A stretch of DNA of 40,240 nucleotides, taken from Clostridia bacterium. Its GTDB lineage: Bacteria; Bacillota; Clostridia; Oscillospirales; RGIG577. The stretch lies in assembly GCA_017513095.1 (NCBI GenBank), contig JAFWDJ010000027.1, forward strand, positions 1-40,240, written 5' to 3'. Below, one piece after another: positions 1 to 40,240 of the stretch. The position numbers were made by a program, and so were the translations under genes. The notes beneath the pieces were generated by a model. The model worked only from the letters and a program-made list of their open reading frames with translations, was not told the DNA's origin and did not search any database. The stretch's first letter is position 1; every line of letters starts with the position of its first letter.

Positions 1-99
1 CATCGTGCGCCCTAAAAGAGCAAATCACCGATGAAAAGATGTAAAAATACACGCATTTCTCCGGATTCGCTTTTAAAAAATCACTTTTTAGGCGTTTTT

Positions 100-125
100 G
101 CTGAAGAAGTCGTGACTTCTTCAGC
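100..125. repeat. Perfect 12-bp inverted repeat, 2-nt loop
   Basis: Arms GCTGAAGAAGTC and GACTTCTTCAGC are separated by GT. There is no U-tract typical of a terminator. It is part of the non-coding, palindrome-rich stretch 1-346, in which I see no credible gene. Confidence 0.6.
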
Positions 126-137
126 GTTTACTCGGGG

Positions 138-241
138 GGAAGGTGGCGGCGGAGCCGACGGATGAGGGGTAGCGCCGCTCGGCGCGTGCGTTCTAATAGC
201 TCCCTCTCCGAGGGAGCTGTCGGCGCAGCCGACTGAGGGAG
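138..241. repeat. REP-like palindromic intergenic repeat, copy A
   Basis: A GGAAGGTGGC...GGATGAGG...AGCGCCG..CGGCGCGTGCG block is followed by two hairpins: AGCTCCCT/AGGGAGCT (198-218) and GTCGGC-GCA-GCCGAC (219-233). A diverged second copy of the first block lies at 39679-39754, near the other end of the window. It is non-coding and probably a dispersed, possibly mobile, extragenic repeat. Confidence 0.6.
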
Positions 242-258
242 TCCGTCCCCTCGTCCTT

Positions 259-335
259 CGTAGGGAGGCGTCCCCAGACGCCTCCGCGTGCCTTAGCCAT
301 GTTTTCACGGAGGCATGAAGGTATGCCTCCCTACG
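259..335. repeat. Nested inverted repeat (intergenic)
   Basis: Outer arms CGTAGGGAGGC (259-269) and GCCTCCCTACG (325-335) enclose two hairpins: GGAGGCGTC-CCCA-GACGCCTCC (264-285) and GGAGGCAT/ATGCCTCC (309-330). This is a clover-leaf-like non-coding repeat of unknown function. Confidence 0.6.
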
Positions 336-347
336 GCGCGGGGAATC

Positions 348-377
348 AAAAAAGGGGCGCGCGCTGCGTCCCTTTTT
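348..377 (-). terminator. Terminator after mrnC
   Basis: A GC-rich stem is flanked by A and T runs (AAAAAAGGGG...CCCTTTTTT), immediately downstream of the mrnC stop on the minus strand. It ends the cysS-mrnC transcript. Confidence 0.6.
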
Positions 378-379
378 TA

Positions 380-808
380 CTAAAGCTCCATTTCTAAAAT
401 TTTTAAAAACAGCTCGCGGATGCGCTCGAATCTTCCCGTGATGTAGAGGTACCCGAATACGGCCTCGAAGCCCGTAGCCTTCTTATATACGATGACGTCC
501 GTATTTTTCGGCACGGTCGCGGGCTTCGAATTGCGCCCGCGGCGGAATATATCGGCCTCGTCCTCGGTAAGCGACGGCGCGAGCCTGTCGTAAATCTCAC
601 TCTGCGCCGCCGCCGAAACGAATCGCTTCGCCCGCCTGCTCAAAATATGCGACGGCAGGCTCTTTTCATGTATGAGATGCTCGCGCACCATCGTTTCATA
701 GACCGCGTCGCCGATATACGCAAGCGTCACGGGCGCGTACATGCGCGCCTCGGCGTCGGATTTCGGCTCGTAGAGCGATATGCCGTTTACGCGTTCTCGT
801 ATTTCCAC
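380..808 (-). CDS. mrnC: Mini-ribonuclease III (MrnC)
   Basis: A 142-residue RNase III-like nuclease without a dsRNA-binding domain, which matures 23S rRNA in Firmicutes. The signature YIGDAVYE is at residues 31-38 with the catalytic Asp34. The second acidic region lies in the C-terminal GFEAVFGYLY. Length matches the family. The start is GTG, supported by AAGGAGG 7-8 nt upstream; an ATG start is not available there. The gene overlaps the 3' end of cysS by 22 nt, so translation is probably coupled and both genes sit under the Cys T-box. The cysS-mrnC pairing is conserved in Firmicutes. Confidence 0.95.
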   Translation of the reverse strand: MEIRERVNGISLYEPKSDAEARMYAPVTLAYIGDAVYETMVREHLIHEKSLPSHILSRRAKRFVSAAAQSEIYDRLAPSLTEDEADIFRRGRNSKPATVPKNTDVIVYKKATGFEAVFGYLYITGRFERIRELFLKILEMEL

Positions 809-2193
809 TTAACGCCCTCCTTCGTGTCGAGAAGGATTATGCCGCGCGATTTCAGCTCGTCTCTTATCGCGTCGGCGCGGGCGAAATTCTTCGCCTTCCT
901 CGCCGCCTGACGCTCGTCGATGAGCGCCTGTATCTCGTCGTCTATCGACGCCGTCTTTTCCGTAACGCCGAGTCCCAGAACGCCGCAGAGCTCGTCGTAC
1001 ATGCTCTTCGCCGCTTCAACGGCCGTCTTGTTCTTCGTGTCGAGATTCATATACGAGTTTATCTCGCGCACGAGGTCGAATATAACGCTTATCGCGTCCG
1101 CGGTATTCAAATCGTCGTCCATCGCCTCGATGAAGCGCTGTCTGAACCTTTCAAGGCCGTCTATGAACTCGCGGTCGCGCGCGTCGGGCTCCGAATCGAC
1201 GGGCGACTTTAATACGTATTCCATGTTCTCGCGGCAGTTGTAGAGGCGTTCGAGCGACGCCTTCGCCATCTCAATGGTGTCGGCGGTATAATTTATCGGG
1301 CTCTTGTAATGAGCCGAGAGCATAAAGAAGCGTATCGGCTCGTAGCCGTATTTTTCGGCCACGTCGCGCACGGTAAAGAAGTTCCCGAGAGACTTCGACA
1401 TCTTCGTATTGTCAACGTTAATATAGCCGTTGTGCATCCAGTAATGCGCGAATTCCACGCCGTTCGCCGCCTCCGACTGCGCGATCTCGTTCTCGTGATG
1501 CGGGAAAACGAGGTCCTTGCCGCCGCAGTGTATGTCTATCGTCTTTCCGAGATATCTGTTAGCCATGGCGGAGCATTCGATGTGCCAGCCGGGGCGTCCC
1601 TTGCCCCACGGGCTGTCCCAGTAGGGCTCTCCCGGCTTTGCCGCCTTCCACAGAGCGAAATCGGCGGGGTCGCGCTTTACGTCGGTCACTTCTATCCTCG
1701 CGCCCATGTCGAGGTCGTCGAGCGGCTGATGAGAAAGCTTGCCGTATTCTCTGAACTTTCTCGTGCTGTAATATACGTCGCCGCCGCTCTCGTAGGCATA
1801 GCCGCGCTCGATTAAGGTCTTCACAAGCTCGATTATCGCGTCAATGTTCTCCGTCGCCTTCGGATGCACCGTCGCGGGACGGATGCCGAGCCCCTTCGCG
1901 TCGACGTAATACTCGTCGATGTACTTCTTTGCCACCTCGTCTGAGGATATGCCCTCTTCGTTTGCCTTCTTTATTATCTTATCGTCCACGTCGGTGAAAT
2001 TCTGCACGAATTTTACGCCGTAGCCGCGATATTCAAGATATCTGCGCAGCGTGTCGAATATGATGAACGGGCGGGCGTTTCCTATGTGAAAAAAGTTGTA
2101 TACCGTAGGGCCGCAGGCGTATATTTTTACCTCGTTTTTGTCCATCGGCACAAATTCTTCTTTTTGGTTCGTAAGCGTGTTGAATACTTTCAT
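787..2193 (-). CDS. cysS: Cysteinyl-tRNA synthetase
   Basis: A class I aminoacyl-tRNA synthetase that charges tRNA-Cys, about 468 residues, normal for the family. Visible features are the zinc-ligand Cys27 in YACGP, the HIGH-type motif HIGN at about residues 36-39, and KMSKS at about residue 265. I place the start at the ATG at 2193 (MKVFNTLT). The alternative ATG three codons upstream sits only 1 nt from GGAGG, whereas 2193 has a 10-nt spacing and matches the usual N-terminus. The gene is preceded by a T-box leader with a plausible Cys (UGC) specifier, so expression should rise when uncharged tRNA-Cys accumulates. It overlaps mrnC downstream. Confidence 0.97.
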   Translation of the reverse strand: MKVFNTLTNQKEEFVPMDKNEVKIYACGPTVYNFFHIGNARPFIIFDTLRRYLEYRGYGVKFVQNFTDVDDKIIKKANEEGISSDEVAKKYIDEYYVDAKGLGIRPATVHPKATENIDAIIELVKTLIERGYAYESGGDVYYSTRKFREYGKLSHQPLDDLDMGARIEVTDVKRDPADFALWKAAKPGEPYWDSPWGKGRPGWHIECSAMANRYLGKTIDIHCGGKDLVFPHHENEIAQSEAANGVEFAHYWMHNGYINVDNTKMSKSLGNFFTVRDVAEKYGYEPIRFFMLSAHYKSPINYTADTIEMAKASLERLYNCRENMEYVLKSPVDSEPDARDREFIDGLERFRQRFIEAMDDDLNTADAISVIFDLVREINSYMNLDTKNKTAVEAAKSMYDELCGVLGLGVTEKTASIDDEIQALIDERQAARKAKNFARADAIRDELKSRGIILLDTKEGVKWKYENA

Positions 2194-2218
2194 TGTATAC
2201 ATACCTCCCTGTTATTTT

Positions 2219-2480
2219 ATAAAAAACGCCCGCCTCCAAAAGACAGAGGCGGGCATGAATATACCGCGGTTCCACCCTGATTTATAACTTAAACTTAGGC
2301 TAAGACCTGTAACGCGGTCAAACGTGGCGGACTACTCTCGTTTCGCCCGTCCGGCTCCCGAATGCACTTCGAAGACTGCCGAAACCTTTCGCGCCTTTCA
2401 CCGCGGGGGCGCGCTCTCTTTGAAGGCGGCGCTGTCTTCTACTCTTTCGTTCATCGCCTTTATTCTATGAATATATTATA
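2219..2480 (-). promoter_or_regulatory. T-box riboswitch (Cys) controlling cysS-mrnC
   Basis: On the minus strand the canonical T-box sequence AGGGTGGAACCGCG occupies 2278-2265. It is followed by an intrinsic terminator with arms GCCCGCCTC/GAGGCGGGC (2228-2254) and a T-run. The upstream part is a long stem I region. A TGC triplet at 2366-2364, in the context GAAGTGCATTC, is the candidate Cys specifier codon. The mechanism known for this family is binding of uncharged tRNA, which stabilises the antiterminator. The specifier assignment is my inference from position and the downstream gene. Confidence 0.9.
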
Positions 2481-2508
2481 GTATATACGCTTAATTTAAA
2501 AAATGCAA
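2480..2508 (-). promoter_or_regulatory. Promoter of the cysS T-box transcript
   Basis: On the minus strand, -35 TTGCAT (2508-2503) and -10 TATACT (2485-2480) are separated by 17 nt. It lies just upstream of the T-box leader and just downstream of the pgsA stop. Confidence 0.6.
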
Positions 2509-2511
2509 GCG

Positions 2512-3057
2512 TCACTTTACGTTTTTTAACAGCTCACGGTTTTTGTATAAATAATCAATGCCCGAGGCCGCCGTTATAACGAGCGCTATCGCGTTTATCA
2601 CGAGATTTACGCTCACCGCGCCGATATGAAAATCGCGCCAGCCGAATATGAGAAGATATATTATCGCTGTCATCTGCACGGTCGTCTTGACCTTGCCGAA
2701 GTAGCTTGCCGCGATAACGCGGCCCGAGGCCGCCGCCACCGTGCGAAGCGCCGTAACTATGAGCTCCCGCGCGATGATGACTATGACCATCCAGCCCGGC
2801 GAAAGCGAGGCTTCGACAAAGCCGATGAACGCCGCCGCGACAAGCAGCTTATCGGCAAGCGGGTCCGCGAATTTGCCGAAGTCGGTCACCTGATTGTACT
2901 TTCTCGCGATATATCCGTCGAGAAAGTCGGTAACTGAGGCAAGTATAAACACGGCGCAGGCCGCATAATACGACCACTCCCTGCCGATAAAGAAAAATAT
3001 CATGAAAACAGGAATCAAAATTATCCTGAAAAAGGTGAGTTTATTTGCGGTTGTAAT
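2512..3057 (-). CDS. pgsA: CDP-diacylglycerol--glycerol-3-phosphate 3-phosphatidyltransferase, probable AUU start
   Basis: A membrane enzyme making phosphatidylglycerophosphate, the first step to phosphatidylglycerol and cardiolipin. The CDP-alcohol phosphotransferase motif DG-x2-AR-x8-G-x3-D-x3-D is complete in DGYIARKYNQVTDFGKFADP, and several hydrophobic segments follow. The first ATG/GTG/TTG (TTG at 3018) would remove the conserved N-terminus. Reading upstream in the same frame gives TTANKLTFFRIILIPVF, typical of PgsA. It begins at an ATT at 3057, 6 nt after GGAGGG (3069-3064). I therefore propose an AUU start, giving 181 residues; an ATC at 3060 or 3063 is also possible. It is last in the operon after rimO. 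Confidence 0.93.
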   Translation of the reverse strand: MTTANKLTFFRIILIPVFMIFFFIGREWSYYAACAVFILASVTDFLDGYIARKYNQVTDFGKFADPLADKLLVAAAFIGFVEASLSPGWMVIVIIARELIVTALRTVAAASGRVIAASYFGKVKTTVQMTAIIYLLIFGWRDFHIGAVSVNLVINAIALVITAASGIDYLYKNRELLKNVK

Positions 3058-3100
3058 GATGATCCCTCCGGTTTCTCATATACTGCGGCCAGAATAAAGC

Positions 3101-4450
3101 TTATTTCGCGTCCTCGTCCTTCGCGTCGCGGCCGTATAGATCGTGCTCGTCCGAATCGAGAATGCTAACGGTCACGAAATCGCCCGGCTTAAGCTCAGAC
3201 ATGGAGCCGAAATACACGCGTCCGTCAACGTCGGGCGACTCCGCGTAGGAGCGTCCCACGTAGAGGTTCATCTCCGTATCGAAGCCGTCCACGATTACCT
3301 CAGTCTTCGTGCCGACGCGGGCAGCGAGCTTCTCCTTTGAGATCTCCGCCTGAGCTTCCATAACGGCCGCGGCGCGCGCCTCCTTTACTTCGTCGGGGAT
3401 CTGCGCGCGCATATGGTACGCGTCGGTGCCCTCCATCGGCGAGAACGCGAACGCGCCGAGGCGGTCGAAGCGTATCTTCTTAATATAGGCCAAAAGCGCC
3501 GCGAACTCCTCCTCGGTCTCGCTCGGGAAGCCCGCGATTACCGTCGTGCGGATAACGGCGTCGGGGATTATTCTTCTTATATTGTTGAAAAGTATCTCCA
3601 TTCTGTACGAATTGCCGATACGGCTCATCTTTTTAAGTATGCGCATCTCGGAATGCTGTATCGGTATATCGAAGTAGTGAACTACCTTCTCGCAGTCGCG
3701 GATTATCTTGAGTAAGTCGCCGTGCACTCTTTCGGGGTACATGTACTGAAGGCGTATCCACTTTATGCCCTCGATCTCGTTGAGCATCGGCAGAAGGTCG
3801 CGTATCTTATATTCGTTGTAAAGGTCTATGCCGTATTTCGTCACGTCCTGCGCGACAAGGATTATCTCCTTTACGCCGCGTGCCGCGAGCATCTTCGCCT
3901 CCTCTACGATCTCCTCGACGGGGCGGCTTCTGTAAATGCCGCGTATCTCGGGGATAAGGCAGTACGAGCAGATGTTGTCGCAGCCGTCGGCTATCTTTAT
4001 GTATGCGTAATGACCCGGATTCGTAAGCACACGTCCCCGGGACACGGCAATCTTGTCGTTCTTGTCCTCGAAGCTTTCATACTGTTCGCCCGCGTATGCC
4101 GCGCGCACCGCGTTTACTACCATGTCGCCGCTTCCCACGCCGATGAACGCGTCAACCTCGGGGAACTGCTCGCGGATCTCCGTCTCAAAGAGCTCCGAAA
4201 GGCAGCCCGCAACGACGAGACCGCGCGCGCTGCCGCTTTTTTTATATTCGGCCATTTCAAGAATCGTGTCTATCGATTCCTTCTGAGCCGCCTCAATGAA
4301 GGCGCAGGTGTTTATTACTATTACGTCCGCATCTGCGGCGTCGTTTACGATATCGAAATCGGCTTCTTTGATAAGCGCAAGCATACTCTCGGAGTCGCAC
4401 AGGTTCTTCGGGCATCCGAGCGATACGAGCCCAACTTTTATTCTTTCCAT
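3101..4450 (-). CDS. rimO: Ribosomal protein S12 methylthiotransferase RimO
   Basis: A radical-SAM enzyme with two iron-sulfur clusters that methylthiolates an Asp of ribosomal protein S12. The N-terminal UPF0004 domain has Cys13 (GCPKNLCDSE), Cys49 and Cys83. The radical-SAM CxxxCxxC motif is CDNICSYC at residues 157-164, and a TRAM domain fills the C-terminus. The motifs and 449-residue length favour RimO over MiaB. The ATG start has GGGAGG at good spacing. It lies 18 nt after recX and before pgsA. Confidence 0.95.
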   Translation of the reverse strand: MERIKVGLVSLGCPKNLCDSESMLALIKEADFDIVNDAADADVIVINTCAFIEAAQKESIDTILEMAEYKKSGSARGLVVAGCLSELFETEIREQFPEVDAFIGVGSGDMVVNAVRAAYAGEQYESFEDKNDKIAVSRGRVLTNPGHYAYIKIADGCDNICSYCLIPEIRGIYRSRPVEEIVEEAKMLAARGVKEIILVAQDVTKYGIDLYNEYKIRDLLPMLNEIEGIKWIRLQYMYPERVHGDLLKIIRDCEKVVHYFDIPIQHSEMRILKKMSRIGNSYRMEILFNNIRRIIPDAVIRTTVIAGFPSETEEEFAALLAYIKKIRFDRLGAFAFSPMEGTDAYHMRAQIPDEVKEARAAAVMEAQAEISKEKLAARVGTKTEVIVDGFDTEMNLYVGRSYAESPDVDGRVYFGSMSELKPGDFVTVSILDSDEHDLYGRDAKDEDAK

Positions 4451-4468
4451 GACTGCCTCCCTGTTATT

Positions 4469-5092
4469 TTAATTATTATTAAATATTTCCGCCAGCGCCT
4501 CGCGTATATCCCCGTATTCATGACCGCTTCGGAGTAAATACGCGAAGAACTTATCATAATCCATATCCTTTTCGCTTCGCACCGTTTTAAGCTTCTTTTT
4601 TGAAAGCGCAAGTGCGAGCGCCGCCATATCCTCCGGCGCGGCCCTGTCCGCCGCAGCCTGTGCCGTGTCGCGGTCCACGCCCTTTTTTATAAGCTCCATC
4701 ACCACGCGCCGCCTGCCGCAGAGCTTTTTTGTATAGAGATAATAAGCGTACTTTTCGGCGTATGCCTCGTCGCTTATCACGCCCTCTTCCGACAGCTCTC
4801 CGACCGCCGCGCGGGCGGTCTCCTCATCAAATCCCGCGTGCATGAGCCTCTCGGTCATCGCCTGCTTCGACTTGTCGGCGTAATCGAGAAGGGAAAGCGC
4901 CTTCCTTTTCGCCGCGCGCAAGTTCTCTGCGCGCAAAAGGCGCGAAATCATCTCATCGCCCAGCTCCCCTCCGAGGGACAGTCCCGCCTCGTCCCATACC
5001 TCGCGGCTTACGCCCAGCACGAATTTTCCGTCGGCAAATATGTTCCTTCTGTTCGGATCGCCCTTCTGGGGCTCTACTGCCGTTATTATCAT
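4469..5092 (-). CDS. recX: Recombination regulatory protein RecX
   Basis: A 207-residue, largely helical protein built of three-helix RecX repeats, for example ALSLLDYADKSKQAMTERL and AYAEKYAYYLYTKK. RecX modulates RecA filaments. The gene starts 12 nt after the recA stop, the usual recA-recX arrangement, so RecX is co-expressed with its target. No unusual feature is seen. Confidence 0.92.
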   Translation of the reverse strand: MIITAVEPQKGDPNRRNIFADGKFVLGVSREVWDEAGLSLGGELGDEMISRLLRAENLRAAKRKALSLLDYADKSKQAMTERLMHAGFDEETARAAVGELSEEGVISDEAYAEKYAYYLYTKKLCGRRRVVMELIKKGVDRDTAQAAADRAAPEDMAALALALSKKKLKTVRSEKDMDYDKFFAYLLRSGHEYGDIREALAEIFNNN

Positions 5093-5104
5093 GGCCCGGG
5101 CGCC

Positions 5105-6187
5105 TTATTCGTCGTCGTCCGCCGAAACGTCGATTGACGCGGGCGCGCCCTTCGGGGCTGCCGCCTTCTTCGCGCCCTTCTTTTGCGACGAGATATTCTT
5201 TAATGCCTCGGGGTCGGACATTACCTTCTGTTCAATTTCGGCGTAAAGCTCGGGATTGCTCTTTATATACTCCTTCGCGTTGTCGCGGCCCTGACCGAGC
5301 CGCAGCTCCCCGTAGGAGTACCACGAGCCGCCCTTTGCTATTATGCCCAGCTTCTCCGCGATATCTAAAAGCTCGCCCTCGCGCGATATGCCCTTGCCGT
5401 ATATCATATCGAACTCCGCCTCGCGGTAGGGCGCCGATATCTTGCTCTTTACCACCTTTACCCTCGTGCGGTTGCCTATTACCTCGCTGCCGCTCTTTAT
5501 CTGCTCTCCGCGGCGCACCTCAAGGCGCACCGACGAATAGAATTTAAGAGCCATACCGCCCGTCGTCACCTCGGGATTGCCGTACATAACGCCTATCTTC
5601 TGACGAAGCTGATTTATGAAAATCACGGCCACATTGGCCTTGCTTATATATCCCGCAAGCTTCTTTAATGCCTGAGACATCATGCGCGCGTGGCGTCCCA
5701 CGTGCGTATCGCCCATATCGCCGTCAAGCTCCGCGCTCGATACGAGCGCGGCCACGGAGTCTATGACTATCGCGTCTATCGCGTTCGAGCGCACGAGCGC
5801 CTCAACTATCTCGAACGCCTGTTCGCCGCTGTCGGGCTGGGCTATGAGCAGCGAATCCATGTCTATGCCTATCGCCGCCGCGTATTCGGGGTCGAGCGCG
5901 TGCTCCGCGTCGATGAAAGCAACGATGCCGCCCTGCTTCTGCGCCGAGGCGAGTATGTGAAGCGCCACCGTCGTTTTGCCCGACGATTCGGGGCCGTATA
6001 TCTCGGTTATGCGTCCGCGCGGTATGCCGCCGCGCCCGAGCGCCAGGTCTATCGTAAGCGAGCCGGTCGGAATTACCTCAACGTCCTCCACGCGGTCCTC
6101 GCTCATCTTTATTACCGTGCCCTTGCCGTACGTCTTGTCAAGCTGGCTTATCACCGTATCAAGTACCTTCTGCTTATTAGGATCCAT
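5105..6187 (-). CDS. recA: Recombinase RecA
   Basis: The DNA strand-exchange ATPase and SOS co-protease. Walker A is GPESSGKT at residues 65-72, Walker B is [10 protein letters not shown], and the C-terminus is acidic (ADDDE). I use the conserved start MDPNKQK at 6187 (360 residues), preceded by GGGG. Another in-frame ATG at 6220 overlaps the prmC stop as ATGA and would add 11 residues; translational coupling from there is possible. No SOS box is evident directly upstream because the gene is internal to an operon (DUF1385-prmC-recA-recX-rimO-pgsA). Confidence 0.98.
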
Positions 6188-6216
6188 GCTCTTTACCCCG
6201 TTTCGTATTATTTTTG

Positions 6217-7053
6217 TCATGCGCGCCTCGCGCATATCACGCGCATATTGCCCGAAAGGTCCCGGTTTGCGCGCGCGTCCTTATATCCGTTGTCCGAAAA
6301 TATTTTTACAATGCTTTCGCAAATCTCCGCCCCGCCGTTTTCGTCCCCGCTCTCAAAGAGCATAACGCCTCCCGGCGAAAGCGCGTCCTTAAAGCGCCGT
6401 ATGATTATCCTGTAAAACGTAAGCCCGTCCTCGCCGCCGAAGAGCGCAAGATGCGGCTCGAAGTCCTTGACCTCGCGGTCAAGCCTGTCGCGGTATCCGT
6501 CCTTTATATACGGCGGATTCGACACGATAACGTCGAAGCGCCTCTGCGAAAGCGAAAGAGTCCGAACGTCGCCCAAAATAAACTCCGCCGAAAGGCCGAG
6601 TGCGCGGGCGTTATTCTTCGCCGTCTCTATCGCGCCCTGTGACACGTCGCAGAGCGTCACGCGCGCCGCGGGCCTCTCATGCGCTATCGCAAGGCCCACG
6701 CAGCCGCTTCCCGTGCAAAGGTCGAGCACGCGGCACGGCGCGTCCTTCGGTATGAACGAAAGCGCGCGCTCAACGAGCTCCTCCGTCTCGGCCCGCGGTA
6801 TTAAAACGTCGGGCGTCACGATAAAGTCAAGGCCGAAAAAGCCGCGCGTCCCCGTTATATAGGCCGTGGGCTCGCCCGCCTCTTTCCGTTTCACGGCCGA
6901 AAAGAAGGCGTCCTTCTGCTCCTTTGAAAGCGCGTCCGGGTATTTCATCACAAGCCCCGCCGCGTCGGTATTTAAAACGTGCATCATAAGCACGCGCGCG
7001 TCGGGCACCTCTATGGTGCGCGCCGAAATCGTCAGCGCCTCTCTTACCGTCAC
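6217..7053 (-). CDS. prmC: Peptide chain release factor N5-glutamine methyltransferase
   Basis: Methylates the GGQ glutamine of release factors RF1/RF2. The N-terminal helical domain is followed by a Rossmann SAM-binding fold ([14 protein letters not shown]) and the diagnostic active-site motif NPPY ([10 protein letters not shown]). At 278 residues it is of family length. The GTG start overlaps the stop of the DUF1385 gene as GTGA, and the stop overlaps a potential recA start. Both overlaps point to coupled translation. Confidence 0.95.
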
Positions 7054-8225
7054 CGCGCGTCACCCTCGGGCGCGGAGGCGTCCGTTTCGGATTCGGGCGC
7101 GGCTTCTGCGGCTTCGCCCGCCGCGGTTTCGGCTTCGTCCGCCGCGGGAGCTGCGTCCGCCGCTTCACCCTCGATTTCCCCGTCCGGAGCGGCTTCTAAG
7201 GCCGCGTCACCCTCGGGCGGCTTATCTTTGCCCTCCTTCGGCTTCGGCTCGGGCATTATCGTAAGCTCCTCTTTCTCCTCGTCGGTAAGGTCGTCGCGCA
7301 CGAGATTGAGTGCGCGAATCGCGACCTCGATCATATCGGGGTCGGGCTCGCTCGTCGTAAGACGCTGAAGCCACAGTCCCGGCGCCGATATAATGCGCGT
7401 CGCAAGGTTGTCGTACTTGCCCGCAAGGCGTATCACCTCGTAGCTTAATGCCATAACGACGGGCATGAGCAGTATGCGGCATGCGCTCCTTTGTAAAAGG
7501 TTGTCCCACTTTAAGAACGAGAATACGATTATGCTTATTATCATTACGATAAGCAGAAAGCTCGTGCCGCATCTCGGGTGAAAACGCCTGTACTTTTTTA
7601 CGTTCTCGACCGTCGGCTTCTCTTTATGCTCATAGCAGAATATCGTCTTATGCTCCGCGCCGTGATACATGAAAACGCGCTTTATATCGGGCGTTTTCGA
7701 CACGGCCCAGATGTAGAGTATGAAAAGCACGAGACGTACAAGGCCCTCAAGCAGATTCTTCCCCATGAAGGGGAGATTTGCGCCCACCGTTCCCACAAGG
7801 AACGTGGGCAATACCACGAAAAGTCCCAGCGCGATCGCGACGCCGAGTATCATCGACACGGCCATAATGACCCCGCCCAGCTTGTCGCCGACCTTCTCCT
7901 CGAGGAACGTCTCGAACTTCGACGGCTTGTAATCGGGGTCGTCAAGCTCCTCGAAGAACGAAGCCGAATAATTTATCGCGCTTATGCCGTTCACTATGGA
8001 ATCTATAAAAGCGTACACGCCTCTGATAAGCGGCAGCTTGAATACGGGCATCCGCTCCTTTAAGCCGCCCGCAAGCGATTCCACCTTCTGCGCGAACGTA
8101 TTGTCGGGCTTTCTTATGACGTACGCCATACGGTCGGGCCCGCGCATCATTATGCCCTCGATAAGCGCCTGCCCGCCTATGCTTGTATACTTTATTTTTT
8201 CTTTCTTTTCTTTCAACTTTGCCAC
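7050..8225 (-). CDS. DUF1385 family membrane protein
   Basis: A 391-residue protein. The family hallmark GGQALIEGIMMRGP is near the N-terminus. Several hydrophobic stretches follow, including a hairpin around MAVSMILGVAIALGLFVVLP. Conserved HGAEHKTIFCYEH and HPRCGTSFLL motifs hint at metal binding. The C-terminal ~90 residues are a low-complexity Ala/Glu/Pro-rich acidic tail. The gene often neighbours prmC in Firmicutes; its biochemical function is not established. The start is GTG with no strong ribosome binding site; a TTG three codons later is an alternative. First gene of the recA operon. Confidence 0.88.
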   Translation of the reverse strand: MAKLKEKKEKIKYTSIGGQALIEGIMMRGPDRMAYVIRKPDNTFAQKVESLAGGLKERMPVFKLPLIRGVYAFIDSIVNGISAINYSASFFEELDDPDYKPSKFETFLEEKVGDKLGGVIMAVSMILGVAIALGLFVVLPTFLVGTVGANLPFMGKNLLEGLVRLVLFILYIWAVSKTPDIKRVFMYHGAEHKTIFCYEHKEKPTVENVKKYRRFHPRCGTSFLLIVMIISIIVFSFLKWDNLLQRSACRILLMPVVMALSYEVIRLAGKYDNLATRIISAPGLWLQRLTTSEPDPDMIEVAIRALNLVRDDLTDEEKEELTIMPEPKPKEGKDKPPEGDAALEAAPDGEIEGEAADAAPAADEAETAAGEAAEAAPESETDASAPEGDAR

Positions 8226-8258
8226 CCGCAGAATTTAAAAAAATTATGTTTTCATAAT

Positions 8259-8287
8259 ATTATATCAAAAGCGCGAAAGCTTTTCAA
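8259..8287 (-). promoter_or_regulatory. Promoter of the DUF1385-prmC-recA operon
   Basis: On the minus strand, TTGAAA (8287-8282) and TATAAT (8264-8259) have a 17-nt spacer. It is placed about 35 nt upstream of the first start codon. Confidence 0.65.
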
Positions 8288-8323
8288 TATCAAACGGCAG
8301 CGCAGCGATAATTTAAGATTTCG

Positions 8324-8929
8324 TTAATATCCGAGCGTCTCGTTTATTAAGACCACGCAAAAATCGCCGTTTATCGGCTTCTGCCACATTACGCAGAGGG
8401 CCTTGCAAATGCGGTCGGGACTTTTGCAGTCGTAGCAGCGGTCGGCGCGCGCCGCGCACGGCGTTTTTAGGTTCATGCGCGCCGCGTTCTTCGGCGCGGC
8501 CACGTTTCGCGCGCGTTGTATCGCGTCGTCGAGGCTTTTTTCTATTTTGTTCGCGCCCAGCACGAAATACACTCTCTCGTGGCCGTAGAGCATGGCGGAA
8601 ACGCGGTTGCACGTGCCGTCGATGTTCACGATCTCGCCCGTTTCGGCTATCGCGTTCACGGATGATATGTAAATATCTGCGGCGTTCGCGCGAAGGCGCA
8701 TATTTTTAACGCTTTCGCCCTCGGGCACGCGCCAGTGCCATATCGCCTCGTTATTTTCCGAAAGCTTTTCGTAAAGGCCCATCTCCTCAAGCGTCATCGA
8801 GCCGCCGAAGCCCACGCTTTTATTATGTATCCCGCCGCAGAGATAGGCGGCCGCATCCTCCTTTTTGTCGAAGCAGGCGACTTCGTATCCCAGATCCTCA
8901 AGATTTCTTTTGATTGTCGTAAAGTCCAT
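8324..8929 (-). CDS. LUD domain protein (LutC/YkgG-like)
   Basis: A 201-residue protein of the LUD domain family, which includes subunits of the lactate oxidase complex LutABC. Typical segments are VGFGGSMTLEEMGL, NAIAETGEIVNIDGT and YFVLGANKIEKSLDDAI. A C-terminal cysteine cluster (PCAARADRCYDCKSPDRIC) resembles an iron-sulfur site present in stand-alone LUD proteins of Clostridia. No lutA or lutB is adjacent, so a lactate role is only a family-level guess. It is transcribed divergently from tRNA-Ser. Confidence 0.85.
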   Translation of the reverse strand: MDFTTIKRNLEDLGYEVACFDKKEDAAAYLCGGIHNKSVGFGGSMTLEEMGLYEKLSENNEAIWHWRVPEGESVKNMRLRANAADIYISSVNAIAETGEIVNIDGTCNRVSAMLYGHERVYFVLGANKIEKSLDDAIQRARNVAAPKNAARMNLKTPCAARADRCYDCKSPDRICKALCVMWQKPINGDFCVVLINETLGY

Positions 8930-9079
8930 ATGTATCCCGCCTTAAATTTACTTTTCTGTATCTTTTATGACCTATATTTATTTTATACTTGAACGCCGCC
9001 GCTTGCAAGGACATTTTTGCGGCGTGCAAGGCGCTGTCGTGCCATTGGACGGGAGGCGAAAAATTTTTACAAAAATAAT

Positions 9080-9108
9080 TTGACAATACAAAAGGCTTGT
9101 GATAGAAT
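9080..9108 (+). promoter_or_regulatory. Promoter for tRNA-Ser(UGA)
   Basis: TTGACA (9080-9085), a 17-nt spacer and TAGAAT (9103-9108), ending 16 nt before the tRNA. Confidence 0.75.
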
Positions 9109-9124
9109 AGTATAGCCGTTATGC

Positions 9125-9211
9125 GGAGAGGTGTCCGAGCGGTTTAAGGAGCCGGTCTTGAAAACCGGTGACGCGCAAGCGCCGCGAGTTCGAATCTCGC
9201 CCTCTCCGCCA
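9125..9211 (+). tRNA. tRNA-Ser (anticodon UGA)
   Basis: The acceptor stem is GGAGAGG/CCTCTCC with G discriminator and encoded CCA. The anticodon stem-loop CCGGT-CTTGAAA-ACCGG gives anticodon TGA. The long variable arm (GACGCGCAAGCGC) is a class II feature, and the T-arm is CGAGTTCGAATCTCG. All parts are intact. Confidence 0.97.
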
Positions 9212-9262
9212 CACCTCAGAAAAAAGCCGCGGCGACTTTATGAAAAGGAAGGCAGTTCGGGC

Positions 9263-9484
9263 ATGGATGTAGCTAAATATATATTTGCAGTGCTTATCCT
9301 CGCGTGGGGCATATGGTACATAGCGAAGCCCATTAGCGTTATAAAGAACGGCCAGTTTGAAAAGCACCTTTACAAGCAGCCCAACCGCAACCGCATAATC
9401 TGGGCGATCAGGATAACGGGCATCGTTGGCGTATGCGCCGCGATATTCATTTTCTTCAGCGACTATTTCCTCGGCCTGCGCTGA
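9263..9484 (+). CDS. Small two-helix membrane protein, unknown
   Basis: A 73-residue protein starting MDVAKYIFAVLILAWGIWYI. It has two hydrophobic segments, roughly residues 5-24 and 48-68, around a basic middle (KHLYKQPNRNRI). The ATG at 9263 has a weak GGAAGG upstream. Frames extending further upstream run into the tRNA and are discounted. I do not recognise the family. It sits between two tRNA-Ser genes and may be co-transcribed with them. Confidence 0.6.
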   Translation: MDVAKYIFAVLILAWGIWYIAKPISVIKNGQFEKHLYKQPNRNRIIWAIRITGIVGVCAAIFIFFSDYFLGLR

Positions 9485-9531
9485 TTTTTCCGCGCGGGAG
9501 CCGATAATTAAATATATACACCCATATATTC

Positions 9532-9623
9532 GGAGAAGTACTCAAGTAGGCCGAAGAGGCGCCCCTGCTAAGGGTGTAGGTCGGGAAACCGGCGCGGGGG
9601 TTCAAATCCCCCCTTCTCCGCCA
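9532..9623 (+). tRNA. tRNA-Ser (anticodon GCU)
   Basis: The acceptor is GGAGAAG/CTTCTCC with G and encoded CCA. The anticodon arm CGCCC-CTGCTAA-GGGTG gives GCT. There is a long variable arm and a T-arm GGGGG-TTCAAAT-CCCCC. Confidence 0.97.
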
Positions 9624-9624
9624 G

Positions 9625-9652
9625 AAAAAAGCACGCTTCGGCGTGCTTTTTT
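9625..9652 (+). terminator. Intrinsic terminator after tRNA-Ser(GCU)
   Basis: A-run, stem GCACGC-TTCG-GCGTGC, then six T. The symmetric A/T flanks make it potentially bidirectional. Confidence 0.9.
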
Positions 9653-10052
9653 CAACGATATAAATCCACTGCGTGGATTTGCGATATGCGCTTGCGCGCG
9701 CGATATTCGCCTTCGGCGAGCGATATGCCTGCGGGCACGGGTGGATTTATATCATATCGCATTCGGCGACAGCCGAATATATCGCAATTTGCCCCGTCAA
9801 ATTATATCGCATCGAGCGAAAGCGAGATATCTCGCCAAAGAATCCGATGGGCGAATCCTTCTTTTTCAACGATATAAATCCACTGCGCGGATTTGCGATA
9901 TGCGTTTGCGCGCGCGATATTCGCCTTCGGCGAGCGATATGCCTGCGGGCACGGGTGGATTTATATCATATCGCATTCGGCAAAGCCGAATATATCGCAA
10001 TTTGCCTTGGCAAATTATATCGCATCGAGCGAAAGCGAGATATTTCGCCAAA
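9653..10052. repeat. Two tandem copies of a ~214-bp modular hairpin repeat
   Basis: The units start at 9653 and 9867 (period 214) and are nearly identical; the second lacks the last ~28 bp. Each unit has an outer 13-bp stem (GATATAAATCCAC 9657-9669 with GTGGATTTATATC 9741-9753). This encloses small hairpins separated by GCGATAT, followed by more hairpins separated by ATATCGC. The open frames across it are by-products of the repeat. No gene is supported between 9653 and 10073. Confidence 0.85.
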
Positions 10053-10073
10053 TACCGCCAAAGGAGCATGCCC

Positions 10074-10814
10074 ATGAAACACATACTTCCCCGCATCTGC
10101 GGCCTCATATGCCTATGCCTCATCCTGTCCGCGCTCTGCTCCTGCTCGCTTACATCCCGCGGCCGCGTGCCCGCGGAGGTAAAGCTCGACGGCGTAACCT
10201 ACAAAACGGGCTTCTACGGAGACCTCTGGCCCGAAGGCTTCGAGGAAACGGGAGACGCCGTAAAGGTCAGAGGCATAGAATACCACCGGGTCAAGAGCGA
10301 CGAATACGACCTTATACACAGCTTCGCGGGCAAAAGGTCGTGCGGCGTAATATACTGCCGAAGCGACCAATACGACGACGCCGAGCGCTTTTATAACAAC
10401 CCCGAAAACTTCGTCTATTACTGCCGCATAAAGAATCCCGACAAATGGACCGACGTAAAGCTTCGCGGCTTCGACGCCGAAACGTTCGACGCGCTTTCGG
10501 CCTTCTGCGCAGAGAACGAATACGACCCGCTCGACAAAAAGCACAACGAAAAAATCGAAACGGTCGAGCTTCCCATGCCCGACTTCGATAAAACGCCCGA
10601 GCTCGTCTTTTTTTGCGTCTCCACGGACGGCCGCTTCGAGTCGTATCAGGGATACGAAATACTCGCCTCGGGCGATCGTCTGTACTTTTTGTTCTACTAC
10701 GACTTCGGTCACGGCGAAAACGAAAAAATGCTCGCCGTCCCCGTCCCCGCCGAGTTCGAAGCGTATCTTTTCGACGTATTGAAGGAAAACGGCATCGAGT
10801 ATGCGTATGAGTGA
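10074..10814 (+). CDS. Predicted lipoprotein, unknown function
   Basis: 246 residues. A basic N-terminus and hydrophobic stretch (ICGLICLCLILSALCSC) end in a lipobox-like L-C-S-C, so it is probably membrane-anchored outside the cell. The mature part is acidic, rich in Tyr/Phe/Asp, with no family I recognise. The start at 10074 is chosen over 10068 because AAGGAG ends 7 nt upstream. The long frame that continues upstream through the hairpin repeat is not coding. It follows the tandem repeat directly, so those structures would lie in its 5' leader if transcription reads through. Confidence 0.75.
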   Translation: MKHILPRICGLICLCLILSALCSCSLTSRGRVPAEVKLDGVTYKTGFYGDLWPEGFEETGDAVKVRGIEYHRVKSDEYDLIHSFAGKRSCGVIYCRSDQYDDAERFYNNPENFVYYCRIKNPDKWTDVKLRGFDAETFDALSAFCAENEYDPLDKKHNEKIETVELPMPDFDKTPELVFFCVSTDGRFESYQGYEILASGDRLYFLFYYDFGHGENEKMLAVPVPAEFEAYLFDVLKENGIEYAYE

Positions 10815-10862
10815 GGACGCGTCTTCCCCGTTTATATCCCCGCGCCGCGGCCCAAATAAAAC

Positions 10863-10890
10863 AAAAAGCCACCCGAAACCGGGTGGCTTT
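10863..10890. terminator. Bidirectional terminator
   Basis: Stem GCCACCCG/CGGGTGGC with A-run on one side and T-run on the other, between convergent genes (lipoprotein and serine hydrolase). Confidence 0.8.
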
Positions 10891-10903
10891 ATCGTTATTC
10901 GGC

Positions 10904-12082
10904 TTAAAGCGCCGCGTATACCGCGTTAACAATGCGCGGATGGGTATACCAATCGAGATTTTTATCGTTAGGCAGGCACTGATGCGCATAAACTATCGCA
11001 AGCTTATTTGCGGGGTCCGCGAGAGTCTTCGTTCCCGCCATGCCGGACCAGCCAAAAGCGCAAGGCGCGTATACGCCCGCCGCCGCGGGATCTATTATCA
11101 TGCTCACGCCGAGCCCGAATCCGTGTCCCTTAAGCTGCGGCCAGCGATACAGCGTATTGTGAAGGCCTTGCGTCTGCTCCCACGTAAGATGATTCTGCCT
11201 CATCAGGTCTATGGTATTCTTTCCGAGTATCCTCACGCCGTCTAAAGTGCCGCCGTTTGCGAGCATGCTCATGAGCTTCGCGTAATCGCCCGCCGTTGAG
11301 ATAAGGCCCTGACCGCCCATATCGCATATGAAGCGCGGATCGTAGAAGGCGTCGGCGCGGCTCTGATATCTTTTGAGCTCCCCGTTCTCCCTGTTGTAGA
11401 TCGCGCAGAGCCTGTCCTTCTGATCGCCTTTGAAGGAGAACGACGTCTCCTCCATGCCGAGAGGACCCGTTATTTCGTCTTTTATGAACTGCCCCAGCGT
11501 CTTTCCCGACCACACCTCGACGAGCCTGCCCAAAAGGTCTACGCTCAGTCCGTAATGGAAGCGCGTTCCGGGCTCGTATAAAAGCGGCACTTCCTTTGCG
11601 ATGGCCTTCATGAGCTGCTCGAGCGTATAGGGCCCGCCGGCCATAAGGCCGCCCTGCACCTCCAAAAGCTTCTGCTGGGTCATATTGAGCTTTCCCGCGT
11701 ACGTAAGTCCGGTGGTATGGCAGAAGCAGTCGCGCACCTTTAAAACGTTCTTCGCCGGGCGCAGCGTCTCTATAATGCCGTTGTCCTCATACGCCGCCAC
11801 CTTAAGCTCGGAGAACTCCGGCAGATACGCCGCCACCGGATCGTCCAGAAGATAAACGCCCCGCTCATATAATATGAGCGCCGCCACTGCGGTCATCACC
11901 TTGGAATCGGAAAACATCCTGAAAACCGTATCCGGGCCTGTGGGCCGCCCCGCTTCAACGTCGGCCATGCCCTCGTAATGCTCAAAGACCTTCTTCCCCT
12001 CGACCGTCACCGTTATCGCGTTCCCGGCCGGCCCCGTTTCCGTCAGCCGCTTCATCAGTTCGCGAACGTTCTTAAAATCCAT
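10904..12082 (-). CDS. Serine hydrolase of the beta-lactamase/transpeptidase-like family
   Basis: A 392-residue class C beta-lactamase-like fold protein. The catalytic SxxK is Ser58-Asp-Ser-Lys61 (RMFSDSKVMTAVAAL). The second motif is the Tyr177 region (FHYGLSVDLLG). Conserved CHTTGL and GGQGLISTAGDYAKLM segments are typical of the EstB/esterase branch. There is no signal peptide, so a cytoplasmic esterase or peptidase is more likely than antibiotic resistance. Its substrate is unknown. It is a single gene, convergent with the lipoprotein. Confidence 0.88.
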   Translation of the reverse strand: MDFKNVRELMKRLTETGPAGNAITVTVEGKKVFEHYEGMADVEAGRPTGPDTVFRMFSDSKVMTAVAALILYERGVYLLDDPVAAYLPEFSELKVAAYEDNGIIETLRPAKNVLKVRDCFCHTTGLTYAGKLNMTQQKLLEVQGGLMAGGPYTLEQLMKAIAKEVPLLYEPGTRFHYGLSVDLLGRLVEVWSGKTLGQFIKDEITGPLGMEETSFSFKGDQKDRLCAIYNRENGELKRYQSRADAFYDPRFICDMGGQGLISTAGDYAKLMSMLANGGTLDGVRILGKNTIDLMRQNHLTWEQTQGLHNTLYRWPQLKGHGFGLGVSMIIDPAAAGVYAPCAFGWSGMAGTKTLADPANKLAIVYAHQCLPNDKNLDWYTHPRIVNAVYAAL

Positions 12083-12287
12083 AACTCTCCTCCTCTTGTC
12101 GCTTAAATGCCTTTTTCTTTTATTTTAGCGTATTATTGATGGAATTGAAAGTTTTTTATGAATTCCCGCGGGATTTTTTTCGGGGATTGTCAAACGGCGA
12201 ACGCCGCGCCCAGCGTTTTGGGGCGGATGCGGGCCTTCGGTCGGCTCGTTTCATGCATATGCGACGGAGATTGCAGTATAACATTTC

Positions 12288-12316
12288 TTGCATATCATAT
12301 TTTTCCATGATATAAT
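12288..12316 (+). promoter_or_regulatory. Promoter of the TnpB-like nuclease gene
   Basis: TTGCAT (12288-12293), a 17-nt spacer and a perfect TATAAT (12311-12316). AAGGAGGGG lies a few nt before the ATG at 12346. The gene is thus independently and probably constitutively expressed. The rest of 12083-12287 holds no gene I can support. Confidence 0.75.
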
Positions 12317-12345
12317 TTAAGCATACTACAAAAAGGAGGGGTTTT

Positions 12346-13893
12346 ATGGCAAAAAAATCAACGACCGACACCTGCTGTCTTACGCTTCCGCTTATCGTTG
12401 AAAAGTGGCAGTCCGACCGCCTTGAGAAAAGATTTGAGATCGCCAGACAGATTTATAATGCGCTTTTGAATTATGAACTGAAAAAGCTCCGCCGATTGGA
12501 ACAAAGCGAAGATTATAAAAAAACGGAAGCCGAGATAACTCGTCTGCTTAACGAACCGGAAAAGAACCGCAAACTGCTGAAACAGGCATACAAGAAAAGA
12601 GACGACTTACGGGAAAAAGCTAAATTTTCCGAGTATTGTTTTAAATCCGATATACAGCGCTTCTATAAGCATTTTAATGACAACATCGGCTCCAACGTTG
12701 CCATTCACGGCATTGCTCCTCAGGTTTGGGCCGCTTTTGAAAAAATGTTTTACGGCAACGGCAAGGCGGTGCATTTTAAACGGCGCGGGGATATCCGTTC
12801 CGTAAGAGGCTATTCCAATTCCAGAAAGAGCGGCGGCGTTGAGATAATGTTTCGCAAAACGGAAACGGGAGCATATATAGAATGGAAGAAGCTTTATATA
12901 CCCGTAAAAACCGACCGTGACAATGAATACGAAACCGAAATGCTTAAAAACCGCATAAAATACTGCCGTATAGTCAAGCGCCCCGGCAAACGAAAGAGCC
13001 GATGGTACGTCCAGCTTTCCCTTGAGGGAAAACCGACAGTCAAGCGAAACAAGCTTACGGGTGAAATCCTTCACCCCGTCGGCAAAGGCGCAGTCGGCAT
13101 CGACATCGGCCCTCAGACCATCGCATACGCTGCGGATAAAGAGCTCGTACTCACGGAGCTTGCCGACAAGGTCAAAAATATCGAACGCGAAAAACGAATA
13201 CTCCAGCGCAAAATGGACAGAAGCCGGCGCAGCACCAATCCCGATAATTTCACACAAGACGGAATGATAAAGCGCGGCGTTAAGCTTAAATGGAACGAAT
13301 CAAAGCATTATCTGAAATACCGTCGGCAGCTTGCCTTTCTCCAGCACATGCAGGCGGAGACGAGAAAACGGCAGCATATCGAGCTTGCAAATAAAATGAT
13401 GGCTCTCGGAGACGTATTTTACGTTGAAGATATGGCATGGCCTTCTCTGACACGCAGGGCCAAAAAAACAGAAATATCGGAAAAGACGGGCAGATATAAG
13501 AAAAAGAAACGCTTCGGCAAGTCTGTCGGAAACAAGGCTCCCGCCATGCTTATCGGAATATTAAATCAAAAGCTGCTTTCCCGCGGCATGGCGGGAGTTA
13601 TAAAAGTCCCCACCACACTTCGCGCGAGCCAGTATAATCATATTACAAACGACTATCAGAAAAAAGAATTAAGCGAACGCTGGAATGTAATGCCGGACGG
13701 CAGAAAGCTCCAAAGAGATATGTATTCGGCATTCTTATTACAGCATACGAACACAGAATTAAACGGTTTCAACCTTGAATCGCTTAACCGCGATTATGAA
13801 AATTTCGTTTTTCTTCACGACAACGCAATACAAAAGCTTCGTTCCGCACCGAAAACGCCCGCCAGCATGGGCATAGCGCGAAAGAGAAGCTGA
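12346..13893 (+). CDS. TnpB/Cas12-like RuvC RNA-guided nuclease, CRISPR-associated
   Basis: 515 residues. The RuvC-like triad is intact: Asp253 in AVGIDIGPQTIAY, Glu361 in GDVFYVEDM, and Asp458 in LQRDMYSAFL. A basic helical N-terminal half with an OTCas12/TnpB-like wedge precedes it (VAIHGIAPQVWAAFEKM, HFKRRGDI, YVQLSLEGKP). The stretch aligned with the TnpB zinc ribbon (residues 424-458: RASQYNH...LSERWNVMPDGRK) lacks all four Cys, with MPDG replacing CPxCG. It is larger than a standard ~400-residue TnpB and close to compact Cas12 size. There is no TnpA and no Cas1/Cas2/Cas4. A structured RNA region and a CRISPR array follow on the same strand. I infer an RNA-guided dsDNA nuclease of type V-U character. 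The alternative is an IS605-type TnpB beside an unrelated repeat array. Confidence 0.88.
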   Translation: MAKKSTTDTCCLTLPLIVEKWQSDRLEKRFEIARQIYNALLNYELKKLRRLEQSEDYKKTEAEITRLLNEPEKNRKLLKQAYKKRDDLREKAKFSEYCFKSDIQRFYKHFNDNIGSNVAIHGIAPQVWAAFEKMFYGNGKAVHFKRRGDIRSVRGYSNSRKSGGVEIMFRKTETGAYIEWKKLYIPVKTDRDNEYETEMLKNRIKYCRIVKRPGKRKSRWYVQLSLEGKPTVKRNKLTGEILHPVGKGAVGIDIGPQTIAYAADKELVLTELADKVKNIEREKRILQRKMDRSRRSTNPDNFTQDGMIKRGVKLKWNESKHYLKYRRQLAFLQHMQAETRKRQHIELANKMMALGDVFYVEDMAWPSLTRRAKKTEISEKTGRYKKKKRFGKSVGNKAPAMLIGILNQKLLSRGMAGVIKVPTTLRASQYNHITNDYQKKELSERWNVMPDGRKLQRDMYSAFLLQHTNTELNGFNLESLNRDYENFVFLHDNAIQKLRSAPKTPASMGIARKRS

Positions 13894-14088
13894 CAGAAAA
13901 CATCAATGAGGTTCGCACCTCTTATCCGGTCGATTGCCCGACCGAGGCTGTCGCCAATGGCGCCATAGGGCGCTTTGACAGCAGAAGAGCAAGGGAAAAT
14001 AGTCAGCGCGGACTGATGTCCGAAAAGCTATCTACCTGCTCACAGCGATGTGCATAAAATGCGTGTACTGTTTTAGGTTGTTTTTGCC
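13894..14088 (+). ncRNA. Candidate tracrRNA/omegaRNA-like scaffold RNA
   Basis: A non-coding gap between the nuclease stop and the first repeat, dense in hairpins. These are GAGGT-TCGC-ACCTC (13908-13921), CGGTCG/CGACCG (13927-13944), and GCTGTC/GACAGC (13947-13982) enclosing GCGCC-ATAG-GGCGC. Further ones are GGAC-TGAT-GTCC (14010-14021), CACA-GCGA-TGTG (14041-14052) and GCAT-AAA-ATGC (14052-14062). The segment CAGCG-A-TGTGC (14043-14053) is complementary to GCACACGCTG of the repeat, giving 10 pairs with one bulged A: a plausible anti-repeat. TnpB omegaRNAs and Cas12f tracrRNAs lie in this position. The ends are not determined. Confidence 0.7.
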
Positions 14089-14390
14089 GACGCGGCCCGC
14101 ACGGCACACGCTGAGGCAAAGCAGCGCTACGTTGCCGAGGGCAATAACTTCATTACGACGCGGCCCGCACGGCACACGCTGAGGCAAAGCCCTTTGTTGA
14201 TATAATTGCAAGCCCACTTAATCGACGCGGCCCGCACGGCACACGCTGAGGCAAAGACGGGGGACATACGCGGCGGCGAGCCGTTACGCGGACGCGGCCC
14301 GCACGGCACACGCTGAGGCAAAGGCAGTTGGAGAAGCCTATCGTGCGGTCGTCGCCGGACGCGGCCCGCACGGCACACGCTGAGGCAAAG
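14089..14390 (+). CRISPR. CRISPR array, 5 repeats / 4 spacers
   Basis: Five identical 33-bp repeats start at 14089, 14157, 14224, 14291 and 14358. Each begins GACGCGGCCCGC and ends CTGAGGCAAAG. Spacers at 14122-14156, 14190-14223, 14257-14290 and 14324-14357 are 35, 34, 34 and 34 bp, with no resemblance to one another. Spacer 2 is AT-rich and the others are GC-rich. Invariant repeats with regular unique spacers are diagnostic of CRISPR. Plus-strand orientation is inferred from the nuclease, scaffold and anti-repeat order. No obvious AT-rich leader is seen except ACTGTTTTAGGTTGTTTTTG just before repeat 1. Confidence 0.9.
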
Positions 14391-14398
14391 CCTCAGCG
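14378..14398 (+). other. Perfect hairpin capping the array
   Basis: CGCTGAGG at the end of repeat 5, CAAAG loop, then CCTCAGCG outside the array. The 3' flank thus carries an inverted 8-9 nt piece of the repeat. It may fold the last repeat or act as a second anti-repeat if transcribed. Confidence 0.6.
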
Positions 14399-14399
14399 A

Positions 14400-14424
14400 C
14401 GGAATCCGGGGGATTTGAACCCCC
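14400..14424 (-). other. tRNA 3'-end-like remnant (T-arm plus acceptor strand)
   Basis: On the minus strand GGGGG-TTCAAAT-CCCCC (14424-14408) is a perfect T-arm, followed by a 7-nt acceptor strand GGATTCC and G. No D-arm or anticodon arm precedes it, so this is a fragment. tRNA 3' ends are classical integration sites, so it may be one end of a past integration. Confidence 0.5.
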
Positions 14425-14443
14425 ACACCAAAGCCCACCCCAT

Positions 14444-14480
14444 ACACAAAAAAGGCCGAACGTTCCCGTTCGGCCTTTCT
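14444..14480. repeat. 37-bp direct repeat with embedded terminator, copy 1
   Basis: Identical to 16433-16469. It contains the near-palindrome AAAGGCCGAACG-TTCC-CGTTCGGCCTTT, a terminator usable on either strand. The two copies bracket the HD/YwgA gene pair. Confidence 0.85.
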
Positions 14481-14500
14481 AAAATGTGATTGTGCAAAAA

Positions 14501-15010
14501 TTATGCAATGGAATTTTTTAGGTATCCGTACTGTCTCAATTTTTTTATTGCAGTGCAAATACTATCGACTTCGTATTTTTCTCCTTTAATTTTTTTTACT
14601 CCGTCTATTATTTCTTTTTCGTTATTATGATAATTAGATACATACAATGCAGTTGTTATCAGTTCAAGCTCACTAGGCGTTTCTTTGCCAAATGCGCTAA
14701 TTATTTCTTTTATTATTCTATCAATTTTCTCATCGCCAGAGCCTGTGACATCCTTGTCGTTAATCACTCTTATTTTATGCCCTGTTCGCGTATAGTCTAT
14801 TGCCAAAACGCCTTCATCACAAAGTTCTCGCACCGCAAAATCCAGATCCGAACTATACGGTCCATATAGATGAATGCCATAATCATATCCAAGGCTGATA
14901 TCCTTTGCCTCTATCAAATAAACAATTTTTTGCAAAGTTTTCTTACAAGGTGCACCATTATAGTCTGTTATCTGTTTTACTATACTCGCAATCGCGCCGT
15001 TATTTGCCAT
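14501..15010 (-). CDS. YwgA-like protein (SocA/Panacea-related fold)
   Basis: 169 residues. The N-terminal KTLQKIVYLIEAKDISLGYDY-type helix and the GPYSSDLDFAVRELCDEG segment match the YwgA family. That family is related to Panacea/SocA-like domains and in Bacillus is encoded beside an HD phosphohydrolase (YwfO), as here. The start at 15010 (MANNGAIAS) has AGGAGGG 6 nt upstream. An ATG 10 codons earlier lacks one and would overlap the HD gene. The gene is markedly AT-rich compared with the surroundings, suggesting transfer. The function of the pair is unknown; regulation of the HD enzyme is a reasonable guess. Confidence 0.8.
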   Translation of the reverse strand: MANNGAIASIVKQITDYNGAPCKKTLQKIVYLIEAKDISLGYDYGIHLYGPYSSDLDFAVRELCDEGVLAIDYTRTGHKIRVINDKDVTGSGDEKIDRIIKEIISAFGKETPSELELITTALYVSNYHNNEKEIIDGVKKIKGEKYEVDSICTAIKKLRQYGYLKNSIA

Positions 15011-15036
15011 AATAATCCCTCCTAAACATCGTAACT

Positions 15037-16341
15037 TCAATCTTCTGACGTTGCTAAAAAATCATTAATATTATCTATTGCCTCTTTGGATATCTCACGA
15101 CTAGCATATATTCTGCTGATACCTATCGGGTTTACGAGCGATGCAAGTATTACTGATTCCTCCATCAAATTCCCGACCTCCCCGGTTTTTTCTTCAACTA
15201 TCATTATACCTTTTCCGCTATCATCGTCGCGATTACCAACAAACGGAGTTAGTTTATGTGCGGCTTTATCGACACTGTCGTACATTACCTTATCGTTATA
15301 AATCTTTTCAAGATGGTTATATATTAACTTAATATTACGTTTTTCAAACTTTTCTCCATGAGCCTTTGACTCTTTAATACAAGTCATGACCTTTCGGTTT
15401 TTAAAATCAATGACTTGAGGCTCATTAGATTGCGAAATAAGATTAAGTACACGCACGTCATCCCATTTTACAAATTCATTTTCATCTTTTGGATATTTGC
15501 CACTCGGTAAAATAGTTTTTAAGCAACTTACTAACGCCTTATCTAAGTATCTTCTAGTCTTATGGAAATACACTTGAATAAACATAAAATAACGCGCTAA
15601 GATAAACTCTTCTAAAGCTTGAATACCTCCCCTTTCTATTGCAAGTTGTAGTGTATGTTCTTTTTTATAAGGCACCAAAGTGGAAACAAAGCGGTTCAAA
15701 TCATATTTTCCATAAGTAACTCCACAATAAAGAGAATCTCTTAAAAGATAATCCATCTTATCGCAATCCAATTCTCCATCCATAAAACTCCGCAAAAAGA
15801 AGAAGTCCGGAATAATAAACTTTTCATTTGTGATTTCTGTTCCCTCGTAAATCATCCAAATTAATTCAGGGGTTATGTCGTAAATATCTCCATATTTTAA
15901 TTTGAATTGTTTGCCAATATCCCTTATGTAATCCCCTATTTCCGTATTAAAAATAATACTTCTAGTATAATCTTCATGTTTGACTCCGTTTTCAAGCAGT
16001 TCCTCCGATGCATGTGAAAACGGAGCATGTCCCAAATCATGTGTAAGGCCTATTATGCGTAATATCTGACGATACCATGCCGTTTTGCACATATTCTCAT
16101 TATCATCATCAGAGAATAACTTAGTAGTTTTACTTGTAACCGCATCGAAAACACGAGATGTTAAATGCATAACTCCAAGTGAATGCCCAAAACGCGTATG
16201 CTCTGCTCCATGATATACCAAATATGTAGTTCCCAGTTGGTGAATATTTCTTAACCGTTGGAACGGTAGGGAATTAATAATTTTTAGTTCATCCTCAGAT
16301 ACTTCTATAAAACCGTGTACTGGATCCCTAAATTGGAACAT
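15037..16341 (-). CDS. HD-domain phosphohydrolase, YwfO/dNTPase-like
   Basis: 434 residues. The N-terminal FRDPVHGFIEVSEDELKII and LRNIHQLGTTYLVYHGAEH lead into the HD core: HTRFGHSLG, THDLGHAPFSHASEELL (the HD metal site), and the distal DKMDYLLRDSLYCGV with the last metal-ligand Asp. This layout is that of SAMHD1/dGTPase-related YwfO proteins, so dNTP hydrolysis is expected but unproven. It is AT-rich, 26 nt upstream of the ywgA-like gene, and flanked by 37-bp direct repeats. Such HD enzymes sometimes serve phage defence by nucleotide depletion; that is speculation here. Confidence 0.85.
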   Translation of the reverse strand: MFQFRDPVHGFIEVSEDELKIINSLPFQRLRNIHQLGTTYLVYHGAEHTRFGHSLGVMHLTSRVFDAVTSKTTKLFSDDDNENMCKTAWYRQILRIIGLTHDLGHAPFSHASEELLENGVKHEDYTRSIIFNTEIGDYIRDIGKQFKLKYGDIYDITPELIWMIYEGTEITNEKFIIPDFFFLRSFMDGELDCDKMDYLLRDSLYCGVTYGKYDLNRFVSTLVPYKKEHTLQLAIERGGIQALEEFILARYFMFIQVYFHKTRRYLDKALVSCLKTILPSGKYPKDENEFVKWDDVRVLNLISQSNEPQVIDFKNRKVMTCIKESKAHGEKFEKRNIKLIYNHLEKIYNDKVMYDSVDKAAHKLTPFVGNRDDDSGKGIMIVEEKTGEVGNLMEESVILASLVNPIGISRIYASREISKEAIDNINDFLATSED

Positions 16342-16432
16342 AAATAGTACTCCTGTTTCAAAAAATATAACTTTTCACAATATATATTATCAGAATAGAT
16401 TATCAATAACAATCCCTTTAAATACATTTTAC

Positions 16433-16469
16433 ACACAAAAAAGGCCGAACGTTCCCGTTCGGCCTTTCT
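16433..16469. repeat. 37-bp direct repeat with embedded terminator, copy 2
   Basis: Same sequence as 14444-14480. Here it directly follows the prophage amidase gene and serves as its terminator (GGCCGAACG-TTCC-CGTTCGGCC then T-run). It ends the long late operon. Confidence 0.85.
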
Positions 16470-17114
16470 TCACCCCATATTCCTCATCCGCCACATCATC
16501 GTGACGGCTTCTTCTCTCGTAACGGCCTCCCGAAGCCGCAGCGCACCGTTCTCGTCTCCCCTTAGTATCCCGTGCTCCACGGCCCACGAAACGGCCTCGC
16601 GCGCCCAATCCGACGGCGGCGCGTCCTTTTTCGCGTCGGCGGGATCGTCCGCCGCCTTTGATAAAATCCTCGCCTTCAGCACCTGCCACTCGTCCTCGTG
16701 CGAAACGTACCAGAGCGGACAGCGCTTGCCCGTCACGTCGTAATGCCTGAGAACGTCGGCGCAGCCGAAGCGCGCCGAAAGACTGCGGCAAAGCCACACG
16801 ACGCGCTCAAGCGTCGCGTCCGTTATCCTGCCGGACGCGTCCGGATGGCACATCTCTATCTGTATATACCGCCCGTTATAATACCCGTCCGACGTGCCGT
16901 ACGACTTCATGTCCGGCGGAATTATCTCGATTATCTCTCTGTCGTCGACAACGTAATTTACGCTCACGCGCTGATTCACGTTATGAAAATAATTCGCGTT
17001 CGCGGCCGCCGACGTGCCGGGATTGCCCACGTAGTGAAGTATTATCCCCACGGGCGACATCGCCTCACACGGATTGTTTATCCTCTTTTGTATGTGCCGC
17101 TTAATTATCTCCAT
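16470..17114 (-). CDS. Phage endolysin: N-acetylmuramoyl-L-alanine amidase with SLH-like tail
   Basis: 214 residues. The Amidase_2 fold has zinc ligands in the IILHYVG region and in HYDVTGKRCPL, the usual His and Cys/His ligands. It cleaves the muramoyl-alanine bond in peptidoglycan. Residues ~170-214 (REAVSWAVEHGIL...LRLREAVTREEAVTMMWRM) resemble one SLH module, likely for cell-wall attachment. It overlaps the holin gene by 14 nt and is the last gene of the prophage late operon. Confidence 0.92.
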   Translation of the reverse strand: MEIIKRHIQKRINNPCEAMSPVGIILHYVGNPGTSAAANANYFHNVNQRVSVNYVVDDREIIEIIPPDMKSYGTSDGYYNGRYIQIEMCHPDASGRITDATLERVVWLCRSLSARFGCADVLRHYDVTGKRCPLWYVSHEDEWQVLKARILSKAADDPADAKKDAPPSDWAREAVSWAVEHGILRGDENGALRLREAVTREEAVTMMWRMRNMG

Positions 17115-17301
17115 CCGAGACCTCCGGAAGACCCGCGACCGACGTACACAGCGACAATACCGCCGCGAGCGCAGCCGCCGAAAGCGCTGACCTCCAGTCG
17201 ACCTCGTTTAAAACGGCCGCGGTGCCTATCATAGCCGCCGCGCACTGACAGAACGTCTTCGCGGCGCGCACGCCCGCCGCCTTCCACCATTTTATATTCA
17301 T
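17101..17301 (-). CDS. Phage holin (r1t-type)
   Basis: 66 residues with two hydrophobic segments (TFCQCAAAMIGTAAVL and ALSAAALAAVLSLCTSVAG) and the ending AGLPEV typical of the r1t holin family. It forms membrane lesions to release the adjacent amidase. The ATG has GGGGGATC-type ribosome binding sequence upstream. Confidence 0.85.
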   Translation of the reverse strand: MNIKWWKAAGVRAAKTFCQCAAAMIGTAAVLNEVDWRSALSAAALAAVLSLCTSVAGLPEVSDGDN

Positions 17302-17314
17302 GCCGATCCCCCTT

Positions 17315-17626
17315 TCACGGCTTTATTTTAAGGCTTCGCACCTTCGCTATCAGCGTATCGAGATACCCATTGCCCGAAAGCTCATCGTGATATATCCTGT
17401 GCATCTCAATTAAGTCCTCAAGGCTTTCAAGGTCAATCTCTCCGTTCGCTATGTATCTCTTTCCCAAAAACTTTATGCGGTCGTATAAAAGAGCGCGCGT
17501 GCCCGCCTCCGCGCCGCCCCTTTTCTTCGCCCTCTGCAAAATCGCGCCCGCGACGGCGCTCACGGCGGCGGAAAGCGCGCCGCTTCCTATAACGGCGGCA
17601 ATAACTTCCGTTTCAAGCAATCTCAT
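17315..17626 (-). CDS. Small phage membrane-anchored protein of the lysis cluster
   Basis: 103 residues. An N-terminal hydrophobic helix (EVIAAVIGSGALSAAVSAVAGAIL) is followed by a basic patch and a charged helical region (LYDRIKFLGKRYIANGEIDLESLEDLIEMHRIYHDELSGNGYLDTL). This type is common just upstream of holin genes in Firmicutes phages. It may assist the holin, but no function is assigned. Confidence 0.7.
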   Translation of the reverse strand: MRLLETEVIAAVIGSGALSAAVSAVAGAILQRAKKRGGAEAGTRALLYDRIKFLGKRYIANGEIDLESLEDLIEMHRIYHDELSGNGYLDTLIAKVRSLKIKP

Positions 17627-17633
17627 TCCTCCT

Positions 17634-18134
17634 TTACGCGCCGATGGCGAAATACGAATAATTCACGCCCGACCTGCCGAGCGCATGTTCAAGGTGAGTA
17701 CCCGAATTTTCGTGTATCCAGTAAAACGTCACCGCGTTATTCTGCCACTGCGCGTCTATCGTCTCACCCGAATTTGCGTTGTACGACGCGACCGCCTTCG
17801 TCTGACCGTACATCACCGCGGCCTCAACGTGCAAGCCCGTCTCGCTTGCGATGAAAATAACGCGCGGCGTGAAATCGAACGAGAGCGTAACGTCCCCGCC
17901 CGTGCCCGCGTAGCTGCCTGCCGAAACGCGCGGCGCCGCCGCAACGGCGGCCGAAAGCGCGCTAATGCCGAGCGCGTCCTTCGCATTCGCGATGCTCGAC
18001 GCCGCAATAGCGCCGCCCGAGCCCGTAAAAACGGGCAGACCCGCCGTCTGCCCCGTCTGCAGCCTGTTCTCTATACCCGTAACCCTGTTTCTTAACGCCG
18101 TATCCGTCCCCGATACGTTTACCGAGCCTATCAT
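17634..18134 (-). CDS. Phage tail fibre distal/tip protein
   Basis: 166 residues. A short coiled N-terminus (DTALRNRVTGIENRLQTG) leads into a beta-rich receptor-tip-like domain (RVSAGSYAGTGGDVTLSFDFTPRVIFIAS) and an aromatic-rich end. It probably contacts the host surface. It lies between the collar fibre gene and the lysis genes, as expected for a host-recognition protein. Confidence 0.7.
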   Translation of the reverse strand: MIGSVNVSGTDTALRNRVTGIENRLQTGQTAGLPVFTGSGGAIAASSIANAKDALGISALSAAVAAAPRVSAGSYAGTGGDVTLSFDFTPRVIFIASETGLHVEAAVMYGQTKAVASYNANSGETIDAQWQNNAVTFYWIHENSGTHLEHALGRSGVNYSYFAIGA

Positions 18135-18168
18135 GTGCCAAACGCTCCTTTCCCCATGATCGCGCGCA

Positions 18169-18891
18169 TTACGACGCGCCCGCCGAAAGCCCGCCGCATA
18201 TGAGATAGCACCGCGCCTTTATCACAGACGCGGGTACGCTCTGCGAATAAAGCCTTATCCCCCCGTCGAACGTCTCGGCGGCGGGACAAATGCCCGCAGC
18301 TTCCGCGGCGCTTACACTTTCCTCTTTTATTACAACGTGCGGCAGCATATCCGCGCCGACGCTCGCGCGCGTGACCTCGCAAACGTATGCGTACCCCTGC
18401 GAAACGCCGCTTCGCGTCTGCCACGATGACACGGGCGCCTCAAAATCGAAGCCGCTTACCGCGCCGGACTGCGGCATGACAAGCACGTCGAGCGCCGAGG
18501 CGTCCTCCACGGCGATATGCATGACTACCGAAAGACGGCCGAACGCGCCCGCGCCCGGATGCGCCGTATCGGGCAGATTGCCCACGGCCACAAGCGTGCC
18601 GTCCCCCGTAAAAACGCCCACCTCGCGCGCCGTGAAGGCCGCGCCCGTCGGCGGTATGCTTATTTCTATATCCATCACGTTCGGCGCGTCCGCATTTAGA
18701 TACGCGCCCGCAATCGCTATGCGGCGGCATTCGCGCACAAGCGCCGTCTGCGATGCCTGCGGCAGATAATACGCGCCGCCTCCGTCTCCCACCGCCGCCT
18801 CGGTTATCAAAAGCCTCTCGCCCGAAATCACGCTCTGCGCGATCAGGGCCGCGCCCTCATTCGTTACAACTGTTTTATATATATTCGACAT
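18169..18891 (-). CDS. Phage tail-collar fibre protein (DUF3751-like)
   Basis: 240 residues. The N-terminus YKTVVTNEGAALIAQSVISGERLLITEAAVGDGGG is typical of the baseplate-attaching domain of contractile-tail fibres. IPPTGAAFTAREVGVFTGDGTLVAVGNLPDT is the following conserved stretch. It is shorter than many fibres; receptor binding probably resides in the next gene (17634-18134). Confidence 0.85.
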   Translation of the reverse strand: MSNIYKTVVTNEGAALIAQSVISGERLLITEAAVGDGGGAYYLPQASQTALVRECRRIAIAGAYLNADAPNVMDIEISIPPTGAAFTAREVGVFTGDGTLVAVGNLPDTAHPGAGAFGRLSVVMHIAVEDASALDVLVMPQSGAVSGFDFEAPVSSWQTRSGVSQGYAYVCEVTRASVGADMLPHVVIKEESVSAAEAAGICPAAETFDGGIRLYSQSVPASVIKARCYLICGGLSAGAS

Positions 18892-18908
18892 ATCTCACTC
18901 CCCGCAAA

Positions 18909-19442
18909 TTAACCGGGCCAGACCTCCGCCCGTATTTTGTACTCAATATACGCGCCCGCACCCGTGCGCGACGACGTTTTTACCCTCGTGCCTATCTTAT
19001 ACAAAAGCGCCGCGGGACACGCCTCCTCCAATGCGGGCGCGATCTCCGTTTTAAGCCGCTCCGCATTCGCGAGCGCGTTCCCGTCAAGCATCACCTCAAG
19101 AGTATAGCCGTCCGCGCTCTCGCTGTGCGCGCCTGTGCCGCACATCTTATCGAGCCAAAGCCCGAGCCACCTCATCGTAAGCGGCATATCGTTAAACCAC
19201 ATCGCCGACACGCGCGAGCGCCGGCGCTCCAGACTGTCGGTGCCCTTCGGCACGATGCCCATCATAGCCTCGGCGCGCGAAATGCCGTATTCGTCGGCGG
19301 TATATATGAACTGATTTGAAAGCGCGCGGTCGGTCTCGTCCCAAAGGCTCTCAAATTCCGCCTGCTCTCCCGAGCAGAGCGCCTCGTAAACGTCGAACCT
19401 GCGGATGAAATACGGCAGATAATCTATGATCCTTCTCTCCAT
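18909..19442 (-). CDS. Phage baseplate protein, XkdU/DUF2313
   Basis: 177 residues beginning ERRIIDYLPYFIRRFDVYEAL, with the conserved SLWDETDRALSNQFIYTADEYGI and GIVPKGTDSLERRRSRVSAMW segments of PBSX XkdU / Mu gp48-like proteins. It connects baseplate and fibre. Good ribosome binding site AAAGGAGG. It follows XkdT, the usual order. Confidence 0.85.
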   Translation of the reverse strand: MERRIIDYLPYFIRRFDVYEALCSGEQAEFESLWDETDRALSNQFIYTADEYGISRAEAMMGIVPKGTDSLERRRSRVSAMWFNDMPLTMRWLGLWLDKMCGTGAHSESADGYTLEVMLDGNALANAERLKTEIAPALEEACPAALLYKIGTRVKTSSRTGAGAYIEYKIRAEVWPG

Positions 19443-19454
19443 GCCGCGCCTCCT

Positions 19455-20666
19455 TTATATTCGGGAAAGCTCCAAAAGCACGGGTATCACGTCCGCGCCG
19501 AGCGTAAGATTTTCGGTCGCGCCGTTTATGAATGCGCCCGTTACGTCCACGATGCCGCCTATTGACAAAAGCCGCGTTTCAATCTGCGAAAGCCGCACCG
19601 TTATCGGCGCGCCCGCGTCCGCCCAGCCCGAGGCGAGCTCCGAAAAATACGCGCGCACCGCGTCCGCGGCATACCCGCTTACGTCGTCCCAGAGATACCC
19701 GTCCGAAAGCTGCACGCTCACTCCTACCGAAAGCGCCGCCTCACCGACGCCCTCTACGGTCACGACGTGTCCCATCGGCGCAAGGCCCAGACCCTCGCCG
19801 GGATACTCGCGCGGATCGACGGCCTGTTGCACCGCCAGCACGAGCGCGTCCGACGGCTTTTCAAAGCCCGAGTCGATGATAACAGCCCTTACCGTGCCTC
19901 CCACGGTAAGAAGGCCGCCTTCGGCCGCCTCATAAACGGCCGAAAGCCACGACGCCACGTCCGCAGGCGCGCTTTGCTCCTCTATCCATCCGGCGGCGTC
20001 CGCGGGCGGGCGAAGGGATGAAACGTCCAGCCCCGCGTTCCATGCCCTGTATACCTTCACGCCGCCCACGCCCGCCATAGAGCCTATCTTTTCTATATAA
20101 TCGGCGCGGTTCCCGCCGAAGGCTCTCCTTTTAAGGCTGTCGATATAGCGCCTCCGAAGACTTTCCGTATCCTCCTCGTCCTCGCCCGGGATAAGCACGC
20201 CCGAAACGGCGCAAGACTCAAGCCCCTGTATATACTCAATCGGTATCACGTCGCCCGAGACGACGTTTCCGGCCTCGCCCGCCGTTTCGCACGTCATCTC
20301 AAAACGGCCGCCGCCAAGATCGCCCGACACGGCGTAATTCTTACTCCCCAGAGAAAAGCGCGTCCCCTCGGGCAGCGAAAGCGTATCGGGCGATACCAAA
20401 AGCTCAAGCTTCGCACATGTCGCCGCCCTCGGCTCTATCCCGCGCTCGGCCGCGCGAAGTATAAGATAACGGCGCGACGCCGTATCGGCGAACGTCTCCT
20501 TTAATATCGCGTCGAGCGCGATATATACGTTCACAAGCTCCGCCGCCGCGGGCGCGTGGGCAAGCCATAAAAGCGATCCCTCCCTTCTGTCCGTGCCGGG
20601 ACGCGCGCCCAAGGCGCGCTCAAGCATACGTTCGAGTATCGCCTCGTATGTCTCGTTTTCATACAT
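19455..20666 (-). CDS. Baseplate J/gp47 family protein (XkdT)
   Basis: About 403 residues. The N-terminus YENETYEAILERMLERALGARPGTDRREGS and the later DTESLRRRYIDSLKRRAFGGNRADYIEKI are hallmarks of baseplate wedge protein J. The ATG at 20666 overlaps the preceding stop as TGATG and has GGAGGTGA upstream. It is essential for a contractile baseplate. Confidence 0.93.
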   Translation of the reverse strand: MYENETYEAILERMLERALGARPGTDRREGSLLWLAHAPAAAELVNVYIALDAILKETFADTASRRYLILRAAERGIEPRAATCAKLELLVSPDTLSLPEGTRFSLGSKNYAVSGDLGGGRFEMTCETAGEAGNVVSGDVIPIEYIQGLESCAVSGVLIPGEDEEDTESLRRRYIDSLKRRAFGGNRADYIEKIGSMAGVGGVKVYRAWNAGLDVSSLRPPADAAGWIEEQSAPADVASWLSAVYEAAEGGLLTVGGTVRAVIIDSGFEKPSDALVLAVQQAVDPREYPGEGLGLAPMGHVVTVEGVGEAALSVGVSVQLSDGYLWDDVSGYAADAVRAYFSELASGWADAGAPITVRLSQIETRLLSIGGIVDVTGAFINGATENLTLGADVIPVLLELSRI

Positions 20667-21067
20667 CAAAGCGTCACCTCCGTTTCGGCGGGCAGCTCCC
20701 CGTATACGCTCACAACGGTAAACGTCACGCGAAGACGGTTCTTTTGCGCGTCAAAGGCGAAATCCTTCACTTCTGTTATGCGGTCGTCCGTAAGAAGCGC
20801 CTCGCGTATCATCCTCTCCGCCTCGGGTATGCAGTAATGCATATCGCGCCCTATGAGGCTTAGTATCTCCGAGCCGTAATTCCACGAATGTATAAGCCAC
20901 TCGTAGCGCTTCGTCGAAAGCATCATAAAGACCGCCTGCTCGAGCGCCCGGATGCCGTCTGCGGCGCCTCCCACCGTATTATTATCATGATTTAACAAAA
21001 AAGTGCCCGACGGACGCGTCCCCGTCTTAATATCCGCCCCGAGAGCATCCGAAATATCAGGTATCAA
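20666..21067 (-). CDS. DUF2634 baseplate wedge protein (XkdS)
   Basis: About 133 residues with GTFLLNHDNN, the RALEQAVFMMLSTKRYEWLI segment and the helical GRDMHYCIPEAERMI region, as in XkdS / gp25-like lysozyme-fold proteins. I choose a TTG start at 21067 because AAAGGAGGGG lies just upstream of it. The ATG at 21091 precedes that site. Confidence 0.85.
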   Translation of the reverse strand: MIPDISDALGADIKTGTRPSGTFLLNHDNNTVGGAADGIRALEQAVFMMLSTKRYEWLIHSWNYGSEILSLIGRDMHYCIPEAERMIREALLTDDRITEVKDFAFDAQKNRLRVTFTVVSVYGELPAETEVTL

Positions 21068-21353
21068 AAGCTCCCCTCCTTTGATTTTCATTTCGCGAAA
21101 GAATATCGAGTAATAAAAGCCGCTTTCCGCCCTGAAGCCTGATCAGCACCGCCGTATCGCCCGAAGCTAACGCCTCTTTTTTAAGCCTCTCGGTAAAAAT
21201 GATCATCCGCTCCGTATATACGGCCTTCTGCTCCGTCTGTATTTTAAACGGCTCCTCCGATATCACGCGCCCGAATACGACGCAGACGGGCTTTGCCGCC
21301 TCGTAAGCCTCAAGCGCCGCCGTTTTTATAAGCTCCACCGCGTCATACAACAA
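21057..21353 (-). CDS. DUF2577 phage protein (XkdR)
   Basis: About 98 residues. LLYDAVELIKTAALEAYEAAKPVCVVFGRVI and DTAVLIRLQGGKRLLLLDIL fit the XkdR family of small baseplate-hub proteins. The start is a TTG at 21353 or 21350, behind GGAGGTGAT. A GTG at 21359 lies within that binding site and is unlikely. It overlaps genes on both sides. Confidence 0.8.
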   Translation of the reverse strand: MLYDAVELIKTAALEAYEAAKPVCVVFGRVISEEPFKIQTEQKAVYTERMIIFTERLKKEALASGDTAVLIRLQGGKRLLLLDILSRNENQRRGAFDT

Positions 21354-22305
21354 AATCACCTCCGCCGAGCGTCAAGTCCATAAAATGACCGCCGCCCTCA
21401 AATATATGCGTAACGCGCTCCGCGGTCATATAGCCGTTTTGCACGATATCGCCCAAATCGAGCGAAACGGGCATCACGCTTCCGCCTCTGACGCGCGCGT
21501 CGCCGAACGCGCCGCGCACCGAAAGCCGCCTCTTTTTCGATTTGTAAACGGAAAGAAGCGTGCGGGCGCGCTCCGTCGCCCCCGTATCGTCGCCTATTCG
21601 CGCGTAAAAGCCCAGCACGCCCCACTTTTTAATGCCTTCCTCGTCCTTTGCGGTAAACCTCTCGTTTATCCCCGAGCGCTTATCGGAATGAACGAGGCTA
21701 ATCACGTTATACGTCCCTTCATCTATGCCCGACTCGTATCTAATGTCACGCGCGCTCTCTTTATCTATCACGGTATCGAGCCTCAGCGAATTTATATTCT
21801 TCAGCGTAAGCCTCCCCGCGTCGTCGTAGAGAACGAAACGCCTTCCCGTATTTTCAAACGTCTCGTCAAGCGCGCCCTGCATTATATCGAAAAGCGTGCG
21901 GTCCTGCTCGTCGATAATATCTATAACGTAGCCCGTATCCTCTATTTCGCCCAGCCTAAGTCTGTAATCCTCCGAAAGCCTCCGTATAAGCTCCGAGGCC
22001 GTAATCCCCTCGCCCACGAATGTGTCGCGGTTTTTGAGATAGCGAAGCTGATCGTACGCCGTAACGCCTATCACGCCGTCCTTTGTGCGCCTCTTTGAAA
22101 AGACGTACCCCGAAAAAACGACCGCCTCACCTACCGAAAGCGTAACGCAATTGCCCTCCGTAAAATCTATAACGCCGTCCTTTAATACGTTAAACTCAAG
22201 CCTGCCGGGGCTTCCCTTTCTTGAAAGCTCAAGCTTCGTTTTTCCGACCGTCACGGGGCTGTATATTTCGCCGCCGTTTTGTATCAATATCCTTGTCTCC
22301 GCCAT
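21343..22305 (-). CDS. Phage hub/late control D-like protein (XkdQ)
   Basis: 320 residues matching the XkdQ/YqbQ family (hub spike, gp27-like). Segments seen are RILIQNGGEIYSPVTVGKTKLELSRKG-type start, GYVFSKRRTKDGVIGVTAYDQLRYLKNRDTF, and TASELIRRLSEDYRL. The ATG overlaps the upstream LysM gene stop (TAATG), indicating coupling. Confidence 0.88.
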   Translation of the reverse strand: MAETRILIQNGGEIYSPVTVGKTKLELSRKGSPGRLEFNVLKDGVIDFTEGNCVTLSVGEAVVFSGYVFSKRRTKDGVIGVTAYDQLRYLKNRDTFVGEGITASELIRRLSEDYRLRLGEIEDTGYVIDIIDEQDRTLFDIMQGALDETFENTGRRFVLYDDAGRLTLKNINSLRLDTVIDKESARDIRYESGIDEGTYNVISLVHSDKRSGINERFTAKDEEGIKKWGVLGFYARIGDDTGATERARTLLSVYKSKKRRLSVRGAFGDARVRGGSVMPVSLDLGDIVQNGYMTAERVTHIFEGGGHFMDLTLGGGDFVV

Positions 22306-22961
22306 TACGCCCCCCTCGGCAGTATAAGCACCTGCCCCGGATATATAAGCGAGGGATTTGATATTTTGTCGCGGTTAAGCTCATATATCTCCTTATATCG
22401 CGACCCGTCGCCCAGCTCCTTTTTGGCTATGTTCCAAAGGCTGTCGCCGCGCTTTACTGTATACGACGCGGCGGCGGGCGCATTGGCGCTCTCCCTCGCC
22501 GCCGCATCGTCGTAATAAGCTTTCCCGCCGCTTACCGATACCTTTTTCGTGCCGAATATCTTATACTGCCGAAGCTTAAGCGCCGCCCTTACGTCAAACC
22601 CGTCCGCCGCGTCGTCCGTTAGCGTATAATCCTCAAGCGAGACCGTCATATTCGTATAAAAAAGCGTCCGCCCGTCCGTTTTTGTTCTGTTGAGTATCCA
22701 CTGAAACGGCGACTTATTCTCCTTTAAGCGCGCGAACAGCGAAATATAATACTTCGGCGGCTTCTTCTCAAGCGAAAAGGGATAGGCAGACTGCGGCAAA
22801 AGAAGCGTAAACGAGACCTCGCAGAGGCCGCGGCTTTTTATGAGATTTATCTCCTCGCCCGAAATAAGCGTCATGCTCTCGTTTCTGTTTTTTATCTTTA
22901 TCGTGACGCGCTCGGGCGTCACGGGCATAAGCTCGCCCGCAAGATACATTTTATAAGCCAT
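22305..22961 (-). CDS. Phage LysM baseplate protein (XkdP)
   Basis: 218 residues starting MAYKMYLAGELMPVTPE. The C-terminal LysM domain YTVKRGDSLWNIAKKEL...IYPGQVLILP binds glycan or acts as a tail-assembly module, as in XkdP. The start at 22961 overlaps the tape measure stop (TAATG). A more upstream in-frame start is not favoured. Confidence 0.9.
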   Translation of the reverse strand: MAYKMYLAGELMPVTPERVTIKIKNRNESMTLISGEEINLIKSRGLCEVSFTLLLPQSAYPFSLEKKPPKYYISLFARLKENKSPFQWILNRTKTDGRTLFYTNMTVSLEDYTLTDDAADGFDVRAALKLRQYKIFGTKKVSVSGGKAYYDDAAARESANAPAAASYTVKRGDSLWNIAKKELGDGSRYKEIYELNRDKISNPSLIYPGQVLILPRGA

Positions 22962-23800
22962 TATCTGTGCACCCCCTCCGCCGACATATAAAGCCGCCTT
23001 GCAAAATCTTCGGCCCACGCGTCCATAACGGCATCAATATCGGTATCCGCGCCGATATGGTTCTCATTGTGCTGCTCCACGCTTATATGCGTCTGCGAAA
23101 AGCTCTGAGACGGCCTTATTACCTCGCTTTCCCGCAAGGCCTCAAGCTCCGCACGCGTCTTTAACGCGCCCGTGCCGCCGGTCTGCGCGGCCTTCTCCCC
23201 CTGCCGCGCCAAATCAAAGGAAACGCCGCCCGCGCCGTAAACGCGCGCCGCCGCATTCTGCGTAAGAACCGGCGCGTGCGCGCGCTCCGAAATGCTCCGG
23301 CGCACGGAAGCGTCCCGAAGAAGGGATGCCTTCGCGCGGGGCGCGCCCAAACTTTGCCCCGCGCTAACCCCTTTTTCGCCGCGTACGCGGCTTTCGCCCG
23401 AAACGACGGCACTCTTACTCTTCGCGCCCTTCGTCACGCTTTCAAAAACGCGTCCCGGCGCCGCCTTTCGCACCGCGGATACACGATCCGCCGGCGTTCT
23501 CGCCTTCTTTCGCTCGTTTTCGCATATATTATGTAAACTCGATACCGCCGCACGAATGCCGCTTCGCTCTCCGGCCGTCACGATGCCCTGCGGGCGGCTT
23601 TTATCCTTTCGCGCCGCCGAAGCCGCCGAAAACGGCGCGCCCGCGAAAAATACGCTCCTTCGCGCCGCGTCGGACGCACGCGCGGGAAAATTAAGCGCCG
23701 CCCCCGCTCCTTTTAAACGCTCTGCTCTGTCAAAGCCGCTCTTCGCCGCGCGCCTCACTCGCCGCATAAGATTTATCGCCGCTTTTGTAATAATTATCAC
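22961..23800 (-). CDS. Very short tail tape measure protein (XkdO-like)
   Basis: Up to 279 residues, basic, rich in Ala/Arg/Lys/Ser, with no long hydrophobic region. The last ~40 residues (ISVEQHNENHIGADTDIDAVMDAWAEDFARRLYM) match the usual C-terminal end of XkdO-like tape measures. Its position, after the tail chaperones and before the LysM gene, is that of the tape measure. XkdO proteins often exceed 1000 residues, so this one is natively short or internally deleted. Start uncertain: the GTG at 23800 directly abuts GGGGG, so ATT codons at 23794/23791 or the ATG at 23767 are alternatives. Confidence 0.7.
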   Translation of the reverse strand: MIIITKAAINLMRRVRRAAKSGFDRAERLKGAGAALNFPARASDAARRSVFFAGAPFSAASAARKDKSRPQGIVTAGERSGIRAAVSSLHNICENERKKARTPADRVSAVRKAAPGRVFESVTKGAKSKSAVVSGESRVRGEKGVSAGQSLGAPRAKASLLRDASVRRSISERAHAPVLTQNAAARVYGAGGVSFDLARQGEKAAQTGGTGALKTRAELEALRESEVIRPSQSFSQTHISVEQHNENHIGADTDIDAVMDAWAEDFARRLYMSAEGVHR

Positions 23801-23818
23801 CCCCCGAAACGGCCGCCG

Positions 23819-23989
23819 TTAATTTTCATACGCTTTTCTTTCCGCCTCCGCCCGCACGTCTATCGCGGCTATTACGAAGGCGCGCTCATACGGCGAAAGC
23901 GACAGAAAACGCTGTGGCGGCCAGTGAAACCTATGGAGGCAAATGAAGGCGTAAGTCGCCTCCCAATCGCCTCCGCAAATCAGTTTTTT
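23819..23989 (-). CDS. -1 frameshift extension of the tail assembly chaperone (gpGT-like)
   Basis: Slipping back one base at the heptamer A AAA AAC lets translation continue past the XkdN stop for 54 more codons. They begin LICGGDWEATYAFICL and end RAEAERKAYEN, then TAA. The segment has the Trp-Pro-rich, helical look of the T part of G-T chaperones (HWPPQRFLSLSPYERAF). The total fusion is about 194 residues. It has no start of its own, so it is made only by frameshifting. Confidence 0.85.
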   Translation of the reverse strand, partial: KKLICGGDWEATYAFICLHRFHWPPQRFLSLSPYERAFVIAAIDVRAEAERKAYEN

Positions 23990-24402
23990 GCTTCGTCCAC
24001 CATCTGTGCGTCCGTTTTAAAGCCGTTCTGCTCGAGCACGCGCGAGGCGTACTCCTCAAACTCCGCGGGCGTAAGCATCGCGCCGATAAGCGATGCCGCG
24101 CCCATAACGCCGTAGCTTTGCTGAAGCGCCGCGTCGTTTAAATTGGGATAAACGGTGCACTCGGCGCAAAGCTTTGACAAATACAGCTCCGCGTCAAATT
24201 CCGCCTGCCCCGCGCGCGACGCGCGCACGCTCTCACGCCTGAGCTCTGCATTCCGTGAAGCCGTAATGGTCTTTATCTCCCACAGCGCCGCTTCCTTTGT
24301 CTCCTCGTCGATAAAACGGCACGACGCCGCGAATTTCACGTTCTTTGTCCTTTTCGCGTTCTGCGAAAAAAACGCGCTGAGACTCTGTGCCATATTCATC
24401 AC
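23980..24402 (-). CDS. Tail assembly chaperone, short form (XkdN)
   Basis: 140 residues with family segments LSAFFSQNAKRTKNVKFAAS, ALWEIKTIT, CTVYPNLNDAALQQSYGVMG and LTPAEFEEYASRVLEQNGF, and the ending VDEAKN at the slippery site. It chaperones the tape measure during tail assembly. The start may be the ATG at 24402, 24399 or 24393 (MAQSLSAFF); the last best matches the family. Confidence 0.92.
   Translation of the reverse strand: MMNMAQSLSAFFSQNAKRTKNVKFAASCRFIDEETKEAALWEIKTITASRNAELRRESVRASRAGQAEFDAELYLSKLCAECTVYPNLNDAALQQSYGVMGAASLIGAMLTPAEFEEYASRVLEQNGFKTDAQMVDEAKN
23983..23989 (-). other. Programmed -1 ribosomal frameshift site
   Basis: The minus strand reads GCA AAA AAC TGA: a canonical X-XXY-YYZ slippery heptamer (A AAA AAC) immediately before the zero-frame stop. 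Eight nt downstream a stem starts, GGAGGC (23974-23969) with GCCTCC (23940-23935). It encloses a second stem (GAGGCG/CGCCTT). The spacing fits a stimulatory structure. Confidence 0.88.
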
Positions 24403-24408
24403 CCGGCC

Positions 24409-24882
24409 TTACTGCATACCCGAAAGCGCCGCGAACGTCTCGGGTATCTCAAAATCCTCAAACGTAAAATCCATCTTCTCCTCAAGATACTCCGAATCCG
24501 CGTCGAACTTCGCAAGCACTCCGCCGTCCATATTGCAGTCGCGCAGTATCACCGTCTGGCGGCCTACGGACGAGGTCGGATCCTCATTCGTCACCTGGAT
24601 ATCAAAATACACGTCCTCGCCCGTGTCCTTAAATCGCTTCATAAGCCTTCGGAATATCGAGGTATTGTAATAAAACGACGCGCTGCCCGAGCCTTCCCAG
24701 CCGCAGGCCTTGTTGCCGCGTCCCGTCTTGCCTAAAACGGGCACCTTCGTCTTGTTCTTTTTAAATCTCGCCTCAAGGTCAATAGCCTGCATGAAGTTGT
24801 ATCGTTCGCCCTCTATCGTCACAAAGCATTCCGCAAGCGGCGCCGCAACGCAGTCGCGGGCGTTCATAACATTACCGTTCAT
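24409..24882 (-). CDS. Phage tail tube protein (XkdM)
   Basis: 157 residues. CFVTIEGERYNFMQAIDLEARFKKNKTKVPVLGKTGRGNKACGWEGSGSA-like core and YNTSIFRRLMKRFKDTGEDVYFDIQVTNEDPTS-like strand/helix pattern identify XkdM. It forms the inner tube of a contractile tail. The ATG has GGGAGGGAAG upstream. It follows the sheath gene directly. Confidence 0.93.
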   Translation of the reverse strand: MNGNVMNARDCVAAPLAECFVTIEGERYNFMQAIDLEARFKKNKTKVPVLGKTGRGNKACGWEGSGSASFYYNTSIFRRLMKRFKDTGEDVYFDIQVTNEDPTSSVGRQTVILRDCNMDGGVLAKFDADSEYLEEKMDFTFEDFEIPETFAALSGMQ

Positions 24883-24895
24883 AAAACTTCCCTCC

Positions 24896-26212
24896 CTACA
24901 TCACATATACGGTCATATAAAGCTGCGACATGGCGCATACGGGCTTTATCTTATCGAAGACCGAAACGGCTCTCTTCGTTTCGCCCTGCTCCACGCGCAC
25001 GTCGCCGCTGTCAAATCCCTCGATGGCTCTTATCTTCTCAAGCTCCGCGTGATGCTTTACTATGTCGTTCCAAAACGAAATCCTGCCGCTCTCGTCGTTC
25101 GCAACGCGGCCGAGATACTTTTTTGCGAATACCGCGGCAATATCGTTTGCCGTCTGATCGAGCACGCGCATCACCTGATTGTCCGAAAAATCGCGGCTCT
25201 TCTCATCCGTTGCCGATACGAAGGTGTTTATGTCGCGAAGCACGCGCGCCTCGCCGTCCGAAAGATGGAACATAAACGCGCCCGCCTCGATACCCGCCGA
25301 AAGCTCCGCCTGGGTATACGCCGTATCTACGTCGTACTCGCCGTCGTAGCGCATATTGTCGGCCGATCTGTTCACGGCGCAGCCCGCCGCAAGGCCGGTT
25401 ACCCACGGCACGAGCGCGCCCGCCTCGTCCGAGTCGTTCGCGGTATTCCTAACGCTTATTACGCCCTCAAAATCCGCGGCCTCGTCGTATAAAACGCACT
25501 GGAACTTCTTTCCCGCCTCGTCTCTCATGCGCCGCGTATAAGCGCAGAACATATCCTTGATTTCTGCAACGTCGGACGTGCAGCCCATTGCGTTGAAGCT
25601 TACGCTTTCCGCCGCGTCGAGATAGCTCTGATACGCCGCGCCCGTGACCGCGCCGTTTACGCCGCCCGAAAGCGGCGTCCCCGCGGTAAGCGAAAGCGCC
25701 GCGCCCGCCTTCCATTCAACGAAATCGTTGCTTGCAAGCGCCGCGGCCGAGCCCACGCCCTTCTGAACGTCGACGCAGAGCGTACCGAGATACGTGCTAA
25801 CGTCGTAGAGCTCAGCTCCTGCCGCGCTTTCGGCGTTCTCCTTTATCACTATCGAAAGAGAATTGCCCAAAACGCCCGTATGCTTCGCTCTTGCGAACGT
25901 GTTTTCGGCCTTTTCGCCGCCCGAATTGAGCCTGAAAAAATGCACAGTGCCCGCATTCTTAAATATCTCTCGCACGGCTTTTAATTTCTCGTGCGTATAT
26001 TCATATCCGAATATTTTAAGGCTGTCTTTTATAAAATCGGCCGCCTCCACGGTAAACATCTTTTCCTCCTCGCCCCAGTCAAGCGAAAGGGGAAGCGTCG
26101 CGCGCCCGCGCTCCGAAATATCCGCGCCCGCGTTCAGAACCGAGACGAAATTTATATACGCGCCCGGCAGCGTCTTATTCTGCGCAAGAAAAACTCCTCC
26201 GCCCAATGCCAT
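24896..26212 (-). CDS. Phage tail sheath protein (XkdK)
   Basis: 438 residues. The N-terminus GGGVFLAQNKTLPGAYINFV is the classical sheath start. The C-terminal KKYLGRVANDESGRISFWND and VAMSQLYMTV-type (VCAMSQLYMTVYV) ending complete the sheath domain. It contracts to drive the tube into the target and shows this is a myovirus-like (PBSX-like) tail. Confidence 0.95.
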   Translation of the reverse strand: MALGGGVFLAQNKTLPGAYINFVSVLNAGADISERGRATLPLSLDWGEEEKMFTVEAADFIKDSLKIFGYEYTHEKLKAVREIFKNAGTVHFFRLNSGGEKAENTFARAKHTGVLGNSLSIVIKENAESAAGAELYDVSTYLGTLCVDVQKGVGSAAALASNDFVEWKAGAALSLTAGTPLSGGVNGAVTGAAYQSYLDAAESVSFNAMGCTSDVAEIKDMFCAYTRRMRDEAGKKFQCVLYDEAADFEGVISVRNTANDSDEAGALVPWVTGLAAGCAVNRSADNMRYDGEYDVDTAYTQAELSAGIEAGAFMFHLSDGEARVLRDINTFVSATDEKSRDFSDNQVMRVLDQTANDIAAVFAKKYLGRVANDESGRISFWNDIVKHHAELEKIRAIEGFDSGDVRVEQGETKRAVSVFDKIKPVCAMSQLYMTVYVM

Positions 26213-26244
26213 ATATTTTCACCTTCTCCTTTTATAAAAAATTT

Positions 26245-26691
26245 TTAAAACTCCCCGTTAAACGAAAGCTCCACGCTGTCGAAAAGCTCGCCCATAAGCT
26301 CCTTTTCGTCTCCGGCGCGCATCCCGACGCAGCTGTATGACACGAAAAAATGAAGCACCCCGTCGCAAACGTTAAAGCTCATGCGCGTGCCCCAAAGCCC
26401 GTCGCCCGAGGCAAGCCGTATGCGCCTTAAAGCTCCGTAAAGCACGTCCGCCGCGTCATGGCACGACTGCCTGTCCCCGCCTTCGGGGAAATAGCGCACC
26501 TCAAAATCGGCGCGCATTTTAATTCTCCCGCACGGCGCGCACTTTTGCTCCGACGACGAAAGCGTTATCACGAAGGCGGGGAGCATGATCCCCTGCTTTA
26601 TCTCCTCCGACGCGATATGCGCGTCGGGATAAGCCGCCCTTATCGCAAGGCTTATCCCGTCAAGTATCCTGTTCGTACTTATCTCGCCCAA
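26245..26691 (-). CDS. Phage tail terminator-like protein (XkdJ position)
   Basis: About 148 residues starting at TTG 26691 (GEISTNRILDGISLAIRAAY), chosen because a G-rich ribosome binding site (AAGGGGGGG) lies 6 nt upstream. SEEIKQGIMLPAFVITL and FEVRYFPEGGDRQSCHDAADVLY match the tail terminator / DUF6838-type proteins found before sheath genes. It probably caps the tail tube at the head joint. Confidence 0.75.
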   Translation of the reverse strand: MGEISTNRILDGISLAIRAAYPDAHIASEEIKQGIMLPAFVITLSSSEQKCAPCGRIKMRADFEVRYFPEGGDRQSCHDAADVLYGALRRIRLASGDGLWGTRMSFNVCDGVLHFFVSYSCVGMRAGDEKELMGELFDSVELSFNGEF

Positions 26692-26707
26692 AAAAGCCCC
26701 CCCTTTT

Positions 26708-27082
26708 TTACGCCCTTGCCTTCTTTCGCTCGAGCACAATCTCCTGATGACGCTCGTATACGACGGGCGCGCCCGCGCGCTCATACTCGGCCGTGTACCC
26801 GTTCTGCGTCACGACGAGCCTTGCGCCCGGCGGCACCTCGACGTCCTTATCTATAAACAGCTTCACAGTCTGATATACCGCCGCCGTTTCGTTGTCCTTT
26901 TTCGTGCCCGAAACCGTGCGCGCCGACATGCGCCGCGACAGGCGGCACGGCTCGTTTTCCGCCGTCATAACGTCGCGCGCCTCGTTTCGCCCGTTTGCGG
27001 GATTTAAAACGTGCCTTGTCACGTATACGGTGCATACGCCGTGCCAAAGGCTTCTTAATGCGTTGTCGTATTCCCTCACCAT
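26708..27082 (-). CDS. Phage head closure / minor head protein
   Basis: 124 residues, beta-rich (WHGVCTVYVTRHVLNPANGR, TVKLFIDKDVEVPPGARLVV), consistent with a head-closure or stopper protein of the PBSX xkdH/xkdI region. The ATG has GGGAGG upstream. The assignment rests mainly on position between the connector and the tail terminator. Confidence 0.65.
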   Translation of the reverse strand: MVREYDNALRSLWHGVCTVYVTRHVLNPANGRNEARDVMTAENEPCRLSRRMSARTVSGTKKDNETAAVYQTVKLFIDKDVEVPPGARLVVTQNGYTAEYERAGAPVVYERHQEIVLERKKARA

Positions 27083-27465
27083 GAAAGCCTCCCGTACGCC
27101 CCGATAACGCTTTCATCTGGACGGATAAGCTCGTCCGCAAGGCGCATAAGCCTGTCGCGCGGCGAGCCGTCCTTCGACGCATAGAAGGCGACGGTCACGT
27201 CGCCCTCCGTTATGCTCTTTATCTCCCCCGAAGCGCCTTCCGCCGATAAAAGCTCGTCCGAGAGCATCTTATGCTTTAAAAAAAGCCCCGCAGCCATATC
27301 CGCCCAAACGTGATAAAGCCCTTCGGGCACGCTTTCGCGGTTAAGCCGCGAGAGGAGGCGGCTTTCGGCCTCCCCGATAAAAAACGCGATAAGCGCCGCT
27401 TCGTCCCCGCCCGGGACGTACCCCAGCGCGCCGAGCTTCGTTTTTACGCCGTCAAGTATCTCCAT
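27076..27465 (-). CDS. Phage head-tail connector (DUF3199/YqbG-like)
   Basis: 129 residues, mostly helical. ALIAFFIGEAESRLLSRLN and GLYHVWADMAAGLFLKHK match head-tail adaptor proteins that bind below the portal. It lies directly after the capsid gene. Confidence 0.8.
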   Translation of the reverse strand: MEILDGVKTKLGALGYVPGGDEAALIAFFIGEAESRLLSRLNRESVPEGLYHVWADMAAGLFLKHKMLSDELLSAEGASGEIKSITEGDVTVAFYASKDGSPRDRLMRLADELIRPDESVIGAYGRLSW

Positions 27466-27486
27466 TGCGCCGTCTCCTTACCCCGG

Positions 27487-28323
27487 TCACTGCTGACCCT
27501 CGCCCTCATTTTCGCCCTCGTCCTCGCCTTCGTCTTCGCCGTCCGTCAAAATCATCTTTACGGCCTTCGTCGCGTCTGTCAGCGCGGCGATATAATACTT
27601 TCTGCTGTATACCGTATTAAGGCGCGTATTGCCGTCTCTCTCCTGCTCTACCTCGGTGCCCGTCTTGTTAAACAGCGTCACCGCGTCCTTCGTCGCTATT
27701 ATTATCTCGCCCGGCGTCGCGTCCTTCTTCGTATAAAGGTTTATGCCCGCGACCGTGCCCACATATCCCGCGCGCGCGAAATCCTCCGAATACCTTAGCT
27801 GCTCCGAAAGCTCACGTCTTATCATGCCCATGTCGGCGGCGCTCACGAAGGCGAATATATCCTCGCCCTCGAGGTTCTCCATATTGAGAAGCGCCGCCGC
27901 CTGCACGAACGCGCCGAAATCGAACGTCTCCGTCTCAAGCGAAAGCGTCGCGTTTTCAAACTCCGCGAAAATGTCGTCGTTCATCGTATTGAACATATCC
28001 GCGGCGGCGTGACGAATGCCCGCGTTTACAAGCATCGGATCGTTCATCGCCTCCTCGTCGTAGAACTTGAAGCGGTTCTGCGCGAGCAGTATCTCGTACT
28101 CCTTCTCGGAGAACTCCGCCGTAATGTCCTTCGTATTGCCCTCGCCCATCGCAAGCTTTTCGGTACCGTCCGTCGCGCTGTAAGTATGTATCACGCGCTT
28201 CATTCCGGCGCTGCCCGAAAGATTGTTGTCGACCGTCACGAACCTCAAAAGGTCAAGGTGCGACTTGAACTGGTCCTCGATCTCGTTTGAAAGATAAAAG
28301 TTGTCATAAGGTGTGTTTGCCAT
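27487..28323 (-). CDS. Phage major capsid protein (XkdG-like)
   Basis: 278 residues. TPYDNFYLSNEIEDQFKSHL, RVIHTYSATDGTEKLAMGEG and AEFSEKEYEILLAQNRFKFYDEE-type motifs are those of HK97-fold capsid proteins of PBSX-like phages. The C-terminus is an acidic low-complexity tail (EGEDEGENEGEGQQ). The start codon overlaps the scaffold stop. Confidence 0.92.
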   Translation of the reverse strand: MANTPYDNFYLSNEIEDQFKSHLDLLRFVTVDNNLSGSAGMKRVIHTYSATDGTEKLAMGEGNTKDITAEFSEKEYEILLAQNRFKFYDEEAMNDPMLVNAGIRHAAADMFNTMNDDIFAEFENATLSLETETFDFGAFVQAAALLNMENLEGEDIFAFVSAADMGMIRRELSEQLRYSEDFARAGYVGTVAGINLYTKKDATPGEIIIATKDAVTLFNKTGTEVEQERDGNTRLNTVYSRKYYIAALTDATKAVKMILTDGEDEGEDEGENEGEGQQ

Positions 28324-28931
28324 TAAATATCCCCTCCGTATAATTCTTTATATAGTCTCGGATTTTCCACCGAAAACCTGTGTCTTTCATCGGGCGTCAT
28401 GCGTCTTAACGCCTCGAGCGTCACGGCGCTCCTTACGTCCTCGCCCTCGGCGGGAACAAAGCCCGAAATTCTGCCCGCACCCTCCTCTTTGCCGAATAAA
28501 AACGAGGTGCCGGGATCGCTTTTAAGCCTTTCTATCTCCTCCGAAAGCCCCGGTACCGCGCCGCTTTCGTCCGCCCTCGCGTCCTTTAAAAAGTCGGCCA
28601 TGAGCGCGCGCACCGCTGTTATGTTCTTCGCCTTCGCAAAATAAAGCGCCATATCGGCGGCGTGATCCGCCCGCATTTTTGAAATCGCGTCCTCATGCGC
28701 CGCGGCCGTCTCCCTTTCGCTTTTTATAAGCTCCTCCACGCGCCCGCGAAGTGCCTCGTTCTCACTTTCGGCCGCCTCAAGGCGCATAATCCTTTCCCCG
28801 CTTTCCGAAAGCGCCTCGCGCGCCGATTTAAGCTCGCAGGAAAGCGCCTCGAAGCTCTCGCGCGGCACAAAGCCGCCCGCCTCGCCCGCGGACTCCTCCG
28901 CGGGCGCCGGATTTAAATTGTCATACGTCAT
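28323..28931 (-). CDS. Phage scaffold protein
   Basis: About 202 residues, strongly helical and acidic, with a central coiled coil (CELKSAREALSESGERIMRL and following). It ends in a Pro/Arg-containing capsid-binding tail (MTPDERHRFSVENPRLY). A typical scaffolding protein between portal and capsid genes. The start at 28931 (second Met of MDMTYDN) has the best spacing to AAGGAAG; 28937 is possible. Confidence 0.82.
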   Translation of the reverse strand: MTYDNLNPAPAEESAGEAGGFVPRESFEALSCELKSAREALSESGERIMRLEAAESENEALRGRVEELIKSERETAAAHEDAISKMRADHAADMALYFAKAKNITAVRALMADFLKDARADESGAVPGLSEEIERLKSDPGTSFLFGKEEGAGRISGFVPAEGEDVRSAVTLEALRRMTPDERHRFSVENPRLYKELYGGDI

Positions 28932-28969
28932 GTCCATTCTTCCTTTCTTATTCGTATTTATCTTCGCCT

Positions 28970-30352
28970 TTATTTCATCCTTTCTTTCTCCCTTGCGGGA
29001 TCCTCCACCCACGGGTGCATGGATATAATAGTCTCATCGGAGATTATCCCCTTTGATTTAACGCAATTCTCCACCGCCTCGCTTTCGTTTATCAGCGTAT
29101 CGCGGTTAAAGATAACGCTTATCTCCTCCGGCGAAAAGCCGCCCCGCCCCGTAAGTGCGAAGTAAGCCGAAACAAAGCGAAGTATCTCATAAAACGCGGC
29201 GCGAATCTCCGTCTCCATCGCGTTCGCGTCGAGGTCCATATCGGAATACATCGAACGAATGTTCATCTGATTGGGCGTCTGCCCCATGCGGTCGTCCTTC
29301 GCGTCACAGCTTTTCACGTTCTCCGTAAGCGCGCGCTTCAACATCTTAAGCGCCGTCTCCGCTCCCGAAGCGTTTACCTCTACCCGAAGGCTCTCAACGC
29401 CGCCGTCGTGTCCCTCCACGGTTCTGACCTTCACCGCGCCGTAGGTCATCAGATTGCGCCTGAACTCGCCTAAGTCCTGCCCGTCGTAATTCTTTAAAAT
29501 AAGCACCGTATTGTGAACGTCCTCCTGCATACGGTTCATAAGGTCCGACTCCAGAATGTTTATCGCGTCCTGAAGCGAGCGTGCGCGACGGATAAGCGGT
29601 ATTTCGTGCGCATTGCACCTTATCGGTATGAGCGGCAGCCGCTCCCAGTTATACCCGCGTTCGCCCGCGTTTACATAACACCTGCGCCCGCCCTCGGGAA
29701 TGAATGCGCCGTTTGAAAAAACGCACGTAAGAACTCCCTTCGGCGTAAAAATATCGGCCTTCTTTACAAGCCTTCTTTCCCCCGCGGCGTACTCCTCAAC
29801 GAAGTAAAGCCGCACCGCCGTATCGAAGGATTTGTGCTCCGCGTCCTTCCAGAGCGGCATTATCTGCGCCCCCGAAAACATCTTGAACTGAAGCTCTCCC
29901 CCGCCGTTTATAAACGGATAAAGCCACGCGACGCCGCAGTTTAGCGCCGTGAGCGCCGCGCGTCTCAGCGTGCGCATAAAATCCGCCCCGAGCGTTTTCC
30001 CCAGCGCCTCGGCGCATTTTGCGTCGGGGCAGGCAAACGTCACGGGCTTTCCCAAAAGGTAATTCGTCTTTATATCGGCATGGCGCGCATACTGATTGTC
30101 AACGATGCGCGTATTCGGGAGACTTTCGGCCGCGAAGGTCTTCCCGCCCTCGCCTATTACGGTGCGTCTCCGCCTCAAAATATCGTGATCTCCGGCGTAA
30201 TAGCGCTCCCCGTCGAGCATTTCACGCCTCTGTCCCGAAAACTCCCACGCCGAAAGCTCCCGCGCTATCGCCTCGTACTCTCCGAGCGGAGCGGCGCGCT
30301 CTATCGTGCGCACCGCCGCCTCATCCTCCCTCGGTCTTTTAAATAACGGCAA
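28970..30352 (-). CDS. Phage portal protein (SPP1 gp6-like)
   Basis: 460 residues. GERYYAGDHDILRRRRTVIG, NTRIVDNQYARHADIKTNYLLGKPV and DRMGQTPNQMNIRSMYSDMDLDANAMETE are characteristic of SPP1/PBSX-type portals. It forms the DNA entry ring. The TTG start has AAGGAGATGAGG upstream. Confidence 0.94.
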   Translation of the reverse strand: MPLFKRPREDEAAVRTIERAAPLGEYEAIARELSAWEFSGQRREMLDGERYYAGDHDILRRRRTVIGEGGKTFAAESLPNTRIVDNQYARHADIKTNYLLGKPVTFACPDAKCAEALGKTLGADFMRTLRRAALTALNCGVAWLYPFINGGGELQFKMFSGAQIMPLWKDAEHKSFDTAVRLYFVEEYAAGERRLVKKADIFTPKGVLTCVFSNGAFIPEGGRRCYVNAGERGYNWERLPLIPIRCNAHEIPLIRRARSLQDAINILESDLMNRMQEDVHNTVLILKNYDGQDLGEFRRNLMTYGAVKVRTVEGHDGGVESLRVEVNASGAETALKMLKRALTENVKSCDAKDDRMGQTPNQMNIRSMYSDMDLDANAMETEIRAAFYEILRFVSAYFALTGRGGFSPEEISVIFNRDTLINESEAVENCVKSKGIISDETIISMHPWVEDPAREKERMK

Positions 30353-30366
30353 ATATCCTCATCTCC

Positions 30367-31590
30367 TTAAAAACTGAATCTCTGCGGTGAAAACGCCGCA
30401 CGAACGAAATACCTAAGATCGTCCATCGCATGGTCGTCCGCCTTTACAGGCGCGTCACCCTCGCTATTATCGTCCCATCTGTAAAGCGCAAATTCGCGTA
30501 TGCAGTCGCGGCACGACTCGCATATGAGTATGTCGCCCGCCGAAAGATGCACGGCCACGTCCCTTATCCCGTCAAGCACCCTGTTCGAGGCGCGCTCCGG
30601 CATAAAGCGCCCATGCCTTCGTATCACCTCGATGAACGAGGCGGCCGACGGGTCCACTATGACCCGCCTTACCGGCAAATCTCCCGCAAGCTCCTCAAGC
30701 GCCGCGTAATGCTCCTCGTCCGTGCGTTGCCGCATCCTTTTTCGCCCGTCGTAGTAATACTCGCGTATGCGGTACCACCTGCCGCCGCACAGCCCCCAAA
30801 GCCCCGCCGACGTCGGATTGAGCGTGCCGTAATCGCAGGATATTAAGTATTCCGTATAATCGCGCGGCACGTCGGGCACAACGTGGCGGCTTTTATCAAA
30901 CATCGTATAGATCAGCCCCTCGGCCGCCGCCCACCGTCCGAGCACGTATCTGTCGTAGAAAATGCCGGAATACATGGCCTCGTAGCGTTTCTTTATCCCG
31001 GGCGCGAGCGCGGGATTGTCCTCCATTGTAAAGTGAAGGTACATCATATTCTTTTCGCGCCGCTTCTCTATCCATTCCTTATAGAACCAATGCTCCGGTC
31101 CCTCGGGGTTTAAATTGAACCAGAACTTCGACCCCTCGCGCGAGCAGCGCGCCACGGCCTGCTCCACGAACGAGCGCGGCATGAGCGCCGCCTCGTCGAA
31201 GAGAACTCCCGCAAGCGTTATGCCCTGAATGAACGCGTAGCTCGACTCGTCGCGCCCGCCGAAGAGATAATACGTGTTCTTTCTCCCTCCCGCGCTTATC
31301 ACGAGCTTGTTTTCGCTTCGCTTCTCCGTGATCCTTACGATCCCCTCAAGCCAAACGGGCAGATGTGTCGTCACGTTGCGCCTCAATGCCTCAATGGTCT
31401 TTCCGCATATGGCGAAATACTCGTTTTGAAAGCTTGCCATGCTCCACAGCACAAAGCCCACCGCCATCGAAACGGTCTTGCCCGAGCGTATCGCGCCGTC
31501 GCAGATTATCCCGTCGCGCTTACCGTAATCCTTCGTCCTCCACCACAGCATCGTCATTTTCTGGCGCTTTGAAAAGCTCCGGTAGATCAT
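30367..31590 (-). CDS. Terminase large subunit (PBSX type)
   Basis: 407 residues. The ATPase Walker A is DGAIRSGKT (31-39) and Walker B is GVLFDEAALM. The C-terminal nuclease domain begins at about LISCDYGTLNPTSAGLWG, with further acidic residues in RRVIVDPSAASF and DDLRYFV. Active-site residues look intact, so packaging competence is likely. The ATG has GGAGGGG upstream. It overlaps the small subunit by about 71 nt. Confidence 0.95.
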   Translation of the reverse strand: MIYRSFSKRQKMTMLWWRTKDYGKRDGIICDGAIRSGKTVSMAVGFVLWSMASFQNEYFAICGKTIEALRRNVTTHLPVWLEGIVRITEKRSENKLVISAGGRKNTYYLFGGRDESSYAFIQGITLAGVLFDEAALMPRSFVEQAVARCSREGSKFWFNLNPEGPEHWFYKEWIEKRREKNMMYLHFTMEDNPALAPGIKKRYEAMYSGIFYDRYVLGRWAAAEGLIYTMFDKSRHVVPDVPRDYTEYLISCDYGTLNPTSAGLWGLCGGRWYRIREYYYDGRKRMRQRTDEEHYAALEELAGDLPVRRVIVDPSAASFIEVIRRHGRFMPERASNRVLDGIRDVAVHLSAGDILICESCRDCIREFALYRWDDNSEGDAPVKADDHAMDDLRYFVRAAFSPQRFSF

Positions 31591-31993
31591 TAAACCCCTC
31601 CTGCGTACAGCCGTTTATGGCGGCGAACAGATTGTTTTCCCTCTCGCCCCCGTGCTCCCCCAGCTCCGTCCACTTGTCGATAAGCGAATTGAGCGTCGAC
31701 GTAAGCTGCGAAAGCGTCGCCTCCGACAGCTTTTTCTCGTCGTTCATGATCTTAAGTCCCTTATCGATTATGCCGAACACCAGGGCGCTCTTTTTCTCCA
31801 TAAACGCCGTTATGTCCGCGGGGCTTTCACCCGCCCGCTTTTTTGCGCTTTCACCGCCGCGCTCCTTATCGGCTCTTACGTACCTTCGCACCGTGCTTTC
31901 GGATACCCCGTTATCCTTCGCCGCCGCGGCAACGCTTTCATGCGCGCGGTAATCGCTTATTATCTTCTCTTTCTTCTCCGGTGAAATACCTAT
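31520..31993 (-). CDS. Terminase small subunit, probable AUA/AUU start
   Basis: About 155-157 residues. The conventional in-frame start (GTG at 31891) would cut off a clear DNA-binding helix-turn-helix. Reading upstream gives PEKKEKIISDYRAHESVAAA and KDNGVSESTVRRYV, the expected N-terminal recognition domain. No ATG/GTG/TTG exists in that frame before it. The only plausible starts are ATA at 31993 and ATT at 31987, preceded by AAAAAGGGGGGAAGG. The C-terminal part is helical (ATLSQLTSTLNSLIDKW). Its position before the large subunit supports the identity. Confidence 0.78.
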   Translation of the reverse strand: MGISPEKKEKIISDYRAHESVAAAAKDNGVSESTVRRYVRADKERGGESAKKRAGESPADITAFMEKKSALVFGIIDKGLKIMNDEKKLSEATLSQLTSTLNSLIDKWTELGEHGGERENNLFAAINGCTQEGFNDLPELFKAPENDDAVVEDEGLR

Positions 31994-32024
31994 CGCGCCT
32001 TCCCCCCTTTTTAAACCTTCAACG

Positions 32025-32052
32025 AAAAGCGGGAGCCTTTTTCGGCTCCCGC
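32025..32052 (-). terminator. Hairpin with short T-run in the late operon leader
   Basis: Stem GCGGGAGCC/GGCTCCCGC, loop GAAAAA, followed by TTTT on the minus strand. It lies between the candidate late promoter and the small terminase gene. It is either the end of the early transcript or an attenuator inside the late leader. Confidence 0.65.
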
Positions 32053-32081
32053 AAGCTCAATCTTCAATTCTTCACGCTGCC

Positions 32082-32117
32082 ATATTATCACCGCTCATAT
32101 GTGACATTCAATGACAT
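32082..32117 (-). promoter_or_regulatory. Candidate ArpU-controlled late promoter
   Basis: On the minus strand two ATGTCA boxes (32117-32112 and 32107-32102) lie exactly 10 bp apart, one helical turn. They are followed after 14 nt by an extended -10, TGATAATAT. There is no good -35, so an activator bound to the direct repeat could replace it. The ArpU-family gene is immediately upstream. The assignment is inference. Confidence 0.55.
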
Positions 32118-32136
32118 CTTTTAAAAAATTTTCATC

Positions 32137-32544
32137 CTAAATCTCGACCTCGTCGAGCGCCTTTTTATGAAGGCGTATCATATGACGATAGCCGTAATTC
32201 ATCTTCTCGGCTATTACCTCCAGCGTATCGCCGTCTATATACTTAAGATAGAGTATTCTTCTTAACGTCTCGTCCTCCACGGACGATATCTGCTTTTCAA
32301 TCCCCGTGCGAAGGCCCGCCAAAAGACTCATCTGCCGCTCTATCGTGCGGTCGAGCTTTACTATTTCCGACGCCGCGTCGCCCACCTTATCGGAAAGCCT
32401 GCCGCTTTTCGGCATACCGTTTAAATTTGCCGTAACGCTCTCGCCGCGTCCGCGCCAGTCGCTTCTCTCTTTTTTCAAATCCTCCAGATGCCTGCCCAAA
32501 ATGATATACCGTCCCAAAAGGTCCTTCTTCTCCTGAAAAGTCAT
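32137..32544 (-). CDS. ArpU-family late transcriptional activator (DUF1492-like)
   Basis: 135 residues. A helical N-terminus (LLGRYIILGRHLEDLKKERSDW) and a C-terminal sigma-region-4-like HTH (LYLKYIDGDTLEVIAEKMNY then RHMIRLHKKAL) fit ArpU/RinA-type regulators that switch on phage late genes. The start at 32544 is set by AAAAGGAGG. It is the last early gene, directly before the late promoter region. Confidence 0.8.
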   Translation of the reverse strand: MTFQEKKDLLGRYIILGRHLEDLKKERSDWRGRGESVTANLNGMPKSGRLSDKVGDAASEIVKLDRTIERQMSLLAGLRTGIEKQISSVEDETLRRILYLKYIDGDTLEVIAEKMNYGYRHMIRLHKKALDEVEI

Positions 32545-32617
32545 AACGATCCTCCTTTTCGGCCCGTCTGCGGGCACACAAAAATCCCCCAAGCTTCATC
32601 AGCCCCGTGCGCCTCAT

Positions 32618-32824
32618 TCAGCGCCACAAAGCCTCTCCTATAAAATCCGCCGCCTCCGAAAGGCGCTCTATCGCGACTTCGATGCTTATATCCGTACCGA
32701 ACGACGCGCAGCCCATATTTTTCGCCTCTTCCTTTTCGGCCTCATGCGCACGCCTGAGCATGTCGCAGATATTCCCCACGCCTTCCTCCGCCTCGATTAA
32801 AAGCCTCTTTCTTTCGCTTACCAT
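32618..32824 (-). CDS. Small phage protein, unknown
   Basis: 68 residues, helical and acidic (LIEAEEGVGNICDMLRRAHEAEKEEAK). A good GGAGATGAAAAC ribosome binding site precedes the ATG. There is no recognisable family. It is part of the early leftward operon between the HTH gene and the ArpU-like gene. Confidence 0.6.
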   Translation of the reverse strand: MVSERKRLLIEAEEGVGNICDMLRRAHEAEKEEAKNMGCASFGTDISIEVAIERLSEAADFIGEALWR

Positions 32825-32844
32825 GTTTTCATCTCCTTTTTAAA

Positions 32845-33093
32845 CTACTGCCGGCCCGCTTCGCACGGCTTTTCCCTGCACTCGATAAGTCTGCGCGCCA
32901 CCGCGCCCGTGGGCCATCTTAAGCGGTTGTTCACCCTCGTTGCGGGAAGATTCTTTACAAAGCCCCTCGCCCCGTAAGTATATTTCATGCCCAGCTCGCG
33001 CGCCACGTCGGTAAGCGTCATATGACCGCCGTACATGCGTCTTAACTCCTCTCTCATTCGTGCTTCCTCTTCGCTGATCGTTCTTTCGTCCAA
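32845..33093 (-). CDS. Small HTH phage regulator
   Basis: 82 residues starting at TTG 33093 behind AAAGGAGGAAGG. MTLTDVARELGMKYTYGARG followed by basic residues is a winged-helix/excisionase-like DNA-binding segment. It is the first gene from the leftward early promoter, opposite the repressor, so it may be a Cro-like antagonist or an excisionase-type protein. Confidence 0.7.
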   Translation of the reverse strand: MDERTISEEEARMREELRRMYGGHMTLTDVARELGMKYTYGARGFVKNLPATRVNNRLRWPTGAVARRLIECREKPCEAGRQ

Positions 33094-33130
33094 TTCTGCC
33101 TTCCTCCTTTGAAAAATAAATAAATACTTG

Positions 33131-33240
33131 ACACTTTGTAAATTTCAAGCTCATATTACACCCCGTTTTACAATTTGTCAAGGCTATTTTGAAGAAAACT
33201 TTACAATTTGCAAGATGTCACTTGACTTTACAAAACGTAA
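33131..33240. promoter_or_regulatory. Operator cluster of the prophage repressor
   Basis: Four related elements carry TTTACAA: inverted at 33131-33143 (ACACTTTGTAAAT), and direct at 33166-33181 (TTTTACAATTTGTCAA), 33199-33213 (CTTTACAATTTGCAA) and 33225-33240 (CTTTACAAAACGTAA). They overlap both divergent promoters, as expected of a lysogeny switch. Confidence 0.65.
33153..33181 (-). promoter_or_regulatory. Leftward early promoter of the prophage
   Basis: On the minus strand, TTGACA (33181-33176), 17 nt, TAATAT (33158-33153). A TTTACAA element covers the -35. Confidence 0.78.
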
Positions 33241-33249
33241 TGATATTAT
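33222..33249 (+). promoter_or_regulatory. Promoter of the prophage repressor gene
   Basis: TTGACT (33222-33227), 16 nt, TATTAT (33244-33249). An operator-like TTTACAA lies in the spacer, suggesting autoregulation. Confidence 0.7.
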
Positions 33250-33268
33250 AGTTAACGAGGGGATGCAT

Positions 33269-33868
33269 ATGAAAAGATTAAGAGAACTGCGAAAAACAAG
33301 AAAAATCAGCATGAAAGAATTAGGGCGCGTCATCGGCGTTTCCGAGGGGGCCGTTTCACTTTATGAGACGGGCAAGCGAAAGCCCGACTACGAAACGCTC
33401 ACCGCGCTTGCCGATTATTTCGGCGTGTCAACGGATTATCTTCTTGAGCGCACCGACGCCCCGTTGCCGCCGTCGGGCAGGCTCGTGCCCGTTTTGGGGC
33501 GCGTTCAGGCGGGCATACCCGCGGACGCCGTAGAAGAGGTGCTCGACTGGGAGGAGCTTGACTCCCGCTTCGCCGAAAAGGGCGACTACTTCGGGCTTCG
33601 CATACGCGGCGATTCCATGGAGCCGCGCATCTGCGAGGGCGACGTCGTCATCGTCCGCCAGCAGAGCCACGCCGAATCGGGCGACATAGTCATCGCGCTG
33701 ATAGGCGGCGCCGACGCCACGATAAAGAAGATAAAATACAGCCCCGAGGGCATACTTTTAATCCCGTTCAACTCAAGCTACGAGCCCATGTTCTATTCAA
33801 AAAAGGAAATCGAACAGCTTCCCGTAACGATAATAGGCCGCGTAGTCGAACTAAGAGGCAAGTTTTAA
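33269..33868 (+). CDS. LexA/CI-like prophage repressor
   Basis: 199 residues. An XRE-type HTH (residues ~5-60: ISMKELGRVIGVSEGAVSLYETGKRKPD) is joined to a peptidase S24 domain. The latter has an Ala81-Gly82 cleavage site (GRVQAGIPADA), catalytic Ser116 (GDSMEPRICEGD) and a Lys at 153/154 (ATIKKIKY). RecA-stimulated self-cleavage would induce the element during DNA damage, as known for this family. The start at 33269 has GAGGGG 6 nt before it. A longer upstream frame runs through the promoters and is rejected. Confidence 0.93.
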   Translation: MKRLRELRKTRKISMKELGRVIGVSEGAVSLYETGKRKPDYETLTALADYFGVSTDYLLERTDAPLPPSGRLVPVLGRVQAGIPADAVEEVLDWEELDSRFAEKGDYFGLRIRGDSMEPRICEGDVVIVRQQSHAESGDIVIALIGGADATIKKIKYSPEGILLIPFNSSYEPMFYSKKEIEQLPVTIIGRVVELRGKF

Positions 33869-33874
33869 ATATGA

Positions 33875-33908
33875 AAACAAGCTCCCGCCCGAGGGCGGGA
33901 GCTTGTTT
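33875..33908. terminator. Bidirectional terminator after the repressor
   Basis: Long stem AAACAAGCTCCCGCCC/GGGCGGGAGCTTGTTT with 2-nt loop, between convergent genes. It marks the right edge of the recognisable prophage. Confidence 0.88.
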
Positions 33909-34317
33909 ACGCGTTCTTTTTCCTCTCATCTATCATAAGCGCGCATTTTTCAAAATAAGCCGCGCCCTCGTATTCGTGCAGCTCATAAAGAAGCTGCGAT
34001 AGCTCCGCGAAGGGCTCTCTTAAATGCCCTGCCTCCGCGGCGGCGCGCAGATACCACTTTTTCGCGTTCGCAAAGTCGCCCTTCGCCTTATACGCGCGCG
34101 CGATACAGCACATGGAATCGCTTCGCTCGTCGGCCCATACTGCCCCGGGCGTCGAAAGATGGCGGATAAGCGTTTTTATGCACATATCCCACCTTCCGAG
34201 ACGAAGATACTCGCGCCCCAGCCGATATACGCGCCCGCCGTCGTGCGGATCTTCCCTCACGGCCGCCTCGAGCGCGGCGACATCCTCCCCGCCCGCGTAT
34301 TTTCGGAATTGCTCCAT
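33907..34317 (-). CDS. TPR-repeat protein, possibly remnant of a TPR glycosyltransferase
   Basis: About 136 residues of helical TPR-like repeats: GRVYRLGREYLRLGRWDMCI, CCIARAYKAKGDFANAKKWYLRAA, AELSQLLYELHEYEGAAYF. The pattern resembles the C-terminal TPR region of family 2 glycosyltransferases found in phages and SunS-like clusters. The glycosyltransferase domain is absent. It may be a stand-alone TPR protein or a decayed piece. The start at 34317 is the most likely; Met codons upstream lack binding sites. Confidence 0.65.
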   Translation of the reverse strand: MEQFRKYAGGEDVAALEAAVREDPHDGGRVYRLGREYLRLGRWDMCIKTLIRHLSTPGAVWADERSDSMCCIARAYKAKGDFANAKKWYLRAAAEAGHLREPFAELSQLLYELHEYEGAAYFEKCALMIDERKKNA

Positions 34318-34407
34318 AAAGCATTTCCCTTTCGACATAAATTGACGGGAGCGCCCATGCGCTCCCGTACGTATTCTATGCCGCCGCAAAAAACGGCGTG
34401 ACTTACT

Positions 34408-34854
34408 TTATTTCACTCCGGTCGAGCCGAAGCCGCCGCCCGCGCGCGCAGTGTCCGCAAGTTTTTCTGTCTCCGAAAACGCGGCGCGAAGAACGGGCGA
34501 AAACACAAGCTGCGCCACCCTGTCGCCGTCTCGCACGACGAACGTCTCGTCCGACGTATTTATAAGGGCGACCTTTATTTCTCCCGTATAATCGCTGTCC
34601 ACAACGCCCACGCCGTTCGCCATCGCTACGCCCGATTTATACGCAAGACCGCTTCGCGCGTATATAAGCCCCGCGCACCCCTCGGGCACGGCTATCGCAA
34701 GCCCCGTCGGGATAAGCGCACGCCCGCGCGGCAGAATTTCCACGGGCGCGTCAAGACAGGCGCGCAGATCGGCGCCCGCCGCGCCCGCCGTGGCATATTC
34801 GGGAACGCGTGCCCGCGCGTTCAGTTTTACGAATTTTACTTCCGTCTCATTCAT
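34408..34854 (-). CDS. dut: Deoxyuridine 5'-triphosphate nucleotidohydrolase
   Basis: 148 residues, trimeric dUTPase family. All motifs are present: AGADLRA, ARSGLAYKSG, GVVDSDYTGEI with the catalytic Asp, RVAQLVFSP, and the C-terminal RAGGGFGSTG. It removes dUTP and supplies dUMP. The start is at 34854 with GGGAG upstream. It lies 19 nt after the U32 gene, hence likely co-transcribed with it. Confidence 0.95.
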   Translation of the reverse strand: MNETEVKFVKLNARARVPEYATAGAAGADLRACLDAPVEILPRGRALIPTGLAIAVPEGCAGLIYARSGLAYKSGVAMANGVGVVDSDYTGEIKVALINTSDETFVVRDGDRVAQLVFSPVLRAAFSETEKLADTARAGGGFGSTGVK

Positions 34855-34873
34855 ATCGTTTTCTCCCGCGCCG

Positions 34874-36997
34874 TTACATTGCGCCCTTATAATAAAGCCC
34901 GCGCGTAAAGCCCGAAGGCTTAGCGCCGCCGCCCGCTTTAAAGTCCGTGAGTATCCTTTCGATCTCCTCCGGGCTCTCGTCCGTAAAATCGAAGCGAACG
35001 AGCGACACGCCGAGCCCCTCAATGTCCGAGAGCTTATCAAGCATATAGAGCACATGGCCGTTTAAAAGCGTCGTGCGGCAGCCGAATTCGCCGCGCACGA
35101 GAAATTTCTCGCCGCGCCTGTCGGTAAGCGTGCGCATTCTTTTGCATAAGCTGCAGCCCTCGCCGCCCCTGCCGCCGTTTAGGCAGTTCTCGGTTATCAT
35201 AAGCTCCTGGCGGCCGTATATAAGAAGCTCCGTTTCAACGGGCTTTGCCATATCGCGTATCTTCGGCAGCGTAAGCTCATATGAGAGCGTCACGCCCGCC
35301 GCGCCCATATCCTTTAATACCTCAAGCGTATACGAATTGTACGCGTTCAAAGAAAAGCCGCACCGGGCCAAAAGCCCCATCGCGCGCACGGGCGCGATCT
35401 GGCCTATGTTCATGCAGAGCGCCCCGCTTACGCCGAGCGATTTTGCGCGCGCGAGCATCTTTTCAATTTCGCCCTTCTCGCGGTCGAAGTATACGCGCGG
35501 CAGCTTTACGAATACCGTCCGCCCCGCGGCCGTAAGCGCGGCGATAATCGCGGCGTTTCTTTCCGCCGCCTCAATCGGCGTATATATTATGCGCGCCTCC
35601 GACGCCACACTTTCGGGCAGCCTCGCTATATCGTCTATGCACACGCTCACGCCGAAGGTTTTCGGCCCCCTTCCCCCCGTCGGGGAAAGCTTTGGCATCG
35701 TAAACGGCGTGCTCTTTTTCCCTGCCGCATCCGCAAGCGCAATCAGCGCCTCGCGGCGCATATCGTTTATCTGCGACAGCCTCATCGAAAGGCCGTCCTC
35801 TATATCTATCGTTATCTCCCCCGCCGAAAAGGGCGTTCCGCCCGTTTTAACGAGGCGCGCGCGTACCGTCTCGGTATCAAGAGCGCGCGTTTTCGCCCGT
35901 TCGGGCACGTCCCCCGATATAATGGCCTTTCGGCCGTCCGCGGCGCGCGCAAAAAGGCGCGCCCTCTCATCCGCGCGGGCGTAAAAGCTCATATCTACCG
36001 TCGTTTTCTTCTCCTCGCGCGGCCTTTCGCAAAGCGCCTTCGCGCGCGAAAGCAGCGCCCGATACTCGGGCGTGTCTGAATTGTCGCGGTGCATACCGAA
36101 CATATGCGCGCCCTTTTTCCCCATATAATACCCGTCCGTAAAGCCTTCGCGCGAGAATATCGTTTCAAGGTCGCGCATCTCGCCCTCGGTGGGGCCGCCG
36201 CCCTCGTCGATGAGCCGCCGGTAAACACTTGTCACGAGCGCGACGTACTCCGGTCGCTTTAGTCTGCCTTCTATCTTAAAAGACGCGACGCCCATGTCCC
36301 GAAGCTCGCCTATATGCGCGGCAAGGCACATATCCTTAAGGCTCAAAAGGCTTTGGCGCCTGCCGTCCCCGCGCTCATACATAAGGCGGCACGGCTGACC
36401 GCACCGTCCGCGGTTGCCGCTTCGTCCGGCAATCATTGCGGAAAAAAGGCACTGCCCCGAATGCGACATGCACATTGCGCCGTGAACGAACACCTCCGTC
36501 TCGACAGGAGAACGCTTCGTGATATACTCTATATCGCCGCGCGAAAGCTCGCGCGCGAGTATCACGCGCGACGCGCCTAGGCGCGCCGCCTCAAGCGCGC
36601 CGTCCAGAGAATGGACGGACATCTGCGTACTCGCGTGAAGCGGCATATCGGGCGCGGCGCGCCGTATTAAAGAGAGGGCGCCCAAATCCTGCACTATAAG
36701 CGCGTCGGCTCCCGCCTCGCAGGCCATGCGCACCGCCGAAAGGAAATCCCTCATCTCGATATCCGAGACGAGCGTATTTATCGCAGCGTGCACAGAAACG
36801 CCGTATTTATGCGCATACTCCACAGCCGAAAAAAGCTCCTCTGCCGAAAACCCGCGCGCGCCCGCGCGCGCGTTAAAGCCCGGCGCGCCCAGGTACACGG
36901 CGTCGGCTCCGGCGGCCACGGCGGCGCGAAGCGCCTCGGGCGAGCCCGCGGGCGACAGAAGCTCCGGCTTTTTTTCGTCAGGCCTGTTCGCGTTCAC
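34874..36997 (-). CDS. U32 family peptidase-like protein with DUF3656 (RlhA-type)
   Basis: About 707 residues. The N-terminal U32 barrel starts ELLSPAGSPEALRAAVAAGADAVYLG. The signature ETEVFVHGAMCMSHSGQCLF with clustered Cys (GNRGRCGQPCR) follows; these cysteines may bind an iron-sulfur cluster. DUF3656 and a second C-terminal U32 part with CxxC (GEGCSLCKRM) complete it. Relatives include RlhA and TrhP, which hydroxylate rRNA or tRNA using prephenate-dependent chemistry, so RNA modification is more likely than proteolysis. GTG start at 36997, overlapping zapA by 20 nt. Confidence 0.88.
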   Translation of the reverse strand: MNANRPDEKKPELLSPAGSPEALRAAVAAGADAVYLGAPGFNARAGARGFSAEELFSAVEYAHKYGVSVHAAINTLVSDIEMRDFLSAVRMACEAGADALIVQDLGALSLIRRAAPDMPLHASTQMSVHSLDGALEAARLGASRVILARELSRGDIEYITKRSPVETEVFVHGAMCMSHSGQCLFSAMIAGRSGNRGRCGQPCRLMYERGDGRRQSLLSLKDMCLAAHIGELRDMGVASFKIEGRLKRPEYVALVTSVYRRLIDEGGGPTEGEMRDLETIFSREGFTDGYYMGKKGAHMFGMHRDNSDTPEYRALLSRAKALCERPREEKKTTVDMSFYARADERARLFARAADGRKAIISGDVPERAKTRALDTETVRARLVKTGGTPFSAGEITIDIEDGLSMRLSQINDMRREALIALADAAGKKSTPFTMPKLSPTGGRGPKTFGVSVCIDDIARLPESVASEARIIYTPIEAAERNAAIIAALTAAGRTVFVKLPRVYFDREKGEIEKMLARAKSLGVSGALCMNIGQIAPVRAMGLLARCGFSLNAYNSYTLEVLKDMGAAGVTLSYELTLPKIRDMAKPVETELLIYGRQELMITENCLNGGRGGEGCSLCKRMRTLTDRRGEKFLVRGEFGCRTTLLNGHVLYMLDKLSDIEGLGVSLVRFDFTDESPEEIERILTDFKAGGGAKPSGFTRGLYYKGAM

Positions 36998-37409
36998 TTT
37001 TCTTCGCGCCCTTTTTCCTTGCGCGCTCCAGCTTGTCCTCAAGCACGACAACGCGCGCCTGATACTCCGTCGCCTCCGCACGTGCGCGCGAAAGCTCTTC
37101 CTTTAAGCGCGAAAGCTCTTCCTTTAAGCTCTCAAGCTCGTCACTCTGACGCTCGATCTCGTCCGAACGGACGCCCGACTCCGACGCGGCGCGCGAAAGC
37201 TCCTTCTTCGCCTTCTCCGCCTCGCATAAATAATCCATCGCAACGAGGGCTGCTGCCGTAAGCGCGCCCGCGCTGCTGCTTTTTCTTATGCTCTCGCCAA
37301 TGTCCTCCGAGACCTTCGCGGCAAGCCTCACCATATCGGCGGCCGATTCGTCGGAGCATATCGTATACGTCTGCCCGAGTATTTTTACCACCGCTGTATT
37401 CTTCGTCAT
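36978..37409 (-). CDS. zapA: Cell division protein ZapA with extended coiled coil
   Basis: 143 residues. The N-terminal ZapA domain (AVVKILGQTYTICSDESAADMVRLAAKVSEDI) is followed by a long coiled coil (ESLKEELSRLKEELSRARAEATEYQARVVVLE) and a basic end. It bundles FtsZ filaments. The coiled coil is longer than in classic ~85-100 residue ZapA. The arrangement zapA-U32 is common in Firmicutes. Confidence 0.9.
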   Translation of the reverse strand: MTKNTAVVKILGQTYTICSDESAADMVRLAAKVSEDIGESIRKSSSAGALTAAALVAMDYLCEAEKAKKELSRAASESGVRSDEIERQSDELESLKEELSRLKEELSRARAEATEYQARVVVLEDKLERARKKGAKKSEREQA

Positions 37410-37448
37410 ATTTCATCTCTCCCTTCTTTCATGGAGTGTATTATATTT

Positions 37449-37477
37449 ATTATACACGTCTTTTCGGCTTTTGTAAA
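37449..37477 (-). promoter_or_regulatory. Promoter of zapA-U32-dut
   Basis: On the minus strand, TTTACA (37477-37472), 17 nt, TATAAT (37454-37449), about 40 nt upstream of the zapA ATG. Confidence 0.7.
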
Positions 37478-37495
37478 ATATGCGAAATGATATTG

Positions 37496-37524
37496 TTGAC
37501 TTTAAAGTCGATACGCCTTAAAAT
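37496..37524 (+). promoter_or_regulatory. Promoter of proBA with palindromic element
   Basis: TTGACT (37496-37501), 17 nt, TAAAAT (37519-37524). The perfect palindrome GACTTTAAAGTC (37498-37509) overlaps the -35 and could be an operator. Confidence 0.7.
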
Positions 37525-37557
37525 CTAATAAAGACGAATTCTCGGGAGTGTATTCAG

Positions 37558-38355
37558 ATGAGTGAAATAAACACAATAGTAGTAAAGGTCGGCTCCTCCA
37601 CCATAACGCACGCGGGCGGCGGGCTCGATCTTCTTCATATAGAAAAGCTTGTCCGCACGCTGTCGGACTTTCAGAACATGGGCAAGAGAGTCGTGCTCGT
37701 GTCCTCCGGCGCCGTGGCCGTGGGCGTATCGAAGCTCGGGCTTGACAAAAAGCCGAAGGACACCCCCGGAAAGCAGGCGGCGGCCGCCGTCGGCCAGTGC
37801 GAGCTTATGTTCATATACGACAAGTTCTTCTCGGAATATAACAACACGGTGGCTCAGGTGCTCCTTACTAAGGACGCGACCGAGAACCCCGAACGGCGTC
37901 AGAATATAATAAACACGATGCGCCGCCTTATGGAAGCGCGCGTGATACCGATAATCAACGAGAACGACACCGTCTCCACCGAGGAGCTTGAATTCGGCGA
38001 CAACGACACGCTGTCGGCCATCGTCGCAACGCTCGTCGACGCGGACACGCTCGTGCTGCTTACTGACGTCGACGGTCTTTACGACAAGAATCCTCAGAAG
38101 AACGCGCGCGCGCGCCGCATCCCCGTCGTACTCAAAATAAACGACGACATCCTCGCCCTTGCGGGCGATACGGAAAGCGACGTCGGCACGGGCGGCATGA
38201 TAACGAAGCTTAACGCCGCCGAAATAGCCACCTCGCACGGCATAGACATGTACATCGCGTCGGGACGCGACCCGTCGATACTCTACGACATAATCGACGG
38301 CAAAAGCGTGGGCACGCTTTTCGTGGCCCGCGAGCCCGAAGAAAAAACGGAGTAA
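37558..38355 (+). CDS. proB: Glutamate 5-kinase (no PUA domain)
   Basis: 265 residues. It phosphorylates glutamate in proline synthesis. Amino acid kinase fold: KVGSSTITHAGGG, VVLVSSGAVAVG, VIPIINENDTVS, LVLLTDVDGLYDKNP, GTGGMITKLNAAEIA, all conserved. It ends at residue 265, so it lacks the C-terminal PUA domain of the ~370-residue form. Proline feedback sites in the kinase domain may remain. It lies 13 nt before proA. Confidence 0.96.
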   Translation: MSEINTIVVKVGSSTITHAGGGLDLLHIEKLVRTLSDFQNMGKRVVLVSSGAVAVGVSKLGLDKKPKDTPGKQAAAAVGQCELMFIYDKFFSEYNNTVAQVLLTKDATENPERRQNIINTMRRLMEARVIPIINENDTVSTEELEFGDNDTLSAIVATLVDADTLVLLTDVDGLYDKNPQKNARARRIPVVLKINDDILALAGDTESDVGTGGMITKLNAAEIATSHGIDMYIASGRDPSILYDIIDGKSVGTLFVAREPEEKTE

Positions 38356-38368
38356 AGGAGAAAACGCC

Positions 38369-39607
38369 ATGCTTGAACAAATGGGAAAGAACGCAAAATC
38401 CGCCTCACGCGTACTCGGCCGCCTTTCAACAAAAGAGAAGAACGAAGCTTTAAACAACATTGCAAAGGAGCTTATGCTCCAGCGCGACAAGATCCTCGCC
38501 GCGAACGCCGAGGATATAAAGAAGGCAAAGGATAACGGCATATCCGACGTAATGATAGACCGCCTCATGTTAAACGACAAGCGCATCGAGTCGATGTGCT
38601 CCGCGATAGGCGAGCTTATCGCGCTCGACGACCCCGTGGGCGAAGTAATATCGATGACGAAGCGCCCGAACGGGCTTCTCATCGGCCAGAAGCGCGTGCC
38701 CCTCGGCGTCGTTGCGATAATTTTCGAGTCGCGCCCCAACGTATCGGTCGACGCGGCCACTATCTGCCTTAAGACCTCGAACGCCGTAATACTTCGCGGC
38801 GGCAAGGAGGCCATAAACTCGAACATCGCGCTTTCCGAAGCTATGCGCGACGCGCTTGAAAAGTCGGGACTGCCGCGCGACGCCGTGCAGCTCATCCACG
38901 ACACGAACCGCGAGACGGCGACGAAGCTCATGCGCCTCAACAAATACGTAGACGTGCTCATCCCGCGCGGCGGCGCCGGCCTTATCCGCGCCGTCGTAGA
39001 CAACGCGAACGTGCCCGTTATCGAAACGGGCGTGGGCAACTGCCACGTATTTATCGACGAGAGCGCCGACATAGATATGGCGGTAAAAATCGTCGACAAC
39101 GCAAAAACGCAGCGCCCGTCCGTCTGCAACGCGATAGAGAACCTTTTAGTTCACGAAAGCATCGCCGAAAAGGCGCTTCCGCCCGTTTACGAGCGCTTAA
39201 AGGAGCACTCGGTCGAGATTCGCGGCTGCGAAAAGACGCGCGCCGTCATAAAGGACGCAAAGCCCGCGACGGACGAGGATTATTACACCGAATTTCTCGA
39301 CTATATCCTCGCTGTCAAGGTCGTATCGGGCGTCGACGAGGCCATCGAGCATATAAACAAATACGGCTCGGGCCACAGCGAGGCCATCATCACGGAATCG
39401 TATAAGAACAGCCAGAAGTTTCTGGAGCTCATCGACGCCGCGGCCGTCTACGTCAACGCCTCGACGCGCTTCACCGACGGCGGCGAGTTCGGACTCGGCG
39501 CGGAGATGGGCATATCGACGCAGAAGCTCCACGCGCGCGGCCCCATGGGACTTTGCGCCATGACGAGCACGAAGTTCATCATCTACGGCGACGGCCAGAC
39601 CCGATAG
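38369..39607 (+). CDS. proA: Gamma-glutamyl phosphate reductase
   Basis: 412 residues of the aldehyde dehydrogenase superfamily; it reduces glutamyl-5-phosphate to the semialdehyde. Conserved PLGVVAIIFESRPNVSVDAA, ILRGGKEAINSN, and the catalytic Cys in QRPSVCNAIENLL. The ending GPMGLCAMTSTKFIIYGDGQ is typical. AAGGAG precedes the ATG. Proline is made from the product after spontaneous cyclisation by ProC, encoded elsewhere. Confidence 0.97.
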   Translation: MLEQMGKNAKSASRVLGRLSTKEKNEALNNIAKELMLQRDKILAANAEDIKKAKDNGISDVMIDRLMLNDKRIESMCSAIGELIALDDPVGEVISMTKRPNGLLIGQKRVPLGVVAIIFESRPNVSVDAATICLKTSNAVILRGGKEAINSNIALSEAMRDALEKSGLPRDAVQLIHDTNRETATKLMRLNKYVDVLIPRGGAGLIRAVVDNANVPVIETGVGNCHVFIDESADIDMAVKIVDNAKTQRPSVCNAIENLLVHESIAEKALPPVYERLKEHSVEIRGCEKTRAVIKDAKPATDEDYYTEFLDYILAVKVVSGVDEAIEHINKYGSGHSEAIITESYKNSQKFLELIDAAAVYVNASTRFTDGGEFGLGAEMGISTQKLHARGPMGLCAMTSTKFIIYGDGQTR

Positions 39608-39628
39608 GAATACGCCGGAAAAATACGC

Positions 39629-39658
39629 AAAAAAGAAGCCAAAAGGCTTCTTTTTTTA
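39629..39658 (+). terminator. Terminator of proBA
   Basis: AAAAAAGAAGCC-AAAA-GGCTTCTTTTTTT, directly after proA; a classical intrinsic terminator. Confidence 0.9.
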
Positions 39659-39678
39659 TAAGAAAACCGCCTCACGGG

Positions 39679-39754
39679 AGGAAGGTGGCCGCCGTGCGGC
39701 CGGATGAGGTGCAGCGCCGCCGCGGCGCGTGCGTCCCCTCATATTAGCTCCCTT
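39679..39754. repeat. REP-like intergenic repeat, copy B
   Basis: GGAAGGTGGC...GGATGAGG...GCGCGTGCG...TAGCTCCCT aligns with 138-205 but with compensating changes in the hairpin (GGCCGCC-GTGC-GGCC). It marks the transition from GC-rich to AT-richer DNA. Confidence 0.6.
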
Positions 39755-39849
39755 GTGCAAATGCTCATGTACGGTAAGGAAGCAAGCAACCGAAAACAAG
39801 AGATAGACCGCCAGCACTACACTATTCCGAACCAAAGACCAAAAGATAA

Positions 39850-39891
39850 GCATTGTGGGAAAATCTAAACTTTTGGATTTTCCTACAATGC
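39850..39891. repeat. Long inverted repeat in AT-rich DNA
   Basis: Arms GCATTGTGGGAAAATC and GATTTTCCTACAATGC (16 bp with one G-U pair) with a 10-nt loop. There is no clear T-run. It may be a mobile-element end or a relic. Apart from this, 39755-40007 holds no gene I can support. Confidence 0.55.
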
Positions 39892-40007
39892 CGACTACGG
39901 CGGAATCCTTCCCACTCCTTATATCTTTATTTCCGTATACATTGAATTTGTATTTAGTAAATGCTATAATGTCCCTATTCAAATTATAAATGTGTTGAAT
40001 TAGTTAC

Positions 40008-40240
40008 ATGTACATATTTTTTGTGCCGCATAAATACCCTGTTGAGGTTGTCGTTCTTTGTCCAGATGTGGAAACAATAAAAGGAAGGGAACGATACAGG
40101 GAGAAAACAGGCTATTCCGGCTTTACGGTTGAAACCTTATACGATACATTTATGCAGACAACACCACGGATCGGCTTTTGGCTGGACAATTCCAACCAAA
40201 CACCACAGCAGACAGCAGAAACCATTCTGAACGCCAGAAA
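40008..40240 (+). pseudogene. P-loop kinase-like protein, N-terminus missing; runs off the window
   Basis: The 77 codons visible read YPVEVVVLCPDVETIKGRER... and FMQTTPRIGFWLDNSNQTP. This resembles the C-terminal half of small AAA/P-loop kinases (nucleoside- or antibiotic-kinase-like). The expected GxxGxGKS/T P-loop and the first half are missing. An in-frame TGA lies 12 nt before the first ATG, and no ribosome binding site precedes it. I therefore regard it as a 5'-truncated remnant, cut by the window end. The base composition is AT-richer than in neighbouring genes. Confidence 0.6.

What the first reader, a model, noticed from the sequence alone, without database searches (positions are those of the whole stretch)
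12288..14398. Minimal single-effector CRISPR locus built on a TnpB-like nuclease
A promoter, a 515-residue RuvC nuclease of TnpB/Cas12 type, a structured non-coding stretch and a true-looking CRISPR array (5 identical repeats, 4 unique spacers) follow one another on one strand. No Cas1, Cas2, Cas4 or TnpA is present. This is the arrangement expected of a type V-U-like system, or of an intermediate between TnpB-omegaRNA transposon modules and Cas12. I recall recently reported TnpB-CRISPR intermediates (TranC) from gut Clostridia, but cannot verify whether this is the same clade.
Basis: partly seen in the sequence, partly recalled or inferred. Interest (0 to 1): 0.95.

Follow-up and report, generated by a model that had tools for sequence, protein, structure and literature searches.

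The report
CRISPR immunity evolved from a transposon nuclease
This is a minimal CRISPR locus in a gut-type Clostridia bacterium: one RNA-guided nuclease descended from an IS605 transposon, a separate helper RNA and a five-repeat array, with close transposon relatives that show how a jumping-gene guide RNA became an immune system.

Summary
In detail: a 515-aa RuvC nuclease (12346-13893), a structured non-coding RNA (about 13924-14088) and a CRISPR array of five identical 33-nt repeats with four spacers (14089-14390). Nuclease and array occur once in the genome; no Cas1 was found. Relatives in other Clostridia carry the same gene, RNA and array with diverged repeats. The RNA folds with strong covariation and pairs best with its own locus's repeat, so it is a tracrRNA. 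All repeat-bearing loci form one clade (bootstrap 100, SH-aLRT 99) nested in array-less IS200/IS605 TnpB proteins, many beside a Y1 TnpA. A covariance model of the tracrRNA core finds its homologue directly downstream of those tnpB genes. Spacer 4 matches the Sak4-like gene of Faecalibacterium phages (29-31/34). The RuvC triad is intact. Best explanation: a TnpB-derived single-effector CRISPR interference system whose omega RNA split into tracrRNA and crRNA (TranC-like). It is not LaTranC's sequence clade (no sequence hit, 15% structural identity). Whether it belongs to another published TranC or V-U clade could not be tested. It sits beside a contractile-tail prophage. Adaptation is unexplained; no activity was tested.

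The parts
12288..12316 (+). putative promoter: TTGCAT, 17 nt, TATAAT
   Evidence: read from sequence; the -35 matches 3 of 6, and scans of the region do not exceed shuffles
12333..12340 (+). ribosome binding site AAAGGAGG
   Evidence: sequence
12346..13893 (+). TnpB-derived RuvC nuclease, 515 aa; conserved D253 (GIDIGPQT), E361 (VEDM), D458 (QRDMYS); no zinc-ribbon cysteines
   Evidence: AF2 model pLDDT 87.2, best folds ISDra2 TnpB Z 22.6 and ISFba1 TnpB Z 20.4
13924..14046 (+). tracrRNA core (scaffold), homologous to the omega RNA scaffold of array-less IS605 relatives
   Evidence: covariation; covariance model R1
14036..14088 (+). tracrRNA 3' part: anti-repeat segments and the terminal UUUUUGCC box
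   Evidence: cognate duplexes
14089..14390 (+). CRISPR array, 5 x 33-nt repeats, 4 spacers
14324..14357 (+). spacer 4, matching the Sak4-like gene of Faecalibacterium phages (29-31 of 34)

Best explanation
A CRISPR interference system with one protein, descended from an IS200/IS605 TnpB. The RNA downstream of the gene, once a one-piece omega RNA, now acts as a tracrRNA. Its 3' part pairs with the repeat part of each crRNA made from the adjacent array, and the nuclease uses that split guide to find and cut phage DNA through its RuvC site. Shown here: the parts, their co-occurrence, tracrRNA-repeat co-variation, descent from IS605 TnpB, scaffold homology, and a phage match for one spacer. Inferred: expression, processing (probably by RNase III), the target motif, and cleavage. 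How spacers are gained is unknown; the genome has no detectable Cas1, so they were gained in trans or before the locus arrived.
For: Gene, RNA and array recur with diverged repeats (L002, L003, L007, L008, L011, L012, L089). The repeat-bearing loci are one clade, 100/99, and the array-less group is the other side of that branch in 100% of bootstrap trees. RNA core: 96% of cells paired and 29 double changes against 7.3 in shuffles. Cognate tracrRNA-repeat duplexes are stronger than swapped ones: 0 of 200,000 permutations as low (7 of 200,000 with the conserved boxes included). Anti-repeat helix: 8 double changes against 1.8. The tracrRNA core model hits directly downstream of about 20 array-less tnpB genes, best E 2e-8. 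Y1 TnpA lies upstream of array-less relatives; a motif scan found none next to the repeat-bearing loci. Spacer 4 matches phages of the same host order. RuvC residues intact.
Against: No RNA or activity data. Three of the four window spacers have no target in the collections searched. The spacer 4 target has 3-5 mismatches, several at variable codon positions, so the real target may be an unsampled relative. No clear promoter. No Cas1 in the genome, so adaptation is unexplained. L009 and L010 show only one repeat, and L004 one before its contig ends, which could mean decay.
Confidence: 0.85

Rival explanations
1. A decaying transposon remnant: the array is an amplified right end and the protein serves as a TnpB with one omega-RNA-like guide; the spacers are not immune memory.
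For: Single-repeat loci L009 and L010; no Cas1 in several genomes; the lineage is IS605.
Against: About 33-nt repeats with unique 32-36-nt spacers, up to 18 repeats; distal repeats degenerate as in ordinary arrays; a phage-matching spacer; TnpA lost; tracrRNA and repeat co-vary; RuvC residues kept.
Confidence: 0.07
2. An RNA-guided DNA binder that silences rather than cuts, like Cas12m.
For: One member, L006, has lost all three RuvC residues, so a cleavage-free role is possible in the clade.
Against: The window protein and the other repeat-bearing members aligned keep D, E and D.
Confidence: 0.06
3. The locus is prophage cargo used against competing phages rather than a host system (a question of ownership; the molecular mechanism would be the same).
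For: Contractile-tail prophage genes start at 16470; a tRNA T-arm fragment at 14401-14424 may be an att scar; L089 lies beside an integrase, a RecU-like resolvase and a tail gene on a viral contig; L003 has an integrase nearby.
Against: L002, L008, L009, L011 and L012 sit among ordinary chromosomal genes; the prophage's far end is off the contig, so inside or outside cannot be told.
Confidence: 0.3

Closest known systems
TranC (transposon-CRISPR intermediates; Jin et al., Cell 2025, doi 10.1016/j.cell.2025.09.004), type example LaTranC (PDB 9jfq, 9jfo)
   Same: TnpB-like fold, array, guide split into tracrRNA and crRNA (the TranC definition is from memory of the abstract; the paper is not held).
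   Different: No sequence match to any LaTranC chain in the PDB copy even with profiles; structural identity 15%, Z 15.4, against Z 22.6 for ISDra2 TnpB. Other TranC clades not testable.
Type V-U effectors, V-U4 model (PADLOC Cas12u4)
   Same: Best defence-library hit, E 4.9e-8, and 14 of 15 family members match.
   Different: 30 bits only; array-less relatives match the same model, so it does not separate CRISPR from transposon proteins.
IS200/IS605 TnpB with omega RNA (ISDra2; array-less relatives L021-L025, L082-L120); also IS607 ISFba1
   Same: Fold, RuvC triad; in the array-less relatives also a homologous RNA scaffold directly after the gene.
   Different: Here no TnpA, no element ends seen, a repeat array instead of one guide, single copy.
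Cas12f (V-F)
   Same: Small TnpB-like effector using a tracrRNA.
   Different: Fold Z about 17 or less; weaker profile hit, E 1.5e-6.

Membership tests
TranC | effector derived from a distinct IS605/IS607 TnpB lineage | tested here: met
   tree; TnpA next to the array-less relatives
TranC | associated CRISPR array | tested here: met
TranC | guide split into tracrRNA and crRNA | tested here: met
   by co-variation and cognate pairing only; not by RNA data
TranC | cleavage guided by both crRNA and reRNA | not testable with these tools
   needs biochemistry
LaTranC sequence clade | detectable sequence kinship with LaTranC | tested here: not met
   phmmer up to E 10 and two profile searches of a PDB copy made in 2026 list no LaTranC chain, although 9jfq and 9jfo are in the fold library
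Type V-U4 (Cas12u4) | profile match that separates it from TnpB | tested here: inconclusive
   30 bits, E 4.9e-8; array-less relatives match too
Cas12f (V-F) | profile and fold match above TnpB | tested here: inconclusive
   E 1.5e-6; fold Z below TnpB
IS200/IS605 transposon (TnpB module) | TnpA adjacent | tested here: not met
   none near the locus; the only Y1 TnpA of the genome is on another contig
IS200/IS605 transposon (TnpB module) | multiple copies in the genome | tested here: not met
   one copy
CRISPR-Cas with its own adaptation module | Cas1 in the genome | tested here: not met
   97.7% complete genome

The most novel reading that the evidence does not exclude
An undescribed, single-origin TnpB-to-CRISPR transition, independent of LaTranC, in which the omega RNA scaffold became a tracrRNA. 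Its arrays (up to 18 repeats) occur in genomes without detectable Cas1, so spacers are borrowed through other hosts' adaptation machinery or gained by another route; a RuvC-dead member suggests a second switch to silencing.
Probability: 0.3. Interest if true: 0.85.

Novelty: new member of a known kind. Interest (0 to 1): 0.72.

Why it matters
It gives a close bracket around the step from transposon guide RNA to CRISPR: array-less IS605 relatives at about 40-45% protein identity with a homologous omega RNA on one side, and tracrRNA plus array on the other. That makes the proposed 'RNA splitting' step testable with chimeric guides in one lineage. It also offers a compact nuclease for study, and arrays in genomes without detectable Cas1 raise the question of where the spacers come from.

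Tried and rejected
Rfam gave no family for the RNA, also with permissive thresholds, so RAGATH-18 membership is not supported. Pfam has no significant hit. Weak spacer hits in two host-order genomes (L042, L044) lie in an acetyltransferase-like and an asparagine-synthase-like gene, 28/34, and were judged chance. No spacer hit in plasmids, nor with degenerate patterns for spacers 1-3 in viral contigs. A PAM could not be set: the 5' flank of the spacer 4 match is YTC but is constrained by a Glu codon; the IS605 relatives have TTACA at the left end. L014, which joined the clade in the first tree by a long branch, was left out of the second tree together with the most distant rows. The pairing UUUUGCC with GGCAAAG is nearly always possible (97%) but shows no co-variation. 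The model R1 does not find the RNA of L012 or L089, which are too diverged. The papers on TranC and on the roughly 50 TnpB-CRISPR events (Altae-Tran 2023) are not held.

Full report
Observation. The window holds, on one strand, a 515-aa ORF (12346-13893), a non-coding stretch and five identical 33-nt repeats with four unique spacers (14089-14390). The repeats are found nowhere else in the 1.99-Mb genome and the gene is single copy. No Cas1 was found in the genome, and no other protein of the TnpB model. The window is contig C5 in full.

Protein. NCBIfam's guided-TnpB model matches at 63 bits, below its cut-off of 100; PADLOC's Cas12u4 matches at E 4.9e-8; Pfam gives nothing significant. The three RuvC residues D253, E361 and D458 are conserved. 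The zinc-ribbon cysteines usual in TnpB (established knowledge) are missing here and in the array-less relatives aligned, except L024. An AlphaFold2 model built on 35 aligned sequences (pLDDT 87.2) is closest to TnpB: ISDra2 Z 22.6, ISFba1 Z 20.4; LaTranC Z 15.4 with 15% identity. Sequence and profile searches of a PDB copy list no LaTranC chain.

Relatives. Six loci came from genome contigs, others from searches of 394 genomes of the order and 391 of the class, and 51 from viral contigs. Arrays with diverged repeats and a period of about 67 nt follow the gene in L002, L003, L007, L008, L011 (9 repeats), L012 (18 repeats, one spacer present twice) and L089, and lie on both sides of it in L006. 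L004, L009 and L010 show one repeat; L005 ends just after one. L081 is the same array as L011.

Tree. In a 50-row maximum-likelihood tree the 13 repeat-bearing loci form one clade (ultrafast bootstrap 100, SH-aLRT 99) nested among 37 array-less proteins. Many array-less relatives have a Y1 TnpA just upstream, and some occur as near-identical repeated units. A motif scan finds no TnpA in the stretches held around the repeat-bearing loci. Left ends of the array-less elements follow TTACA, and many of their RNAs end in a hairpin plus TTCAG before the guide.

RNA. The stretch between gene and array is conserved in the ten loci aligned. With the structure named, 96% of cells pair and 29 cells have changes on both sides, against 7.3 in shuffles. 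The anti-repeat helix CAGCG:CGCUG carries all 8 double changes of the tracrRNA-repeat pairs counted, against 1.8 in shuffles. Cognate tracrRNA-repeat duplexes sum to -225 kcal/mol, against -168 (sd 12) for swapped pairs, 0 of 200,000 permutations as low, with the conserved end boxes removed. A covariance model of the tracrRNA core finds matches a few bases downstream of the stop codon of about 20 array-less tnpB genes, best E 2e-8, so the tracrRNA core and the omega RNA scaffold are homologous. In 394 genomes of the order, strong matches occur only in genomes with the nuclease and next to it.

Targets. Spacer 4 matches the Sak4-like gene of phages FP_Taranis and Pioen, further phage records, viral contigs and a similar gene in a genome of the same order; the closest have 29-31 of 34 bases. 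No target was found for the other three spacers of the window.

Context. Two congeners share the gene upstream (87% and 80% identity) but lack the locus. Downstream lie a DarG-like and an HD/dGTPase-like gene and then a contractile-tail prophage. A tRNA T-arm fragment lies at 14401-14424. Cas1 is also not found in the genomes of L012 (100% complete), L009 and four others, and is present in the genomes of L003, L005, L008, L010 and L011.

Reading. The best explanation is a TnpB-derived, single-effector CRISPR interference system with a split guide, like TranC, in a lineage that is not LaTranC's. Whether it is one of the other TranC clades, or one of the about 50 TnpB-CRISPR events mentioned in the 2025 classification (PMC12669027), could not be tested, so it is filed as a new member of a known kind. 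Activity, processing, target motif and adaptation are not shown.

Noticed in passing
L006:343-1896 (Paludibacteraceae MAG contig): A member that has lost all three RuvC residues (D to V, E to K, D to R in the alignment), with repeats on both sides of the gene, a tRNA-Gln right after one array, and RNase H and ParA-like genes on the same 5.8-kb contig; it may be a silencing variant on a plasmid.
   Followed up: partly
L089:1835-7493 (viral contig of 90 kb): A repeat-bearing member beside an integrase, a RecU-like resolvase and a tail gene: phage-borne, with four degenerate repeats.
   Followed up: partly
L121, L124, L125 (viral contigs; L125 on a 512-kb contig): Distant relatives (about 30% identity) with array-like repeats of other sequence next to the gene: probably separate TnpB-CRISPR associations.
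   Followed up: no
L012:3233-4394: An 18-repeat array in a genome scored 100% complete in which no Cas1 was found; one spacer occurs twice.
   Followed up: partly
window 14444-14480 and 16433-16469: A 37-bp terminator-like sequence repeated exactly on both sides of a two-gene cassette (DarG-like and HD/dGTPase-like): a possible inserted defence cassette.
   Followed up: partly
window 16470-40240: A contractile-tail prophage (lysin, baseplate, sheath, capsid, portal, terminase) that runs towards the contig end.
   Followed up: partly
window 14401-14424: A minus-strand tRNA T-arm fragment just after the array, possibly an att scar.
   Followed up: partly

Follow-up and report, generated by a model that had tools for sequence, protein, structure and literature searches.

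How tracrRNAs originate is a standing question, and it is raised directly by a locus in which a repeat array lies just downstream of the gene for a small, TnpB-like nuclease: what does the sequence between the two encode? In the window (the whole 40,240-nt stretch of DNA that was analysed), the earlier note had placed a gap of 195 nt after the nuclease stop codon (TGA), and it lies there, at 13894–14088, followed by five identical 33-nt repeats and four unique spacers of 34–35 nt each. From comparative analysis, the gap very probably encodes the tracrRNA of the adjoining miniature Cas12, derived from an omegaRNA whose terminal hairpin was split into an anti-repeat and a repeat. The features referred to below are as follows.

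12346–13893, + strand: TnpB-like Cas12 nuclease, 515 aa (PADLOC, NCBIfam, alignment, residue check)
13876–13921, + strand: probable tracrRNA 5′ end (GCGAA in the last ORF codons pairing with TTCGC after the stop; hairpin 13908–13921)
13926–14043, + strand: predicted tracrRNA core of six helices, homologous to TnpB omegaRNA (model R1, covariation)
13934–13938, + strand: stem-1 loop TTGCC, predicted pseudoknot with GGCAA at the 3′ end of every repeat (14115–14119 in repeat 1)
13987–14041, + strand: helix 4, the closing stem GAGC(A)AGG / CCT-GCTC that encloses two inner helices
14043–14053, + strand: predicted anti-repeat block A, CAGCG-A-TGTGC, pairing with repeat nt 16–25
14059–14081, + strand: predicted anti-repeat block B, pairing with the 5′ end of the repeat
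14081–14088, + strand: TTTTTGCC, immediately 5′ of repeat 1 (its TTTGC invariant in 11 aligned loci)
14089–14121, + strand: repeat 1, 33 nt
14157–14189, + strand: repeat 2
14224–14256, + strand: repeat 3
14291–14323, + strand: repeat 4
14324–14357, + strand: spacer 4, matching Sak4-type recombinase genes of gut phages at 29–30 of 34 bases
14358–14390, + strand: repeat 5, the last
14444–14480, + strand: palindromic terminator-like sequence 3′ of the array, recognized by its sequence (identical copy at 16433–16469)

The best PADLOC profile for the nuclease was Cas12u4 (E 4.9e-8, 30 bits), followed by Cas12f (E 1.5e-6), and the NCBIfam model guided_TnpB scored 63.4 bits, which is sub-threshold at the model cut-off of 100. 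Alignment and a residue check show that the RuvC triad (D253, E361, D458) is intact; the same check over the whole 515-aa protein found no zinc-ribbon CxxC. The sole PDB match to the family profile was 9j09 (24 bits, E 1.4e-4), given as RdCas12n–sgRNA–DNA in the part of PMC12776560 that identifies it. A predicted structure of the nuclease was set aside, having been computed from a 7-sequence input with a mean pLDDT of 50.8 and a pTM of 0.27.

The proposed anti-repeat CAGCG-A-TGTGC is found at exactly 14043–14053 and its partner GCACACGCTG at exactly 14104–14113; all coordinates in the earlier note agree with ours to within one base, the anti-repeat ending 35 nt before repeat 1 (14089). The many hairpins noted in the gap are also borne out, with six helices in the comparative core alone and a further hairpin at 13908–13921. 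Complementarity in the window sequence by itself proves nothing, because among 1000 dinucleotide-shuffled versions of the gap, 635 reached the energy of its best duplex with the repeat (−27.8 kcal/mol). A search of Rfam over 10500–17000 returned nothing near a gathering score, and the gap was absent from the 15 weak matches (E ≤ 5). The 5′ GCGAA/TTCGC pairing comprises 5 bp in the window and 7–9 bp in seven of the 12 loci examined, the window being one of the 12.

Scanning genome contigs turned up six relatives of the nuclease at 51–68% identity. Searches by taxon found matches in 8 genomes out of 394 for the order and in 6 out of 391 for the class (the window's own genome counted in both), and IMG/VR provided 61 relatives at 30–45% identity. 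Outside the array-bearing clade, the nearest relatives are TnpBs, whose identity reaches about 46%. Arrays accompany the nuclease in the window and in L002, L003, L006, L007, L008, L011 (9 repeats), L012 (18 repeats) and L055, with repeats of 32–33 nt at a spacing of 65–68 nt in the eight loci other than the window (in L055 by inspection); the sequence of L005 ends just past repeat 1. L009 and L004 have one repeat each, which makes a one-piece guide plausible for both. At L009:3274–3365 the repeat is followed by a stretch of guide length and then by a terminator-like hairpin, making this unit a candidate natural single-guide RNA; the gene downstream resembles what we take to be a uronate isomerase. 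The contig of L004 ends about 220 nt beyond its repeat, so its array may have been cut or displaced.

Ten cores, the window's included, were aligned and used to build a covariance model, R1. In this alignment, 95.9% of cells in the six helices are paired, compared with 35–45% for slid control structures, and double-sided changes affect 14 of 34 pairs, where shuffles give 6.3 (sd 1.6; 0/500). Helices 2 and 5 are nearly invariant and so contribute little information; in helix 4, both sides have changed in four of seven pairs. The window, a training member, scores 132.2 bits. The model was then run on 57 sources, of which 10 were the training set and 47 were not, a search that took in 38 of the 61 viral loci. 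Matches were obtained in 30 of the 47 non-training sources at E ≤ 10, 29 of them at E ≤ 0.01, and in 29 of 44 TnpB-type loci (28 at E ≤ 0.01), every one on the sense strand; L010, L012 and L055, as array-clade members, were kept out of this 44-locus count. The match begins 9–28 nt past the tnpB stop in 27 of the 29 TnpB-type loci, the ORF end of the other two (L013 and L105) probably being premature, and many matches stop immediately 5′ of the terminal hairpin in front of the guide. R1 gave no match in 15 of the 44 TnpB loci, nor in L012 and L055, which bear arrays. The RNA core is retained in L010 (64.7 bits), where no array was seen. With stricter filters (E ≤ 1e-6), R1 matched in 5 of 394 genomes of the order, each time directly 3′ of the nuclease. 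In the window, a pattern search found no canonical omegaRNA-type terminal hairpin after the core, and the array stands there instead. The reading that fits the gap best is a tracrRNA with an omegaRNA ancestor.

The contacts between the predicted tracrRNA and the repeat were examined by swap tests, which ask whether each tracrRNA suits its own repeat better than the repeats of other loci; the permutations ignore relatedness, so the counts given here are not exact probabilities. For the last 75 nt of the tracrRNA in 11 loci, the mean energy with the own repeat was −26.6, compared with −22.1 (sd 1.03) for permuted pairs, a difference reached in 0 of 10,000 permutations. Block A alone gave 44/20,000 (56/20,000 in the 8 closest members only) and block B alone 14/20,000, weakening to 913/20,000 in the 8 closest members, while the remainder of the tracrRNA, used as a control, gave 13,753/20,000. 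Block B is weak in the window and its register there ambiguous, since either ATGCGTG (14059–14065) or GGTTGT (14076–14081) could pair; in most relatives the register is clear. The anti-repeat at 14043–14053 on the + strand is thus at chance level in the window alone and is upheld by conservation, covariation and omegaRNA homology; a lack of conservation or covariation in relatives, which the earlier note had named as evidence against it, was looked for and is not what the relatives show.

Block B and the pseudoknot are contacts absent from the earlier note, and the TTGCC/GGCAA pseudoknot is the best supported of the predicted tracrRNA–repeat contacts. It uses repeat nt 27–31, that is, positions −7 to −3 from the guide. 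Across 12 array-clade members, the pseudoknot score was 11.60 for own and 9.42 for permuted pairs (1/20,000), and seven loci picked for distinct sequences gave 25/20,000. Among the 29 R1-matched TnpB-type loci, 24 entered the corresponding test; L056 and L081 were dropped, the hairpin-end pattern not being found in them, and the 22 TnpB omegaRNAs scored 12.20 for own and 8.85 for permuted pairs (0/20,000). Compensatory changes are seen in L008 (TCGTC/GGCGA), L011 (TTGAACC/GGTTCGG) and L012 (GGCA/TGCC), mutually different and on separate branches of the tree. In the omegaRNA of ISDra2, as set out in the structural passages of PMC10097598, bases −5 to −3 form a pseudoknot with −103 to −105, inside the span of stem 1, in comparison with −7 to −3 for the pairing in the window.

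A further candidate contact, between TTTTTGCC and GGCAAAG of the repeat, was convincing by eye and was rejected: own pairs were no better than swapped ones (8,546/20,000 for the last 60 nt, 11,441/20,000 for the last 14 nt), the two are not complementary in L011 and L012, and the stem-1 loop is the supported partner instead. Separately, TTTGC before repeat 1 is kept even without complementarity to the repeat end and could be a leader or an integration anchor.

The suggestion that block A pairs with repeat 1 within one transcript has the right geometry, and the pairing is present in the minimum-energy fold of 13894–14121; it disappears from the fold that includes the ORF end. The suggested switch, in which the segment folds on itself as CACA-GCGA-TGTG, does not stand up to comparison: by inspection, only the window has all 4 bp of the hairpin, no compensatory change was seen in the 10 other loci, and L004 and L007 could form 3-bp remnants (ACA/TGT).

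In a 46-row protein tree (14 partial or near-duplicate proteins left out), the array-bearing, one-repeat and decayed rows group together (99/98) against 34 TnpBs, with L055 counted as array-bearing. When five divergent outgroup rows were added (9 proteins left out on the same grounds), the TnpB-like L014 and L099, both on a long branch, fell inside the array clade, requiring two label changes instead of one, so a single origin of the clade is not proven.

Several members are of interest in their own right. In L006 (gene at 340–1896), each of the three catalytic RuvC positions carries a substitution (D to V, E to K, D to I), and the protein is, as predicted from these changes, a natural nuclease-dead version. 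Repeats of the same type lie on both sides of this gene, in array units at 1–225 and 5079–5426, the latter about 3 kb 3′ of the gene and the only one with a complete tracr core; by eye, the contig is plasmid-like. L055:2501–4540, an array member carried by a viral contig of 90.7 kb, has repeats of two types within one array. Spacers 8 and 10 of L012 are identical.

Spacer 4 of the window matches, at 29–30 of its 34 bases, recombinase genes of the Faecalibacterium phages FP_Taranis and Pioen (annotated as hypothetical in Pioen) and of two faecal phage scaffolds, with a best E of 2e-3 for a 352-base query; the true target may be another phage, because the recombinase gene is conserved among phages. 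The 5′ flanks of these matches end in CGCTC, TTCTC or CTCTC, compared with 5′-AAN for Cas12n, the matches being homologous genes and not proven targets. No exact match to 21–23-mers of all four spacers was found in IMG/VR, no phage match for the arrays of five other members, no convincing self-target of the array in its own genome, and only matches at E ≥ 0.3 in a plasmid search with the array. The guide of L009, searched against its own genome with the locus set aside, gave only 3-mismatch matches to 18 nt.

Cas1 was not detected in the window's own genome (97.7% complete), which leaves spacer acquisition unexplained. It is present somewhere in the genome for eight of 10 relatives, G071 and G341 being without it, and arrays of 18 (L012, in G341) and 5 repeats (G000) occur in genomes without detectable Cas1. 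An adaptation module is carried by only a subset of type V subtypes, according to the relevant part of PMC12669027, and thus does not strictly define the type.

On one side of the locus are host genes, and on the other is a prophage of the contractile-tail type (with portal, terminase, sheath, baseplate, amidase and CI genes). L055 is on a viral contig, and so is L047, which has a 100-nt probe and the repeat pattern in common with L011. The nuclease is absent from the same-genus genomes G001 and G002. Comparison with them for an empty site gave no clean insertion edge: the homologous stretch breaks off at 12082 or 12058, and in G002 it picks up again at 16500 on a different contig. Beyond the array, a gene pair on the − strand (14501–16341) encodes one protein that resembles the DarG C terminus (E 1.9e-11) and another that is HD/dGTPase-like (E 2e-11). 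The pair, likely a defence or toxin–antitoxin cassette, lies between the two 37-nt terminator-like copies at 14444 and 16433, which are identical. After the last repeat, 17 nt (14408–14424) are identical, on the reverse strand, to part of tRNA-Ser (9532–9623), a tRNA-like remnant that is perhaps an attachment site.

We propose that a TnpB omegaRNA would have become the tracrRNA with its stem core kept and its terminal hairpin, which precedes the guide, opened at the loop. The 5′ arm of the hairpin would have been retained in the tracrRNA as anti-repeat blocks A and B, and the 3′ arm, together with the pseudoknot strand, would have become the 33-nt repeat, amplified to a small array. Three contacts would hold tracrRNA and crRNA together: the pseudoknot (repeat nt 27–31), block A (nt 16–25) and block B (the repeat 5′ end). 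The transcript, likely ending at the palindrome at 14444–14480 (a + strand terminator scan made no call there), would be processed, likely by RNase III, and the dual guide would steer the RuvC nuclease to spacer-matching DNA for cleavage. Repeat 1, downstream on the same strand, could pair in cis, giving a possible natural, omegaRNA-like single guide of tracrRNA, repeat 1 and spacer 1.

Such an RNA might instead act mainly as a one-piece, omegaRNA-like guide formed with repeat 1 and spacer 1, the later repeats being little used, and the cis pairing in the minimum-energy fold, the single repeats of L009 and L004 and the use of such guides by TnpB relatives (described in part of PMC10097598) speak for it. 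We consider this improbable, given the five perfectly kept repeats in the window and up to 18 in L012, the retention of all tracr-pairing segments in repeats 2–5, the phage match, which belongs to spacer 4 and not to spacer 1, and the position of L004 near a contig end. That the locus is no more than a TnpB element of the usual IS605 type, with incidental tandem repeats and an RNA that is an omegaRNA only, is very unlikely: the protein and the RNA core are indeed homologous to TnpB and omegaRNA, but the canonical terminal hairpin was not found after the core, the repeats are complementary to the tracrRNA and covary with it, and the array, one-repeat and decayed members lie on one side of the 99/98 branch. 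It would be still more surprising if the conserved gap were a regulatory or leader region of the nuclease gene, such as a terminator or attenuator, and no guide component; the apparent overlap of the RNA with the ORF end and the conservation of TTTGC beyond its complementarity would suit that explanation, and the covarying repeat pairing and omegaRNA homology count against it.

Among the closest known systems, TnpB–omegaRNA of IS200/IS605 elements (ISDra2 structure, PMC10097598) shares with the window the core stems, the site right after the ORF, the pseudoknot between the stem-1 loop and a guide-proximal segment, and the RuvC residues; in the window, unlike in TnpB–omegaRNA, the short-loop terminal hairpin is split into anti-repeat and repeat and a spacer array follows. 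The ISDra2 study describes its omegaRNA as a natural sgRNA in which a UUUA tetraloop connects a crRNA-like part to a tracrRNA-like one, proposes that tracrRNA–crRNA pairs originated by splitting, and notes no sequence similarity between the guide RNAs of TnpB, Cas12f and Cas12a, to which a pseudoknot is common (PMC10097598). Cas12n (type V-N, former V-U4), in the part of PMC11641405 devoted to it, likewise has about 500 aa, is TnpB-like and carries its tracrRNA within the effector mRNA, although its similarity to the window protein is remote (24 bits with the family profile, E 1.4e-4; 30 bits with Cas12u4). Cas12f (type V-F) is also a miniature effector, with a tracrRNA containing pseudoknot-type and stem-type repeat:anti-repeat segments (in the passages of PMC10097598 on guide RNAs), and its profile similarity to the window nuclease is weak. 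About 50 independent TnpB-to-CRISPR events have been counted, many kept as V-U variants, in the portion of PMC12669027 on their origins.

The clade is a clear instance of omegaRNA splitting, an idea already published. The origin of tracrRNAs by this route has reportedly been shown experimentally as well. Jin et al. 2025 reportedly describe TranCs as transposon–CRISPR intermediates, with functional RNA splitting as the claim of the title, and these are said to be nucleases derived from TnpB whose guide RNA has separated into a tracrRNA and a crRNA, one of the nucleases coming from a gut Lawsonibacter. A search of the literature on TranC, TnpBs with an array or tracrRNA, and gut clostridia gave, among the papers listed, no account of the present clade, with the two most relevant papers (Jin et al. 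2025 among them) outside its reach, and the clade may already be catalogued, perhaps among the TranCs. More tentatively, and with considerable doubt on our part, the clade could preserve, at sequence level and with live intermediates, every stage between omegaRNA and dual guide: a pseudoknot and core shared with TnpB omegaRNAs, natural single guides with one repeat (L009 and perhaps L004) and arrays whose repeats number 5–18, which would grow and travel without a Cas1 of their own via phages and prophages, repeat 1 still acting in cis beside trans-acting crRNAs.

For the question of where tracrRNAs come from, a single covariance model here links tracrRNA with omegaRNA, and covariation in the pseudoknot is found before the transition as well as after it. 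The splitting hypothesis is thereby open to exact swaps, in which a tetraloop closing the tracrRNA to the repeat would restore an omegaRNA, or a TnpB omegaRNA would be opened at its loop. The 515-aa nuclease family, with its predicted and defined dual guide, may also offer a small editing tool.
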